A stretch of 64,000 bases of DNA from Cupriavidus neocaledonicus (GTDB lineage Bacteria > Pseudomonadota > Gammaproteobacteria > Burkholderiales > Burkholderiaceae), in the NCBI RefSeq assembly GCF_000372525.1, contig NZ_AQUR01000106.1, positions 248,001 to 312,000 of the forward strand. The letters run 5' to 3'. Each line of letters opens with the position of its first letter. The stretch's first letter is position 1. The position numbers and the translations under genes are program-made. Below, one piece after another: positions 1 to 64,000 of this stretch. The notes beneath the pieces are model-generated. The model saw only the letters and a program-made list of their open reading frames with translations, searched no databases and was not told where the DNA came from.

Positions 1-482
1 AGGTCGGCCAGCTGGATCGCCACGCCGGTGCCCAGGCTGCGTCCCACCACGTGCACGCGGGTGTCGGGGAACACGCGCCGCACATGCAGCAGGAACTGGC
101 TGGCGTCGGCCACCGCCGCGCTCTCGGACGGGCGCCCGTCGGAGTGGCCCAGGCCGCGGTAATCGTAGGTGGCGAAGCCCATGCCGGCCGGCAGCCAACG
201 CGCGTATTGCAGCGTTTCGAGCACATCTTCGCCGCGGCCCGGCAGGTAGAACAGCAGGTCGCGCACGCTGTCGCCGGGCGCGTGGTAGATGTAGCCGCGC
301 ACCACGCCGCCGGGGATCAGATGGGAATAGCCGATGATGCCGTCGGGCAGGTCGCGCGGCGGGCGCCGGCGCGCGTCGAACAGCAGCCGGTCCTGGTTCA
401 GGGTCAGGTAGGTCCAGTAGCAGGCGAAGCCGCTGGCGGTCATCAGCGCGGCGGCCAGCGCGCGGCGGGTGGTCAATGGCAT
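1..482 (-). CDS. alpha/beta hydrolase, 3' end outside window
   Basis: The first 160 codons are visible; the C-terminus lies beyond the left edge. The N-terminus has an arginine-containing start followed by a hydrophobic stretch (about residues 8-28), so the protein is probably exported or membrane anchored. Residues 106-114 (YDYRGLGHS) and the nucleophile elbow GRSLGTG at 147-153, with Ser149, are typical of alpha/beta hydrolases of the BEM46/YfhR type. The acid and histidine of the triad would be in the missing part. The ATG at 482 is the first in-frame start; its ribosome site is weak. The substrate cannot be inferred. Confidence 0.8.
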   Translation of the reverse strand, partial: MPLTTRRALAAALMTASGFACYWTYLTLNQDRLLFDARRRPPRDLPDGIIGYSHLIPGGVVRGYIYHAPGDSVRDLLFYLPGRGEDVLETLQYARWLPAGMGFATYDYRGLGHSDGRPSESAAVADASQFLLHVRRVFPDTRVHVVGRSLGTGVAIQLAD

Positions 483-672
483 GGCATTCGTCAAGGGCCG
501 CGGCCAGGCGTGGCGCGTGTGCGCCGGCCTTGCTGCCCAGCCGCGCAGCCTACCTTATTTTTGCCGGCGGCGTGGCCGCGGCGCAAGCCGGCCGGCGCAG
601 TTCTTGTACGATATGCCTCATTCAGGCGCGCGCACCCCACCGAGACGACGCGCCTTCAGGGAGCCAACCGGC

Positions 673-915
673 ATGAGCGAACAGAAGCACGAGCAATACC
701 GCGCCGAAGAGGCGCAGGCCATGGAGCGCGTGGTTGCGGCCACGCGGCAGGTGCAGGTCGCCTTCACGGCGCTGCAGGCCCACTATCCGCCGCAGGGCAG
801 CGGCAAGCCGTCGAAACTGGCGCTGCAGACCTTCGACGCGGCGCTGCAGGCGCTGGAGGACGCCCAGGCGACCTTCGACGAGATCCTGAACGACCTGCTC
901 GACGAGAAACGCTGA
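673..915 (+). CDS. small conserved hypothetical protein, 80 aa
   Basis: The protein is short, soluble and mostly helical, rich in Ala, Gln and Glu, and ends in an acidic stretch (NDLLDEKR). The ATG at 673 is preceded by GGGAG about 10 bases upstream, which is why I start here and not at the longer open frame that begins near 469. It stands alone between two leftward units. I do not recognise a family. The amphipathic Ala/Gln/Leu pattern could form a helical hairpin or coiled coil. Confidence 0.6.
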   Translation: MSEQKHEQYRAEEAQAMERVVAATRQVQVAFTALQAHYPPQGSGKPSKLALQTFDAALQALEDAQATFDEILNDLLDEKR

Positions 916-988
916 GCCGCCGGGGATGGCGTGCGGGCATCCATGGCCCGCACGCCATCGCACCACGCGGTAACACGGGATGACGGCA

Positions 989-1390
989 TTACGGTTCCGG
1001 CTGCGCCGCCAGCCACGCCGACTCTGCATCGCTGAACAGCTCGGAACGCGTCAGGAAGCGTTTGCCCGTGCGCCCCTCCAGCGAGAACATCCCGCCCGCG
1101 CCCGGCACCACGTCGATCACCAGCCGGGTGTGGCGCCAGTACTCGAACTGCGCGCGCGTCATGTAGAACGCGGCGCCGCCGATCCGGCCCAGGCAGACAT
1201 CGCCCGGGCCCAGCAGCAGCTCGCCGGCGGGATAGCACATCGGCGCGCTGCCGTCGCAGCAGCCGCCCGACTGGTGGAACATCAGCGGGCCGTGCCGCGC
1301 GGCCAGCTCGGCGATCAGCGCCAGCGCGGCCGGCGTTGCCACCACGCGCTCGACCGGCGGCGCGGCCGGCGCGGCGCCCGGCTCTGCCAT
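989..1390 (-). CDS. DUF779 family protein
   Basis: This 133 aa protein matches the DUF779 family as I know it: a conserved HQSGGCCDGS segment near residue 40 with two adjacent cysteines, then MCYPAGELLLG and a terminal RTGKRFLTRSELF motif. DUF779 genes commonly sit directly behind aldehyde dehydrogenases of the acoD/exaC type. Here the start codon lies two bases past the acoD stop, so the pair is almost certainly cotranscribed and translationally coupled. Its biochemical role is not established; an accessory role in aldehyde oxidation is inferred from context only. Confidence 0.88.
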   Translation of the reverse strand: MAEPGAAPAAPPVERVVATPAALALIAELAARHGPLMFHQSGGCCDGSAPMCYPAGELLLGPGDVCLGRIGGAAFYMTRAQFEYWRHTRLVIDVVPGAGGMFSLEGRTGKRFLTRSELFSDAESAWLAAQPEP

Positions 1391-1392
1391 GG

Positions 1393-2913
<1,521 letters not shown>

Positions 2914-2980
2914 GTCTCGCTCCGTTCGAGTGATCTGTGTGGTGCCGTCACGGCGTGGGCCGTGCGCACGGGAGCAGATC

Positions 2981-2994
2981 GCAAGAGGTGTGCC
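2981..2994 (-). promoter_or_regulatory. candidate sigma54 (-24/-12) promoter of acoD
   Basis: On the minus strand the sequence reads GGCACACCTCTTGC, with GG and GC separated by exactly ten bases, as in the consensus TGGCAC-N5-TTGC. The -12 GC lies about 68 bases upstream of the acoD start. Sigma54 control fits the known activation of acetoin and alcohol genes by AcoR-type enhancer-binding proteins. No such activator gene is in this window. Confidence 0.65.
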
Positions 2995-3077
2995 GGGGCG
3001 GGAGAGGGTGGAAATCCGGGGAGAAACCGAAGATCTGGCCGCGGAATCGGGCCAGGTGTGCCAGTGCGTGACAGCGG

Positions 3078-3096
3078 GTGTTCAGGATTGGAACAC
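3078..3096. promoter_or_regulatory. palindrome GTGTTC-N7-GAACAC, candidate enhancer site
   Basis: A perfect 6 bp inverted repeat with a 7 bp spacer lies about 85-100 bp upstream of the -24 element. That is the normal location for the upstream activating sequence of a sigma54 activator dimer. Identification as an AcoR-like site is inferred from position. Confidence 0.5.
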
Positions 3097-3156
3097 TCGG
3101 CGGATTCGGTGGTTATGCAACAGCGTTAGCGCTTGCTGATATCTCACGCAAGCGCA

Positions 3157-3183
3157 CCCCTCTCCCGCGAAGTGGGAGAGGGG
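3157..3183. repeat. REP-like palindrome, single copy
   Basis: The arms CCCCTCTCCC (3157-3166) and GGGAGAGGGG (3174-3183) form a perfect 10 bp stem, followed by GAGCAAACCGGC, a tail shared with other copies in the window. It sits just past the stop codon of the cytochrome c gene and could also terminate or stabilise that transcript. Confidence 0.85.
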
Positions 3184-3201
3184 AGCAAACCGGCTGGCGC
3201 T

Positions 3202-4485
3202 TTAATGCCCCGGCCCGGCCGTGCGCAGCGCCTTCACATCACCCGGCTTCACATCGGCCGGCTGCCCACCCCACGTCGCTCGCAGGTAGTTGGCCAGCTG
3301 CGCCAGCTCCTCATCGCTCATGCGTTCGGCAAAGCCCGGCATTTCCTGCATTGCCTCCACGCCCGGAAAGCGCTGCGCCGCGATGCCATCGAGCATCGAC
3401 ACGATCAGGTTGCGCGCGTCGGCGTTGCGCACCGTCGAGTTGCCGGCCATCGACACCGCCACGTGCGGCTTGCCTTCGCCCTCGCGGCCGTGGCAGCCGG
3501 CGCAGACGGCGACGTAGTGACGGCGGCCCGGCGCGAGTTGCGCGGCATCGGCGCTGATGGCCTTGGCCGGCCGCGGCGCCGGCGGCTGGTCGCCGAGCAG
3601 GTAGGTGGTCATCGCGGCCAGGTCGCCCTGGTTCAGGTACTGGCTGCTCAGATGCACCACCGGGTACATCTCGCCGAAGGCCGAGCCTTGCGGCGCGATG
3701 CCGGTGGCGAAGAACTGCTGCAGGTCGGCGGCGGTCCAGCCGCGCGCGGCCAGCCCGGCGGGCGTGATGTCCGGCGCGCCGACGCGCGCCAGCGCGGAGC
3801 CGGCCAGCGGCTGCGACAGGTCCAGCCGGCCGAACGCGGCGCGCGGCGTGTGGCATTCCGCGCAATGGCCCAGCGCGTTGGACAGGTAGCGGCCGCGCTG
3901 CCACGATGCCGAATTGCCCTTTGAAGCGTCCGGCAGCTTGTCCTCGAGGAACAGCAGGTTCCAGCCCGCCAGCGCGAAGCGCAGGTTGTACGGGAACTGC
4001 AGGTCGTGCGGGCGGTTGGCCACGGCGGCCGGCTTGACCTGCATCAGGTAGGCGTACATGGCATCCGAATCCGCGCGCGACAGGCCGCGGTACGAGGTGT
4101 ACGGCATCGCCGGGTAGAGCTGCTTGCCCGGCGCCTTGCCGTCATGCAGCGCCTGGTAGAAGTCGTCCGCGCTCCAGTTGCCGATGCCATGCGTCTTGTC
4201 CGGCGTGATGTTGGTGCCGTAGAAGGTGCCGAACGGCGAGGCCAGTGCCACGCCGCCGGCGAACGGCGCGCCCCGCGGCGCGGTATGGCAGGCTGCGCAG
4301 TCGGCGGCGCGCACCAGGTAGCGGCCGCGCGCGATCTGTTCGGCGGGCGCAAGCCGGCCCTGCGGCGCCTGGTCGGCGGCGGGGGCAATGGCTTCGGTGC
4401 GGCTGCCGCAGCCGGCCATGACCGCGGCCGCGATAGTGGCTGCCAGCGCGGCGCGCGTGGCGATCATCAGGGGCGTGCGCTGCAT
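3202..4485 (-). CDS. tri-haem cytochrome c subunit of a molybdenum hydroxylase
   Basis: The 427 aa protein has an N-terminal signal ending in VMAGC, which reads as a lipobox, and three CXXCH haem motifs (CAACH, CAECH and CAGCH) spread across three cytochrome c domains. This is the layout of the membrane-bound cytochrome subunits of acetic-acid-bacteria alcohol and aldehyde dehydrogenases. It would carry electrons from the preceding 2Fe-2S and molybdenum subunits to the respiratory chain on the periplasmic side. Its ATG overlaps the stop of the 2Fe-2S gene by one base (TGATG), showing translational coupling. A REP-like palindrome follows the stop. Confidence 0.9.
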   Translation of the reverse strand: MQRTPLMIATRAALAATIAAAVMAGCGSRTEAIAPAADQAPQGRLAPAEQIARGRYLVRAADCAACHTAPRGAPFAGGVALASPFGTFYGTNITPDKTHGIGNWSADDFYQALHDGKAPGKQLYPAMPYTSYRGLSRADSDAMYAYLMQVKPAAVANRPHDLQFPYNLRFALAGWNLLFLEDKLPDASKGNSASWQRGRYLSNALGHCAECHTPRAAFGRLDLSQPLAGSALARVGAPDITPAGLAARGWTAADLQQFFATGIAPQGSAFGEMYPVVHLSSQYLNQGDLAAMTTYLLGDQPPAPRPAKAISADAAQLAPGRRHYVAVCAGCHGREGEGKPHVAVSMAGNSTVRNADARNLIVSMLDGIAAQRFPGVEAMQEMPGFAERMSDEELAQLANYLRATWGGQPADVKPGDVKALRTAGPGH

Positions 4486-5045
4486 CACTTGTCGCTCCCG
4501 CTGTCCAGCACCAGGCCGGGCGTGCTGGTGATCACGTCCTTCACCGCCTCGTAGTAGCGCACGTAGCCGGTGCAGCGGCAGATGTGGCCGTCCAGCGCCC
4601 GGGTGATGGTGGCCTCGACCTGTTCCTTCGGCACCGGCTTGCGCCTGAGCTGTTCCACCAGGATGGTGGCGCCGTTGACGAAGCCTGGCGTGCAGTAGCC
4701 GCACTGGAAGCTGAAATGCTCCAGGAACTTCTGCTGCACCGGCGTCAGCTCGACCACCTCGCCTTGCTCGTTGCGCTTGCCGTGGCCTTCCACGGTGCGA
4801 ACCTTGCGGCCATGGAACCAGTGCGCGCCGGTGATGCAGCTGCGCACTTCCTCGCTGGTGCCGTCGGGCTTGTCGTGGATCACCACGCAGGCGTGGCAGA
4901 TGCCCTGGCCGCAGCCCAGGCGCGAGCCGGTCAGGTCCAGGTATTCATGCAGGAAATCGATCATCATCAGGCCTTCGGGCACGTCGACCGGGCCGACGTC
5001 CTTGCCGTTGATGTTGAGCGTGATGGGCTGGGTGGCGATGCTCAT
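4485..5045 (-). CDS. 2Fe-2S subunit of aldehyde/isoquinoline oxidoreductase-type molybdenum hydroxylase
   Basis: At 186 aa this matches the small subunit of xanthine-oxidase-family enzymes. The plant-type cluster motif CGQGICHAC lies near residues 45-53 with a further cysteine in RSC. The second cluster is bound by CGYC and CRC in the helical C-terminal domain (QCGYCTPGF and GHICRCTGY). There is no FAD-binding subunit gene nearby, so electrons probably go directly to the tri-haem cytochrome encoded downstream. The ATG at 5045 overlaps the stop of the molybdenum subunit (ATGA). Confidence 0.93.
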   Translation of the reverse strand: MSIATQPITLNINGKDVGPVDVPEGLMMIDFLHEYLDLTGSRLGCGQGICHACVVIHDKPDGTSEEVRSCITGAHWFHGRKVRTVEGHGKRNEQGEVVELTPVQQKFLEHFSFQCGYCTPGFVNGATILVEQLRRKPVPKEQVEATITRALDGHICRCTGYVRYYEAVKDVITSTPGLVLDSGSDK

Positions 5046-7429
5046 GCCAGTACCTCCTGGATCTTGGCCGCCGTCACCGGCAGGTCGGTGAAGCGGTGGC
5101 CGATGGCATGCGCGATGCCGTTGACGATGGCACCCACCACCGGGATCATCACCACCTCGGCGATGCCCTTGGGCGGGTCGGTTTCGGTGACCGGCGGCAG
5201 TACCGTGCCGGTCTGGCTCCACACCGCGACGTCGCTGGCGCGCGGAAGGTGGTAGCGGTTGAAGTTCCAGGTGCCGTTGCCGGGGCCGTCCTCGTACAGC
5301 GGCAGGTATTCATGCAGCCCGCCGGCGCTGAGCTTGCCGTCGACCCAGCGCGCGTCTTCCACGCGCACCACCAGCGAGGCCGCCTGGCCGCCGCCGATGC
5401 CCTGGCTCCAGATCGCCATCGCCGCCGGCCACAGGCCGTGCAGGAACACCACGCGCGCGGCCTCGCGCGTGCTGTGGGTGAAGTAGTAGGCCGAGTTGGT
5501 GGCGCTGGCGGGCGACGCATAGGCCGGCGACCAGCGCGGGTTGGCCGACAGCCTGTCCTGCTCGGCCTGGCTCATCAGGTAGGGGTCGCCGGAGGTGGTC
5601 ACCGGCAGGTCGGTCCAGTCGGTGACGGAGGTGCGCACCTCGCCCGCGGGCTTGCCCAGCCAGCGCGCCACCGCGGCGGCCTGCGAGGTCGACATGCCGG
5701 TGCCGATCTCCGCGCCCGAGTGATGCAGCACGATGCTGCCGTCGACCTTCAGCTCGACCTTGGCGAATGACGCTTCCGCGCCGGTGCCGAAGTCCTTCTG
5801 CACGCAGGCAAAGCCCACGCCATAGCGGCGGCCGGGGTGGGCGGCTTCATATTCTGCCTTCTTGCTGGCGCGGTTGGTCCACAGCGGATAGGCCTTCGCC
5901 GCTTCCAGCACCTCGTCGACGCGGATCGCCCCGGCGGGAATCGCGCCCTGCGTGTTCTTCATGCCCGAGCGCAGCGCGTTCTTCAGCCGGAACTCGATCG
6001 GGTCGAGCCTGAGCTGCTCGGCGAACTCGTCGACCATCATCTCGGTCGCGGCCATGCTCTGCAGCGTGCCATAGCCGCGCGCCGAGCCCGCGTCGACGGC
6101 GCGCGAGGCGATCGCCACCGCGGTCAGGTCGTTGTTCGGGAAGTAATAGATCGATTGCGCCGCGGTGGCGCCCACCATCGCCACCGACGGCGAGAAATTG
6201 GAGCGTCCGCCGCCGTTGGCCTTCAGGTCGCCCTGGAAGGCCTGGAACAGGCCGGTCTTGCGGTCCACCGCGATGCGGTAGCGCATCCTGAAGGCGTGGC
6301 GCTTGATCGCGGTCTGGAACTGCTCGTAGCGGTCGTTGGCCAGCCGCACCGGCTTGCCGTCGGCGTACAGCGCCGTGACCAGGCCATAGAACGGGAAGTT
6401 GTAGTGGTCCTTGGAGCCGTAGCCGACCGTGTAGCACGGGTGCAGGAACACCTGCTTCACCGGGAATGCGCCCCTGGCCTTCGCCAGCATCTCGGCCACG
6501 CTTTCGGCGACCTCGTTCGGCCCTTGCGTCGGCACCACCATGTGCAGCGCCTGCGCGGCGGCGTCGTACCAGCAGTTGGCGTTGTCGGGCTCGAGCGCGG
6601 CGGTATCGACCGACTGCGAGTTGTATTCGCGCTCCAGCACCAGCCAGTCGTCGGATGGCTTTGCCAGTTGCGCGCGGATTCGTGCGGCGTGGTGCATGCC
6701 CTGTTCGCCGAGCTGGCCGTGGTCCTTGCCGTCCGGCCAGACCGGCTGGTGCTTGCGCATCATGCTGGGGAACACCGGCGCGTGCTTCAGGCTGGAGAAC
6801 ACGTCGTCGTCATAGGGCGTGGCCCCGCCCACGCGCACGAAGCGGAAGGTGCCCCACGGGTCGCGCTCCAGCGGGCCGGTCCTGGCGCCATAGCGGATCA
6901 CGTCGTCGCGGAACTTGAGCTTGTCCTTGGCAAAGCGGAAGCGCGCGAAGTCGTGGTAGATCAGGATCGCCACCGCATGGCCCAGGTAGGCGGGCGTCTT
7001 GCCCGCGGGCAGCAGCATGTCCTCGCCGTAGAAGACGGGGAAGGCGACGCCGTCGCGGGCCAGGTCGTCGGCGGTGACGACGCGGTCGGGCTTGAGCTCG
7101 TCGCCCAGCACGCCGAGGTCGAAGCCTTCGTAGACGCGGTCGGCCCGGGTTGCGCGCAGGATGAAGGCGTGCGACTGCTGCCGCGGCCAGTGCGGCATGT
7201 CGCGCGAGCGGATATCGCGCGCGAACACCTTGGCGCCGGTGACCTTGGCGATGCCGTCGATGCGGAACCGGGGGGCGCCGGCCTTGGCGTCCCACTGCAC
7301 GGGGGTCAGGATCTTGTCTTCGAACAAGGCCGCGAAAGCCTTGCCGCCGATGGGCGCGATATAGACCGACACCCCGGCCACGACGCTGGCTTTGAGGAAG
7401 GTGCGCCGTGAAGGGTTGAAGCTGGGCAT
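5042..7429 (-). CDS. molybdopterin-binding subunit, aldehyde/isoquinoline 1-oxidoreductase type
   Basis: The 795 aa protein begins with a twin-arginine signal (RRTFLKAS near residues 8-15), so the folded, cofactor-loaded enzyme is exported. Typical molybdenum-pocket segments are present: the GYGTLQSM region, GAEIGTGMSTSQ, and GIAE near the C-terminus, which carries the probable catalytic glutamate. The family (IorB or cytochrome-linked aldehyde dehydrogenase) hydroxylates aldehydes or N-heterocycles. The substrate here is unknown; aldehydes are suggested only by acoD nearby. I start at ATG 7429 because the Tat signal begins there, although the frame stays open further upstream. Confidence 0.9.
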   Translation of the reverse strand: MPSFNPSRRTFLKASVVAGVSVYIAPIGGKAFAALFEDKILTPVQWDAKAGAPRFRIDGIAKVTGAKVFARDIRSRDMPHWPRQQSHAFILRATRADRVYEGFDLGVLGDELKPDRVVTADDLARDGVAFPVFYGEDMLLPAGKTPAYLGHAVAILIYHDFARFRFAKDKLKFRDDVIRYGARTGPLERDPWGTFRFVRVGGATPYDDDVFSSLKHAPVFPSMMRKHQPVWPDGKDHGQLGEQGMHHAARIRAQLAKPSDDWLVLEREYNSQSVDTAALEPDNANCWYDAAAQALHMVVPTQGPNEVAESVAEMLAKARGAFPVKQVFLHPCYTVGYGSKDHYNFPFYGLVTALYADGKPVRLANDRYEQFQTAIKRHAFRMRYRIAVDRKTGLFQAFQGDLKANGGGRSNFSPSVAMVGATAAQSIYYFPNNDLTAVAIASRAVDAGSARGYGTLQSMAATEMMVDEFAEQLRLDPIEFRLKNALRSGMKNTQGAIPAGAIRVDEVLEAAKAYPLWTNRASKKAEYEAAHPGRRYGVGFACVQKDFGTGAEASFAKVELKVDGSIVLHHSGAEIGTGMSTSQAAAVARWLGKPAGEVRTSVTDWTDLPVTTSGDPYLMSQAEQDRLSANPRWSPAYASPASATNSAYYFTHSTREAARVVFLHGLWPAAMAIWSQGIGGGQAASLVVRVEDARWVDGKLSAGGLHEYLPLYEDGPGNGTWNFNRYHLPRASDVAVWSQTGTVLPPVTETDPPKGIAEVVMIPVVGAIVNGIAHAIGHRFTDLPVTAAKIQEVLA

Positions 7430-7741
7430 GGATTTCCTTGGGGGTTGCGCAAGATTGCGCGGCAAGGGCAGCCATCCGCGGGCCAGACCGGGGCTGGCGC
7501 GGATACGGTTCAGGTGTTCAGGGGACGCGGCCGCGATGGTGCGGCCGCTGCAGGGCATGGCGTGCCGCCAGTCACTACGGCTGCGGCGCGGGTGAATCGG
7601 GGCGGGGCATGGTTGTCATGGTCCTGGCGCTGAACGGCTGCGCTGACCCCGCGATTGTCGCCGTGGCCTAGGGTTTACCTCAAGGCGGGGCGTTGAATAA
7701 TGGTTATCAGCCGGCGTGAATATTTCCCGCCGGCTTTCCGT
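7430..7741. other. 312 bp gene-free stretch with hairpins
   Basis: This gap lies between the end of the FAD/GcvT gene and the molybdenum hydroxylase start, and should hold the latter's promoter. Two identical GCGGCCGC octamers (7527-7534 and 7541-7548) flank six bases and can pair as a hairpin. A perfect 8 bp inverted repeat lies at 7709-7735. I found no convincing promoter boxes and no coding region. Confidence 0.6.
7709..7735 (-). terminator. candidate terminator after FAD/GcvT gene
   Basis: The arms AGCCGGCG and CGCCGGCT form a perfect 8 bp stem with an 11-base loop, directly downstream of the stop at 7742. On the minus strand the following bases are AT-rich (TGATAACCATTATT) but lack a clean T-run, so efficiency is uncertain. 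Confidence 0.5.
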
Positions 7742-10228
7742 TCAGGCCTTGGGCCGTGCCGAGGCCGGATCGTAGGGCGCGCGCAGGTGCACGCGCGCGG
7801 GCAGCAGGGCGCCGGCGAGGTCGACGTGATAGCGGCCGGCTTGCAGCCATGCCGCATCGGCCGGCCCGTCCTCGCGCGCCAGCAGCGCCATGCCGACCGG
7901 GCAGCCCAGCGTATGGCCGAAGGCGGCGGAACTGAGCGATCCCACCGCGCGAGCACTGCCGTCGGGGCCGGTTCGCAGCACGCCCTCGCCGCCCCACAGC
8001 ATGGCATCGCTGGCGCCGTCGACCGTCACCACCACCATGCGCCGCTTGGGCGCGCCCGCCTGGCGCAGCCGCAGCAGCGCTTCACGCCCGCGGAAGTCGA
8101 TGCCGCTGGCCAGCTTGCAGGCGAACGACAGTCCCGCCTCGAACGGATCGACCGACGGCGACAGCTCGCGGCCCCAGGCGCGGTAGCCCTTTTCCAGCCG
8201 CAGCGACTCGATCGCGTAGTAGCCGGCATTGACCAGCCCGAGCGTGCGGCCGGCCTCATGCAGGGTCTCGTACACGCCCACCGCGAATTCGACCGGCACG
8301 TACAGTTCCCAGCCCAGCTCGCCGACGTAGGTCAGGCGGGTCGCGCGCACGGTGGCGTAGCCGAGGTCGATCTCGCGCGAGCTGCCGAACGGAAAGCCTT
8401 CATTGGAGAAATCCGCGCGCGACACCTTCTGCAGCAGCTCGCGCGAGCGCGGCCCCATCACCGCCAGCACCGCGTACTGGCCGGTGACGTCGACGATCAC
8501 GCAGCGCTTGTCCGCGGGGATCTGCCGCTCGATATAGCTGAAGTCGCGCGTGGTCTGAGCCGACCCGGTCACCACCAGGTACTGGTCGTGCGCCAGCCGT
8601 GTCACGGTCAGGTCGGACTCATACGTGCCGCGTTCGTTGAGCATCGCGGTATAGACGGTCTGGCCCGGCGGCACCGCCACGTCGTTGCTCATTACGTACT
8701 GCAGCACCGCCTCGGCATCGGCGCCCTTGACCAGGTACTTGGAGAACGAGCTCATGTCGAACAGCGCCACGCCCTCGCGGCAGGCGCGATGCTCGGCACC
8801 GCTCCACGGCACCCAGTTCTGCTTGCCGAAGGCGTATTCGATCTGCGGCGACACGCCCGGCGGCGCGAAGAAGTTGGGCCGTTCCCAGCCCATCTTGCTG
8901 CCGAAACCGGCGCCGGCATCGCGCAGCTGCGCATACAGGGCAGAGCGGCGGAACGGGCGCGCGGTCTCCAGTTCGCGGTTCGGCCACGGCATCGCGTAAT
9001 GCAGCCCGAGGGTTTCCTTGACGCGGTCGTGCAGCCAGCCCTGGTTGCCGTTGAAGCCGGCGAAGCGGCGAATGTCGACCGGCCACAGGTCCATGGTGGG
9101 CTCGCCCGCGACGATCCATTCGGCCAGCGCCATGCCGGCGCCGCCAGCCGAGGCGATGCCCATCGAGTTGAAGCCCGCGCCGACGTAGAAGTTGCGCAGC
9201 TCCGGCGCCTCGCCGAGGATGAAGTTGTTGTCCGGCGTGAAGGATTCCGGGCCGTTGTAGAACTGCTTCACCTGCGCGGTTTCCAGCGCCGGCACGCGCA
9301 CCAGCGCGTTTTCCATCAGGATCTGGAACTGGTCCCAGTCGTCGGGCAGCAGCTGGAACTCGAACGGCTCCGGGATGCCCTGCATGCCCCAGGGCTTGGC
9401 GTCGGGCTCGAAGCCGCCCATCACCAGCCCGCCGACTTCCTCCTTGAAGTAGATAAAGCCATCCGGGTCGCGCATCACCGGCAGGTCGGGGTGCACGCCG
9501 GCAATGCGCTCGGTGACGATGTAGTAGTGCTCGGCCGAGTGCAGCGGCACGGTCACGCCGCACATCTGCCCCACCTGGCGTGCCCACTGCCCGGCGCAAT
9601 TGACCACGATCTCGGCTTCGATGCGGCCTTCGTCGCCGGACTTGTTGCGCCAGCTGACGCCGGTGGCGCGGCCATCGCGGGTATGGACCGCGGTGATCTT
9701 CGTGTCCTGCGCAATGCGGGCGCCACGGCTGCGCGCGCCGCGCGCCAGTGCCTGGGTCAGGTCGGTCGGGTTGGCCTTGCCGTCGCCGGGCAGCCAGACC
9801 GCGCCGAGCAGGTCGTCGGTGCGCATTACCGGCCAGAGCTCGCCGGCCTGCGCGGGCGAGATCACCTCGCATTCCACCCCATAGGCGCGCGCCACTGCCG
9901 CGGTGCGGCGCAATTGCGTCATGCGTTCGGCGGTGCGCGCGACCGACAGCGAGCCGCATTGCTTCCAGCCGGTGCCGAGGCCGGTTTCCGCTTCCAGTTC
10001 GCTGTAGAGCTGCGTGGAATAGCGAATCAGCTTCGTCATGCTCTCCTGTGAGCGCAGTTGGCCGACCAGTCCGGCGGCGTGCCAGGTGGTGCCGCACGAC
10101 AGCTGGCCCTGCTCGAGCAGCACCACGTCGGTCCAGCCGAGCTTGGTCAGGTGGTAGGCAACGCTGCAGCCGATGATGCCGCCGCCGATGATGACGACGC
10201 GGGTTTGGGAGGGGAGGGCAGAAGACAT
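7742..10228 (-). CDS. FAD-dependent amine dehydrogenase with GcvT domain (dimethylglycine/sarcosine dehydrogenase-like)
   Basis: The 828 aa protein has an N-terminal DAO-type flavin domain with the dinucleotide motif GGGIIG (residues 15-20) and an HAAG segment where covalent FAD is often attached. From about residue 430 it carries a folate-binding GcvT/aminomethyltransferase domain and C-terminal barrel. This is the layout of dimethylglycine and sarcosine dehydrogenases, which demethylate N-methyl amines and pass the one-carbon unit to tetrahydrofolate. The next gene upstream is an EamA transporter, then the AEP operon. N-methylated aminophosphonates are therefore possible substrates besides methylglycines, but this is speculation. 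The ATG at 10228 was chosen because the flavin domain starts at once. Confidence 0.85.
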   Translation of the reverse strand: MSSALPSQTRVVIIGGGIIGCSVAYHLTKLGWTDVVLLEQGQLSCGTTWHAAGLVGQLRSQESMTKLIRYSTQLYSELEAETGLGTGWKQCGSLSVARTAERMTQLRRTAAVARAYGVECEVISPAQAGELWPVMRTDDLLGAVWLPGDGKANPTDLTQALARGARSRGARIAQDTKITAVHTRDGRATGVSWRNKSGDEGRIEAEIVVNCAGQWARQVGQMCGVTVPLHSAEHYYIVTERIAGVHPDLPVMRDPDGFIYFKEEVGGLVMGGFEPDAKPWGMQGIPEPFEFQLLPDDWDQFQILMENALVRVPALETAQVKQFYNGPESFTPDNNFILGEAPELRNFYVGAGFNSMGIASAGGAGMALAEWIVAGEPTMDLWPVDIRRFAGFNGNQGWLHDRVKETLGLHYAMPWPNRELETARPFRRSALYAQLRDAGAGFGSKMGWERPNFFAPPGVSPQIEYAFGKQNWVPWSGAEHRACREGVALFDMSSFSKYLVKGADAEAVLQYVMSNDVAVPPGQTVYTAMLNERGTYESDLTVTRLAHDQYLVVTGSAQTTRDFSYIERQIPADKRCVIVDVTGQYAVLAVMGPRSRELLQKVSRADFSNEGFPFGSSREIDLGYATVRATRLTYVGELGWELYVPVEFAVGVYETLHEAGRTLGLVNAGYYAIESLRLEKGYRAWGRELSPSVDPFEAGLSFACKLASGIDFRGREALLRLRQAGAPKRRMVVVTVDGASDAMLWGGEGVLRTGPDGSARAVGSLSSAAFGHTLGCPVGMALLAREDGPADAAWLQAGRYHVDLAGALLPARVHLRAPYDPASARPKA

Positions 10229-10328
10229 GATGTTCAGCGCGCGGCGCGAAGGCGATGGAGGATGAATGCCATGGTATGCCACAAAACGCCAATAAACAAC
10301 GCAAAACGCAACAAGGCCCGGTAGCGCC

Positions 10329-11180
10329 TCAACGCGCCAGTTGCAGTGTGACGATGCCCAGCAGCACCAGCGCGGTGGCCACCACGCGGCGCCGGTCGAA
10401 GGCCTCGCGCAGCAGGAAGTGCCCCAGCAGCGCGGCAAAGATCACGCTCGACTCGCGCAGCGCCGCCAGCTTGGCGACCGGCGCCATGGTCATGGCCCAC
10501 AGCATCAGCGCATACGAGCCGACGCGGTTGATGCCGCCGATGCCGGCGCGCTTCCATTCCGTACGCAGCAGCGCCAGCAGCGTCGTACCGCGGCGGGCAA
10601 AGGCATAGCCAGGCATGAACACATGCGACATTGCCTGCAGCCAGACGATGTAGGTCAGCACCTCGCCATGGCGCTTGACCGCGGTGCCGTCGATCACGGT
10701 GCCGCCCGCCAGGCAGGCCCCCGCCAGCAGCGCGAAGCCAAGCAGGTCGGGCGCCTGCCGGCGCCAGTGCACCAGGCTGACCAGCCCGCAGCAGATCAGC
10801 GCGATGCCGGCATAGCCGCCGGGGCCCAGCCGTTCGCTGCCGGTCAGCAACAGCAGCATCGCCACCATCATCGGCGCCGAGCCGCGCATCAGCGGATAGG
10901 CCTGGCTGAAGTCGCCGCGGTTGTAGGCGGCCACCAGCGACAGCTTGTAGACCACCTCCAGCGCCACCGTGGCCAGCAGAAACGGCCATACCTGCGGTGC
11001 CGGCATCGGCACCACGAACAGGAACGGCAGCGCCACCAGCAGGCAGAAGGTGTCGATCAGCGCCATCGACGACAACCGGTCGCCGCCGATCTTGACGATG
11101 GCATTCCACGACGCATGCATCAGCGCCGACAGCATCACGGCAGCAAAGGCGAGGCCGTGGAAATCGGGGGGGAGGGACAT
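10329..11180 (-). CDS. EamA/DMT-family transporter
   Basis: The 283 aa protein consists of about ten hydrophobic segments in two repeats, the normal build of a drug/metabolite transporter. A conserved early segment (HASWNAIVKIGGD) and a second-half repeat (ESSVIFAALLGHFLLREAF) are typical EamA features. It lies between the AEP operon and the FAD/GcvT gene, on the same strand as both; a REP-like palindrome separates it from phnW. Its substrate is unknown; a small amine or metabolite linked to the neighbouring dehydrogenase is possible. Confidence 0.85.
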   Translation of the reverse strand: MSLPPDFHGLAFAAVMLSALMHASWNAIVKIGGDRLSSMALIDTFCLLVALPFLFVVPMPAPQVWPFLLATVALEVVYKLSLVAAYNRGDFSQAYPLMRGSAPMMVAMLLLLTGSERLGPGGYAGIALICCGLVSLVHWRRQAPDLLGFALLAGACLAGGTVIDGTAVKRHGEVLTYIVWLQAMSHVFMPGYAFARRGTTLLALLRTEWKRAGIGGINRVGSYALMLWAMTMAPVAKLAALRESSVIFAALLGHFLLREAFDRRRVVATALVLLGIVTLQLAR

Positions 11181-11244
11181 GAAGGGGGTGGTTGGTTCTT
11201 GTGGTTTGCTGCGTCGGCATGTTTCGCGAACCCGCTTGTTTTCT

Positions 11245-11270
11245 CCCCTCTCCCGCTTGCGGGAGAGGGG
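11245..11270. repeat. REP-like palindrome, single copy
   Basis: CCCCTCTCCCGC (11245-11256), TT, then GCGGGAGAGGGG (11259-11270) form a perfect 12 bp stem. It lies between the phnW stop and the EamA start and could act as a transcription boundary between the two. Confidence 0.9.
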
Positions 11271-11306
11271 AGCTTGCTGCTGGCGCGATGGGGGACGCTC
11301 AACCTG

Positions 11307-12440
11307 TCAAGCCGCCTCCGCCAGCTGCGCCTGCATCTCGATCCCCATCTCCCGCAGCACCTCGCCGATCGCCGTCACCACGTTGCGCATTTCGTTGTCG
11401 TCGATCGCGCCGATGCAGCCGACGCGGAAGGTTTCCACCTGGGTCAGCTTGCCCGGATACAGGATGTAGCCGCGCTCGCGCACCTTGGCGTAGAAGGTCT
11501 TGAAGTCATAGCGCGCATCCGCCGGTGCGTGGAAGGTGACGATGATCGGGGCCTGCACCGCCGCCGGCAGGAAGGTGCGGAAGCCGAGCGCGGCCATGCC
11601 CGTTACCAGCGTGTCGCAATTGCGGCGATAGCGCGCGCCGCGCACCGGCTGGCCGCCTTCTTCCAGGAACTGGTCCAGCGCCGCGCGGAACGCCGCCACC
11701 ACGTGCGTGGGCGGGGTGAAGCGCCACTGCGTGGTCTTCTGCATGTAGACGTACTGGTCATAGAGGTCGAGCGCGAGCGAGTGGCTGTTGCCCTGGCTGG
11801 CTTCGAGCACGTCTTTCCTCACCAGCACGAAGCCCATGCCGGGCACGCCCTCGATGCACTTGCCGGTGGCGGCCACCAGCGCGTCGAAGGGCATGGTGCG
11901 GGCATCGATCTCGATCGCGCCGAACGAGCTCATGGCATCGACGATCAGGCCCTTGCCCAGGCGCTGGCACAGCAGCGCGATGTCCTGCAGCGGGTTGAGC
12001 ACGCCGGCGCCGGTCTCGCAGTGCACCTGCGCCACGTGCGTGATCGACGGGTCGCGCCGCAGCGCTTCCTCGATCAGCGCGGCGCAGGCGGGCTGGTCTT
12101 CCGGGATCGGCAGTTCCACGCTGGCGCGGCCGAGCACCTTGCAGATCTTCAGGATGCGCTGACAATAGGCGCCGTTCTGCGGCACCAGCACCTTGCCGTC
12201 GCGCGGCACCACGTTGGCGATGGCGGCTTCCACCGAGAAGGTGCCGCTGCCCTGCATCGGCACGCACACATGGGTGCCTTCGCCGTGGGCGATGCGCACC
12301 AGGTCGTCGCACAGGCTGCGCGTGATGGTGTTGAAGGCGGCGTCCCACGAGCCCCAGTCGCGCAGCATGGCTTGCTTGGTGGCGAGCGAGGTGGTCAGGG
12401 GGCCGGGGGTCAGAAGGATCGGGTCATTGCCGCGAATCAT
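11307..12440 (-). CDS. phnW: 2-aminoethylphosphonate:pyruvate aminotransferase
   Basis: The 377 aa protein is a class-V PLP aminotransferase that converts AEP and pyruvate to phosphonoacetaldehyde and alanine. The N-terminal LLTPGPL motif, the VDAMSSFG stretch with Asp168, and the PLP lysine Lys194 in [11 protein letters not shown] are as in characterised PhnW enzymes, and the length is normal. It is the last gene of a leftward operon with a complete AEP ABC transporter. Its product feeds PhnY and PhnA on the divergent operon. ATG 12440 is the only early in-frame start. Confidence 0.95.
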
Positions 12441-12477
12441 GTTGAACTCCTGATTGGGAAGGCGTGGAAAGGGAAGG

Positions 12478-14310
12478 TCAGTCGTTGCCCTGGCCCTGGC
12501 GCCAGGCCTGGGTCTTGCAATCGAGCACGCGTTGCAGCAGGTAATAGAGCAGGCAGGCGCCGGCCGAGGTCAGCACCACCAGCGTGGCCATGGCCGCCGC
12601 CGGGCCGATGTCGCCGGACTCGTCCAGGTTGACGATCTCGACCGAGGCCAGCTTGGTGTCGGCGCCGTACAGGAACACCACCGCCGAGACCGTGGTCATG
12701 GCATTGATGAACAGGTAGCGCGAGATCTCCAGGATGGCGGGCAGGCAGGCCGGCACCGTGACCTTGAAGAAGGTCTTGTAGAACGGCACCTTGAGCGATG
12801 CCGACACGGCCTCGAACTCGCTGTCGAGCTGCTTGAGCGCGGTCACGGCGGTCAGGTGGCACGACGCGTAGTAGTGGACGATGGTCACCAGAACCAGGAT
12901 GCCCAGGGTCTGGTACAGCCCGTGCAGCGGGTTGGCCTGCGGCACGAAGAAGAAGATGTAGCCCAGCCCCAGCACCAGCCCCGGCACGCCCATCGGCAGC
13001 ACCGCCATCAGCCGCACGAAGCCGCGCAGCCAGTCCAGGCCGCGGGTCTTCTCCAGCAGGTAGGCAGTGGCGAAGATGAACACCGGCCCGATCACCGCGG
13101 CCAGGCCCGCCATGCGCAGGCTGTTCAGGTAGGAATCGACCACGCCGCCCTCGACCAGCCCGACCCGGTAGTGGTTCAGCGACAGCGAAAAGTTATACGG
13201 CCACAGCTTGACGAAGGACGCGTACACCGCCATGCCCATCACCGCCAGCATCAGCGCCGCCATCAGCCAGCAGAACACCGCCATGGCCAGGTCGAAGCGC
13301 GGGCTGCGGCGCGGCACGTAGGGCACCGAGCGCGCCGACATCAGCGCCATCTGGCGGCGCTGAACGCGCGCGTCGACGCAGTAGGTCACGGCCACCGGCA
13401 CCAGCAGCATCAGCGACACCACCGCACCCTGCGAGAAGTCCTGCATGCCGATCACCAGCTTGTAGATGTCGGTCGCCAGCATATGGAAGTTGCCGCCGAT
13501 CACCTTGGGGATGCCGAAGTCCGAGATCGCATAGGTGAACACCACCATGGCGGCGCTGACCAGCCCGTAGCGCGCGCCCGGCACGGTGATGGTGAAGAAC
13601 TTGCGCACGGTCGAGGTGCCCAGCGCATCGGCGGCTTCATACAGCCGCGCATCGGTCAGCGACAGCGCCGTGATCAGGATCATCAGCGCATGCGGAAAGG
13701 TGGCGAACACCAGCGACGCGACGATGCCCAGCGGCCCGTAGATCTGCGTGCTGCCCATCCACGGCTTGAACAGCCCCTGGTTGCCGAACCAGAAGATGAA
13801 CGAGATCGCCGCCAGCAACGAGGGCGCCAGCAGCGGGATCAGTGCCAGGTTGCGCAGCAGGCCCTTGCAGGCGATGCGGCTGCGCGTGAGCGCATAGGCA
13901 AAGCCGAACGCCAGCGGCACCGTGATGCAGGTGGCCAGCGCCGATACCCACAGGCTGTTCCACACCGATCGCAGCAGCGCGGGCGATTCGAAGTAGGCGC
14001 GGAAGTGCGCGATCCCCGCCAGGGTGCCGTCGCGGTTCTGCACGCTCTTGGCGAGGATCATCAAGATCGGCGCCAGCACGAAGCAGGCCAGCGCCAGCGC
14101 GGCTAGCGCCAGCAGCACGTGGGCCAGGCGATCGGTCCAGTGCGCGCGCACCGCGGTGGCGACCAGCGCCGGCGAGATCGGCGATGCCTGCGGCGAGGGC
14201 TGCGCGCCAGGGTTGACGGGCCCGGTCGGCGCGCTGGCCGAGGCGGGGGCTAGGGTGTCGGTAGCCGGCAGGGAGGCAGACGTGGTGGCCGGCGCCGCAG
14301 TGAGGCTCAT
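12478..14310 (-). CDS. phnU2: AEP ABC transporter permease, two fused permease domains
   Basis: The 610 aa protein carries two successive permease domains, each with about six membrane segments and an EAA-like loop (EAADALGTS in the first half, EAVSASLKV in the second). This matches the fused permease of the second type of AEP importer (PhnS2-T2-U2). The first 60 residues are Ala/Pro/Thr-rich and probably cytoplasmic. ATG 14310 overlaps the stop of the ATPase gene (ATGA), so I prefer it to an ATG two codons upstream. One fused chain would replace the PhnU/PhnV heterodimer. Confidence 0.9.
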
Positions 14311-15449
14311 GCGCATGCGTGGCGGAAGATGCGGATACGGTCAGCGGGAATGGCGAGGCGCAGCCGGTCGCCGGTGTGCGGGCGCAGCTCGTGCAGGTCA
14401 TTGAGCGAGAGGTCGGCATAGAGCGCGCCACCGTGCGCGGCGGGGACCCCAGCTGCCGCGGGCGCGGCGTCGGGCAGCCGCAGCGTCAGCCGCGAGAAGG
14501 CGCCGAGGAATTCGATCTTGTCGACGGTGGCCTCCAGCACGTTGGGGCCATGCTGTTCGATGCCGCGCACGCAGACGTCTTCGGGGCGGAAGAACACCTG
14601 CACGTCCTCGTCGGGGCAGCAGCCTGCCGGCGCGGCGCAGCGCATGCGCACGCCGCCCAGGTGCAGCTCGCCGTCGCCGCAAACGCGCGCGCCCAGCATG
14701 TTGGTCTTGCCGACGAAGTCCGCCGCGAACGGCGTGGCCGGACGCTGGTAGACCTGCGCCGGGGTGCCGACCTGCTCGATCGCGCCCTGGTTCATCACCA
14801 CGATGCGGTCCGCCATCGACAGCGCTTCTTCCTGGTCGTGTGTGACCAGGATGGTGGTGATGTTCAGCCGTTGCTGCAGCGCGCGGATCTCGCTGCGCAG
14901 CCGCACCCGCACGCGCGCGTCGAGCGCCGACAGCGGCTCGTCGAGCAGCAGCAGGCCGGGCGAGGTGGCCAGCGCGCGCGCGATCGCCACGCGCTGCTGC
15001 TGGCCGCCGGACAGTTGCGCCGGGTACTGGCTGCCGCGATCGGGCAGGCCCACCAGCGTGAGCAGTTCCGCCACGCGCGCGCGGCGCTGGTCGCGCGGCA
15101 TGCGCCGGTTGACCAGGCCGTAGGCGACGTTGTCGGCCACGGTCAGGTTGGGGAACAGCGCGTAGGACTGGAACACGATGCCGTAGTCGCGTTCCATCGG
15201 CGGCAGCTTGGAGATATCGCGCCCGCCCTGGTGGATGGTGCCGGCGTTCTGCGATTCCAGCCCCGCGATGATGCGCAGCAGCGTGGTCTTGCCGCAGCCC
15301 GACGGGCCCAGGAAGCACAGCAGCTCGCCCTGGCGCACGTCGAGGTCGATATTGTGCAGGGCGACGAAGGCGCCGCTGCTGCCGCCGAAGCGCTTGTGGA
15401 TGCCTTTCAGGCTGAGGTAGGTCTCGGCCGTGGAAGTGGAGGTCTGCAT
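14307..15449 (-). CDS. phnT2: AEP ABC transporter ATP-binding protein
   Basis: At 380 aa this is an importer ATPase of the spermidine/iron type. The Walker A motif GPSGCGKTT is near residue 50, followed by the Q-loop FQSYALFPN, signature LSGGQQQR, Walker B LLLLDEPLSALD and the H-loop THDQEEA. A C-terminal TOBE-like regulatory domain follows from about residue 245. The gene lies between the binding-protein and permease genes, overlapping the latter by four bases, so the three form one transcript. Confidence 0.92.
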   Translation of the reverse strand: MQTSTSTAETYLSLKGIHKRFGGSSGAFVALHNIDLDVRQGELLCFLGPSGCGKTTLLRIIAGLESQNAGTIHQGGRDISKLPPMERDYGIVFQSYALFPNLTVADNVAYGLVNRRMPRDQRRARVAELLTLVGLPDRGSQYPAQLSGGQQQRVAIARALATSPGLLLLDEPLSALDARVRVRLRSEIRALQQRLNITTILVTHDQEEALSMADRIVVMNQGAIEQVGTPAQVYQRPATPFAADFVGKTNMLGARVCGDGELHLGGVRMRCAAPAGCCPDEDVQVFFRPEDVCVRGIEQHGPNVLEATVDKIEFLGAFSRLTLRLPDAAPAAAGVPAAHGGALYADLSLNDLHELRPHTGDRLRLAIPADRIRIFRHACA

Positions 15450-15487
15450 GGCGTGGGGCCTGGTGTGTTCTGTTGGGGGATCCCGCC

Positions 15488-15516
15488 GCCGCCGGCCCGC
15501 AAGGCGGGCCGGCGGC
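15488..15516 (-). promoter_or_regulatory. strong intercistronic hairpin between binding-protein and ATPase genes
   Basis: A perfect 13 bp inverted repeat (arms 15488-15500 and 15504-15516, loop AAG) lies in the gap after the binding-protein stop. No T-run follows. Such hairpins commonly protect upstream mRNA or attenuate, so that the periplasmic binding protein is made in excess over the membrane subunits. Confidence 0.65.
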
Positions 15517-15542
15517 GCCGGTACAAAACGGCGCTCAGGCGC

Positions 15543-16577
15543 TCAGGGCTGCTTCTCCGACTTGCTGGCATAGCGCTTCTGCCATTCGGTCAGCACCCGC
15601 TCGCGGTTTTTGGCGATATAGCCGAAATCGTTCTTGACCAGCATCTGCTCGTAGTTGGCGGGGATGGTCTCGACCTTCCTCGCCACGCCCGGGTAGGCGA
15701 CGATGGCCCAGTCTTTGGCGAACAGCTGGTTGGCTTCCTTGCTGGCCAGCCAGTCCAGGTAGCGCTGCGCCGCCTCCATCTTCCTGGTGCCCTTGACGAT
15801 GCCGGCGGCCTCGATGTCGTAGCCCAGGCCCTCCTTGGGGAAGATCATCTCGATCGGCGCGCCCGCGGCCAGGGTCTTGTGCGCGCGCAACTCGAACGAG
15901 ATGCCGATCGGGAACTCGCCCGAGCCGGCCTGCTTGCACGGCTTGGATCCGGAATGCGTGTACTGCGCGATGTTCTCGTGCAGCGCGTCCATGTACTTCC
16001 AGCCTTCCTGCTCGCCGTAGAGCTGCAGCCACGCGGTCACGTCGAGGAAGCCGGTGCCGGACGAAGCCGGGTTGGGCATCACGATGGCGCCCTTGTAGAC
16101 CGGCTTGGCCAGGTCCTTCCAGGTTTCGGGGCGCGGCAGGTTGCGCTTCTTGGCTTCGATGGTGTTGAAGCAGATGGTCGCGCCCCAGACATCCAGGCCT
16201 ACCCAGGAAGGCGGCGTGGCCTTGTCGCTGTAGTCGCGCGTCAGCTTTTCGAAGCCCTTGGGGGTGTAGGGCACCAGCATGCCTTCCTGCTTGAGCAGTT
16301 CCAGGCTCGACGCCGCCAGCCCGGCGATCACGTCGGCCTGCGGGTTGGCTTTCTCGGCCAGCGCCTTGGCGGTGATCACGCCGGTGGAGTCGCGCACGTA
16401 TTTGAGCTCGATATCGGGCGCGACCCTGGCAAAGCCCTCGGCATAAGGCTTGAGGGTCTCGGTTTCCCACGCCGTATAGACGGTGAGGGTGGTCTTCTGC
16501 GCCAGCGCGGTGCCGGAGGCGGCTAGCGCAAACAGCGCGGCGGCGGTGCGCAGGGTGGTGGTGAAGGACGGTTGCAT
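15543..16577 (-). CDS. phnS2: AEP ABC transporter substrate-binding protein
   Basis: The 344 aa protein has a cleavable signal peptide (about residues 1-27, ending ...GTALAQ) and the fold signature of iron(III)-type binding proteins: LTVYTAWETE at the start of the mature chain and PNPASSGTGF in the ligand cleft. It would capture AEP in the periplasm for the fused permease. ATG 16577 has a strong AGGAG five bases upstream, so the longer frame beginning at 16595 is not used. It is the first gene of the leftward phn operon, divergent from phnR. Confidence 0.92.
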   Translation of the reverse strand: MQPSFTTTLRTAAALFALAASGTALAQKTTLTVYTAWETETLKPYAEGFARVAPDIELKYVRDSTGVITAKALAEKANPQADVIAGLAASSLELLKQEGMLVPYTPKGFEKLTRDYSDKATPPSWVGLDVWGATICFNTIEAKKRNLPRPETWKDLAKPVYKGAIVMPNPASSGTGFLDVTAWLQLYGEQEGWKYMDALHENIAQYTHSGSKPCKQAGSGEFPIGISFELRAHKTLAAGAPIEMIFPKEGLGYDIEAAGIVKGTRKMEAAQRYLDWLASKEANQLFAKDWAIVAYPGVARKVETIPANYEQMLVKNDFGYIAKNRERVLTEWQKRYASKSEKQP

Positions 16578-16679
16578 GGGGACTCCTTCCGGCATTGTAG
16601 GTGGAGAAATGTGTCAATGTGGTGAATCTGTTGCAATGTCACGGGGCGTGCTGCACAACATCGAATCACCGTAGAACCC

Positions 16680-16690
16680 TTGTGCTACAA
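16680..16690. promoter_or_regulatory. TTGT-N3-ACAA motif, possible second PhnR site
   Basis: The sequence TTGTGCTACAA resembles the TTGT/ACAA half-sites of the better palindrome at 16759-16770, in the divergent control region. One mismatched example alone is weak evidence. Confidence 0.3.
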
Positions 16691-16758
16691 CACTTGCAAG
16701 ACATGTGCCCGGCTTCTGGCGCTTGCTTCGTCACCCATCCGACTGCGCCGATGTCTTG

Positions 16759-16770
16759 ATTGTTGACAAT
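16759..16770. promoter_or_regulatory. operator-like palindrome ATTGT-TG-ACAAT overlapping the phnR -35 box
   Basis: The 12 bp palindrome has perfect 5 bp arms and covers the -35 hexamer of the phnR promoter. FCD-type GntR regulators usually bind short AT-rich palindromes of this kind, so autorepression by PhnR is the simplest reading. Confidence 0.55.
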
Positions 16771-16791
16771 ATACAAACCGCTTGCTTTAAT
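16763..16791 (+). promoter_or_regulatory. sigma70 promoter of phnR
   Basis: TTGACA (16763-16768) matches the -35 consensus fully, and TTTAAT (16786-16791) matches five of six -10 bases, with an ideal 17 bp spacer. Transcription would start near 16798, about 44 bases before the phnR ATG. Confidence 0.7.
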
Positions 16792-16841
16792 GGCAACAAG
16801 GATTTTCGATACTGCTGAATCCGTCACAAACGGGAGTGTTC

Positions 16842-18895
<2,054 letters not shown>

Positions 18896-18957
18896 CCGCC
18901 TGGATAGCAGCGGCGGTCGGAGCCGCCGCCTGAACACGCATTGACCGGAGGAGACTC

Positions 18958-20421
18958 ATGAACGCCCCCCAATTTCCCGCTGGCGCCGTCAGCCCCCATT
19001 TCCGCGCCGAGGCGCTGCGCATCGACGGCCAGAAGATCGTGCGCGAGCGCGTGATCGAAGTGCGCAACCCGTTCGACGGATCGCTGGTGGGCACCGTGCC
19101 CAAGGCCACGCTGGAAGACGTGCGCCGCGCCTTCGAGGTGGGCCAGGCCTACCGCGCCACGCTGACCCGTTACGAGCGCGCCGCCATCCTCAACCGCGCC
19201 GCGGCGCTGCTGCGCGAGCGCACCGAGGAGGCATCGGACCTGATCACGCTCGAATCCGGCCTGTCCAAGAAGGATTCGCTGTACGAGATCGGCCGCGTCG
19301 CCGACGTGCTCGGCTTTGCCGCCACCGAGGCGCTGCGCGACGATGGCCAGCTGTTCTCGTGCGACCTGACGCCGCACGGCAAGAAGCGTCGCGTGATGAC
19401 CCAGCGCGAGCCGCTGATGGGCGTGATCAGCGCCATCACGCCGTTCAACCACCCGATGAACCAGGTCGCGCACAAGGTCGCGCCGTCGATCGCCACCAAC
19501 AACCGCATGGTGCTCAAGCCGTCGGAAAAGGTGCCGCTGTCGGCGTTCTACCTGGCCGACCTGCTGTACGAAGCCGGCCTGCCGCCGCAGATGTTCCAGG
19601 TGGTCACCGGCGACCCGCGCGAGATCGCCGACGAGCTGATCACGCACCCGGCGGTGGACCTGGTGACGTTTACCGGTGGCGTCGCGATCGGCAAGTACAT
19701 TGCCGGCAAGGCCGGCTACAAGCGCGTGGTGCTGGAGCTGGGCGGCAACGACCCGCTGATCGTGCTCGACGACGCCGACCTCGACCGTGCCTCCGACCTC
19801 GCGGTGCAGGGCTCGTACAAGAACTCCGGCCAGCGCTGCACCGCGGTCAAGCGCATGCTGGTGCACCAGGCCGTGGCGGCGCGCTTTACCGAACTGGTGG
19901 TGGAGAAGACCCGCGCCTGGAAGTACGGCGACCCGATGGACCGTGGGGTCGACATGGGCACCGTCATCGACGAGCAGGCCGCGCAGCTGTTCGAGGCCCG
20001 CGTCAACGAGGCGGTGGCGCAGGGGGCGCGGCTGCTGGTCGGCAACCAGCGCAGCGGCGCCAGCTACGCGCCCACGGTGCTCGACCGCGTCGACCCGTCG
20101 ATGACGGTGGTGCGCGAGGAGACCTTCGGCCCGGTCTCGCCCATCATCACCTTCCGCGACGTGGACGATGCCATCCGCATCTCCAACGGCACCGCGTTCG
20201 GGCTGTCGTCGGGGGTCTGCACCAACAATATCGAGGCCTTCACCAGGATCGCCAATTCGCTGCATGTGGGTACCGTCAACCTGTGGGAAGTGCCTGGCTA
20301 CCGCATCGAGCTGACGCCGTTCGGCGGGATCAAGGATTCGGGGCTGGGCTACAAGGAGGGGGTGCAGGAGGCGGCGAAGAGCTTTACCAACCTGAAGACG
20401 ATTACGTTGCCGTGGGGGTGA
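18958..20421 (+). CDS. phnY: phosphonoacetaldehyde dehydrogenase
   Basis: The 487 aa aldehyde dehydrogenase oxidises phosphonoacetaldehyde to phosphonoacetate with NAD. Motifs include the cofactor-site segment [20 protein letters not shown] with the general-base glutamate, and the catalytic cysteine in [11 protein letters not shown] near residue 298. The GAGGAG ribosome site precedes ATG 18958. Together with PhnW and PhnA this makes the oxidative AEP pathway, as opposed to the PhnX hydrolysis route, for which no gene is seen here. Confidence 0.95.
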
Positions 20422-20455
20422 GGCACTGAAGGCATGGCCCGGGCGCTGGTTTGCG

Positions 20456-20571
20456 CCCCTCTCCCGCTTGCGGGAGAGGGGTCGGGGGAGAGGGCCGGCG
20501 CTGGCAATCACGACAGCCCTCACTTCGTGGAGGCTTCGGCCCTCTCCCCAATCCGCTCCCGCAAGCGGGAG
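20456..20571. repeat. paired REP-like palindromes
   Basis: Copy one is CCCCTCTCCCGC-TT-GCGGGAGAGGGG (20456-20481). Copy two is shorter and degenerate (CTCCCGC-AA-GCGGGAG, 20556-20571). The segment between carries GGGGGAGAGGGC and GCCCTCTCCCC, which can also pair, so the whole unit can form a large cruciform. It lies between phnY and the DeoR gene. Confidence 0.85.
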
Positions 20572-20674
20572 ACGGAGCCTGCCAGCGGTCGTTTGCAGGG
20601 CAGGGTGCCTGCGCACGCCAAGGATAGGCTGCGCTAGAATCAGCCCCCAAGTCCCCGATCCTCCCGGAGTCCAC

Positions 20675-21430
20675 GTGCTCGCCGAACAACGGCAGAAATA
20701 CATCCTCGACCAGCTGGCCGCGACCGGCGCGCTGGCCATCAGCGAACTGGTGAGCGAACTCGACGTGTCGCGCGAGACCATCCGGCGCGACCTCAACGCG
20801 CTGGCCACGCGCGGGCTGCTGGTGCTGACCCACGGCGGCGCGCTGGCGCCGGACCGGACCGAGCCCGATAGCCAGACCCGCGCCCAGGTCAATGCCGAGG
20901 GCAAGCGCGCCATCGGCGTGCGCGCGGCCGAGCTGGTGCGCGACGGTGCCTCGCTGATCCTGGACTACGGCACCACCACGCATGCGGTGGCGCAGGCGCT
21001 GCACGGGCACCACAACCTGCTGGTCTACACCAACGACCTGGCCATCGCCCAGCTGCTGGGCCGGCGCAACGGCAACCGCGTGATCGTGCTGGGCGGCGAG
21101 CTGCAGGACAACGAAGACGCCACCCACGGCTGGGACACCATCGAGCAGCTGTCGCGCTACCACACCGACTTCGCCTTTATCGGCATCGGCGGCATCACGC
21201 CGCGCGGCGAGATCTGCGACTTCTCGCGCGCCGCGGCGGAGCTGCGCAGCCGCATGCTGCTGGCCGCCGACGTGGCCTGCGTGGTCGCCGACCACACCAA
21301 GTTCGGCCGCAACACCGGCGTCACCATCAAGCATGCCGAGCTGGCGGCCTGGGTGATTACCGACATGGCGCCGGCACCGGAGCTCGGCGCGGCGCTGAAG
21401 GAGCGGGGCAACAAGCTGCTGATTGCCTGA
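20675..21430 (+). CDS. DeoR-family transcriptional regulator
   Basis: The 251 aa protein has an N-terminal winged helix (about residues 4-58, with ELDVSRETIRRDLNALATRG as recognition segment) and a C-terminal sugar-phosphate isomerase-like sensor domain (DYGTTTHAVAQAL, GIGGITPRGEICDF). This is the GlpR/DeoR layout. The start is GTG 20675, which has CGGAG five bases upstream and places the helix at the N-terminus. It follows phnY but is separated by a REP pair. Its target is unclear; phosphorylated intermediates are the usual ligands, so a link to phosphonate-derived metabolites is possible but unproven. Confidence 0.88.
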   Translation: MLAEQRQKYILDQLAATGALAISELVSELDVSRETIRRDLNALATRGLLVLTHGGALAPDRTEPDSQTRAQVNAEGKRAIGVRAAELVRDGASLILDYGTTTHAVAQALHGHHNLLVYTNDLAIAQLLGRRNGNRVIVLGGELQDNEDATHGWDTIEQLSRYHTDFAFIGIGGITPRGEICDFSRAAAELRSRMLLAADVACVVADHTKFGRNTGVTIKHAELAAWVITDMAPAPELGAALKERGNKLLIA

Positions 21431-21722
21431 CGGTCTCAACCGGTCAGGGGAGGCAGGGGGGCTGTCCGCTGATCGCACGCAAATCCGCCCGGCCCTGCAG
21501 CAAAATGCGGCCTTGACGCCGCTGTCACAGGTGTTTTGACTGTCGTATGCCCCATGTCGGTGCTAAAGTGCCGAGTTGTCGGATCGGCATGGTCAGCCGT
21601 GCCCGTCCGATAAACCGGAGGCGACCCACCTTCCATCGGCGCAACGCCAGACGGCACCGCAGACCGGCATCCAGCCGGCAAGGCTGCCGGATCCTGCCAC
21701 TCCAGCACAGCAAGAGACATCC

Positions 21723-23066
21723 GTGAATTCTCCTTCCCTTGAAGCATTTCTGGCGGGGGTTGCCCGCCGCGACCCCAATCAACCCGAATTCCTCCAGGCC
21801 GTGAAGGAAGTCATGATGACGCTGTGGCCGTTCGTCGAGCGCAACCCGCGCTACGCCGACCAGGCCCTGCTCGAGCGCCTGGTGGAGCCCGAGCGCGTGA
21901 TCCAGTTCCGCGTGGCATGGACCGACGACCAGAACCGCGTCCAGGTCAACCGCGCCTTCCGCGTGCAGCACAGCTCCGCCATCGGCCCGTTCAAGGGCGG
22001 CATGCGCTTCCACCCGACCGTGAACCTGTCGGTGCTGAAATTCCTGGGCTTCGAGCAGACCTTCAAGAACGCGCTGACCACGCTGCCCATGGGCGGCGGC
22101 AAGGGCGGCTCGGACTTCGATCCCAAGGGCAAGTCCGACGGTGAAGTGATGCGCTTCTGCCAGGCGCTGGTGACCGAGCTGTACCGCCACCTGGGCCCGG
22201 ATACCGACATCCCGGCCGGCGACATCGGCGTGGGCGCGCGCGAGGTCGGCTTCATGGCCGGCATGATGAAGAAGCTGTCGAACCAGTCGGCCTGCGTGTT
22301 TACCGGCAAGGGCCTGGCCTACGGCGGCAGCCTGATGCGCCCGGAGGCCACCGGCTACGGCACGGTGTACTTCGCCCAGGAAATGCTGCACCGTCGCGGG
22401 CGCGGCTTCGACGGCCTGCGCGTGCTGATCTCCGGCTCCGGCAACGTGGCGCAGTACGCGGCCGAGAAGGCGATCGAGCTGGGCGCCAGGGTGCTGACGC
22501 TGTCCGACTCCGGCGGCGTGCTGCACTACCCGCAGGGCATGACCACCGAGCAGCTGGCCGAAGTCATGGCCTTCAAGAATGAAGAGCGCGGCAGGCTGTC
22601 GGACTTTGCCGCCCGCCACGGCCTGAGCTTCGAAGCCGGCCGCACGCCGTGGCACGTGCCCGCCGACGTGGCGCTGCCGTGCGCCACGCAGAACGAACTC
22701 GACGGCAACGACGCCGAGACCCTGCTGGGCAATGGCGTGATCTGCGTGGCCGAAGGCGCCAACATGCCGTCGACGCTGGAGGCGGTCGACCGCTTTGTCG
22801 AGGCGAAGATCCTGTACGCGCCGGGCAAGGCCAGCAACGCCGGCGGGGTGGCGACCTCGGGCCTGGAGATGTCGCAGAACGCGATGCGCCTGTCCTGGCA
22901 CCATGCCGAGGTCGACGAGAAGCTGCACGCGATCATGAAGGACATCCACCAGAACTGCATCCACCATGGGCAGAAGGCGGACGGCTACATCAACTACGTC
23001 GAAGGCGCGAACATCGCCGGCTTCGTCAAGGTGGCCGACGCCATGCTGGCGCAAGGCGTGATCTGA
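21723..23066 (+). CDS. gdhA: NADP-specific glutamate dehydrogenase
   Basis: The protein is 447 aa from GTG 21723, the same length as E. coli GdhA, with AAGAGA as the ribosome site. It has the substrate-binding segment GPFKGGMRFHP, the PMGGGKGGSDFDPKGKSD motif with catalytic lysines, the PAGDIGVGAREVGFM stretch and a Rossmann motif SGSGNVAQYAAEKA. It aminates 2-oxoglutarate to glutamate. It is a single-gene unit with a 292 bp upstream gap in which I could not fix a convincing promoter. Confidence 0.95.
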   Translation: MNSPSLEAFLAGVARRDPNQPEFLQAVKEVMMTLWPFVERNPRYADQALLERLVEPERVIQFRVAWTDDQNRVQVNRAFRVQHSSAIGPFKGGMRFHPTVNLSVLKFLGFEQTFKNALTTLPMGGGKGGSDFDPKGKSDGEVMRFCQALVTELYRHLGPDTDIPAGDIGVGAREVGFMAGMMKKLSNQSACVFTGKGLAYGGSLMRPEATGYGTVYFAQEMLHRRGRGFDGLRVLISGSGNVAQYAAEKAIELGARVLTLSDSGGVLHYPQGMTTEQLAEVMAFKNEERGRLSDFAARHGLSFEAGRTPWHVPADVALPCATQNELDGNDAETLLGNGVICVAEGANMPSTLEAVDRFVEAKILYAPGKASNAGGVATSGLEMSQNAMRLSWHHAEVDEKLHAIMKDIHQNCIHHGQKADGYINYVEGANIAGFVKVADAMLAQGVI

Positions 23067-23157
23067 CCTGGAGCAGCGGCCGGCGCCATGCCGGCCGCGC
23101 GGAATCCGGCTACGATGGCGGTCTCGACCCGCTCATCCAGAAAAGGAGCCACGCACC

Positions 23158-23463
23158 ATGCTGGAACTCAGACCAGGCTGCGAACACTGCAACAAGCCCC
23201 TGCCGCCGGATGCCACCGAAGCGCGCATCTGCTCGTTCGAATGCACCTTCTGCGCGGGCTGTGTCGCGCTGCTCGGCAATGTCTGCCCGAACTGCGGCGG
23301 CGGCTTCGCGCCGCGGCCGGTGCGGCCGGCGCAGGACTGGAAGAACGGCAACTACCTCGGCAACCACCCGGCCAGTACCAAGGTCAAGCACCGGCCGGTG
23401 GACCTGGCCGCGCATGCCCGCCTGGTCGAGGCGGTGGGCCAGGTTCCGCCTGAGCGGCGCTAG
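23158..23463 (+). CDS. DUF1272 domain protein, zinc-binding
   Basis: The 101 aa protein carries four pairs of cysteines: CEHC near residue 8, CSFEC and CAGC near 30, and CPNC near 46. This is the DUF1272 pattern and suggests a double zinc ribbon. The segment after residue 60 is basic and proline-rich. AAAAGGAG lies upstream of ATG 23158. Its stop codon and that of the convergent phasin gene share the four bases CTAG. Function is unknown. Confidence 0.85.
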   Translation: MLELRPGCEHCNKPLPPDATEARICSFECTFCAGCVALLGNVCPNCGGGFAPRPVRPAQDWKNGNYLGNHPASTKVKHRPVDLAAHARLVEAVGQVPPERR

Positions 23464-23894
23464 CCGCGCGGTTTCGTTTTGGGCTGGAGCAGTTCGCCAG
23501 CCTCCTTCATGTTCTGTTCTGCGCGCTTGCCGATCACCGCAAGCGCCTCGGCTTGCGCCTTCTGCGCGGTCTCTGCCAGCGCGCGCATGTTCTCCAGCGC
23601 CTGGTGCAGCTGCTGTTGCACGAACTCGCTGTGCCTGGCCATGGCCTCGGCCGGGTTGCCCGCCGTGCCGTACTGCTGCGCAGCCGCCTGCAGCTGCTGC
23701 ATGGTCTGGGCAAAGATTTCCTGCTGCTTCTTCACGATGGCCTGCATGCCTTCATAGGCCAGCCGGTTGGCCTCTGACAGGGCCTCGATGTCCTTGCGGC
23801 GCGCTTCGATCACCGCGCTCATGTCCACGCCCGGCAGGCGGAACTGTTCCATCATCCTGGTGAAATCGGCGAAGGGATTGGGAGGCGTGGCCAT
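23460..23894 (-). CDS. phasin family protein
   Basis: The 144 aa protein is soluble, helical and glutamine/alanine-rich. It begins with a PNPFADFTRMMEQFRLPGVDM segment seen in a class of phasins and continues as an amphipathic coiled-coil (residues about 30-135). Phasins coat polyhydroxyalkanoate granules and limit their size. It differs from the major PhaP1 and resembles the shorter phasin-2 type. ATG 23894 was chosen because the family motif begins there. It converges with the DUF1272 gene, overlapping it by four bases. Confidence 0.82.
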   Translation of the reverse strand: MATPPNPFADFTRMMEQFRLPGVDMSAVIEARRKDIEALSEANRLAYEGMQAIVKKQQEIFAQTMQQLQAAAQQYGTAGNPAEAMARHSEFVQQQLHQALENMRALAETAQKAQAEALAVIGKRAEQNMKEAGELLQPKTKPRG

Positions 23895-24017
23895 GCTGGG
23901 TCTCCTGGTGAAGGACGGGCAGGTCGGCCGGCGGCGGGGATGGCGTGCCTTTTGGCCGGGGTCCTGTCCACTATAGCCGGTATCCGGACACTTCTGGCCG
24001 TCAATCGAGGAAGACCC

Positions 24018-24044
24018 TAAAGTTACCGTCGCCGCTGCCGTTGG
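24018..24044 (+). promoter_or_regulatory. candidate sigma28 (FliA) promoter of chemoreceptor gene
   Basis: TAAA (24018-24021), 15 bases, then GCCGTTGG (24037-24044) matches the flagellar consensus TAAA-N15-GCCGATAA in both core elements. It lies about 120 bases before the chemoreceptor start, which is the expected regulation for a chemotaxis gene. Confidence 0.65.
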
Positions 24045-24173
24045 CATCCATAGCCCGCCTGTGCGTCGGCCCGAGCCGGCCCGCCCGCGGACGATGAGAG
24101 CGAAGAGCGTTGCGCCAAGCCGTTTGGTGCGCGGCAGCACTTCGCCATGACCAATGCTAATCAGGTAGAAGAC

Positions 24174-25715
24174 ATGAAGAATCTAGGTATCGGGGTTCGC
24201 CTCGGCATCGGTTTTGGGGTGGTATTGCTGCTTGCGGCGCTGATGACGGCATTCGGCATGCTGCGCCTGCAGCAGGTGGCCGAGCGCACGCACGCGATGA
24301 TGCAGCAGCCGCTGACCAAGGAGCGGCTGGTCAGCGACTGGTACCGCCTCATGCACACCAGCGTGCGCCGCACCACCGCGGTGGCGCGCAGCGCCGACCC
24401 GTCGCTGGGCCAGTTCTTTGCCGCCGAGACCAAGGCCTCGATCGAAGGCATTGCCCAGCTGCGCGACAAGCTGCAGCCGATGCTCAGCTCCGAGCAGGAA
24501 AAGGCCGCGTTCCAGAAGATCCTGAGCGTGCGCGACCCGTACAACAACGGGCGCGACAAGATCACGAAGCTCAAGCAGGAAGGGCTGACCGAGGAAGCCA
24601 ACCAGGTGCTGGAGAAAGAGTTCGTGCCCGCCGGCGACGCCTACCTGGCCGAGATCCAGAAGCTGCTCGACATCCAGCGCGCCAGCATCGACGCCACCGC
24701 GCGCGAAATCAACGGCATCTACGTCAACGCGCGCAACAGCCTGATCGGGCTGGGCGTGGTGGTGCTCGGGATCGGCATTGCGTTCGCGTTCTGGCTCACC
24801 ATCGGCATCACGCGTCCGCTGCATCGCGCCGTCGCGGTGGCGCGCACCGTGGCCTCGGGCGACCTGACCAGCCGCATCGACGTCGACAGCCGCGACGAAA
24901 CCGGCCAGCTGCTGCAGGCATTGGCCGACATGAACGCCAATATCCTGCGCATCGTGCGCCAGGTGCGCGCCGGCACCGAATCGATCGTGTCGGGCACCAG
25001 CCAGATCGCCGCCGGCAACACCGACCTGTCGCAGCGCACCGAGGAACAGGCCTCGTCGCTGCAGCAGACCGCGGCCAGCATGGAGGAGCTGACCAGCATC
25101 GTGCGCCAGAACGCCGACAACGCGCGCCAGGCCAGCACGCTCGCGGTCAACGCCTCGGATATCGCCGCCAAGGGCGGCGAAGTCGCGGGCAAGGTCGCCG
25201 AGACCATGGAAGAGATCAACGGCGCGTCGAAGAAGGTGGTCGACATCATCGCCGTGATCGAGGGCATTGCGTTCCAGACCAATATCCTGGCGCTGAATGC
25301 CGCGGTGGAAGCCGCGCGCGCCGGCGAGCAGGGCCGTGGCTTCGCGGTGGTGGCCGGCGAAGTGCGCACGCTGGCGCAGCGCAGCGCGACCGCGGCCAAG
25401 GAGATCAAGGCGCTGATCGGCGATTCGGTCGAGCGCGTCGAAAAGGGCTCGATGCTGGTGACGCAGTCGGGCCAGACCATGGAAGAGATCGTCGCCGCGG
25501 TCAGGCGCGTGACCGACATCATGGGCGAGATCAGCGCCGCGTCGGCCGAGCAGAGCTCGGGCATCGAGCAGGTGAACCAGGCGGTGACACAGATGGATAC
25601 GGTGACGCAGCAGAACGCCGCGCTGGTGGAAGAGGCGGCCGCGGCGGCGGGTTCGCTCGAGGAGCAGGCGCAGCGGCTGAAGGCGGCGGTGGCGACGTTC
25701 AGGCTGGCGGCGTAG
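24174..25715 (+). CDS. methyl-accepting chemotaxis protein
   Basis: The 513 aa receptor has a first membrane segment (about residues 7-29), a periplasmic four-helix sensor domain (about 30-180, MCP_4HB type), a second membrane segment (about 183-207), a HAMP domain ([15 protein letters not shown] onwards) and a cytoplasmic signalling domain. The conserved hairpin tip [20 protein letters not shown] lies near residue 365. There is no terminal CheR pentapeptide. The ligand is unknown. I prefer ATG 24174, with AGGT upstream and the standard MKNLxIGxRL start, over ATG 24147, which has no ribosome site. Confidence 0.93.
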
Positions 25716-25721
25716 CGGCCA

Positions 25722-25745
25722 GGCGCCGGCGCCGGCGCCGGCGCC
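25722..25745. repeat. four tandem GGCGCC hexamers
   Basis: Four perfect copies of the self-complementary hexamer GGCGCC follow the chemoreceptor stop directly. The tract can form hairpins and may work as a crude terminator between two convergent genes. It is prone to slippage. Confidence 0.75.
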
Positions 25746-25812
25746 GGTGCGGGCCCGGCGCGGCCGGAGTGGGGTGCGCCGGTTGCGCGTGGCCACGGCG
25801 GGCACCGTGGCA

Positions 25813-26634
25813 CTACGTGTTCTGCTCGCCGGCGCGGCTCCAGCTCATGGCCCACCCATACAGCCCGATGCATCCCGCGACCATCACGGTCGGTCCCAGT
25901 ACGAAGGACAGCAACGGCATCATCAGCAACGAACAGCAGGACAGGACGTACAGGTGCAGCGCCAGCTGCAACGGCACGGCGACCACCACGAATGCCAGTG
26001 TCAGCAGCGTCAACGACACCTTCTTCCACCACGCGAAGCGGAAGATGTAATAGGTCAGCGCGTGCGCCCACGGCATCAGCCAGAGCAGGCCGCACGAGGT
26101 CTTGAGGCCGTTGTCCAGGTAGCCGCTCGCGCTATACGGAAAACTGTCCGGTGCCACCGCGAAGAACAGCAGCGCGGTGGCCTGCACGAACACCGCGAAC
26201 AGCACGAAATAGCGCAGCGGCAGGTAATGGTCGCGCAGGCGCAACGCCAGCAGCGCGGCGGCCAGCGTGCCGAGCAGCGTCAGCCACCAGGTCGGCGCGT
26301 CGGGCACGGCGGCGGAGACGTTGATGTAGGGAAGCGGCAGGTTGAGCCAGCCCAGCGGTACGGCGCGCTCGGCCACGGTGCCGTCCAGCCTCAGCTTGTC
26401 GATCCAGAACGCCAGCACGGCCGCCCATGCCGCGCTCAGCTGCGCGCGCAGCATCCACTCTGCCGCGTTGAAGGCGGCCGCGACCAGCGGGATCGCGGCC
26501 AGCGTGGGCAGGTCCAATATCAGTCGCTGCAGCGACCGTTGCCGGGCGTGGTACAGCGTCGCCAGGCCGAGTGCATCGCCCTTGTCGCGTGCGGCGGCCG
26601 GCTCGGCAGTGGGGTCGCTGGCCTGGCGCGGCAT
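25813..26634 (-). CDS. polytopic membrane protein of polysaccharide locus
   Basis: The 273 aa protein has a short polar N-terminus (about 40 residues) followed by six or so hydrophobic segments. I do not recognise a family. It starts four bases after the stop of the YaiO-like gene, so it belongs to the same operon and is its last gene. Small polytopic proteins at the ends of synthase-dependent polysaccharide operons often modify or help export the polymer; that role is inferred from position only. Confidence 0.72.
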   Translation of the reverse strand: MPRQASDPTAEPAAARDKGDALGLATLYHARQRSLQRLILDLPTLAAIPLVAAAFNAAEWMLRAQLSAAWAAVLAFWIDKLRLDGTVAERAVPLGWLNLPLPYINVSAAVPDAPTWWLTLLGTLAAALLALRLRDHYLPLRYFVLFAVFVQATALLFFAVAPDSFPYSASGYLDNGLKTSCGLLWLMPWAHALTYYIFRFAWWKKVSLTLLTLAFVVVAVPLQLALHLYVLSCCSLLMMPLLSFVLGPTVMVAGCIGLYGWAMSWSRAGEQNT

Positions 26635-26637
26635 AGA

Positions 26638-27477
26638 TCAGAACTCGATAAAGAAGCCGATCTCGGCCTGCTTGCGCCGGTACGAAGGGTTGTCGTAATA
26701 GATGGCGCGCAAATTCATGCCGTAGCGTTTGTTGAACCACTTGCGCCAGTTGAGGGTGACCTCGTGGCTGGTGAAGTCGCTCAGCAGCGACTGGGCGCCG
26801 GTGAGCTGGTAGGCTTCGCGGCCGCCGTCGTACTTGAGCGTGATGTACTGGTCTTTGTCGCGACCGTAGGTAATGGCTGCCACGCCGCGGCTGGAGCGGA
26901 CGTTGCCCGGGTCGCTGCGGTTGAGCCGCGCGCCGAACTGCACGATCCACGGCGCGTCGAAATAGTAGGTCAGGCCGAGCAGCAGGGTCTTGTCGGTATA
27001 GATTTCCCTGGCGCGGTAGTAGGTGAAGCCGGCGCTGGCCACCAGGTTCCTTTTCTCTAGAAACTTGCGGAACAGCATGCCGTCGACACGGAACTCGGGC
27101 AGGAAAAAACCGCCCGTGCTGGTGCCGGCGCTCAGGAAGCCGTACCAGTCCGCGTTGAAGTCGCGGGTGTAGCCCAGGCCGAAGAAGGTGCCCTGGTCGC
27201 CAAAGTGGTGCTGGTGGCTGATTTCGCCGGTGACGTAGTCCTTGTCCGACAGGTGCATGCCGCCGCGCAGATACTGGTCGTTCCAGCTGGCGTTGTTGCC
27301 GCTCAGGTTGGCATGGCCCAGGCCGCCTTCGATGAACCCCGTCATCAACGGGGCGAAGGTCCGGGGTGCGGTCGCCTCGGCCTGCGCGCGGGCGTGCGGG
27401 CAAGCCGCCAGTGCCAGCATGCCCAGCAGGCAGGCGAGGGACTGTGCACCGAAGTGACTGGCGTCCGGTAGCTTCAC
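26638..27477 (-). CDS. YaiO-like outer-membrane beta-barrel protein
   Basis: The 279 aa protein has a signal peptide (about residues 1-34, ending ...PHARA) and a chain of alternating aromatic and polar strands that ends in phenylalanine (GFFIEF), typical of an outer-membrane barrel of 10-14 strands. It matches the YaiO family, which in E. coli lies beside a glycosyltransferase (YaiP) and a deacetylase (YaiS), as here. The start is GTG 27477, with a perfect AGGAGG just upstream; the open frame extends further but without a ribosome site. A role as exopolysaccharide export pore is likely. Confidence 0.82.
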   Translation of the reverse strand: MKLPDASHFGAQSLACLLGMLALAACPHARAQAEATAPRTFAPLMTGFIEGGLGHANLSGNNASWNDQYLRGGMHLSDKDYVTGEISHQHHFGDQGTFFGLGYTRDFNADWYGFLSAGTSTGGFFLPEFRVDGMLFRKFLEKRNLVASAGFTYYRAREIYTDKTLLLGLTYYFDAPWIVQFGARLNRSDPGNVRSSRGVAAITYGRDKDQYITLKYDGGREAYQLTGAQSLLSDFTSHEVTLNWRKWFNKRYGMNLRAIYYDNPSYRRKQAEIGFFIEF

Positions 27478-27686
27478 GTTGCCTCCTGTCGTGCCTGTGG
27501 GTAATGCCGGGGGGCGGTCGTCGGCGACCCGCCCATGCAGCAGCAGCGTTTGCACCATACACCGGACCGGGGCGATGCGTCGATCCGCCATGCCTCGTCA
27601 TTTTGGTGGTGTGTTGCATCTCTGAAATGCTGCGCGGGCGCGCGGGCCTGTTGCTTTGCTGCCCCGCGCCCCCTGCGCTAGCCGTG

Positions 27687-28697
27687 CTAGCGGCAGCGCA
27701 GGCTCGCCGGCGGCGGCGCGAGCGCCTGCGCCGGCGTGAGCCTGGACTCGAAGGCCAGAAACAGCGCCTCTTCCAGGACGTTCCAGTGCCGGCCGTGGCG
27801 GAATTGGTTCGCGCGTACGCGCCAGCAGGTGATGGCGTCGGCGTCGCCCATCTTGTCGGCCACCAGCGCCACCAGGCCCCAAGGGAAGTCCACCTCGGAC
27901 ATCTGCAGCCAGGCGAAGCGATGCGTGGTCATCCACGCCCGGTAGGCGCTGGCATGCGGTCGGCCAGGCGCCTGGATGTCGGCCAGGATGGGGAAGATCT
28001 GCGCCACTGCATCGGGATAGAACTCGCTGCGCTCGCGCGGCTGGGTGCTCACCAGGAAGCCGTTCTTGCGCCAGAACACGCGCAGGATGGCCTGGTCGAG
28101 CTGTTCGGCCTGGCGTGCCCAGGCCAGGGCGCCGCTGCTGTCGCCCAGCCGCGCGCGGTAGCGGCTGACCGCCTTGAACGCGCTGGAGACTTCCACGTTG
28201 TCCATCAGCAGCGCCACCGGCAGCGTGGACGAGATCTGATAGACGCCGGTGCGGCGGTCACGCAGCGTGTCGAGGTAGCGGCTGGCCTTGTCGAAGCTGG
28301 CCTGCCACGCGGGCGGCATGCCCCTGGCAGGGGCGGTGCGAACCAGCAATTCCATCCAGGCCGCCATCAGCGCGTCGTCGGCATCGGCGGGCTGGCAGGC
28401 GGCAAAACGTTGCCCCTTGAGGCAATAGCGGTCGAAGCGGCCGTCGCCGTGCTGGCGTGGCAGTTGCCAGGCGATCCAGTTGCCGGCCGCGGTCGTGGTG
28501 GCCATGCCGGCATCCTGCGCCGCCAGCAGGGCCTTGGCCGCAAAATACGGGTCGATCGAGTCGCCGCCGAAATACGTCGTGATCGCGCCGTCGGCCCGTT
28601 GGTAGCCCGGCAGCGCGAGCTCGGCGGCGGCTGCATGGGCGGGCAGGAGCGTGGCAAGCGCCAGCATCAGGGTGAACAGGGCGTTTATGGCGGGCAT
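27687..28697 (-). CDS. exported glycosidase-like protein (alpha/alpha toroid suspected)
   Basis: The 336 aa protein has a signal peptide (about residues 1-24). The mature part holds repeated helical segments with aromatic and acidic motifs, notably GDGRFDRYCLKG and ADADDALMAAWMELL near residue 105. The latter resembles the acidic motif of six-hairpin glycosidases such as BcsZ-type family 8 enzymes. Polysaccharide synthase operons often encode such a periplasmic hydrolase. I cannot name the family with confidence. ATG 28697 overlaps the end of the bactofilin-like gene by 13 bases. Confidence 0.7.
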   Translation of the reverse strand: MPAINALFTLMLALATLLPAHAAAAELALPGYQRADGAITTYFGGDSIDPYFAAKALLAAQDAGMATTTAAGNWIAWQLPRQHGDGRFDRYCLKGQRFAACQPADADDALMAAWMELLVRTAPARGMPPAWQASFDKASRYLDTLRDRRTGVYQISSTLPVALLMDNVEVSSAFKAVSRYRARLGDSSGALAWARQAEQLDQAILRVFWRKNGFLVSTQPRERSEFYPDAVAQIFPILADIQAPGRPHASAYRAWMTTHRFAWLQMSEVDFPWGLVALVADKMGDADAITCWRVRANQFRHGRHWNVLEEALFLAFESRLTPAQALAPPPASLRCR

Positions 28698-29788
28698 GGC
28701 TGGTCCTTGGCCGTGGCAGCTTCGCAATCCGATTCCACGCGGCCGAGCTCGAGCGCCGACGCGGCACCGTGGACCGTGGCGCCGACGCGCGCCAGCAGCA
28801 CCGGCGCCACCACGGTGGTGTGCCGCTGCGGCGCGCCGATGACGCAGAACGGCGCCAGCCTGACCTCGCGTTCGGCGGCGACCGGGCCGCCGACGGCGCA
28901 GGCGCGCTCCATCGAGATGACAGCCCCGGCAATCAGGGCGCCATCGATGACGGCGCCGGCTTCCAGGCGGATGCTGCCGCTCGCCTTGACGCTGCCGGCA
29001 ATGTGGGCGCCGCTGCCCAGCCACAGGTTGCCATGGACCACCAGGTCGCCGCGGTACAGCGCGTTGGCGGGGAAGGTGAAGTCGTGCATCACCAGCCAGC
29101 GGCCGTCCCTCGCTTCGGCGGATGCGATCTCGCCCGCCGGCGATCGTGCGCACGGACCGGCCGCAGTGCCATGGATCGCGCCGGGACGCTTGATGCCGGC
29201 GCGTCCGAAACGGACCACGGGCGCGCTCACCGACGCGAAGCGGCAGCCGTCCTCCAGCCGGATCGCGTGCAGCGCGCCCACCGGGCCGAGCAGGCGGCAG
29301 CGTTCGGCCGCGTAAACATGGCCGGCGTGGGCCCAGCGCTCCAGCTCGCTGCCTGCGCCCAGGATGATGACGCCGTCGGAAAGCAGTCCCTGCAGGCGAT
29401 TGCGCTGCCCGGTGCGGATGCTGCGCCGGCCGTAGATGTCGCGGGAAAAGGCATAATCGCTGGGCAGCAGCACGGCTTCGGCGCCCACGATGGTGCGGGC
29501 GCACAGCCCGGCTGCCGCCTCGGCCGGGGTCGGCACGAAGGTGCCGTGCACGCGGACCAGCGGCTCCAGCGAAAGCTCTGCCGCCGCCATGCCCGCTTGC
29601 CCGGGGCGCGCCGGCTGCGCAGCCAGTTGCGCGCGCAAGCCCGCCGCCACGGCGCCGACATCCAGGGTGTGTTCGCCATCGATGGGCAGCGGGCCGATAT
29701 CGCGTTGCCGGCGCCATTCCAGCAGTGCCGGCGCCAGCGGCAGCGCCAGCACCAGCAAGGTCAGCAACGCAAGCGTCAGGGGCCACAC
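28685..29788 (-). CDS. membrane-anchored bactofilin/beta-helix-like protein
   Basis: The 367 aa protein begins with one hydrophobic helix (about residues 2-23), then a loop region. From about residue 85 it has short repeats of hydrophobic and glycine residues (GDLVVHGNLWLGSGAHIAG, GAVIDGALIAGAVI) typical of bactofilin or left-handed beta-helix folds. The start is probably GTG 29788, where a G-run lies six bases upstream; TTG 29794, overlapping the synthase stop, is the alternative. It sits between the synthase and glycosidase-like genes and may scaffold the complex. Function is not known. Confidence 0.72.
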   Translation of the reverse strand: MWPLTLALLTLLVLALPLAPALLEWRRQRDIGPLPIDGEHTLDVGAVAAGLRAQLAAQPARPGQAGMAAAELSLEPLVRVHGTFVPTPAEAAAGLCARTIVGAEAVLLPSDYAFSRDIYGRRSIRTGQRNRLQGLLSDGVIILGAGSELERWAHAGHVYAAERCRLLGPVGALHAIRLEDGCRFASVSAPVVRFGRAGIKRPGAIHGTAAGPCARSPAGEIASAEARDGRWLVMHDFTFPANALYRGDLVVHGNLWLGSGAHIAGSVKASGSIRLEAGAVIDGALIAGAVISMERACAVGGPVAAEREVRLAPFCVIGAPQRHTTVVAPVLLARVGATVHGAASALELGRVESDCEAATAKDQPCPP

Positions 29789-29790
29789 GT

Positions 29791-31359
29791 TCAACCCCCC
29801 CGCCGGTAGCGTGTGGTCTTGTCCCAGCGCATCTCGCGGCGCAGCAGCGGGTCCAGCAGGACCTGGTCGGCGATGGCCCGCGACACGGCCAGCACGCTTA
29901 CCAGGAAGCCGAAGTAATTCAACGGCAGCAGGCAGATGCGGGCGCGGCTGCCGTCCAGGTACACCGCGGCGGCGATCTCGAAGAACGCGGCAAAATTGCC
30001 GAGCGTGCCGTAAGACATCAGTGCGAACAGGATCAGGGTCTCGCCCAGCAGCGGCAGTCCGCCGGCATAGAACAGGAGGATGGCCAGCAGCCAGCCGGCC
30101 AGCATCACCGGCGCCATCATGTAGATGCCCAGCAGCGCCAGGCCGTCGACCCGCTCGAGCAGGTCGTGGTCGCGGCAGCGCGCCATGCTCGCGGCGTGCC
30201 GGTAGAGCGCCTGGTTGTGACCCTTGGTCCAGCGCTTGATCTGCCGTACGCGCACGGCCCAGCTCTCGGGCACTTCTTCATAGCATTCGGACCAGTTCTG
30301 GTAGACGGTCTTCCAGTTGGCCAGCAGCAGGCGGTAGGTCAGGTCGGTGTCTTCGGCCAGCACATCGTCGTGCCAGCCACCGGCGGCGCGCAGCGCGCGC
30401 ATGCGGATGCCGCCCACGGTGCCGCCATACTGCGGCACCAGGTCCAGGTTCATGCGCGCCTGCTGGTCGACCTGGTAGCCGCCGGAGCGCTCGAGGTCCA
30501 GCAGGCGCGTCAGCAGGTTGCTGCCGAGGTTCATCGGCACCACGCGCCCCATGGTGGCGCCCACTTCGGGATCGAAGAAAGGCGCCACCAGTTGCTTGAG
30601 CAAGCCGATCGGCGGCAGGTAGTCGGCATCGAAGACGACGATGATTTCGCTGGTCACGGTCTCGCACGCATCCTTCAGCGCGGCGGCCTTGCCAGGCTTG
30701 CCGCCGCTGCGGTGGAACGGCGTGATGCGTCCCGGGTGCTGCGCCACCACCGCGTCGATGATCTCGCGGGTGCGGTCGGTGGAGCGGTCGTTGACCGGCA
30801 TGATGGTGAGGCGCTCGCTGGGGTAGTCGGCGCGCAGCAGGCATGCCAGCGAGCCGGCGATCACGGCTTCTTCGTTGTGCGCGGCGACCATCACCGTCAG
30901 CATCGGCCAGTCGGCGATATCGATGTCGAGGTAAGGGTGGCGTTGCTTGCCAAACAGGCGGTTCAGCGTGAACACGTAGTGCCGCACGGCATAGAACACC
31001 ACCAGGACCACGATCAGCGCCAGCAGGGTGGTCAGCAGCGCGACCAGGGCGTGCCCGCCAGCCTGCGCCGGTGGCTGGCCCGCCGGGGCCGGCGGCCAGG
31101 TGCGCGCGGGCGGGGCGGCTGGCTCCAGCGTATCGGCGGACATCCCATGGGACGACATGGTGTCGACGTAGGCCATCGCCAGCGCCACGGATTGCGCGCC
31201 GGGGTCGTACAAATTGTCCGCCATGGCCCCGGTCATGGCGCCGGGGGTGGTCTGCGCGGCGCCGGCCTGAGCGATCAGGGGATCAGCCTGCAGCGGCACG
31301 GAGGCGCTGCATGCAAGCCATCCGCACAGCAGTGGCAAGTAGCGACAGGCCAGGCGCAT
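29791..31359 (-). CDS. processive family-2 glycosyltransferase (polysaccharide synthase)
   Basis: The 522 aa protein carries the full set of processive GT2 motifs: Asp191 in VNDRSTD, the DXD at 244-246 (FDADY), the catalytic Asp337 in AEDTDL and the QXXRW motif at 373-377. One membrane helix precedes the domain (about 103-125) and four or so follow it, as in PgaC and BcsA-type synthases. Unusually, the first 27 residues look like a signal peptide and are followed by about 75 Pro/Ala-rich residues that should be periplasmic. It would polymerise a UDP-sugar, perhaps the amino sugar made by WecB in the same operon. Confidence 0.9.
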   Translation of the reverse strand: MRLACRYLPLLCGWLACSASVPLQADPLIAQAGAAQTTPGAMTGAMADNLYDPGAQSVALAMAYVDTMSSHGMSADTLEPAAPPARTWPPAPAGQPPAQAGGHALVALLTTLLALIVVLVVFYAVRHYVFTLNRLFGKQRHPYLDIDIADWPMLTVMVAAHNEEAVIAGSLACLLRADYPSERLTIMPVNDRSTDRTREIIDAVVAQHPGRITPFHRSGGKPGKAAALKDACETVTSEIIVVFDADYLPPIGLLKQLVAPFFDPEVGATMGRVVPMNLGSNLLTRLLDLERSGGYQVDQQARMNLDLVPQYGGTVGGIRMRALRAAGGWHDDVLAEDTDLTYRLLLANWKTVYQNWSECYEEVPESWAVRVRQIKRWTKGHNQALYRHAASMARCRDHDLLERVDGLALLGIYMMAPVMLAGWLLAILLFYAGGLPLLGETLILFALMSYGTLGNFAAFFEIAAAVYLDGSRARICLLPLNYFGFLVSVLAVSRAIADQVLLDPLLRREMRWDKTTRYRRGG

Positions 31360-31460
31360 GACGACGACCCTTCAGTCTATGGTTAACACGCGGCGCGGCG
31401 CGCCTGTCGCTGCGTCGTGATGCGCGCGGGCAGGCGGGCCGTGCCTTGCGGTCCGGCGCA

Positions 31461-33299
31461 TCAGAGCTTGCTGGCGACAAACGTCAGCGAGGTCCCGCCC
31501 AGCGAAGTCACGATCCAGTTGTTGGCATCGAAAGTCACGAGCCCGAGGCCGCCGGTGACCACCGGCTGGATAAAGCCCGTGCGCGGCAGCAGCCAGGTCA
31601 TGTCGGTCAGGTCGGTCGGATGCGAGGCCTGGAACACCCAGGTAAGGCCGTTGTCGGTGGCCTGCCAGCTGGTCTGGTCGCGCCGCTGCGCGAACCTGGA
31701 GAGCGTATCCATGGTGTACCAGCTGAACTGCCCGGCCAGCGCCAGCGTCGTGGCGCGGTTGAACAGCGCGCTCAGTACAGTCGGATAATCCTGGGCGCCG
31801 AGGGGGTGCATGTAGATCAGCCGGCTGGTGCGGTTCTTGACCACGAAGTCGATCAGTTGCCGGTACCAGGCGGTGACGCTGCCCGCGGGCACGTTGAACT
31901 CCTCGAACTCCTCGAACGTCGCATACTGGCCGAACGGCATTACCGGGAAGGCGCGGATGTTCTGGTTGCTCAGCACGCCGTTGCGGTAGCTGCGCGTCGG
32001 CGCCATGCCGGTGTGGCCAAGGAAGTAGTAGCCGGTATTGCCGTTGGCTTCCAGCCAGTCGACCGACCATGGCGGCGTGTTCCCTTCGGGCGCGGCATAT
32101 TCGACGGCCGGCCTGCCTGTCACCGCTTCGACGCTTTGCTTGTTGAGCTCCAGATACTGCTGGAACGTGGCCTGGTTGCCTTCACTGGCGTTGGCGCCCC
32201 AGTAGTCGTGGATCCATCCGCCATGGCTGCCGATCTTGTGGCCTTTGGATTGCAGAAACAGCAGCAGCTGCTGGGCCGTGGTGTTCTGCGACAGCTTGAT
32301 GCCGAGTCCATCGCCAAAGGTGACCTGGTCCGGTCCCGCGGTCACGGAAACGGAGAACGGGCCGTTGTTGAAGACGCCCCAGTTCTTGAGCTTGAGCGCG
32401 GGCGCGATCTGGTCGCCGGCGCAGAAATGCATGTTCAGCACCAGCCCGGCGCGTCCCTTGGGCTGTGCCGACAGCCGCGGCAGCTTCATCAGGTTGACGG
32501 CAAAGTAGCGCAGGAAGCCGTGCATCAGCATGCCGTCGGTCTGGCCCTTGAGGTACGACAGCGGCAGGTTGACGAACAGCACGCTGCCCGTGCCGAAGTT
32601 GCGCAGGCCGGCCACCAGCCCGAAGTTCGGCGAGGTCAGCAGTGCCGAGCCGGAATAGCTGCCTTGGGTGACAAAGCTGGGATAGGTCAAAAAGCCATAG
32701 ACATAGCCCGAGATGCCCTCGACCGGATCGGTGGTGCTGGCGGTGGACCACCGCATCGACTTGCCCGGCGGCACCTGGATGCTCCGCAGCGTGCTGCCCA
32801 GGCCCGTGACCGGCCCCAGGCCGATCATATTGCCGAGCAGGGAGTCATAAAGCACGTAGTCGACGCCGGCAAGGTTGCTGAGCCGGCTTTTTTGCGGCGC
32901 GTAGAAGCCCGTGGTGGTCAGCGCGCCGAAGTCATATACCAGCATGACCTTGCCGCCGAGGCTGGTGTAGCTCTCCAGCGCGGCGATCAGCGCGTCGCTG
33001 GCATTCACATGCACCTGGTCGGGCAGGATTACGCCGGGGAACTGTGCCGGGGTGATGCCCTGCAGCAACTGGCTGTCGCTGATGACGGTGAGCTTCAGCC
33101 CCTCTTCCAGCGCTGCGTCCTGCCACGCCGAGACGCGCGCATCGGGCAGCGCCATGCCGTCTGGCACCAGCAGCGCGATCTGGTTGGTGGCGGCGCGCGC
33201 CGCGGTGGGCATGGCCAGGGACAGCGCCGCCAATACCATCAGCAGCATGAGGCGGCCATTTCGCAGCCGTTGCAGCAACGCGTACAGTGGGTTGGACAT
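31461..33299 (-). CDS. exported polysaccharide deacetylase-like protein
   Basis: The 612 aa protein has a signal peptide (about residues 1-37), an N-terminal Rossmann-like domain (about 40-275) and a C-terminal NodB-like domain. In the latter, Asp296 in HFCAGDQ, His359 and His364 in GSHGGWIHDY, and YAAPEGN at 401-407 stand where deacetylase motifs 1 to 3 are expected. The usual TFDDG is not present and the histidines are five apart, so it is a divergent or possibly inactive member. YaiS of E. coli and PgaB are functional analogues. It probably N-deacetylates the nascent polymer in the periplasm. Confidence 0.8.
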   Translation of the reverse strand: MSNPLYALLQRLRNGRLMLLMVLAALSLAMPTAARAATNQIALLVPDGMALPDARVSAWQDAALEEGLKLTVISDSQLLQGITPAQFPGVILPDQVHVNASDALIAALESYTSLGGKVMLVYDFGALTTTGFYAPQKSRLSNLAGVDYVLYDSLLGNMIGLGPVTGLGSTLRSIQVPPGKSMRWSTASTTDPVEGISGYVYGFLTYPSFVTQGSYSGSALLTSPNFGLVAGLRNFGTGSVLFVNLPLSYLKGQTDGMLMHGFLRYFAVNLMKLPRLSAQPKGRAGLVLNMHFCAGDQIAPALKLKNWGVFNNGPFSVSVTAGPDQVTFGDGLGIKLSQNTTAQQLLLFLQSKGHKIGSHGGWIHDYWGANASEGNQATFQQYLELNKQSVEAVTGRPAVEYAAPEGNTPPWSVDWLEANGNTGYYFLGHTGMAPTRSYRNGVLSNQNIRAFPVMPFGQYATFEEFEEFNVPAGSVTAWYRQLIDFVVKNRTSRLIYMHPLGAQDYPTVLSALFNRATTLALAGQFSWYTMDTLSRFAQRRDQTSWQATDNGLTWVFQASHPTDLTDMTWLLPRTGFIQPVVTGGLGLVTFDANNWIVTSLGGTSLTFVASKL

Positions 33300-33411
33300 G
33301 GTCTTCTCCGAGCGCGAGGTATGTAGAAGCGGTCTTGCCGGGCGCAGCCGCGCGGTTGCGGCAGGGCACGTCAGGCGATGCGGCGGCGAGGCGCCACGGC
33401 ACTGCCGGGGA

Positions 33412-33744
33412 TCAGTCCGGCTCGGCGTCGGGCGCCGGGGCCAGCGTGTAGGACCCGGTCCGCACGCGGGGGCCCGCCACGGCGTTGCTCAGGACCTTCT
33501 TCGTCAGCTTGTCCTTCAGCGCCCTGTTCTTGCTCGGCGCATGGGCTTCGAACGTGAAATCAAGCTGGCTGCCATGCTGGTAGCCCGCCAGCCCGCCGGG
33601 ATTCGCCGGGCTGGCCGGCAGGTAGAGCGGGCTGCCGGCCACGGCCGCCGCAGCTTCCTCGGTCAGCGCGGCCCGGGCCGCCGGCAAAGCCAGCGCAGCG
33701 GCGAGGGCGACGACTGCGGCCATTCCAATACGTGAGCGCTTCAT
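33412..33744 (-). CDS. small exported protein of polysaccharide locus
   Basis: The 110 aa protein has a clear signal peptide (KRSRIG, then a hydrophobic core, ending ALPAARA near residue 25). The short mature part is rich in Gly, Ala and Pro and has a basic patch (SKNRALKDKLTKKVL). AGGAG lies seven bases before ATG 33744. It sits between wecB and the deacetylase-like gene with gaps of about 110 bp on each side. I do not recognise it; a periplasmic accessory role in the same system is the simplest guess. Confidence 0.7.
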   Translation of the reverse strand: MKRSRIGMAAVVALAAALALPAARAALTEEAAAAVAGSPLYLPASPANPGGLAGYQHGSQLDFTFEAHAPSKNRALKDKLTKKVLSNAVAGPRVRTGSYTLAPAPDAEPD

Positions 33745-33850
33745 TGCGTTGCTCCTGCGGTAAGCAACCAGGCCGGCCGCGGCCGAAGCGTGGCTGCGCG
33801 AATTGTGCGTGTAGAAGGGGTTGTGCCGGTCGGCGCGGACCTGGTCTGCG

Positions 33851-35026
33851 CTACGGGCTGGCCACGCCCGCGGCAAGGCCGACGCGCGTGCCGCTGTCCT
33901 GCGCACCGCCCTGCAGCGCAAGCACGATGCGTTCGCTGGCCCGGCCATCGCCAAAGGGGTTGTGTGCGCGCGACATGCGTGCATACTCGTCGGCGTCATT
34001 GAGCAACTGCTCGGCCGCGGCAATCAGGCGCTCCGGGTCCGAGCCGACCAGCCGCGCCGTGCCCGCGGCGACGGCTTCGGGACGCTCGGTGGTCTCGCGT
34101 GTTACCAGCACAGGCTTGCCCAGTGCGGGCGCCTCTTCCTGGATGCCGCCGGAATCCGTGACGATCAGATGCGCGCGCGACATCAGGTACACAAAAGGCA
34201 GGTACTCCTGTGGCTCGATCAGGTGGATGTCCGGATGCCCGCTCAGGATCGCCTGCACGGGCGCACGCACACGCGGGTTCAGGTGCACCGGATAGACGAA
34301 CTGCAGGTCGGGATTGCGGTCCGCGAGCGTTCTCAGCGCCGTGAACAGGCGCTCGAACGGCGCGCCGAAATTTTCGCGCCGGTGTCCGGTCACCAGCACC
34401 AGCCGGCGCGAGTCGTCCAGGAAGGGGTAATTTCCCGTCAGTTCCCGGTGCAGCACGATGTCGCTGTCCAGCCGGGCCTTGACCTGCAGCAGTGCGTCGA
34501 TACCGGTGTTGCCGGTCAGGCTGACCCGGATCGGATCGACGCCCTCCCGCAGCAGCGTCTCCTGTGCCTGCTGCGTCGGCGCGAAGTGCCAGGCGGCCAT
34601 CACGTCGGTGACGCGGCGGTTCATCTCCTCGGGCCAGGGGGCGCTCAGGTTGCCGGTGCGCAGCCCCGCCTCGACGTGTCCGACCGCAACATTCCGGTAA
34701 AACGCGGCGAGCGTGGCTGCCAGCGTGGTGGTGGTGTCGCCATGGACCAGCACCGCATCAGGCAGGTATTGCTCGAGCACCGCATGCACGCCGGAGAGCA
34801 CGCGCGTGGTGATGTCGCTCAGGCTTTGGCCCTGGCTGATGACGTTGAGGTCGAAATCCGGTTCGATCTCGAACAGCCGCAACACCTGGTCGAGCATCTC
34901 GCGATGCTGGCCAGTCACGCAGACCCGCAGCTCGAAGCTGTCGGAGGCCTTCAGGCGGTGGATCAGCGGCGCCATCTTGATGGCTTCCGGCCGGGTTCCG
35001 AATACAGCCAGCACTTTCTTCGGCAT
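33851..35026 (-). CDS. wecB: UDP-N-acetylglucosamine 2-epimerase (non-hydrolysing)
   Basis: The 391 aa protein interconverts UDP-GlcNAc and UDP-ManNAc in the cytoplasm. Family hallmarks are [14 protein letters not shown] at the N-terminus, [38 protein letters not shown] and [14 protein letters not shown] 35026 is preceded by AAAGAGA. It is the first gene of the leftward polysaccharide operon and suggests that ManNAc, or a sugar derived from it, is part of the polymer. No wecC dehydrogenase is in the window. Confidence 0.94.
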
Positions 35027-35263
35027 GTCGGTCTCTTTGGTCTGGTCAGCAAATGCTGCCGGGGTTCTTTTGCGAGAGGCGGTGTCGGAAGCCGGCATCG
35101 GGCCGGTACACCAGGTTGATGGCTGCCTGTGCCCTCCTGGGCGGAGCCATAGCGACGGCCGTGCCAGCGGACCGTAGTGCCTTGATCCGCGAGGCTCCTG
35201 CGTTCCTGGCGCGGTGGTCCGGGCGCCGCGGGGGATCGTGGCGGTTACAGGTCCGTAACAAAA

Positions 35264-35282
35264 CGGTGTACGGAATACACCG
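35264..35282. promoter_or_regulatory. palindrome CGGTGTA-N5-TACACCG, candidate operator of polysaccharide operon
   Basis: The 7 bp arms are perfect inverted repeats separated by CGGAA, about 240 bp upstream of wecB. The location and symmetry suit a dimeric regulator. The regulator is not identified in this window. Confidence 0.45.
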
Positions 35283-35761
35283 GTCGAGGCCGTGGGCCGG
35301 CACCGGCACGCGGGCGCGACCAGGGGCGCCGAACGCGAAAAACGCTGATTAGTGCGTCATCTGGCACTTTGAGCCAAAAGCGGCGTTTCCGCCCTGAAAC
35401 GTTGGCGCAGGTTCAGGAATGCACCACGCCTGTTGTGGTCGAAAAGGCGGATAGGGCAGTCGGTTCGCGCCGATTTCCATGCGGAAAGCGACGCAATGTG
35501 CGTCGTTCGACCTGAGTTACGAGACAAAAGACGGATAGACGCGCGCCCGCCACTGTGCAGCCGCTACGCCACCTCCACCCTTTGGTGCGTGCTGGGTTCC
35601 AGTGAGCTGCGCTGCATCTGGTTGTCGGAATGAAACTTCATGCAGATCAGATCTAACTCTGACCTACGACGCGCCGCGTAGGGAGGCAGGCGCGATGACG
35701 GCCAGCTGGGCGATCAAGACAGGGCAGAAGAAAGGCCTTGACGGCGTAGATTTTCAGTCTC

Positions 35762-35790
35762 TTGAAAGGAAACTGAGGCAAAATTCTATT
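35762..35790 (+). promoter_or_regulatory. candidate sigma70 promoter of icd
   Basis: TTGAAA (35762-35767), 17 bases, then TCTATT (35785-35790) gives four of six matches in each box in an unusually AT-rich patch. Transcription would start near 35797, about 70 bases before the icd ATG. Confidence 0.45.
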
Positions 35791-35867
35791 TTTCGCCTAG
35801 TTTGTTGCCCTGACCGTGACCCGGCAGGCAGAAGTCCCACCCACCGATAGAGGATCTGAGAGAAGCA

Positions 35868-38105
<2,238 letters not shown>

Positions 38106-38144
38106 GCGCAGCCGGCCCGCGTTGCGGGCCGCGCGTGAGCAGAA

Positions 38145-38171
38145 ACCCCGGACTCTGGTCCGGGGTTTTTT
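38145..38171 (+). terminator. rho-independent terminator of icd
   Basis: ACCCCGGAC (38145-38153), loop TCTG, GTCCGGGGT (38158-38166) and a run of six T form a textbook terminator 40 bases after the icd stop. Confidence 0.93.
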
Positions 38172-38186
38172 CCTTTCAGGGCCGGG

Positions 38187-38405
38187 CTAAGTGTCCGGTT
38201 GTACTTCCCAGCCTTGTTCGGTGCCTTTTTTCTGGTCCCGGTAAGTCCAGCGCGCGCCGCAGTCCTGGCACACAAAGGTGCTGATGGTCACCGCGGCCGA
38301 CCCGGGCGGCTTGATGCGTTGGGTGTCGGTGATGCGCAGCGCGGCGTGCCCGGGGGCACCGCGGCGGTGGCGTTCGATGGCCTGGCAGGCAGGGCAGAGT
38401 GTCAT
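38187..38405 (-). CDS. small zinc-ribbon protein, 72 aa
   Basis: The protein has two CXXC pairs, CPAC at residues 4-7 and CQDC near residue 47, which would form one zinc ribbon, and a positively charged C-terminal half (RWTYRDQKKG). The ATG at 38405 has only a weak purine-rich ribosome site. It converges on icd and ends a few bases past the shared terminator region. Many beta-proteobacteria carry such small ribbons of unknown function; nucleic-acid or protein binding is possible. Confidence 0.65.
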   Translation of the reverse strand: MTLCPACQAIERHRRGAPGHAALRITDTQRIKPPGSAAVTISTFVCQDCGARWTYRDQKKGTEQGWEVQPDT

Positions 38406-38515
38406 TCGTTCTTGTCCGTTCGATGCGGCACTGTAGCACGCACTGACAGCGGGGCCCGCAGCCAGCCCATGCGACGCTTATTGCCGCAATTTTTTGCCGA
38501 TCTGGCGAAGTGAAT

Positions 38516-38544
38516 TGACCCGGGGCGGAGGCACCTGTATAAGG
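38516..38544 (+). promoter_or_regulatory. sigma70 promoter of cold-shock gene with long leader
   Basis: TTGACC (38516-38521) and TATAAG (38539-38544) each match five of six consensus bases with a 17 bp spacer. The start near 38551 gives a 5' leader of about 136 bases. Long structured leaders are typical of cold-shock genes, where they alter mRNA stability and translation with temperature. The inverted repeat CTTGCC/GGCAAG near 38640-38665 is one possible hairpin. Confidence 0.65.
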
Positions 38545-38686
38545 GTGAGTGCAGGTCTTTCAAGCAGCAATCTCGAAGTCCAGGTGCTTGCCCACACGGC
38601 GCCACTTATTCTCCAAGTTACTTCCTTGATCGTCATGCCTTGCCGGCGCTTTTGCCAGGCAAGAAATACTTTTTGAGGAATCCAAC

Positions 38687-38890
38687 ATGGAAACCGGTAC
38701 CGTCAAGTGGTTCAATGATTCGAAGGGTTTTGGCTTCATTACGCCTGATGCAGGCGGCAACGACCTGTTCGCGCACTTCTCCGAAGTCCAGGGCAGCGGT
38801 TTCAAGTCGCTGCAAGAAGGCCAGAAGGTGCGTTACGTCGCCGGCGTCGGCCAGAAGGGCCCGGCCGCGACCAAGATCGAGCCGATTTAA
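38687..38890 (+). CDS. cold-shock protein, CspA family
   Basis: The 67 aa protein is a single cold-shock domain with the RNA-binding motifs KGFGFI (residues 13-18) and LFAHF (27-31). It binds single-stranded nucleic acid and acts as an RNA chaperone. TGAGGA lies before ATG 38687. The gene has its own promoter with a long leader and its own terminator, so it is monocistronic. Such genomes carry several paralogues, so I give no number. Confidence 0.95.
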
Positions 38891-38940
38891 GCGCGCCGAA
38901 CCAAGTTAAGCTGAGCGCCCCGGCGCCAGTTTGAAAAGAA

Positions 38941-38965
38941 AAGCTCCGCTGTGGCGGAGCTTTTT
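38941..38965 (+). terminator. rho-independent terminator of cold-shock gene
   Basis: AAGCTCCGC, loop TGTG, GCGGAGCTT and a T-run, about 50 bases after the stop, form a clear intrinsic terminator. Confidence 0.93.
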
Positions 38966-39068
38966 CATTTTGCCCGGCATGATGCCGGCCGATGGCGAAA
39001 TAAAGCCACTGCGTGGCCCTCAACAGGCGTAGAGTGGGGGCAACACCACCATTCCGCCGGAGGCTGCC

Positions 39069-39368
39069 ATGGATATCTATCCAGCTGCGACTTACAAGGG
39101 GTACGACCTCTATCCCCTGGTGTACAAGCACACCATCACGCGCGTGTGGCCAGAGCCGCGGCCCGACCGCTCGTTCGATGCGGCGGTGGTGATCTGTCTC
39201 GAAGGCGAGTCGCCGGAAGGCGCGCAGGCACGTACGTTCCGCCTGGATGCCACGCCGTGGGACAACGTCGGCGGCGCCCGCCGTGGTGCGCTGCGCTATG
39301 CCGAAGCCATCATCAACGGCGCGGTGCCCGGGGTGTCGGTGGCCTCGTCTGGATTGCCGGCGTCCTGA
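39069..39368 (+). CDS. conserved hypothetical protein, tandem paralogue 1
   Basis: The 99 aa protein shares its whole plan with the next gene: YKGYDLYPLVYKH near the N-terminus, RPDRSFDAAVVICLEG in the middle, and ARRGALRYAEAIINGAVPGVSVAS near the C-terminus. The alternation suggests a small beta-sheet domain of the type seen in short stress or DNA-binding accessory proteins. CCGGAGG precedes the ATG. I do not know a function. It follows the cold-shock gene but beyond a terminator, so it has its own promoter. Confidence 0.78.
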   Translation: MDIYPAATYKGYDLYPLVYKHTITRVWPEPRPDRSFDAAVVICLEGESPEGAQARTFRLDATPWDNVGGARRGALRYAEAIINGAVPGVSVASSGLPAS

Positions 39369-39434
39369 GCGAACCCCGGCGCCGTTCCTGCATTTCTCTT
39401 CCATCGACGCGGCATCATGCCGCATGGAGCCGTC

Positions 39435-39761
39435 GTGAGCGACAGTAGTCCCAGCCGCAGTCCCGGCAACAATGTTCCCGGCACCACACCCTTTGCCAGC
39501 TACAAGGGTTTTGACCTGTACCCGCTGGTCTACCGCAACCGGCCCGAGCAGGCTTGGCCGCGCACCCGGCCCGACAACAGCTTCCAGGCTTCGATCGTGA
39601 TCTGCCGCGAAGGCTATCGCCCGGGCGAGGACCATGCACGCGTGTTCCCGCTGGGCCAGTCGCGCTGGGAGAACATCGGCTCGGCGCGCCGCGGCGCGCT
39701 GCAGTTCGGCGAAGACATCATCAACGGGCTGATTGCCGGCGAATCCGTGGCGTCGCTGTAG
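39435..39761 (+). CDS. conserved hypothetical protein, tandem paralogue 2
   Basis: The 108 aa protein is a paralogue of the preceding one, with YKGFDLYPLVYRN, RPDNSFQASIVICREG and ARRGALQFGEDIINGLIAGESVAS, plus an N-terminal extension rich in Ser, Pro and Asn. I prefer GTG 39435, which has GGAG five bases upstream, over ATG 39417, which has none. The pair lies 66 bases apart on the same strand and looks like an old tandem duplication. Function is unknown. Confidence 0.75.
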   Translation: MSDSSPSRSPGNNVPGTTPFASYKGFDLYPLVYRNRPEQAWPRTRPDNSFQASIVICREGYRPGEDHARVFPLGQSRWENIGSARRGALQFGEDIINGLIAGESVASL

Positions 39762-39863
39762 GGCGTCGCTATAGGGCGCCGGTGTTTGCAGCGTGCCGGT
39801 CGATCCGGCCCGTTGCGCAAGGAGGCGCGCGGCGTCATCCGTCAGACTGCAAGGAGTCCGTTC

Positions 39864-40238
39864 ATGGACATACGTACGGGATCATCCGGTTTTCTGTGCA
39901 CGTTGCCCGGCGAGGGCAAAGGCACCACCTATCACGTGGCCATCTGCTTTATCGATGCCGAGCGCCCCACCGGCGTGCTGTTCACCAGCTTCGTCGGCGT
40001 AGGGCGGCGTTCGTTCGGCGTACTGACCGACCCGGCCGCATTGCGCGGCCAGCTTGCCACCAATGGCGAGGCGCTGTGCCGCCTGGCCATCGGCCAGGTG
40101 GTGCGCGACCAGCTGCACGACAAGGCGCGCGAGGGCGACTATGTGCTGGACCTGGCCGCCGCCCCGTGGGACGGCGAGTTGCGCACGGTCGGCGCCGGGC
40201 TCAGGACGGCCCGGCCGCATGTGCGCGTGCTTGGCTGA
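39864..40238 (+). CDS. conserved hypothetical protein, 124 aa
   Basis: The protein is soluble with alternating hydrophobic strands and helices (TYHVAICFIDAER, VGRRSFGVLTDPAALRGQL, EALCRLAIGQVVRDQL) and ends in the basic segment RTARPHVRVLG. It has a perfect AAGGAG before ATG 39864. It has a general resemblance in plan to the two preceding small proteins, but I could not align it with them convincingly. No family is recognised. Confidence 0.7.
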   Translation: MDIRTGSSGFLCTLPGEGKGTTYHVAICFIDAERPTGVLFTSFVGVGRRSFGVLTDPAALRGQLATNGEALCRLAIGQVVRDQLHDKAREGDYVLDLAAAPWDGELRTVGAGLRTARPHVRVLG

Positions 40239-40292
40239 CGTGTCAGTGCGCCAGCGGCAACGGTAGGCGGCTGCGCGGAATGCCGCGTGGCG

Positions 40293-40547
40293 TCAGATCC
40301 GGAATACGGGGTCGCCGTGGCGCTCCAGCAGCGCTTCGATCAGCGCCATGTCCGTGATCTCCGGAGTACGGTCTTCCACCGCGCGTGACGGACCGCAATA
40401 GGTCGCCGTCACGTGGCGCCTGACAGTCAGCACGCCCGCCGCGGGCGGTGCGATTTCCACCGCTTGCCAGGGCGCGTGTCGGTAGCTGCCCGGCTGCCAG
40501 CCTTCCGGCGTCAGGTGCAGGGCTTCCCATTCTTCGATGACGGACAT
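40293..40547 (-). CDS. conserved hypothetical protein, 84 aa
   Basis: The protein starts MSVIEEWEALHLTPEGW at ATG 40547, with AAGGAG upstream, and contains a tyrosine/tryptophan-rich segment (YRHAPWQAVEIAPP) and an acidic C-terminal helix (PEITDMALIEALLERHG). I do not recognise it. It faces the 39864 gene convergently and lies downstream of infA on the same strand, about 80 bases away. Confidence 0.65.
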   Translation of the reverse strand: MSVIEEWEALHLTPEGWQPGSYRHAPWQAVEIAPPAAGVLTVRRHVTATYCGPSRAVEDRTPEITDMALIEALLERHGDPVFRI

Positions 40548-40630
40548 GATCGATTCTCCTTGATTGTGGGATAGAGCAGTGCGGGACGGCACGCGCCGGC
40601 GCGGCGCATGCCATGGCGAAGTGGTGCCGG

Positions 40631-40852
40631 CTAGGACTTGTGCCGGTAGTTGATGCGGCCCTTGGTCAGGTCATAGGGCGACATCTCCAGCGTGACACGG
40701 TCGCCCGCCAGTACGCGGATGCGGTTCTTCTTCAGCCGCCCGGATGAATACGCCCAGACTTCGAAGCCGTTTTCCAGGATCACGCGAAAGCGGTTGTCGG
40801 GCAGCACTTCCGACACCTTGCCGCCAAATTCGACCAGTTCTTCTTTTGCCAA
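40631..40852 (-). CDS. infA: translation initiation factor IF-1, extra copy
   Basis: The 73 aa protein is a complete IF-1: an S1/OB fold with [17 protein letters not shown] and [20 protein letters not shown], ending [10 protein letters not shown]. It binds the 30S A site during initiation. The start is TTG 40852, with AAGGAG five bases upstream, and gives the standard N-terminus. It is not near ribosomal protein genes, so it is likely a second copy (the ribosomal operon normally carries one). Its position next to a cold-shock gene cluster is suggestive, because IF-1 shares the OB fold and the cold response. Confidence 0.93.
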
Positions 40853-40959
40853 GGGAGCTCCTTGCTGTAGCCGCGCGGCTTGTGCGCGTGCCGTGGTGGC
40901 GGCCAGCCGGATAGCGGCGGACCGATGGATGGGACTGACGAGGCGGCTTGCTGCGCGGC

Positions 40960-41193
40960 CTACTGCTGGCGCAGGCGCGCCGCGGCATGTTCGCCCGCGC
41001 GGCGCGCTGCCTGCCTGGCGCGGGCTTCGGAGCGGTGGGTGTCATGGCGCATGGCCACGTTGGCCACGATGCGTTCGGCGCCGTTGCGGTATTCCGCAAT
41101 CATGTAGGTCGCGAACCATAGGCCAGGTTCCTGCTCGATCGGATAGACGGAAACGGTATAAGGGCTCTGCTGGATGGAGTTGACTCGATTCAA
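40960..41193 (-). CDS. small conserved hypothetical protein, 77 aa
   Basis: The protein has a beta-rich N-terminal half ([24 protein letters not shown]) and a strongly basic helical C-terminus rich in Arg and Ala ([25 protein letters not shown]). The charge suggests nucleic-acid binding. TTG 41193 is the likely start, with AGGT eight bases upstream; no ATG fits. An 18 bp perfect palindrome lies 40 bp upstream. It precedes infA on the same strand by about 107 bases. Confidence 0.6.
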
Positions 41194-41645
41194 TGTGTTA
41201 CCTGTTCTTGGGCGCGGCCGTCGGCAGCGCGGGCATCGGCATGCCGATGCGGCGCGTGGCGCGGTGGCGGCCGTCAGCCGTTGCGATGTGCCAGCATCGG
41301 GCCCGCGCGGCAGCGCGGGCGTTGTATCTGGCGTGAAGTGGACCATGCCTGCGCAGGCCGAGGCGCCGGCGTACCGGCAGGGTACGGGCGATCGTCGCGG
41401 AGCGGACCAGCCGCTGGTCGGAAAAGGGTGATGGGCTGTCGGCCCGAGGACGCAGCGGGTGTCGGCCCGGGTTTGCGCCTGATATGCCGCTACTGGAGTG
41501 CTTACAGCAGAGAGGTCTGCGGCAGATGCACAGAAGGCGGGCGTTGCCGATCCGGTCTGTACATGGGAACGTGGATGATACCACTTTCGGGCCAAGGCCG
41601 CCCGCGTGACGGCCACTGCCCGTAGCGGGGGCGCGCCCGCGCCGC
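41194..41645. other. 452 bp gene-free region with two palindromes
   Basis: This stretch lies between the LysR gene end and the start of the leftward small gene at 41193, and should carry the latter's promoter. It contains the perfect palindrome at 41233-41250 and a hairpin with arms GCCCGCGC and GCGCGGGC (41301-41308 and 41313-41320). I see no credible coding region in it. Confidence 0.5.
41233..41250. promoter_or_regulatory. 18 bp perfect palindrome GCATCGGCATGCCGATGC
   Basis: The palindrome has no central spacer and lies about 40 bp upstream of the TTG start at 41193. This is the right place for a repressor operator. Alternatively it could form a hairpin in the leader. The cognate protein is unknown. 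Confidence 0.5.
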
Positions 41646-42554
41646 TCAGGATTCGTCGATCTGCGCGAAGCGCTGCGACAGGAAATCGATCAGCTCGCGC
41701 ACCGACGGCAGCAGCCCGCGCCGCGACGGAAACACGGCGTGGATCACGCCGCCCTTGACCGACCATTCCGGCAGCACCTTTACCAGGCAGCCATCGCGCA
41801 GCTCGTCGGTCATCATCATCACCGGCAGTTGCACGACGCCCGCGCCGGCCACTGCCGCGGTGCGCAGCATGATCATGTCGTCGGTGACCAGCCGGGGCTT
41901 GTGGTGCAAGTCGGCGCTGGCGCCGCCGGGACCGTACAGCGACCAGGTGTGCGACGGGCGCGGCGGGCCCAGGTCCAGCGTGGGCAGCGCGTTCAGGTCC
42001 GCCGGCGCCAGCAGCGGTCCGTGCTTTTCCAGCAGCGCCGGGCTGGCGACAAAGCTCCAGGCGCGCTGCGCCAGCACCCGCATCACCAGGTCGCTGTCTT
42101 CCAGCGGCGGCACGCGCACACGCACGGCCAGGTCGATGCCCTCGGCGACCACGTCAACGCGCCGGTTGGTGGCCTCCAGGTGCACGATGACCTTGGGATT
42201 GGCCGCCATGAAGTCGGCGACCATCCCGCCCACGTGCGCATGCAGCAGGGCCACCGGGCAGGTCATGCGCACCAGCCCGCTGGGCTCGGCGCGGCATTGC
42301 TCGATCGCGCTCTCGGCCGCCTCGGCCTCGACCAGCATGGCCTTGCAGTGGGCGTAATAGGTCTGTCCCAGTTCCGTCACCGAGAAGCGCCGCGTCGAGC
42401 GCTGGATCAGGCGCACGCCGAGGCGCTCTTCCAGCAGGGCCACGCGCCGGCTGAGCTTGGACTTGGGGATGCCCAGCACGCGGCCGGCCGGGGCAAAGCC
42501 CTGGTGGTCGACCACCTGCGCGAAGTAGTACAGGTCATTGAGGTCCGGATGCAA
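41646..42554 (-). CDS. LysR-family transcriptional regulator
   Basis: The 302 aa protein has an N-terminal winged helix (about residues 3-62, [31 protein letters not shown]) and a LysR substrate-binding domain (about 90-295) of the DhcR/PA0477-like group. The start is TTG 42554, with AGGAG six bases upstream; it gives the standard length, while the frame runs on upstream without a ribosome site. It is divergent from two isochorismatase-family hydrolase genes across 147 bp and probably controls them. The effector is unknown. Confidence 0.9.
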
Positions 42555-42701
42555 AGCCGCTCCTGTCGTCCTGCCAGTAGGACGCTGAGGGCAGATTCTC
42601 CGGTCTACCGGGCGTTTTTGCCAAGTCCTATGCTTCTGCAACACGGTCGGTTCCGGATGATCCGGTCCGCCGGTTTTGCCAACCGCATAGGAGAATGCCC
42701 A

Positions 42702-43379
42702 ATGACCACACCCGCCAATTTCAACGGCAAGCGTCCGGCCATCGATCCCGCCGATACGGCAATGCTGCTGATCGACCACCAGAGTGGCTTGTTCCAGACC
42801 GTGGGCGACATGCCGATGCCCGAGCTGCGCCTGCGCGCCGCCGCGCTGGCCAGGATGGCGACGCTGTGCAAGCTGCCGGTCATCACGACCGCGTCGGTGC
42901 CGCAAGGTCCCAATGGTCCGCTGATCCCGGAGATCCACGAAAACGCGCCGCATGCCAAATACGTCGCGCGCAAGGGCGAGATCAATGCCTGGGACAACCC
43001 CGACTTTGTCGCCGCCGTGCGCGAAACCGGCAAGAAGACCCTGATCATCGCCGGCACCATCACCAGCGTGTGCATGGCGTTCCCGTCGATCAGCGCGGTG
43101 GCTGACGGCTACAAGGTGTTCGCGGTAGTCGACGCGTCGGGCACCTATTCCAAGATGGCGCAGGAAATCACCCTGGCGCGCATCGTCCAGGCCGGCGTGG
43201 TGCCGATGGACACCGCCGCGGTGGCGTCGGAGTTGCAACAGTCCTGGAACCGCCCGGACGCGCAGCAATGGGCCGAGGTCTACACTAGGATCTTCCCGGC
43301 CTACCAGCTGCTGATAGAAAGCTACATGAAGGCGCAGGAAGTCGAGCAGAAGCACGAGGTACTGGACTCCCAGCGTTAA
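42702..43379 (+). CDS. isochorismatase-family cysteine hydrolase 1
   Basis: The 225 aa protein has the family triad: Asp in LLIDHQSGL (near residue 26), a lysine in the ARKGEINAW region, and the nucleophilic cysteine in TSVCMAFP (near residue 125). It is of the YcaC group, which hydrolyses amides or related bonds in small molecules. AGGAG precedes ATG 42702. It shares [18 protein letters not shown] and DASGTY motifs with the next gene, so the two are paralogues. The substrate is unknown. Confidence 0.88.
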
Positions 43380-43410
43380 CGTCCTAACCTGTTAGGCACT
43401 GCTTCTCCAC

Positions 43411-43443
43411 GCGGGCGCTGCCGGGGATCCCGGCCGCGCCCGC
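43411..43443 (+). promoter_or_regulatory. intercistronic hairpin between the two hydrolase genes
   Basis: GCGGGCGC (43411-43418) pairs with GCGCCCGC (43436-43443), and CCGGG with CCCGG inside, making a long interrupted stem followed by AATTTCT. It may attenuate or stabilise the mRNA. A smaller perfect repeat CCTAAC-CT-GTTAGG lies just before it at 43383-43396. Confidence 0.55.
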
Positions 43444-43465
43444 AATTTCTCCACAGGAGCGCGCC

Positions 43466-44092
43466 ATGAGTAAGCCCTACAAGCGCCTGGACAAGACCCA
43501 GGCCGCCGTGCTGATGGTCGACCACCAGGCCGGCCTGCTGTCGCTGGTGCGGGACATCGAGCCCGACAAGTTCAAGAACAACGTGCTGGCGCTGGCCGAC
43601 CTGGCCAGGTATTTCAAGCTGCCGACGGTGCTGACGACCAGTTTCGAGGATGGCCCCAACGGGCCGCTGGTGCCCGAGCTCAAGGCCATGTTCCCGGATG
43701 CGCCATTCATTCCACGCCCGGGCCAGATCAACGCCTGGGACAACGAAGACTTTGTCTCGGCCGTGCGCGCCACCGGCAAGAAGCAGTTGCTGATCGCCGG
43801 CGTGGTCACGGAAGTATGCGTGGCGTTTCCGGCGCTGTCGGCGATCGAAGAGGGCTTCGAAGTGTTCGTCGTCACCGATGCCTCGGGCACCTTCAACGAA
43901 ATCACGCGCGATTCGGCCTGGCACCGGATGGCGGAAGCCGGCGCGCAGTTGATGACATGGTTCGGCGTGGCGTGCGAGCTGCACCGCGACTGGCGCAACG
44001 ACATCGAAGGCCTGGGCACGCTGTTCTCCAACCATATCCCGGACTACCGCAACCTGATCACCGCCTATACGACGGTGAAGGGCGGGAAGTAA
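43466..44092 (+). CDS. isochorismatase-family cysteine hydrolase 2 (YcaC-like)
   Basis: The 208 aa protein is close in plan to E. coli YcaC: LMVDHQAGLLSLVRD at the N-terminus, PRPGQINAWDNEDFV in the middle and the nucleophile in TEVCVAFPALS near residue 118. CAGGAG precedes ATG 43466. It is the second gene of the unit divergent from the LysR regulator. YcaC-type enzymes form large ring assemblies; their natural substrate is not settled. A REP pair follows the stop. Confidence 0.9.
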   Translation: MSKPYKRLDKTQAAVLMVDHQAGLLSLVRDIEPDKFKNNVLALADLARYFKLPTVLTTSFEDGPNGPLVPELKAMFPDAPFIPRPGQINAWDNEDFVSAVRATGKKQLLIAGVVTEVCVAFPALSAIEEGFEVFVVTDASGTFNEITRDSAWHRMAEAGAQLMTWFGVACELHRDWRNDIEGLGTLFSNHIPDYRNLITAYTTVKGGK

Positions 44093-44122
44093 AAACACCC
44101 TTCGCCAGGCTGCCGGTTTGCT

Positions 44123-44241
44123 CCCCTCTCCCGCTTGCGGGAGAGGGGCGGGGGGTGAGGGCAGGCACGCGCGGACCGGCACGTTGTACTTCGTCGATAC
44201 GCCTGGCCTCACCCCAACCCTCTCCCGCCAGCGGGAGAGGG
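44123..44241. repeat. paired REP-like palindromes
   Basis: Copy one is CCCCTCTCCCGC-TT-GCGGGAGAGGGG (44123-44148) and copy two CCCTCTCCCGC-CA-GCGGGAGAGGG (44218-44241). Inner flanks GGGGTGAGGGCAGGC and GCCTGGCCTCACCCC are also complementary, and outer flanks carry the GAGCAAAC tail in opposite orientation. The unit lies between two convergent operons. Confidence 0.9.
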
Positions 44242-44289
44242 AGCAAACAAGGGGCATGCGGAAGGACTCAAGTCACAAGCAATTTTTCC

Positions 44290-45657
44290 TCAGGCCTCCC
44301 GCACCGCCGCCCGCACCGGCGCAGCGACTTCCGCCTGCGCCGAGGCCGACCTCCGGTGGTTGATCATCGATACGGCACCGGCCGCGATCACCGCCGGGAT
44401 CGCCATCGCCATGAAGTTCTGCTGCAGCGGCAGCGACATTCCCACCAGCACGCCGATCACGATCGGCGCCAGGATGGCGCCGCTGCGGCCCACGCCGGAA
44501 GCCCAGCCGATGCCGGTGCCGCGCACCGCCATCGGGTAGAACTGGCCCGCGTAGGCGTAGGTGACGATCTGCGTGCCGATGGTGGACGCGCCCGCCAGGC
44601 CGACCACCACGAACAGCGCGGCGGTCGGCATCGGATAGCCCAGCAGCGTGATAGATACCGCCGCCAGCGCATACATGCCGATCAGCACGTGCTTGATCGG
44701 CAGGCGGTCGGCCAGCCAGCCGCCGCCGATGGCGCCCAGCATGGCGCCGAAGTTCAGCACCAGCACGAAGGTCAGCGCCGAGCCCAGGCTGTAGCCGGCG
44801 CCGGCCATCAGCTTGGCCAGCCACGAGCTGAGCGCGTACACCATGAACAGGCACATGAAGAACGCGACCCAGAACATCACCGTGCTGACGCCGCGGCCGT
44901 CCTGGAACAGGCGGCGGATGGGCGTGCCGCCGGCCGCGCGGGCTTCGCCGTCATCGGCGGGGAGCACAAAGACATCCCCGGCCTGCGGGCGGTGCGACGG
45001 CGCCAGCCGCGACACCACCGACTGCAGCGCGGCCGTCTGGCCGGTGCGGATCAGGTAAGGCATCGATTCCGGCAGCGCGCGCAGCACCAGCGGGATCAGC
45101 AGCACCGGCAGGCCGGCGGCGAGGAACACCGACTGCCAGCCGTAGCTTTCGATCAGCCCCTTGCCCAGCAGCGCGGCGAGCATGCCGCCGACCGAATAGC
45201 CGCTGAACATCAGCGTCACCAGCGTGCCGCGCAGCTTGCGCGGCGAGTACTCGGTCATCTGCGCCACTACGTTGGGCATTACGCCGCCGATGCCCAGCCC
45301 CGCGAGGAAACGCGTGATGCTGAAGCTGACGGGGTCGCTGGTCAGGCCCGCCGCCGCGGTGAACACGCTGAACAGCGCGATGCAGATGACGATGGCGCGC
45401 CGGCGCCCGATGCGGTCTGCCACGGTGCCCAGAAAGATCGCGCCGAACATCATGCCGAACAGCGCCGAGCTGACCATGAAACCCGCGCTGGTGGCGGTCA
45501 CGCCCATCTCCTTCATGATCGACGGCAGGGCGATGCCGGCCACGGCCAGGTCATAACCGTCGAAGATGATGATCAGCGCGCACCAGAACAGGATCAGCGC
45601 ATGGAAGCGGTTGAAGCGGGCCGTGTCGGCCAGCTGGTGGACATCGATCTGACGCAT
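44290..45657 (-). CDS. benK: aromatic acid:H+ symporter family (AAHS) MFS transporter, benzoate uptake
   Basis: The 455 aa protein has twelve membrane segments and AAHS hallmarks: the DGYDLAVAGIALPSIM segment in the first helix, GTVADRIGRRRAIV in loop 2-3, and the charged loop GGWLADRLPIKHVL in the second half. The family imports aromatic acids with protons, and BenK and PcaK are members. It is the last gene of the leftward DUF4863-boxD-bclA unit, so benzoate is the likely substrate. The symbol is assigned by context. GGAG lies eight bases before ATG 45657. Confidence 0.82.
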   Translation of the reverse strand: MRQIDVHQLADTARFNRFHALILFWCALIIIFDGYDLAVAGIALPSIMKEMGVTATSAGFMVSSALFGMMFGAIFLGTVADRIGRRRAIVICIALFSVFTAAAGLTSDPVSFSITRFLAGLGIGGVMPNVVAQMTEYSPRKLRGTLVTLMFSGYSVGGMLAALLGKGLIESYGWQSVFLAAGLPVLLIPLVLRALPESMPYLIRTGQTAALQSVVSRLAPSHRPQAGDVFVLPADDGEARAAGGTPIRRLFQDGRGVSTVMFWVAFFMCLFMVYALSSWLAKLMAGAGYSLGSALTFVLVLNFGAMLGAIGGGWLADRLPIKHVLIGMYALAAVSITLLGYPMPTAALFVVVGLAGASTIGTQIVTYAYAGQFYPMAVRGTGIGWASGVGRSGAILAPIVIGVLVGMSLPLQQNFMAMAIPAVIAAGAVSMINHRRSASAQAEVAAPVRAAVREA

Positions 45658-45703
45658 GGTTTGTCTCCGGATGGTTGGGGTGGCGGCAGGGCGGAGTTGC
45701 CGC

Positions 45704-47308
45704 TCACGCCACCGCGGCGGCACGCTCTGCGGCGGCCTGCAGTTCTCGTTCGCGCAGCATGAAGCGCTGGATCTTGCCGGTGGCGGTCTTGGGCAGCGCC
45801 TCGACGAAGGCGATCGCGCGCGGGTACTTGAAGGCGGCCAGCCGTTCCTTGACGAAGGCCTTCAGTTCGTCCTCGCCCAGCTGCGCGCCCGCCTTCAGCA
45901 CCACGAAGGCCTTGGTCTTGACCAGCCCGTCGCGGTCCGGCACGCCGATCACGGCGGCTTCGAGCACCGCGGGATGCTGCACCAGCGTGGCCTCGACCTC
46001 GAACGGCGACACGTAGATGCCGCTGACCTTGAGCATGTCGTCGCTGCGCCCGGCGTAGCTGTAGCTGCCGTCGGCGTTGCGCACGTACTTGTCGCCGCTC
46101 TTGGTCCAGCCGCCGCGGAAGGTCTCGCGGGACTTTTCGCGGTTGGCCCAGTACATCATCGCGGCGCTGGGGCCGTGGATATACAGGTCGCCGATCTCGC
46201 CGTCGGGCACCGGGCGCCCGTCTTCGTCGCGCAGCTCGATGGTGTAGCCCGGCACCGGCCAGCCGGTGGTGCCGTAGCGCACCTGGCCGGGACGGTTCGA
46301 CAGGAAGATATGCAGCATCTCGGTGGAACCGATGCCATCGATGATCTCGCAGCCGAAATGCGCGGTGAAACGCTCGCCGAGGTCCGCCGGCAGCGCTTCG
46401 CCGGCCGACGAGCACAGCCGCAGCGCGACCTCGGCGCGGGCCGGCAGCGCCGGCGACGCGAGCAGGCCGGCGTATCCGGTCGGCGCGCCGAAGAACACCG
46501 TCGGCTGGTGCTGCAGCCAGCGGCGGAAGGTGGCATCGGGCGTGGGCCGCTCGGCCATCAGCACCACCGTGGCGCCGACGCTGAGCGGAAAGCTGAGCCC
46601 GTTGCCCAGGCCGTAAGCGAAATACAGCTTGGCCGCGGAGAAGCACACATCCCGCTCGTTCAGGCCGAGCACCGGCCCGGCATAGAGCGCCGCGGTCCAG
46701 TAGGGATTGCCGTGGCTGTGCACCACGCCCTTGGGCTGGCCGGTCGAGCCCGACGAGTAAAGCCAGAACCCGGGATCGTCGCATCCGGTGGCGGCGGGCG
46801 CGGGCAGTGGTGCCTGCGCGGCCAGCGCCGCTTCCAGCGTCGCCATGCCATCGGGCAATGCGTCTTTCGCACGCGATACCAGCACCTGCCGCACCTCATG
46901 CCCGGGCCGCGCCAGCGCTTCCTGCAATACCGGCAGCAGCGCCGCCGAGGCCAGCACCGCCTGCGCGCGGCTGTGCTGCAGCATGTAGGCGTAGTCGTCG
47001 GCGGTCAGCAAGGTGTTGACGGCCACGGGAACGATGCCGGCGTACATCGCGCCGAGAAAGCACACCGGCCAGTCGGTGCAGTCGTGCATCAGCAGCAGCA
47101 CGCGCTCTTCGCGGCGGAGGCCGGCGGCGAGCAGCGCCGCGGCCAGGCACCGCACCTGCTGGTCGAGTTCGCCATAGGTGAGCTGGCCGTCGTCGTCGAC
47201 ATAGGCCACCTTGCCGGGGCGCGCGAGATTGCAGGCGAGCAGGTGCGCGGCAAAGTTGAAGGTCGCGCCGGGTGGCGGGACCGGTGGCGCTGCGGGCGTG
47301 GCGTTCAT
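45704..47308 (-). CDS. bclA: benzoate-CoA ligase
   Basis: The 534 aa protein is an acyl-adenylate enzyme that activates benzoate to benzoyl-CoA with ATP. The ATP-binding motif SSGSTGQPKG lies near residue 185, followed by IGSTEMLHIFLSN and the hinge YAGRSDDMLKVSG, and PKTATGKIQRF carries the catalytic lysine near the C-terminus. It resembles BclA/BadA of aerobic box-pathway organisms. It sits between boxD and the transporter gene in one leftward transcript and supplies the substrate for BoxAB. Confidence 0.92.
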   Translation of the reverse strand: MNATPAAPPVPPPGATFNFAAHLLACNLARPGKVAYVDDDGQLTYGELDQQVRCLAAALLAAGLRREERVLLLMHDCTDWPVCFLGAMYAGIVPVAVNTLLTADDYAYMLQHSRAQAVLASAALLPVLQEALARPGHEVRQVLVSRAKDALPDGMATLEAALAAQAPLPAPAATGCDDPGFWLYSSGSTGQPKGVVHSHGNPYWTAALYAGPVLGLNERDVCFSAAKLYFAYGLGNGLSFPLSVGATVVLMAERPTPDATFRRWLQHQPTVFFGAPTGYAGLLASPALPARAEVALRLCSSAGEALPADLGERFTAHFGCEIIDGIGSTEMLHIFLSNRPGQVRYGTTGWPVPGYTIELRDEDGRPVPDGEIGDLYIHGPSAAMMYWANREKSRETFRGGWTKSGDKYVRNADGSYSYAGRSDDMLKVSGIYVSPFEVEATLVQHPAVLEAAVIGVPDRDGLVKTKAFVVLKAGAQLGEDELKAFVKERLAAFKYPRAIAFVEALPKTATGKIQRFMLRERELQAAAERAAAVA

Positions 47309-47404
47309 GGGTTGTCTCCCCGTTGCTGGTGTACGGTGTGCCGCGCGCCGCCATGCGGATGTGGCGACGCGGGAAAAAAGTGGGCCGGATCGCTCAGGCC
47401 GCGG

Positions 47405-48952
47405 TCAGCCCAGGCTGCCGAGCACCGCGGTGCTGGCCTGGATGGCGCTGCGCCGGTGGTAGAAGTGCAGGGCGCGCAGGCCGCCCAACTCTTCGCCGCC
47501 GCCGGCGCGGCCCGGGCCGCCGTGCAGCGATTGCGGCATGACGTTGCCATGGCCGGTGTGCAACTGCGCCACGTCGGGTGAAATCACATGCACGCGGCCA
47601 TGGCTGTCGGCCAGTTCCAGCGCGGCGGCGCCGAGCGCGGCCGCGTCGCTGCCATAGAGCGAGGCCACCAGCGAGCCCTGGCCACGGCGCACCAGGGCCA
47701 GGGCATGGGCCGTATCCCGGTAGGGCAGGAGCGTGGCGACCGGGCCGAACACTTCGGTGTCGTGCACCGCGGCGGCCGCGTCGGCATCGCTTGCGCCCAG
47801 CAGCGTCGGGCCGAGGCAGCAGGCCACCGCCGGGTCGACATCGACCAGCGGCTGGCGCGCGCCGTCATGCAGCACTTGCGCGTGCGTGCGCAACGCGGCC
47901 AGACCCGCCTGCACGGCGTCGAACTGCGCGCGGCTGACCAGTGCGCCCATGCGTACCGAGTCGTGGCGCGGGTTGCCCACGGTCACCTTCGACAGCCGCG
48001 CGCCGATGGCCTCGGCAGCCTGCGCATACAGCGCCTCGGGCACGAACACGCGGCGGATCGCGGTGCATTTCTGCCCGGACTTGACCGTCATCTCGCGCAC
48101 GACTTCCTTCGCCAGCAAATCGAAGGCGGCACTGCCGGGGCCGTCCTGCGGCAGCAGCACGGCGGCATTGATACTGTCCGCTTCGATGTTCACGCGCACC
48201 GAGCGCCGGGCGATGGCCGGATGCGAGCGGATCACCGCCGCGGTATCGGCCGAACCGGTGAACGAGACCGCGTCGAATGGCTGCAGCGCGTCCAGCAGCC
48301 CCGCGGCGCTGCCGCACACGACCGACAGCGCGCCCGCCGGCAGTATCTTGGCCTCGACCACGTCGCGCACCATGCGCTGGGTCAGCCAGGCCGTCGCGGT
48401 AGCGGGTTTGACGATTACCGGCACGCCCGCCAGCAGCGCCGGAGCGGCTTTTTCCCACAGGCCCCACGCCGGAAAGTTGAAGGCATTGATAAACAGCGCC
48501 ACGCCGCGCGTGGGCACCAGCACGTGCTGCGACTGGAACAGCGGGTCCTTGCCCAGCCGGGCCGCTTCGCCGTCCGCCAGGAAATGCCGGTCGCCGAGCG
48601 TATCGCCCAGCCTGGCGTAAGCGCCCAGCGTGAAGATGGCGCCGTCGATGTCGACCGCGGAGTCGTTGCGCACGGTGCCGCTGTTGGCGGTGGCGATGTC
48701 GTAATAGGCATCGCGATTGGCCTGCAGCACCTTGACCACCTCGGCCAGCAGCGCGGCGCGTTGCCGGTAGTTCAGTGCGCGCAGCGCGGCGCCGCCCTGC
48801 TCGCGGGCAAAGGCGAAGCCGGCCGCCAGGTCCAGGCCGGTGGCGTCGACGCGCACCAGTTCGTTGCCGAGCACCGGGTCGAGCAGCGCGGTGCCGGCGC
48901 CACTGCCATGCTGCCAGCTGCCGCCGAGGTAATTGGAAAGGAGTTCGGTCAT
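47405..48952 (-). CDS. boxD: 3,4-dehydroadipyl-CoA semialdehyde dehydrogenase
   Basis: The 515 aa aldehyde dehydrogenase acts after the non-oxygenolytic ring cleavage by BoxC. Motifs include NAFNFPAWGLWEKAAPALLAG, the nucleophile in KSGQKCTAIRR near residue 296, and a C-terminal MPQSLHGGPGRAGGGEELGG segment that also occurs in PaaZ-type dehydrogenases. It begins eight bases after the stop of the DUF4863 gene. The long C-terminal tail LHFYHRRSAIQAS is typical of the family. Confidence 0.93.
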   Translation of the reverse strand: MTELLSNYLGGSWQHGSGAGTALLDPVLGNELVRVDATGLDLAAGFAFAREQGGAALRALNYRQRAALLAEVVKVLQANRDAYYDIATANSGTVRNDSAVDIDGAIFTLGAYARLGDTLGDRHFLADGEAARLGKDPLFQSQHVLVPTRGVALFINAFNFPAWGLWEKAAPALLAGVPVIVKPATATAWLTQRMVRDVVEAKILPAGALSVVCGSAAGLLDALQPFDAVSFTGSADTAAVIRSHPAIARRSVRVNIEADSINAAVLLPQDGPGSAAFDLLAKEVVREMTVKSGQKCTAIRRVFVPEALYAQAAEAIGARLSKVTVGNPRHDSVRMGALVSRAQFDAVQAGLAALRTHAQVLHDGARQPLVDVDPAVACCLGPTLLGASDADAAAAVHDTEVFGPVATLLPYRDTAHALALVRRGQGSLVASLYGSDAAALGAAALELADSHGRVHVISPDVAQLHTGHGNVMPQSLHGGPGRAGGGEELGGLRALHFYHRRSAIQASTAVLGSLG

Positions 48953-48960
48953 GGTCGATC

Positions 48961-49425
48961 TCAGCGCGTGAAGTCGATGCGGCCTTGCGGCAGCAGGTAA
49001 AGCACCAGCGCGCGGCCGTTGCTGACGGTGGGGCGATGGGCGCTGCCCGGCGGGCACACCAGCCAGCCCGCGGGGCGGCCGTCGAAGCGCGCGTCGCCAT
49101 CGAGCGGCATGATCAGGTCGATCTCGCCCTCGGGGTGGGTGTGGTGCGGGCCGGCGATGTCGTGCATGTCGACCACGTCGACCGAGAAGCCGTGCAGGTC
49201 GTCGGCGGGCTTGAAGATACGGCCGTAGCGGATGCCGCCGCCTTCGCGCTCGCACAGCCAGCCCTCGGCCACGCCGGCCCGGCATGACGCCATCAGTTGC
49301 TGGTAGGTGGGGCTGCCGGCGCCGTGCTCGGCGTTCAGCCAGGCATCGAGCGCGGCATCGAGCGGGCGGCCGGCCAGTTGCGCGGTGAGCTGCGCGATCT
49401 GGCCGCGGAATTCTGTTGGGGACAT
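48961..49425 (-). CDS. DUF4863 family, cupin-like protein of box cluster
   Basis: The 154 aa protein has a helical N-terminal part and a cupin-like core with the metal motif HHTHPEGEIDLIMPL near residue 93 and GWLVCPPGSAHRPTV later. It matches the DUF4863 family, which is often found in benzoate box clusters and resembles hydroxylaminobenzoate lyase. It is the first gene of the leftward unit. Its role is unknown; a small-molecule lyase or effector-clearing function is possible. ATG 49425 is preferred; an in-frame ATG at 49473 would extend it into the control region. Confidence 0.8.
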   Translation of the reverse strand: MSPTEFRGQIAQLTAQLAGRPLDAALDAWLNAEHGAGSPTYQQLMASCRAGVAEGWLCEREGGGIRYGRIFKPADDLHGFSVDVVDMHDIAGPHHTHPEGEIDLIMPLDGDARFDGRPAGWLVCPPGSAHRPTVSNGRALVLYLLPQGRIDFTR

Positions 49426-49455
49426 AGGACTGGGGGCTCCATCTGAGGCGCCGGT

Positions 49456-49487
49456 TGCCTTCACCGGCGTCATGCATTATTGTGCAT
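49456..49487 (+). promoter_or_regulatory. candidate boxR promoter with BoxR operator O1
   Basis: Operator O1 (TGCATTATTGTGCA, 49474-49487) is a TGCA-N6-TGCA palindrome. A weak sigma70 promoter reading right, TTGCCT (49456-49461), 17 bases, TATTGT (49479-49484), is overlapped by it. O1 also lies about 50 bases upstream of the leftward DUF4863 gene and so can control both directions. Confidence 0.55.
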
Positions 49488-49515
49488 GTATGAAAAATAG
49501 AGCCGCAGGGAAATC

Positions 49516-50478
49516 ATGTCAAGCACTATATTGCATGAATCTGGGTTAACCCCGGATAAGGAACTGCAGCATGGTTCAAGCGGCGTCGCCGCCAACGGGC
49601 CGGAGAAAAACCCCTTGCTGGTGTCCCTGGGCGAGCGCGTGCGCGCGCAGCGGGCGTGCCGCGGCCTCACCCGCAAGGCCGCGGCGCAGGCGGCCGGCGT
49701 CTCCGAGCGTCATCTCGCCAACCTGGAGTACGGCAGCGGCAACGCCTCCATCCTGGTGCTGCAGCATGTGGCCGAGGCGCTGCAGTGCTCGCTGGCCGGG
49801 CTGCTGGGCGACGTCACCACGTCGTCGCCGGAATGGGTCCTGTTGCGCGAACTGCTGGAACACCGTGACGAAGCCACGCTGCGGCGCGTGCGCATCGCCG
49901 TGGGCGAGCTGCTCGGTACCGGCGGCGAGAATGCGGCCCAGGCCGCGCGCAGCCCGCGCGTGGCGCTGATCGGCCTGCGCGGCGCCGGCAAGACCACGCT
50001 GGGCGGGATGCTGGCCGAAGACCTGGATTTCCCGTTCGTCGAACTGAGCCGCGAGATCGAGAAATTCGCCGGCTGCAGCATCTCCGAGATCCAGGGCCTG
50101 TACGGCATGAATGCCTATCGCCGCTACGAGCGGCGCGCGCTGGAGGAAGCCATCCAGATCTATCCCGAAGCGGTGATCGCCACGCCCGGCGGCCTGGTGT
50201 CGGACCCCGCCACCTTTAACCTGCTGCTGGCCCACTGCACCACGGTATGGCTGCGGGCCGAGCCGGAACACCATATGGAGCGGGTGCGGGCGCAGGGTGA
50301 CTTCCGCCCGATGGCCGCCAGCAAGGAGGCCATGGAGGACCTTCGCCAGATCCTGGCCGGCCGCGCCGCGTTCTATTCCAAAGCCGAGTTTTCGCTGGAC
50401 ACCAGCGCGCAGCCGCTCGATGCCACCTTTGCCGGGCTGCGCGGGCTGGTGCGCCAGGCATTGCGCATGCCGGTGTGA
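49516..50478 (+). CDS. boxR: BoxR/BzdR-type regulator of benzoate degradation
   Basis: The 320 aa protein joins an XRE-type helix-turn-helix (about residues 35-97, GLTRKAAAQAAGVSERHLANLEYGSG) to a shikimate-kinase-like domain with the P-loop GLRGAGKTT at 153-161. This is the build of BzdR and BoxR, which repress benzoate genes until benzoyl-CoA binds the kinase-like domain. ATG 49516 has AGGGA upstream. The gene lies between the two divergent box operons. Four TGCA-N6-TGCA sites surround it, one of them inside its first codons. Confidence 0.95.
   Translation: MSSTILHESGLTPDKELQHGSSGVAANGPEKNPLLVSLGERVRAQRACRGLTRKAAAQAAGVSERHLANLEYGSGNASILVLQHVAEALQCSLAGLLGDVTTSSPEWVLLRELLEHRDEATLRRVRIAVGELLGTGGENAAQAARSPRVALIGLRGAGKTTLGGMLAEDLDFPFVELSREIEKFAGCSISEIQGLYGMNAYRRYERRALEEAIQIYPEAVIATPGGLVSDPATFNLLLAHCTTVWLRAEPEHHMERVRAQGDFRPMAASKEAMEDLRQILAGRAAFYSKAEFSLDTSAQPLDATFAGLRGLVRQALRMPV
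49522..49535. promoter_or_regulatory. BoxR operator O2 in the boxR 5' coding region
   Basis: AGCACTATATTGCA reads TGCAATATAGTGCT on the other strand, matching the O3/O4 pattern with two differences. It overlaps the first codons of boxR, consistent with autorepression. Confidence 0.5.
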
Positions 50479-50535
50479 CGGCACTGGCGCAATCACGGGA
50501 CGACGGGAGTACTGCCGGTCACGCCGCATGAAATC

Positions 50536-50549
50536 TGCACAATAGTGCT
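50536..50549. promoter_or_regulatory. BoxR operator O3 upstream of boxC
   Basis: TGCACAATAGTGCT fits TGCA-N6-TGCA except for the last base. It abuts the -35 box of the boxC promoter. Confidence 0.65.
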
Positions 50550-50578
50550 TGCGGAAAATCCGTTCGATGAACTATAGT
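50549..50578 (+). promoter_or_regulatory. sigma70 promoter of boxCBA
   Basis: TTGCGG (50549-50554) and TATAGT (50573-50578, five of six matches) are 18 bases apart. Transcription would begin near 50585, between operators O3 and O4. Confidence 0.6.
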
Positions 50579-50602
50579 TCGTTCAAGCCAGATACCCGTT
50601 GA

Positions 50603-50616
50603 TGCACGATAGTGCA
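50603..50616. promoter_or_regulatory. BoxR operator O4 downstream of boxC start site
   Basis: TGCACGATAGTGCA is a full TGCA-N6-TGCA palindrome and lies about 20 bases past the predicted transcription start. Bound repressor would block the polymerase. Confidence 0.7.
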
Positions 50617-50638
50617 GTTTCGCAGAGGAGACCCCGCC

Positions 50639-52297
50639 GTGACCACCGCCCCCCGCGTCGACTACCAGACCGATCCCTCCCAATACAAGCACCTGAAGCT
50701 GGCCTTCGACGGCCCCGTCGCCACGCTGGCGGTGGATATCGACGAGAACGCCGGTCTGCGTCCCGGCTACAAGCTCAAGCTCAACAGCTACGACCTTGGC
50801 GTCGATATCGAACTGAACGATGCGCTCAACCGCATCCGCTTCGAACATCCGGAAGTGCGCACCGTGGTCATCACCAGCGGCAAGGACAAGGTGTTCTGTT
50901 CCGGCGCCAATATCTTCATGCTCGGCGTCAGCAGCCATGCGTGGAAGGTCAACTTCTGCAAGTTCACCAACGAGACCCGCAACGGCATCGAGGATTCCTC
51001 GGCACACAGCGGCCTGAAGTTCCTGGCCGCGGTCAACGGCGCCTGCGCCGGCGGCGGCTATGAACTGGCGCTGGCCTGCGACGAGATCCTGCTCGTGGAC
51101 GACCGCTCGTCGGCGGTAAGCCTGCCGGAAGTGCCGCTGCTGGGCGTGCTGCCGGGCACCGGCGGCCTGACCCGCGTGACCGACAAGCGCCATGTGCGCC
51201 ACGACCTCGCCGATATCTTCTGCACCACCACCGAAGGCGTGCGCGGCCAGCGCGCCAAGGACTGGCGCCTGGTCGACGATATCGCCAAGCCCGCGGTATT
51301 CGCGCAGAAGGTGCGGGAGCGCGCGCTGGCACTGGCCGCGCAGAGCGACCGCCCGGCCGATGCGAAGGGTGTCGCGCTCGCGCCGATCGAGCGGACCATC
51401 GAAGCCGATGCGCTGCGTTACACCCATGTGACGATCGAGATCGACCGCGCCGGCCGCACCGCCACCTTCACGGTGAAGGCACCGACGGGCGCGCAGCCGC
51501 AGGGCATCGACGCGATCGTGCAAGCCGGCGCCAGCTGGTACCCGCTGCAACTGGCGCGCGAGCTCGAAGACGCGATCCTGTCGATGCGTACCAACGAGCT
51601 GGACATCGGCACCTGGCTGATCAAGACCGCCGGCGACGCCACCGCGGTGCTGGCCAGCGACGCCACCCTGCTGGCGCACCAGGACCACTGGCTGGTGCGC
51701 GAGACCATCGGCCTGCTGCGCCGCACGCTGAGCCGCCTGGACGTGTCGTCGCGCAGCCTGTTCGCGCTGATCGAGCCGGGTTCCTGCTTTGCCGGCACCT
51801 TCCTGGAACTGGCGCTGGCGTGCGACCGCAGCTACCACCTGGCGCTGCCGGACGACGAGGCGCGCGCGCCGAAGATCACCGTGGCCGACGTCAACTTTGG
51901 CCTGTACCCGATGGCCACCGGCCAGAGCCGCCTGGGACGGCGCTTCTACGACGAACAGCCCGCGCTCGATGCGGTGCGCGCCAGGGCCGGCCAGCCGCTC
52001 GATGCCGACGCCGCCTGGGCGCTGGGCCTGGTCACCGCCAACCCCGACGATATCGACTGGAACGACGAAGTCCGCATCGCGCTGGAAGAGCGCGTGGCGA
52101 TGTCGCCCGATGCGCTCACCGGCATGGAAGCCAACCTGCGCTTCAACGGCCAGGAAAACATGTTCACGCGCATCTTCGGCCGCCTGACCGCATGGCAGAA
52201 CTGGATCTTCCAGCGCCCCAACGCGGTCGGCGACAAGGGCGCGCTCAAGGTCTACGGCAAGGGCGACAAGGCCGCCTTCGACTGGAACCGGGTCTGA
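50639..52297 (+). CDS. boxC: 2,3-epoxybenzoyl-CoA dihydrolase
   Basis: The 552 aa protein of the enoyl-CoA hydratase superfamily opens the ring of 2,3-epoxybenzoyl-CoA without oxygen to give 3,4-dehydroadipyl-CoA semialdehyde and formate. It contains two crotonase-like regions. The first has the oxyanion-hole segments KDKVFCSGANIFMLG and NGACAGGGYELALACDE, and the second has SCFAGTFLELALACDRS. The start is GTG 50639, with AGAGGAG eight bases upstream. It is the first gene of boxC-boxB-boxA, under BoxR control. Confidence 0.95.
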   Translation: MTTAPRVDYQTDPSQYKHLKLAFDGPVATLAVDIDENAGLRPGYKLKLNSYDLGVDIELNDALNRIRFEHPEVRTVVITSGKDKVFCSGANIFMLGVSSHAWKVNFCKFTNETRNGIEDSSAHSGLKFLAAVNGACAGGGYELALACDEILLVDDRSSAVSLPEVPLLGVLPGTGGLTRVTDKRHVRHDLADIFCTTTEGVRGQRAKDWRLVDDIAKPAVFAQKVRERALALAAQSDRPADAKGVALAPIERTIEADALRYTHVTIEIDRAGRTATFTVKAPTGAQPQGIDAIVQAGASWYPLQLARELEDAILSMRTNELDIGTWLIKTAGDATAVLASDATLLAHQDHWLVRETIGLLRRTLSRLDVSSRSLFALIEPGSCFAGTFLELALACDRSYHLALPDDEARAPKITVADVNFGLYPMATGQSRLGRRFYDEQPALDAVRARAGQPLDADAAWALGLVTANPDDIDWNDEVRIALEERVAMSPDALTGMEANLRFNGQENMFTRIFGRLTAWQNWIFQRPNAVGDKGALKVYGKGDKAAFDWNRV

Positions 52298-52350
52298 CCG
52301 CCCGCCCGAACGCATACCGAATCGCCCGCATAACGGAAACGGAGACCACC

Positions 52351-53778
52351 ATGTCCGGCATCAACTACAGCGACAAGATCCCCAACAACGTCAACCTCAG
52401 CGAAGACCGCACCCTGCAGCGCGCGCTCGAGCAATGGCAGCCCAACTACCTGAGCTGGTGGAACGACATGGGCCCGGAAGGCTCGCACCAGCACGACATC
52501 TACCTGCGCACCGCGATCAGCGTCGATCCGCAGGGCTGGGCCCACTTCGGCCACGTCAAGATGCCGGACTACCGCTGGGGCATCTTCCTGAACCCGGCCG
52601 AGGCCAACCGCAAGATCCACTTCGGCGACCACAAGGGCGAGGACGCCTGGCAGGACGTGCCCGGCGAGTACCGCGCCAACCTGCGCCGCATCATCGTGAC
52701 GCAGGGCGACACCGAGCCCGCTTCGGTCGAGCAGCAGCGCCACCTTGGCCTGACCGCGCCCAGCATGTACGACCTGCGCAACCTGTTCCAGGTGAACGTG
52801 GAAGAGGGCCGCCACCTGTGGGCCATGGTCTACCTGCTGCACAAGTACTTCGGCCGCGACGGGCGCGAGGAGGGCGAAGCGCTGCTGGAGCGCCGCAGCG
52901 GCCAGCAGGACAACCCGCGCATCCTGCAGGCGTTCAACGAACAGACGCCCGACTGGCTGTCGTTCTTCATGTTCACCTACTTCACCGACCGCGACGGCAA
53001 GTTCCAGCTGTGCGCGCTGGCCGAGAGCGCATTCGACCCGCTGGCACGCACCACCAAATTCATGCTGACCGAGGAAGCGCACCACATGTTCGTCGGCGAG
53101 AGCGGTGTGTCGCGCGTGATCCAGCGCACCTGCCAGGTGATGAACGAGCTGAAGACCGACGATCCGGCCAGGCTGCGCGCCGCGGGCGTGATCGACCTGC
53201 CGACGCTGCAGCGCTACCTGAATTTCCACTACAGCGTCACCATCGACCTGTTCGGCGCCGACGAGTCCAGCAACGCCGCCACCTTCTACAGCACTGGCCT
53301 GAAGGGCCGCTACGAGGAAGGCAAGCGCATGGACGACCACGTGCTGAAGGGCCAGACCTACCGCGTGCTGCAGGCGCAGAACGGCCAGCTGACCGAGAAG
53401 GAGGTGCCGATGCTGAACGCGCTCAACGAGGTGCTGCGCGACGACTACATCAAGGACAGCATGGCCGGCATCGAGCGCTGGAACAAGGTCATCGACAAGG
53501 CCGGCATCCCGTTCCGCCTGAAGGTGCCGCACAAGGCCTTCCACCGCAATATCGGCGCGCTCGCCGGCGTCAAGGTGTCGCCCGACGGCCGCGTGATCTC
53601 CGACGCCGAATGGCGCGACTTCCGCGACCAGTGGCTGCCCACCGACGGCGACCGCGCCTTCGTCGCCAGCCTGATGGGCCGCGTGGTCGAGCCCGGCAAG
53701 TTCGCAAACTGGATCGCGCCGCCGGTGATGGGTATCAACCGGCAGCCGGTGGATTTCGAGTACGTGCGGTTTAACTGA
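52351..53778 (+). CDS. boxB: benzoyl-CoA 2,3-epoxidase, oxygenase subunit
   Basis: The 475 aa diiron protein forms 2,3-epoxybenzoyl-CoA from benzoyl-CoA and O2. Two EXXH motifs supply iron ligands, EEGRH at 151-155 and TEEAHH at 240-245, with Asp213 in FTDRDG nearby. Full length and motifs match BoxB. ACGGAG lies upstream of ATG 52351. It works with the reductase BoxA, whose gene follows after a REP pair in the 181 bp gap. Confidence 0.96.
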
Positions 53779-53811
53779 TCGACACGGCTGCTTCCGTGCT
53801 GCCTGTTTTCT

Positions 53812-53903
53812 CCCCTCTCCCGCTTTGCGGGAGAGGGGCGGGGGTGAGGGCGGGAGCATCAACGAAGGGCCGGTGCTTAAACCACCCCTCACCCGGAGAG
53901 GGG
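53812..53903. repeat. paired REP-like palindromes inside the boxCBA operon
   Basis: Copy one is CCCCTCTCCCGC-TTT-GCGGGAGAGGGG (53812-53838); copy two is degenerate (CCCCTC...GAGGGG, 53885-53903). Inner flanks GGGGGTGAGGGC and CACCCCTCACCC pair partly. Unlike the other copies, this unit lies between two genes of one pathway and may lower boxA expression or stabilise boxCB mRNA. Confidence 0.85.
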
Positions 53904-53959
53904 AACACCGTTGGGGACGGGATGCATGCCCGCGAAGCACTCTGATTCTGGAGACCGCC

Positions 53960-55240
53960 ATGGACATGGCAGAAATTCAAGTCATCAAGCAGCACCTGAT
54001 CGATCCCGAGATCTGCATCCGCTGCAACACCTGCGAAGCCACCTGCCCGGTGGGTGCGATCACGCACGACTCGCGCAACTACGTGGTCGATGCCGACAAG
54101 TGCAACCTGTGCATGGCCTGCATTTCCCCGTGTCCGACGGGATCGATCGACAACTGGCGCGACATGCCGAAGCTGCGCGCCTACAGTGTCGACGAACAGC
54201 TGACATGGGACGCACTGCCGGAACCGTTGTCGCCCGGGCAGCTCGCCGACATGGCCCCGGGTGCCGACATGCAGTCCGCAGTGCCGGAGATTCCCGCGGC
54301 ATCGCCGCTGGCAGGCACCGTCGAGGAAGCCTTCAACAGCGCCCGTTATGGCGCCACCGTGCCGCCCTGGTCCGCCGCCCATGCCTACACCAACCTGTAC
54401 GGCGCGAAGTCGGCGAGCAAGACCATCATCGCCACCGTGACCGGCAATGTGCGCGTGACCGAGGTCGGCCGCGACTACGATACCCACCACATCGTGCTGG
54501 ATTTCGGCACCACGCCGTTCCCGGTGCTGGAAGGCCAGTCGATCGGCATCGTGCCGCCCGGCACCGACGCCGGCGGCCGCCCGCACCACGCGCGCCAGTA
54601 CTCCGTCGCCAGTCCGCGCAACGGCGAGCGGCCGGGCTACAACAACCTGTCGCTGACCATCAAGCGGGTGCTGCAGGACCACGACGGCAAGCCGGTGCGC
54701 GGTGTCGGTTCGAACTACATGTGCGACCTGAAGGTGGGCGACAAGGTCGAGGTGATCGGCCCGTTCGGCGCCAGCTTCCTGATGCCCAACCATCCGCGCT
54801 CGAACATCGTGATGATCTGCACCGGCACCGGCAGCGCGCCGATGCGGGCGATGACGGAATGGCGTCGCCGCTTGCGCAAGGCCGGAAAATTCGACGGCGG
54901 CAAGCTGATGCTGTTCTTCGGCGCGCGCAGCAAGGAAGAGCTGCCGTATTTCGGACCGCTGCAGAACCTGCCGAAGGATTTCATCGACATCAACCTGGCG
55001 TTCTCGCGCACGCCGGGGCAGCCCAGGCGCTACGTGCAGGACCTGATGCGCGAACGCGCGGCGGACCTGGCGGCGCTGCTGGTTTCACCGGATACGTACT
55101 TCTATGTCTGCGGGCTGAAGAGCATGGAAGAGGGCGTGGTGCTGGCCTTGCGCGATGTGGCGCAGCAGGCGGGGCTGAACTGGGAATCGCTGGCTGAAGG
55201 GCTGAAGCGGGAAGGGCGCTTGCATCTGGAGACGTACTAG
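53960..55240 (+). CDS. boxA: benzoyl-CoA 2,3-epoxidase, reductase subunit
   Basis: The 426 aa protein has two N-terminal [4Fe-4S] ferredoxin motifs, [12 protein letters not shown] and [12 protein letters not shown], and a C-terminal FAD/NADPH reductase module ([11 protein letters not shown] for [16 protein letters not shown] for the nucleotide, [11 protein letters not shown] near the end). It passes electrons from NADPH to BoxB. ATG 53960 has GGAG six bases upstream; another ATG two codons later is possible. The frame is open further upstream but runs into the REP unit. Confidence 0.95.
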
Positions 55241-55250
55241 CCATCCATCT

Positions 55251-55405
55251 CCCTCTCCCGCTTGCGGGAGAGGGTTGGGGTGAGGGCCGGCATTTGCAGA
55301 TGCGATGGCGGGCCAAGCCGCCATGGCCATCGCAGATTTCGGCCTGCGTCGCGATGGGATGCGCCTGCCCTCACCCCGGCCCCTCTCCCGCGGGCGGGAG
55401 AGGGG
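55251..55405. repeat. paired REP-like palindromes between boxA and paaX
   Basis: Copy one is CCCTCTCCCGC-TT-GCGGGAGAGGG (55251-55274); copy two is CCCCTCTCCCGC-GG-GCGGGAGAGGGG (55380-55405). Inner flanks TTGGGGTGAGGGC and GCCCTCACCCCGG pair. The unit lies between convergent boxA and paaX and may end both transcripts. Confidence 0.9.
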
Positions 55406-55429
55406 AGCGCCCCCGCGGGCTGCAGGAGG

Positions 55430-56353
55430 TCAGGCGTGTGTGAAGCGCTTGCGCAATGCAGGCTTTGCATCGGCCAAGCCGCCCTCCGCCACCTCCACCA
55501 CCCGATGCAGGTATGCCTCGCTCGCCTCCAGCAACGCCCCATACATCGCACTGCACATCCCCCGCGCCGTCCGCCCCGGCCAGTCCTGCGGCAGCAGCGC
55601 CTCCGGCAGGTTGGGATCGCGCAGCAGCACGCGCCGGTATTCATGGACCAGCAGCGTCCGCACGAAAAAGGCATCCGCCGGCGCCAGTTCCGCCGCCTCG
55701 TCGGCCAGCGGTGAAAAGCGCCGCAACAACGCCTGCCACGCGTCGGCCACATCGCCCAGCTTGAACGTCTGGTGCATCAGCGCCTGCAGCGGACGGATCG
55801 AGAACGCTTCCAGGCTGCTTGCCTCCATCACCGCCACGTAATCCTGCGCGCGCGCCGCGCCGATGATCTCGCGCAGCGACCCAAGGTCTGCACTCGGATG
55901 CGCCATCACCCCCGGCGCAATCGCGCCGAAGCCCTCCCACAGCAGTTCCCGCTTGAGTTTCTGCCGCACGGTGGCGCGCACGTCGCCGCGCACCATCACC
56001 AGCGTCCAGCGGCCGTCCCACTCCGCGGCCTCGCCCGCATAGATGCGCCTGCCCGCGTGCAGCACGCGCTGCAGGCCGGCTTCAGACAGTCCGTAGTAGC
56101 TGCGCCGTCCGATCCTGGTGGCGCTCAGCCAGTCGTCGGCAGTCAGCCGGAAGGTGGCCGTGCGCACCAGCCGGTCATTGATGCCGAACGGTGCGGCGAG
56201 GCGGATCAGGCTCCCCAGCCACACCGCCTGCGGCCGCGGCGCCACTACGTCGCCGTACAGCGTCACCAGCAGGGAATTGGCACCCAGCTTGAGCCCGCGC
56301 GCCAGCCGGGTGATGCGCGCAGAGGGGAGTTCCGAGTCGCGGGAAGTCGCCAT
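55430..56353 (-). CDS. paaX: phenylacetate-responsive repressor PaaX
   Basis: The 307 aa protein has an N-terminal winged helix (about residues 27-95, with FGINDRLVRTATFRLTADDWL), a central Cas2-like domain (WDGRWTLVMVRGDVRATVRQKLKRELLWEGFG) and a C-terminal PaaX domain. PaaX represses paa genes and is released by phenylacetyl-CoA. ATG 56353 has AAGGA upstream. It is divergent from paaA across a region with a TGATACA/TGTATCA inverted repeat. Confidence 0.94.
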   Translation of the reverse strand: MATSRDSELPSARITRLARGLKLGANSLLVTLYGDVVAPRPQAVWLGSLIRLAAPFGINDRLVRTATFRLTADDWLSATRIGRRSYYGLSEAGLQRVLHAGRRIYAGEAAEWDGRWTLVMVRGDVRATVRQKLKRELLWEGFGAIAPGVMAHPSADLGSLREIIGAARAQDYVAVMEASSLEAFSIRPLQALMHQTFKLGDVADAWQALLRRFSPLADEAAELAPADAFFVRTLLVHEYRRVLLRDPNLPEALLPQDWPGRTARGMCSAMYGALLEASEAYLHRVVEVAEGGLADAKPALRKRFTHA

Positions 56354-56367
56354 CGTGTTCCTTAAAG

Positions 56368-56406
56368 TGATACACAAACGTCGATTGCTTGAATCAAATT
56401 GTATCA
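56368..56406. promoter_or_regulatory. candidate PaaX operator: TGATACA-N25-TGTATCA
   Basis: Perfect 7 bp inverted arms (56368-56374 and 56400-56406) with a 25 bp spacer lie between paaX and paaA. PaaX operators elsewhere are imperfect palindromes of TGATTC type with long spacing. A weak rightward promoter with -10 TACCAT lies just downstream and overlaps the right arm. Confidence 0.6.
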
Positions 56407-56469
56407 ATACCATCCATTGCAACTGACGAGCTTGATGCAGATCAAGCCCCAAACAAAAGCGGAGCACGC

Positions 56470-57468
<999 letters not shown>

Positions 57469-57524
57469 CCCATGCGGCGCAGCGCGCCGCTCCCACATCG
57501 AATCGCTTTACACAGGAGGTTGCC

Positions 57525-57806
57525 ATGAAAGAGTGGCCGCTTTGGGAGATCTTTATCCGCAGCCAGCACGGCCTGGCCCACAAGCACGTGGGCAGCCTGC
57601 ACGCGCCGGACGGCGAAATGGCGATCAACAACGCCCGCGACGTCTACACGCGCCGCAACGAGGGCGTCAGCGTCTGGGTGGTCAGGGCCAGCGACGTGAT
57701 GGCCAGCAGCCCCGGCGACAAGGGCCCGCTGTTCGAGCCCGCCAACAGCAAGGTCTACCGCCACCCGACGTTCTTCCCGATGCCGGAAGCGGTCAAGCAT
57801 ATCTGA
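57525..57806 (+). CDS. paaB: phenylacetyl-CoA epoxidase subunit PaaB
   Basis: The 93 aa protein is of normal length for PaaB, starting KEWPLWEIFIRSQHGLAHKHVGSLHAPD and ending FEPANSKVYRHPTFFPMPEAVKHI. It bridges two PaaAC heterodimers. A perfect AGGAGGT precedes ATG 57525. Confidence 0.95.
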   Translation: MKEWPLWEIFIRSQHGLAHKHVGSLHAPDGEMAINNARDVYTRRNEGVSVWVVRASDVMASSPGDKGPLFEPANSKVYRHPTFFPMPEAVKHI

Positions 57807-57820
57807 GACGGGCCCGCATC

Positions 57821-58573
57821 ATGACGAACCACAAGCTCGAATATTTGCTGCGCCTGGGCGATTCCACGCTGGTGCTCGGCCAGCGCCTGTCGGAATGGTG
57901 CGGCCGCGGACCGGCGCTGGAAGAAGACATCGCGCTGACCAACGTCGCGCTCGACCTGATCGGCCAGACCCGCCTGTGGCTCGGCTATGCCGCCGAAGTG
58001 GAGGGCGCCGGCCGCAGCGCCGACCAGCTCGCCTTCCTGCGCGACGCGCACCAGTTCCGCAACCTGCTGCTGGCGGAACAGCCCAACGGCAGCTATGCCG
58101 ATACGCTGGCGCGCCAGTTCCTGTTCGATACGTGGCACTACTTCCAGCTCGAGGCGCTGCAGCGCTCGACCGATGCGCGCATCGCCGGGATCGCCGCCAA
58201 GTCGCTCAAGGAAGTGACCTACCACGTGCGCCGCAGCGCCGACCTGGTGGTGCGCCTGGGCGATGGCACCGAAGAAAGCCACCGCCGCATGCAGGACGCG
58301 TTCGACGACCTGTGGATGTTTACCGGCGAGCTGTTCGAATCCGATGCGGCCGAGGCCGCGCTGGCGAACGAAGGCGTGATCCCCGCTCCCGCTACCCTGG
58401 CCGGGCCCTGGCAGCGCCATGTCGGCGAGGTACTGGAAGAAGCCACGCTGCGCGTGCCCGCCGGCCACTGGGCGCAAACCGGCGGCCGCCATGGCCACCA
58501 TACCGAACACCTCGGCTACCTGCTGGCCGAGATGCAGTTCCTGCAGCGCGCCTATCCCGGCGCGCAGTGGTGA
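57821..58573 (+). CDS. paaC: phenylacetyl-CoA epoxidase, structural subunit PaaC
   Basis: The 250 aa protein is the PaaA-related subunit without catalytic iron. It has LEYLLRLGDSTLVLGQRLSEWCG and the helix LIGQTRLWLGYAAEVEG, and matches E. coli PaaC (about 248 aa). It stabilises PaaA and helps bind the CoA ester. It starts 14 bases after paaB and ends at the paaD start. Confidence 0.95.
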   Translation: MTNHKLEYLLRLGDSTLVLGQRLSEWCGRGPALEEDIALTNVALDLIGQTRLWLGYAAEVEGAGRSADQLAFLRDAHQFRNLLLAEQPNGSYADTLARQFLFDTWHYFQLEALQRSTDARIAGIAAKSLKEVTYHVRRSADLVVRLGDGTEESHRRMQDAFDDLWMFTGELFESDAAEAALANEGVIPAPATLAGPWQRHVGEVLEEATLRVPAGHWAQTGGRHGHHTEHLGYLLAEMQFLQRAYPGAQW

Positions 58574-58578
58574 GCATC

Positions 58579-59094
58579 ATGATCGCGCAAGCGCTGGCCC
58601 GTCCCGCCGTGGAGCAGGTCTGGACCTGGCTCGACACGGTGCCGGACCCTGAAATCCCGGTGATCTCCGTGGTGGATCTCGGCATCGTGCGCGACGTGGC
58701 GTGGGTAGGCGACGCCTGCGTCGTCACCATCACGCCGACCTATTCCGGCTGCCCGGCCATGACCGTGATCCGCGCAGGCATCGAAAGCGCGCTCGCCGCG
58801 CAGGGCGTGGACCAGGTGCGCGTGCAGACGCAGCTTGCGCCTGCGTGGACCACCGACTGGATGACGCCGCGCGGCAAGGCCAGCCTCGCCGGCTACGGCA
58901 TCGCGCCGCCGGCGCAGCAGGTGATCAATATCAGCGGCATCAGCCGCAAGGCGTCCGGCGCACTGGTGGTGGCCTGCCCGCACTGCGGCTCGCGCCATAC
59001 GGGGCTGGTCAGCCAGTTCGGCTCGACCGCGTGCAAGGCGCTGTACCGCTGCGGCGACTGCAAGGAGCCGTTCGACTACTTCAAGGCGCACTGA
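58579..59094 (+). CDS. paaD: phenylacetate degradation protein PaaD (Fe-S/maturation)
   Basis: The 171 aa protein has an N-terminal MIP18/DUF59 domain (VPDPEIPVISVVDLGIV, with the TPTYSGCPA motif) and a C-terminal zinc or iron ribbon with CPHC and CGDC. It is needed for epoxidase function, probably for Fe-S or diiron maturation. The start may be ATG 58579 or the in-frame GTG 58570, which overlaps the paaC stop (GTGA); I chose the ATG. Confidence 0.93.
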   Translation: MIAQALARPAVEQVWTWLDTVPDPEIPVISVVDLGIVRDVAWVGDACVVTITPTYSGCPAMTVIRAGIESALAAQGVDQVRVQTQLAPAWTTDWMTPRGKASLAGYGIAPPAQQVINISGISRKASGALVVACPHCGSRHTGLVSQFGSTACKALYRCGDCKEPFDYFKAH

Positions 59095-59112
59095 GAAGGA
59101 AAAGGTGGGGAG

Positions 59113-60189
59113 ATGAGCAAATTCCATGAACTGACGGTGGCCGCGGTCACGCGCGAAACCCGCGACGCGGTGGCGGTGACCTTCGCCGTGCCGGACGAGC
59201 TGGCCGACACCTACCGCTATGTGCAGGGCCAGCACCTGACGCTGCGCACCGGCATCGATGGCGAGGACGTGCGCCGCTCGTACTCGATCTGCTCTGCGGT
59301 GCAGGATGAACAGCTGCGCGTGGCGATCAAGCGTGTCGACGGCGGGCTGTTCTCCAACTGGGCCAACGAGCAGTTGCAGCCGGGCATGAAGCTCGAAGTG
59401 ATGCCGCCGTCTGGCCATTTCCACGTGCCGCTGTCCGCCACGCACGCGAAGCACTACGTCGCCTTCGCCGCCGGCAGTGGCATTACGCCAATGCTGTCGA
59501 TCATCAAGACCACGTTGCGGGCGGAGCCGGACAGCCGCTTCACGCTCTTCTACGGCAACCGCGCGTCGTCGTCGGTGCTGTTCAAGGAAGAGCTGGAAGA
59601 CCTGAAGGATACCTACCTGCAGCGCTTCAACCTGGTGTTCGTGCTCAGCCGCGAGCAGCTCGACATCGACCTGTTCAACGGCCGCATCGACGGCGAGAAG
59701 GTCAATGCGCTGCTGAAGCACTGGGTCAGGCCGCAGGATATCGACGTCGCCTTTATCTGTGGCCCGCACTCGATGATGGAAGAAGTCTCGCAGGCGCTGC
59801 TCGACAACGGCGTCGACAAGGCCCGCATCAAGCGCGAGCTGTTCGCCACCAGCATCCCCTCGGCGCGGCCCGCCGCGCATGCGCACAAGCAGGTCGGCCA
59901 GCAGCAGTGCGAGGTGACGGTGATCCAGGACGGCCGTACCCGTTCCTTCACGCTGGAAAAGAACAAGGAAACCGTGCTCGACGCCGCGCTGGCGCAGGGC
60001 ATCGAGCTGCCGTACTCGTGCAAGGGCGGCGTCTGCTCGACCTGCCGCTGCAAGCGCATCGAGGGCGAGGTCGACATGGACGTCAACTTCGCGCTGGAAG
60101 ACTATGAAGTCGCGCGGGGCTTCATCCTGAGCTGCCAGAGCTACGCCGTCAGCGACAAGCTGGTGATCGATTTCGACCAGGAAACCTGA
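59113..60189 (+). CDS. paaE: phenylacetyl-CoA epoxidase reductase
   Basis: The 358 aa reductase has an FAD domain (RRSYSICSAV), an NAD(P) domain (AAGSGITPMLSII) and a C-terminal plant-type 2Fe-2S cluster (CKGGVCSTCRCK plus a later CQSY). It transfers electrons from NADPH to PaaA. The length matches E. coli PaaE (356 aa). It starts 18 bases after paaD; the ribosome site GGGGAG is good. Confidence 0.95.
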   Translation: MSKFHELTVAAVTRETRDAVAVTFAVPDELADTYRYVQGQHLTLRTGIDGEDVRRSYSICSAVQDEQLRVAIKRVDGGLFSNWANEQLQPGMKLEVMPPSGHFHVPLSATHAKHYVAFAAGSGITPMLSIIKTTLRAEPDSRFTLFYGNRASSSVLFKEELEDLKDTYLQRFNLVFVLSREQLDIDLFNGRIDGEKVNALLKHWVRPQDIDVAFICGPHSMMEEVSQALLDNGVDKARIKRELFATSIPSARPAAHAHKQVGQQQCEVTVIQDGRTRSFTLEKNKETVLDAALAQGIELPYSCKGGVCSTCRCKRIEGEVDMDVNFALEDYEVARGFILSCQSYAVSDKLVIDFDQET

Positions 60190-60244
60190 CGCGTTCTCCT
60201 GCCATTCCAAACAAACAGATTCAATTTCGCCCCCGGAGCAAGCC

Positions 60245-61909
60245 GTGTCCCATCCGTTTTTCGAACGCCACCAGGCGTTGCTGGAACAAGCCACCCAAGC
60301 CATCGCCACGCGCGGCTACTGGAGCCCGTTCGCCGAGATGCCGAGCCCGAAGGTCTATGGCGAAAGCGCCAACGCCGACGGCAAGGCCGCCTTCGAGGCG
60401 CGCCTGAACCGGCCGTTCGCGCTGGGGCAGCCCGGCACCATCGGGCAGGCCGGCAAGGAGGTCTCTCCGTACGGCCCGGAACTGGGCGTCACGTACCCCA
60501 GGCCCGACCTCGACCAGCTCTTTGCGGCGGTGGCCAAGGGCATGCCGGCGTGGCGCAAGGCCGGGCCGCAAGCGTGGGTCGGCGTATCGCTGGAAATCCT
60601 GCAGCGCCTGAACCGCCGCAGCTTCGAGATCGCCTACGCGGTCATGCACACCACCGGCCAGGCCTTCATGATGGCCTTCCAGGCCGGTGGCCCGCACGCG
60701 CAGGACCGCGGCGTGGAAGCCGTGGCCTACGCCTGGGACGAATTGCGCCGCATCCCGAAGCTTGCCACCTGGGAGAAGCCGCAAGGCAAGAACGAGCCGC
60801 TGCGCATGGAAAAGCGCTACACCGTGGTGCCGCGCGGCGTGGGCCTGGTGATCGGCTGCTGCACCTTCCCGACCTGGAACGGCTATCCCGGCCTGTTTGC
60901 CAGCCTGGCGACCGGCAATGCGGTGGTGGTCAAGCCGCACCCGGGGGCGATCCTGCCGCTGGCGATCACCGTCGAAGTGGCGCGCGAGGTGCTGGAAGAA
61001 GCCGGCTTCGACCCGAATATCGTCACGCTGGTGGCCAACGACCCGAGCGAGCGCATGGCGTCGAAGCTGGCGTTGCGTCCGGAAGTGCGCCTGATCGACT
61101 TCACCGGCAGCAGCGCCAACGGCGACTGGCTCGAGCGCAATGCGCACCAGGCGCAGGTGTACACGGAGAAGGCCGGCGTGAACCAGATCGTGATCGACTC
61201 CACCGCCGACTTCAAGGGCATGGTGCGCAATATCGCCTTCTCGCTGTCGCTGTATTCGGGCCAGATGTGCACGGCGCCGCAGAACATCTACGTGCCCAAG
61301 GACGGCATCGACACGCCGGAAGGGCGCATCAGCTTCGACCAGGTTGCCTCGGCGATCGGCGAGGCCGTTGGCAAGCTGACCAGCGACCGGGCCAAGGCGG
61401 TCGAACTGATCGGTGCGATCCAGAACGACGGCGTGGTGGAGCGGATCGAAGCGTCGCGCGCGCTGGGCGAGATCGTTGCCGACAGCCGCGTGCTGGAGCA
61501 TCCCGAGTTTCCGGGCGCGCGCATCCGCACGCCGCTGGTGCTGAAGGTCGATGCCAGCGACGAGGCGAAGCTCATGCAGGAACTGTTCGGCCCGATCTCC
61601 TTCGTCGTGGCAACTGACAGCACCGCGCACAGCATCGAACTGGCGCACCGCGGCGCGAAGACGCACGGCGCGCTGACGCTGTCGGCCTACACCACCGATG
61701 CGGGCGTGGCCGAAAGCATCCGCGATGCCGCGGAAGACGCCGGCGTGGCGCTGTCGCTCAACCTGACCGGCGGCGTCTTCGTCAACCAGTCGGCCGCGTT
61801 CAGCGATTTCCACGCCACCGGTGCCAACCCCGCGGCCAATGCCTCGCTGTCGGATGCGGCCTTCGTCGCCAACCGCTTCCGCGTGGTCCAGAGCCGCTCG
61901 CCTATCTGA
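60245..61909 (+). CDS. paaN: phenylacetic acid degradation protein PaaN, aldehyde dehydrogenase
   Basis: The 554 aa protein is an aldehyde dehydrogenase of the PaaN type without the MaoC hydratase domain present in PaaZ. Segments include VPRGVGLVIGCCTFPTWNGYPGLFASLATGN, LIDFTGSSANGDW and the nucleophile in YSGQMCTAPQN near residue 344. It oxidises the semialdehyde formed by oxepin-CoA opening; the hydrolase activity must come from another protein. The start is GTG 60245, with GGAG six bases upstream. It is in line with paaE and paaK. Confidence 0.9.
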   Translation: MSHPFFERHQALLEQATQAIATRGYWSPFAEMPSPKVYGESANADGKAAFEARLNRPFALGQPGTIGQAGKEVSPYGPELGVTYPRPDLDQLFAAVAKGMPAWRKAGPQAWVGVSLEILQRLNRRSFEIAYAVMHTTGQAFMMAFQAGGPHAQDRGVEAVAYAWDELRRIPKLATWEKPQGKNEPLRMEKRYTVVPRGVGLVIGCCTFPTWNGYPGLFASLATGNAVVVKPHPGAILPLAITVEVAREVLEEAGFDPNIVTLVANDPSERMASKLALRPEVRLIDFTGSSANGDWLERNAHQAQVYTEKAGVNQIVIDSTADFKGMVRNIAFSLSLYSGQMCTAPQNIYVPKDGIDTPEGRISFDQVASAIGEAVGKLTSDRAKAVELIGAIQNDGVVERIEASRALGEIVADSRVLEHPEFPGARIRTPLVLKVDASDEAKLMQELFGPISFVVATDSTAHSIELAHRGAKTHGALTLSAYTTDAGVAESIRDAAEDAGVALSLNLTGGVFVNQSAAFSDFHATGANPAANASLSDAAFVANRFRVVQSRSPI

Positions 61910-61981
61910 GCGCAAGGCTTGCAGTACCCAGGCGCCGGCCCCCCTCGCACGCGGCGCCATCATAACGAGATGGAGTAGACA

Positions 61982-63331
61982 ATGGTGCAACGCAATCCCA
62001 ACCCCAACGAGCTGGAGCCGATCGAGCGCGCCAGCCGCGACGAACTGCAGGCGCTGCAGCTGCAACGGCTCAAATGGAGCGTGCGCCATGCCTATGACAA
62101 CGTGCCGCATTACCGCAAGGCGTTCCAGGCGGCCGGGGTGCATCCGGACGATTTGAAGTCGCTGTCGGACCTGTCGAAGTTCCCGTTCCTGACCAAGCAG
62201 GACCTGCGCGACAACTATCCCTTCGGCATGTTCGCGGTGCCGCGCGAGCAGGTGGCGCGCGTGCATGCGTCGAGCGGCACCACCGGCAAGCCGACCGTGG
62301 TCGGCTATACCGCGAAGGACATCGATACCTGGGCAAGCGTGGTGGCGCGGTCGATCCGCGCCGCCGGGGGGCGCGCCGGGGACCTGGTCCATGTCAGCTA
62401 TGGCTACGGGCTGTTCACCGGCGGGCTGGGCGCGCACTACGGCGCCGAGAAGGCGGGCTGCACGGTGATCCCGGTGTCGGGCGGACAGACCGAGAAACAG
62501 GTACAGCTGATTCGTGAATTCGAGCCCGACATCATCATGGTGACGCCGTCGTACATGCTTAACCTGATCGAGGAGATGGAGCGCCAGGGCATGGACCCGT
62601 CGGAAAGCTCGCTGAAGGTCGGCATCTTCGGCGCCGAGCCATGGACCGACGCGATGCGCGCGGAGATCGAGGCGCGCGCCGGCATCGACGCGGTGGACAT
62701 CTACGGCCTGTCCGAGGTGATGGGGCCGGGCGTGGCGTGCGAATGCATCGAGAGCAAGGACGGCCCGGTGATCTGGGAAGACCATTTCTATGCCGAGATC
62801 ATCGATCCGCTGACCGGCGAGGTGTTGCCGGATGGCGCCGAGGGCGAGCTGGTGTTCACCTCGCTGACCAAGGAAGCACTGCCGGTGATCCGCTACCGCA
62901 CGCGCGACCTGACGCGCCTGCTGCCGCCGACGTCGCGTGCGATGCGCCGCATCGGCAAGATCACGGGGCGCTCGGACGACATGCTGATCATCCGCGGCGT
63001 CAACGTGTTTCCGTCGCAGATCGAGGAACTGATCCTGAAGGCGCCGGCGCTTGCACCGCAATACCAGCTGGTGGTGACGCGCGACGGGCACCTCGACAAG
63101 CTGGAGGTGCGGGTCGAGGCGCGGCCGGAACGCTCCGCGTCGCTGTCGGCGGATGACCGGGCGGCGCTGGAGCGGGATCTGAAGGACCAGATCAAGACCT
63201 ATGTCGGCGTGACTACGCGGGTGCAGGTGGTGGCGGCTGAAGGGATCGAGCGCACCACGGTCGGCAAGGCACGGCGTGTGCTGGACATGCGGCCGAAGGT
63301 CACGCACGAGCAGCCGGTCGGCGCGATCTAA
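61982..63331 (+). CDS. paaK: phenylacetate-CoA ligase
   Basis: The 449 aa adenylating enzyme activates phenylacetate to phenylacetyl-CoA, the first step of the pathway. The ATP site SSGTTGKPTVVGYT lies near residue 95, followed by YGLSEVMGPGVACEC and the GRSDDMLIIRGVNVFP hinge; a C-terminal ligase domain follows. GATGGAG precedes the ATG. It ends the paa transcript before a REP pair. Confidence 0.95.
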   Translation: MVQRNPNPNELEPIERASRDELQALQLQRLKWSVRHAYDNVPHYRKAFQAAGVHPDDLKSLSDLSKFPFLTKQDLRDNYPFGMFAVPREQVARVHASSGTTGKPTVVGYTAKDIDTWASVVARSIRAAGGRAGDLVHVSYGYGLFTGGLGAHYGAEKAGCTVIPVSGGQTEKQVQLIREFEPDIIMVTPSYMLNLIEEMERQGMDPSESSLKVGIFGAEPWTDAMRAEIEARAGIDAVDIYGLSEVMGPGVACECIESKDGPVIWEDHFYAEIIDPLTGEVLPDGAEGELVFTSLTKEALPVIRYRTRDLTRLLPPTSRAMRRIGKITGRSDDMLIIRGVNVFPSQIEELILKAPALAPQYQLVVTRDGHLDKLEVRVEARPERSASLSADDRAALERDLKDQIKTYVGVTTRVQVVAAEGIERTTVGKARRVLDMRPKVTHEQPVGAI

Positions 63332-63366
63332 GGCGCTGCCTTTCACCCACAACCCTGGCATAGGCT

Positions 63367-63491
63367 CCCCTCTCCCGCTTGCGGGAGAGGGGTGGGGGTG
63401 AGGGCCAGAGTATCCACAGCGTGACGCGGCATCGTGCTTGCCACACGCCTGCCCTCACCCCCCGGCCCCTCTCCCGCGCGCGGGAGAGGGG
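63367..63491. repeat. paired REP-like palindromes after paaK
   Basis: Two full copies (63367-63392 with TT loop, and 63466-63491) enclose complementary flanks GGGGGTGAGGGC and GCCCTCACCCC. The right copy carries the GAGCAAACCGGC tail. The unit separates paaK from the DUF485 gene on the same strand. Confidence 0.9.
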
Positions 63492-63585
63492 AGCAAACCG
63501 GCGGCATTCAAGACGCAACGAACGAAATTCCACGATGGCAGCCACCAAGAGCCGCCACACCACCCCCTGCGCCAAAGGAGACACC

Positions 63586-63894
63586 ATGGACGCGCGACAA
63601 CTCGAATCCATCCAGAACCACCCCGACTTCATTCGCCTGATCCACGGCCGCACGCGGCTGGGCTGGTCGCTGACGCTGGTCATGCTGGCAATCTACTTCG
63701 GCTTCATCCTGCTGCTGGCCTTTTCGCCGGCCACGCTCGGCACGCCTTTCGCCGGGGGCGTCATGACGGTCGGCATCCCCGTGGGCGTCGCGGTGATTGT
63801 CGCCGCCGTGCTGCTCACCGCCATCTACGTCCACCGCGCCAACCGCGACCTGGATCCGCTCAACGAACGCGTGCGCAAGGAGTGCGAAGCATGA
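63586..63894 (+). CDS. DUF485 inner-membrane protein (ActP partner)
   Basis: The 102 aa protein has two membrane segments (about residues 27-48 and 58-82) and matches DUF485/YjcH, which is encoded beside the acetate permease ActP. AAAGGAG precedes ATG 63586. Its stop overlaps the next start (ATGA), as is usual for the yjcH-actP pair. Function is not established; it may assist the symporter. Confidence 0.9.
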   Translation: MDARQLESIQNHPDFIRLIHGRTRLGWSLTLVMLAIYFGFILLLAFSPATLGTPFAGGVMTVGIPVGVAVIVAAVLLTAIYVHRANRDLDPLNERVRKECEA

Positions 63895-64000
63895 AGCCGG
63901 TACACCGTTTCCTCGGCGCGGCCCTGTGCGGGCTCGCCAGTATCGCCGCCACCGCCGCCACGGCGGCCCCCGCTATCCAGGGCGAAGCCGCTCAGCGTCC
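63891..64000 (+). CDS. actP: cation/acetate symporter, 5' end only
   Basis: Only the first 36 codons are visible. They encode a cleavable-type signal peptide (KPVHRFLGAALCGLASIAA) and the start of the mature chain, APAIQGEAAQR, which parallels the AISGAVERQ segment of E. coli ActP. Together with the DUF485 gene and their overlap this supports an ActP-like sodium:solute symporter. The substrate (acetate or another short acid) cannot be judged from the fragment. Confidence 0.7.
   Translation, partial: MKPVHRFLGAALCGLASIAATAATAAPAIQGEAAQR

Follow-up and report, generated by a model that had tools for sequence, protein, structure and literature searches.

Polymers on the cell surface are important in biofilms and in phage entry. 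GT2 systems fed by UDP-ManNAc have precedents in Escherichia coli Nfr (PMC8669469, PMC8669472) and in Listeria (PMC6307706). The Nfr/NGR papers describe a GT2, an outer-membrane barrel and WecB, with a ManNAc polymer as the proposed product (PMC8669469, PMC8669472), and assign a c-di-GMP-binding MshEN domain to NfrB and TPRs to NfrA (PMC8669469). In Listeria monocytogenes, Pss is described as producing a polymer of beta-1,4-linked ManNAc that bears side groups of galactose, and as including the deacetylase PssB and the (alpha/alpha)6 glycosidase PssZ (PMC6307706, PMC7479077). Since Listeria is Gram-positive, an outer-membrane pore is not part of that system. PgaABCD and Bcs have in common with the locus described here a processive GT2, periplasmic editing enzymes and an outer-membrane pore, and the E. 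coli yaiS-yaiP-yaiX-yaiO unit likewise contains a YaiO-family pore and a GT2, although no wecB is annotated there and, in K-12, an IS2 insertion disrupts yaiX.

In this study, we analyzed a 64,000-nucleotide stretch of Cupriavidus neocaledonicus DNA (the window), in which a preliminary description had proposed a complete, distinct export system of eight genes. The proposal of a distinct system gains support from gene co-occurrence and from the separation of its GT2 from known synthases; we give roughly two chances in three that the locus encodes a distinct type of synthase-dependent exopolysaccharide system, fed by UDP-ManNAc. Its mode of action most likely parallels that of Pss in Listeria and of Nfr in E. 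coli, with other parts. Its functional classes resemble those of Pss, to which the window adds a UDP-ManNAc source, and to our knowledge Pss has no WecB, bactofilin-like or g1 part (genes are numbered in Table 1).

We found no description of the gene set in the open PMC literature, a collection that has most subscription journals outside its scope. The earlier remark that this mix was not a familiar named system holds within these searches; the principle of a ManNAc-fed GT2 has precedents in Nfr and Listeria. Where YaiO and WecB occur together in the same literature, yaiO is merely listed among mutants. As a name for the locus, becA-R of Burkholderia pseudomallei was rejected: its polysaccharide contains Glc, Gal, Rha and Man, and the accessible text on it contains none of the terms YaiO, bactofilin, polymer-forming or deacetylase. 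The B. cenocepacia bep genes (Bcam1330-1341) were considered as well, and this name could conceivably apply.

Organization of the locus

Eight ORFs, all on the minus strand, occupy positions 25813-35026 of the window (Table 1), and the ORFs, the family checks and predicted structure bear out the eight leftward genes of the classes first named. The spacing is operon-like: the GT2 gene overlaps g4 by 4 nt and g4 overlaps g3 by 13 nt, YaiO and g1 are 3 nt apart, and the four remaining gaps measure 95-112 nt. Promoter and terminator scans gave chance-level results only, and no c-di-GMP-binding domain was reported in the window proteins by Pfam or NCBIfam.

Table 1. Genes of the putative exopolysaccharide locus, in window coordinates
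Gene	Product	Position	Strand	Basis
g8	WecB, non-hydrolysing UDP-GlcNAc 2-epimerase	33851..35026	-	TIGR00236, 494 bits
g7	Small exported protein, 110 aa, signal-like N-terminus	33412..33744	-	Homologous to insertion inside related deacetylases
g6	Exported deacetylase-like protein, 612 aa	31461..33299	-	Polysacc_deac_1-like C-terminal part (PF01522)
g5	GT2 processive glycosyltransferase, 522 aa	29791..31359	-	PF13641, 102 bits; invariant catalytic motifs
g4	Bactofilin-like protein, 369 aa, N-terminal membrane helix and beta-helix-type domain	28685..29794	-	PF04519 in relatives
g3	Exported (alpha/alpha)6-barrel glycosidase-like protein, 336 aa	27687..28697	-	AlphaFold2 fold
g2	YaiO-family outer-membrane beta-barrel, likely export pore	26638..27591	-	PF19413, TIGR04390
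g1	Polytopic membrane protein, 273 aa, strand pair at residues 85-106	25813..26634	-	No known family or fold found

Co-occurrence of the genes

The best 80 of at least 497 confirmed GT2 relatives were examined, so the phylum spread reported here is a lower bound. They include 73 orthologue loci, of which 73 carry g4, 70 g1, 68 YaiO and 61 WecB; among the 45 that span 20.6 kb or more, the corresponding numbers are 45, 45, 44 and 43. The seven loci whose GT2 is distant (29-34% identity), set apart from the others by a split that we chose ourselves (43% vs 34% identity), have no g4, g1 or YaiO and a single WecB. The small protein g7 was left out of these counts because its profile had absorbed deacetylases, and the regular expression used for the deacetylase motif missed some deacetylases and produced some false matches. 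The orthologue loci come from several bacterial phyla, with possible binning errors behind the MAG labels Corynebacterium (L076) and Legionellaceae (L090). Near-identical pairs occur among the 73 (e.g., L034/L075 and L036/L038), which are therefore not independent. Gene order is shuffled into many arrangements across loci, which argues for linkage beyond mere inheritance. A conjugative plasmid of E. fergusonii carries six of the families as a group, as do 3 of 5426 E. coli chromosomes; in E. coli NCTC8623 they lie close to a tRNA-Phe gene.

A reverse test with the g1 profile in 300 Burkholderiales genomes found six matching genomes, all within the seven that have the GT2 and all at the GT2 locus; the seventh GT2 locus, where g1 was not matched, sits on a 5.4-kb contig. 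YaiO is not specific, with 8 of the 14 YaiO genomes in this sample being without this GT2, and the g4 profile also matches two genomes without GT2. Taken with 60 genomes of the genus, these searches show the wide co-occurrence that the preliminary description had named as a test; it is far beyond chance, and the system is real.

The synthase

The GT2 matches PF13641 well above the cut-off of 27 bits, and its motifs D191, D244-A-D246, E336-D337 and Q373..R376-W377 are invariant in seven aligned orthologues, in agreement with the earlier reading of a processive GT2 with all catalytic motifs. Hydrophobic segments lie before (104-122) and after (412-430, 442-460 and 475-493) the catalytic domain. 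PgaC_IcaA is its best NCBIfam match (E 2.7e-31), yet the protein scores below the cut-offs of both the PgaC equivalog TIGR03937 (108.9 bits, cut-off 422.3) and the CelA (cellulose synthase) equivalog (45.6 bits, cut-off 699.1). The closest of four E. coli GT2s compared is PgaC (profile E 3e-59), while NfrB gives a weaker, remote profile match (3.8e-29) with no BLASTP match at E <= 1, and YaiP aligns across only 95 residues (32%). In the GT2 tree, the close sequences form one clade separate from PgaC and BcsA (support 96/95), with very long reference branches. Scores, BLASTP, profiles and tree thus place the GT2 outside the PNAG, cellulose, Nfr and Yai synthases, as a protein that by these measures is neither PgaC, BcsA, NfrB nor YaiP. 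The proposal of a distinct system has therefore withstood both checks that the preliminary description had set for it, gene co-occurrence and the placement of the GT2.

Supply of UDP-ManNAc

The WecB of the cluster scores 494.3 bits against a curated cut-off of 210.15 and is the sole WecB match in the whole genome. Across 60 genomes of the genus, WecB is no more than 3 kb away from the GT2 at 20/20 GT2 loci, and is found in 17/17 genomes with the GT2 vs 16/43 without it (Fisher p 4e-6). Elsewhere, among the best 80 of at least 497 relatives, it is missing at 12 of the 73 loci, 10 of which are shorter than 20.6 kb, and at two of the 45 long-flank loci (L050 and L080). The tie to wecB proposed earlier is therefore strong, and it is common to this locus and Nfr. 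In the WecB tree, the cluster WecBs are not one lineage; parsimony gives five label changes, three of them forced by supported branches, and these three could represent either gains or losses. The persistence of linkage across more than one WecB lineage, together with the 20/20 adjacency, points to a requirement connected with the synthase and hence to a strong link to UDP-ManNAc. As a clear family member, WecB would convert UDP-GlcNAc to UDP-ManNAc here.

Pore and synthase partners

The g2 protein matches PF19413 (116.3 bits, cut-off 23.9) and TIGR04390 (204.2 bits, cut-off 32) and is likely the export pore. It has no further Pfam domain such as TPR. The barrel was placed by family membership, the phylogenetic tree covering the GT2. 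Although both belong to one Pfam family, the window YaiO and E. coli YaiO gave no match at E <= 1 by BLASTP or own profile.

Linkage makes g1 and the membrane-anchored g4 constant partners of the synthase, with g4 immediately downstream of the GT2 gene in 70 of the 73 loci (best 80 of at least 497 relatives). The window g4 alone stays below the PF04519 cut-off (15.9 bits vs 27.9), but PF04519 is found at E <= 0.1 in 17/17 aligned relatives (best 1.3e-7), and a plasmid relative exceeds the cut-off with 31 bits. The charge test on the helix flanks, positive in 74/75 homologues, suggests from flank charge alone that the beta-helix-type domain is probably cytoplasmic. In E. coli, the first yaiX fragment gave a weak g4-profile match (E 8e-5, 24 sequences searched). 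For g1, the window protein had no Pfam or NCBIfam match, the family profile had no match among PDB sequences, and the predicted model (pLDDT 91.3) gave no convincing Foldseek match (best E 0.32).

Candidate editing enzymes

The deacetylase label follows the same pattern as the bactofilin label: both fall below cut-off for the window protein alone, with family matches among aligned homologues. The window g6 scores 19.2 bits against PF01522 (cut-off 23.1), whereas each of the 15 aligned relatives reaches E <= 0.1 (best 1.5e-6); a GH42M-type domain was matched in 6/15. Residues N289, H291, H359 and H364 are invariant in 15 sequences. In the N-x-H-x-D motif, the window lineage has Cys vs Asp in most aligned relatives, with the two His invariant, and this substitution at the metal site makes g6 activity uncertain. 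YaiS of the E. coli Yai unit does not match g6. The exported-type ORF g7 was rightly called a small exported protein, a label that can now be refined: compared with 55 deacetylase ORFs of other loci, it gives a best phmmer E of 4e-10, and it matches the inside of the L015 deacetylase (tblastn E 1e-7), corresponding to an insertion that related deacetylases contain. Three Cupriavidus loci also have it as a separate ORF.

The predicted structure of g3 (AlphaFold2 pLDDT 92.3) is an (alpha/alpha)6 barrel, in keeping with its earlier description as glycosidase-like. MmpH (best, Z 21.3) and other barrel enzymes top the VIA-align list, and the likeness to Listeria PssZ (GH126) is one of fold only (Foldseek E 1.6e-4, TM 0.35). 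The window protein had no Pfam or NCBIfam match, Pfam gave no more than isolated matches for 15 relatives (best Trehalase, E 0.006, in a single member), and PDB sequence profiles returned nothing useful. Six of the 45 long-flank clusters have neither deacetylase nor glycosidase, so chain editing appears optional; of the "complete" eight-gene system first proposed, the core linkage stands and these two enzymes are optional parts.

Proposed mechanism and alternatives

In the system that we propose, WecB would supply UDP-ManNAc from UDP-GlcNAc, and the inner-membrane GT2, whose catalytic motifs are conserved, would polymerise a ManNAc-containing chain and extrude it, with g4 scaffolding or clustering synthases, probably from the cytoplasmic side. 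Family membership suggests that the periplasmic deacetylase-like g6, perhaps with its detached domain g7, edits the chain, which g3, by its fold, may also edit or trim; exit would be through the YaiO barrel. A tentative extension, which we think doubtful, makes the membrane-anchored bactofilin a built-in cytoplasmic subunit of the synthase that, with g1, polymerises and arranges ManNAc synthases in rows, so that parallel chains are spun, much as cellulose terminal complexes do. If true, the system would represent a secretion machine of a new class that moves between phyla.

Chance or shared inheritance alone as the reason for the gene grouping is refuted and has almost no probability left: near-identical locus pairs lower the weight of the 73, but the many gene orders, several phyla, plasmid and E. 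coli chromosome, the g1 reverse test and the lack of g1, g4 and YaiO around the seven distant GT2s all speak against it. Reading the locus as a divergent form of PNAG (pga) or cellulose (bcs) cluster with an incidental wecB would account for PgaC_IcaA and PgaC as the nearest matches of the GT2. This reading is largely refuted and very improbable, given GT2 scores far under both equivalog cut-offs, the separate clade (with its very long reference branches), the absence of cluster matches to PgaA, PgaB and PgaD at E <= 0.1 (BLASTP, profiles), and no significant match to the two further Bcs proteins compared, BcsB and BcsZ. Between the g6 family and PgaB, hhalign gave 0.4%.

Membership in the Nfr/NGR type (NfrA-NfrB-YbcH plus WecB) would share the logic of GT2, outer-membrane barrel and WecB, and the Nfr work describes wecB as adjoining the synthase where the genome has no other wecB (PMC8669469). 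We consider it improbable, since the GT2 lacks BLASTP orthology to NfrB and an MshEN domain (Pfam), its profile match is remote, and nothing in the cluster matches NfrA or YbcH. With the GlcNAc polymerase PgaC as nearest E. coli relative, the GT2 could also make a GlcNAc or mixed chain, WecB only adjusting the UDP-GlcNAc/UDP-ManNAc pool or serving other surface glycans; the WecB reaction is reported as reversible (PMC8669469), and two long-flank loci are without WecB. The adjacency at every genus locus, the linkage kept across WecB lineages and the single WecB of this genome make that rather unlikely, and favor a ManNAc-fed synthase.

Significance and genomic context

Bacteria of several phyla, a conjugative plasmid and a few E. 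coli chromosomes carry this gene set, whose product is very likely a surface polymer; our searches turned up no description of it. The components known from synthase-dependent systems are extended by two, the bactofilin-like protein as a constant partner and g1 as a membrane protein that has no known fold. The set also offers an independent route to test ManNAc polymer export in Gram-negative bacteria, which so far has the status of a proposal for the phage N4 receptor in the work cited here. Clustering of the flanks revealed no additional gene shared by every cluster, although 11 loci have in common a gene that we judged by eye to encode a Crp/FNR-like regulator.

Locus organization and gene families

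The cluster most likely encodes a synthase-dependent exopolysaccharide system working as proposed below, and it departs from known systems of this kind in having an unusual constant bactofilin-like partner. Eight minus-strand ORFs with operon-like spacing occupy the locus in the order WecB (g8), a small exported protein (g7), a deacetylase-like protein (g6), the GT2 (g5), a bactofilin-like protein (g4), a glycosidase-like protein (g3), YaiO (g2) and a membrane protein (g1). Window WecB, YaiO and GT2 exceed curated family cut-offs. Window g6 and g4 fall under the cut-offs for the deacetylase and bactofilin labels, which are matched at E <= 0.1 by 15/15 and 17/17 aligned family members, respectively, and a search of Pfam and NCBIfam with the window g3, g1 and g7 proteins gave no match.

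Coordinates of the cluster, its flanks and additional features
Feature	Location	Strand	Content
Cluster flank	window:24147-25715	+	methyl-accepting chemotaxis protein
Cluster	window:25813-35026	-	g1-g8
g6	window:31461-33299	-	deacetylase-like
g7	window:33412-33744	-	small exported protein
Cluster flank	window:35868-38105	+	monomeric isocitrate dehydrogenase
Aminotransferase region	window:11307-20421		class V aminotransferase, ABC transporter parts, type I phosphodiesterase-family protein, aldehyde dehydrogenase
AMP-ligase region	window:45704-61909		AMP-ligase, aldehyde dehydrogenases, enoyl-CoA hydratase, PaaA/C-type and ferredoxin-reductase proteins
g1 remnant	L108:10024-10497		window genome, contig C76; 85% identical over 118 residues, two internal stops
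g4 beta-helix matches	L109:9423-10484; L110:9014-9907		E about 1e-31; both genomes without the GT2
Surroundings of both Escherichia copies	L107:9094-27738; L102:4176-15117		PAPS-reductase, ParB/IbrB-like, DsbA-like and PapI-like regulator genes

Co-occurrence of the cluster genes

A close GT2 relative (E below 1e-150) was found in 7 of 300 Burkholderiales genomes, the window genome included, and a distant one (28%–32% identity) in three. Five of the six close loci outside the window have WecB, g4, g3, YaiO and g1 in differing orders. In the sixth, whose contig measures 5.4 kb, WecB, g3 and g4 were detected. The deacetylase is present in three of the six. At the three distant loci, tblastn detected no cluster gene besides the GT2. 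From a GTDB genome scan, the best 80 of 497 confirmed GT2 relatives were divided at a clear identity gap into 73 near (at least 43%) and 7 far (at most 34%) loci, and a gene was scored as present anywhere within a locus of up to ~21 kb. Among these best 80, the near loci contain GT2 (73), g4 (73), g1 (70), YaiO (68), WecB (61), g3 (46) and g6 (44), while the far loci contain GT2 (7), WecB (1) and g6 (1) and lack g4, g1, YaiO and g3. Restricting this set to the 45 near loci that span 20.6 kb or more gives g4 45, g1 45, YaiO 44, WecB 43, g3 35 and g6 34, with both g3 and g6 missing from six. At 70 of the 73 near loci of the best 80, g4 comes immediately after the GT2 in the same orientation; cluster gene order is otherwise highly varied across these 73.

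Searching the 300 genomes from the other components, the g1 profile matched six, all within the seven GT2 genomes and at the locus. The g4 profile matched all seven, one with a weak second site, and two genomes without the GT2 (L109 and L110 in the table). YaiO occurs in 14, six of the seven with the GT2 and eight others. Because YaiO is also present in these eight and g1, apart from one broken remnant, is found only at GT2 loci, YaiO is a pore type shared beyond this system and g1 looks private to it. Of these eight, five were inspected, and in four (L111, L112, L113 and L115) a different, distant GT2 (profile E 1e-34 to 1e-43) lies ~1 kb from YaiO, and profile searches of these 20-kb stretches found no g1, g4 or WecB; this sister arrangement is possibly another YaiO-dependent system. 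Around YaiO in L114, the fifth, the GT2 matches are no more than partial. The window genome also holds a broken g1 remnant, which may be a decayed second copy or a transferred fragment; none of the other cluster genes matched in the 20-kb stretch around it.

Relationship to known synthases and linkage to WecB

The window GT2 scores 108.9 bits against the PgaC model (cut-off 422) and 45.6 bits against the cellulose synthase model (cut-off 699). By BLASTP it is 26% identical to PgaC, 24% to BcsA and 32% to YaiP over 95 residues, with nothing at E <= 1 for NfrB, and a cluster GT2 profile retrieves PgaC at 3e-59, BcsA at 1e-32, NfrB at 4e-29 and YaiP at 5e-29. In the GT2 tree, 78 close sequences, including those of the window and of a plasmid copy, form one clade (support 96/95) separate from the four reference synthases and the seven far loci, the position of the references being unsure because their branches are very long. 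Membership in the Nfr, PNAG, cellulose or Yai systems was rejected since the tested features failed, except for the WecB linkage of Nfr. In its mode of working the cluster system most likely resembles Listeria Pss and E. coli Nfr, the latter sharing the WecB linkage and differing in the other tested features. The preliminary description had claimed a distinct amino-sugar exopolysaccharide locus with a YaiO-type pore; the eight-gene locus is real, and this reading withstood the tests its author had proposed for refuting it, as the genes co-occur elsewhere and the GT2 falls outside PNAG and cellulose synthases by scores and by a tree of the GT2 only.

The cluster copy is the sole WecB match in the window genome. 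Among 60 Cupriavidus genomes, the GT2 occurs in 17 and WecB in 33, comprising 17/17 with the GT2 versus 16/43 without (Fisher p 4e-6), and WecB lies within 3 kb of the GT2 at 20/20 loci, one of them in two pieces. WecB is present in 140 of the 300 Burkholderiales genomes, including all seven with the GT2. A tree made by a quick method from 68 cluster and 29 background WecBs (28 from high-scoring Burkholderiales loci, one from a distant locus) requires five label changes, three forced by supported branches, with gains or losses both possible; judged by this tree, cluster WecBs are not a single lineage. Because the linkage persists though they are not one lineage, it points to a need of the cluster system for UDP-ManNAc.

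Individual proteins and proposed mechanism

Bactofilins are cytoplasmic. In g4, Lys/Arg residues are more numerous after the helix than before it in 74 of 75 homologues (79 profile matches less 4 without a clear helix, near-identical loci counted separately), and by the positive-inside rule these flanking charges place the beta-helix domain probably in the cytoplasm. The predicted g3 structure is a confident (alpha/alpha)6 barrel closest to the methylmannose polysaccharide hydrolase MmpH (Z 21.3), with many barrel glycosidases scoring nearly equally. Its Foldseek matches include PssZ, described as cleaving the Listeria ManNAc polymer (PMC6307706, PMC7479077). The g1 prediction gave a best Foldseek match of only E 0.32. 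Across 15 g6 sequences, N-x-H and two additional His do not vary; most keep the Asp of the N-x-H-x-D motif (after N289), which is Cys in the window, as in eight Cupriavidus- or Burkholderia-type deacetylase ORFs. The g7 protein shares homology with a segment inserted around residues 185-190 (window numbering; phmmer best E 4e-10) in deacetylases of Burkholderia-type loci and two others (compared: L015, L069, L072, L073, L074, L079 and L094). The window and three Cupriavidus loci instead encode it as a separate exported protein, upstream of the deacetylase gene, which judged from homology is a naturally occurring domain split.

Starting from the established families, motifs, linkage and predicted g3 fold, we infer the substrate, product, editing, export and scaffold role as follows. 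WecB would supply UDP-ManNAc to the GT2, which would build and extrude the chain with g1 and g4 as constant partners, g4 probably acting as a scaffold on the cytoplasmic side. In the periplasm, the chain would be edited or cleaved by g3 and by g6, the latter perhaps together with g7, and YaiO would export it.

Mobility and genomic surroundings

A search of 72,556 plasmids returned two records at E <= 1e-40, a 1.6-Mb Cupriavidus replicon and an E. fergusonii conjugative IncI1/B/O plasmid. The latter carries consecutive genes for the bactofilin-like protein (whose annotated start leaves out an in-frame upstream hydrophobic stretch), WecB, YaiO, g1, an acyltransferase, g3 and the GT2. No deacetylase match was found in this cluster or in the inspected stretch of the E. 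coli NCTC8623 chromosome, which has the same seven genes with an integrase, tRNA-Phe and fimbrial genes within ~8 kb. A megablast search of 5426 complete E. coli genomes located the NCTC8623-type cluster in three, each time on the chromosome; the surroundings were viewed in NCTC8623. Elsewhere in the window, the aminotransferase region in the table has the look of an aminophosphonate breakdown locus, and the AMP-ligase region that of adjoining benzoyl-CoA and phenylacetyl-CoA ring-cleavage pathways.
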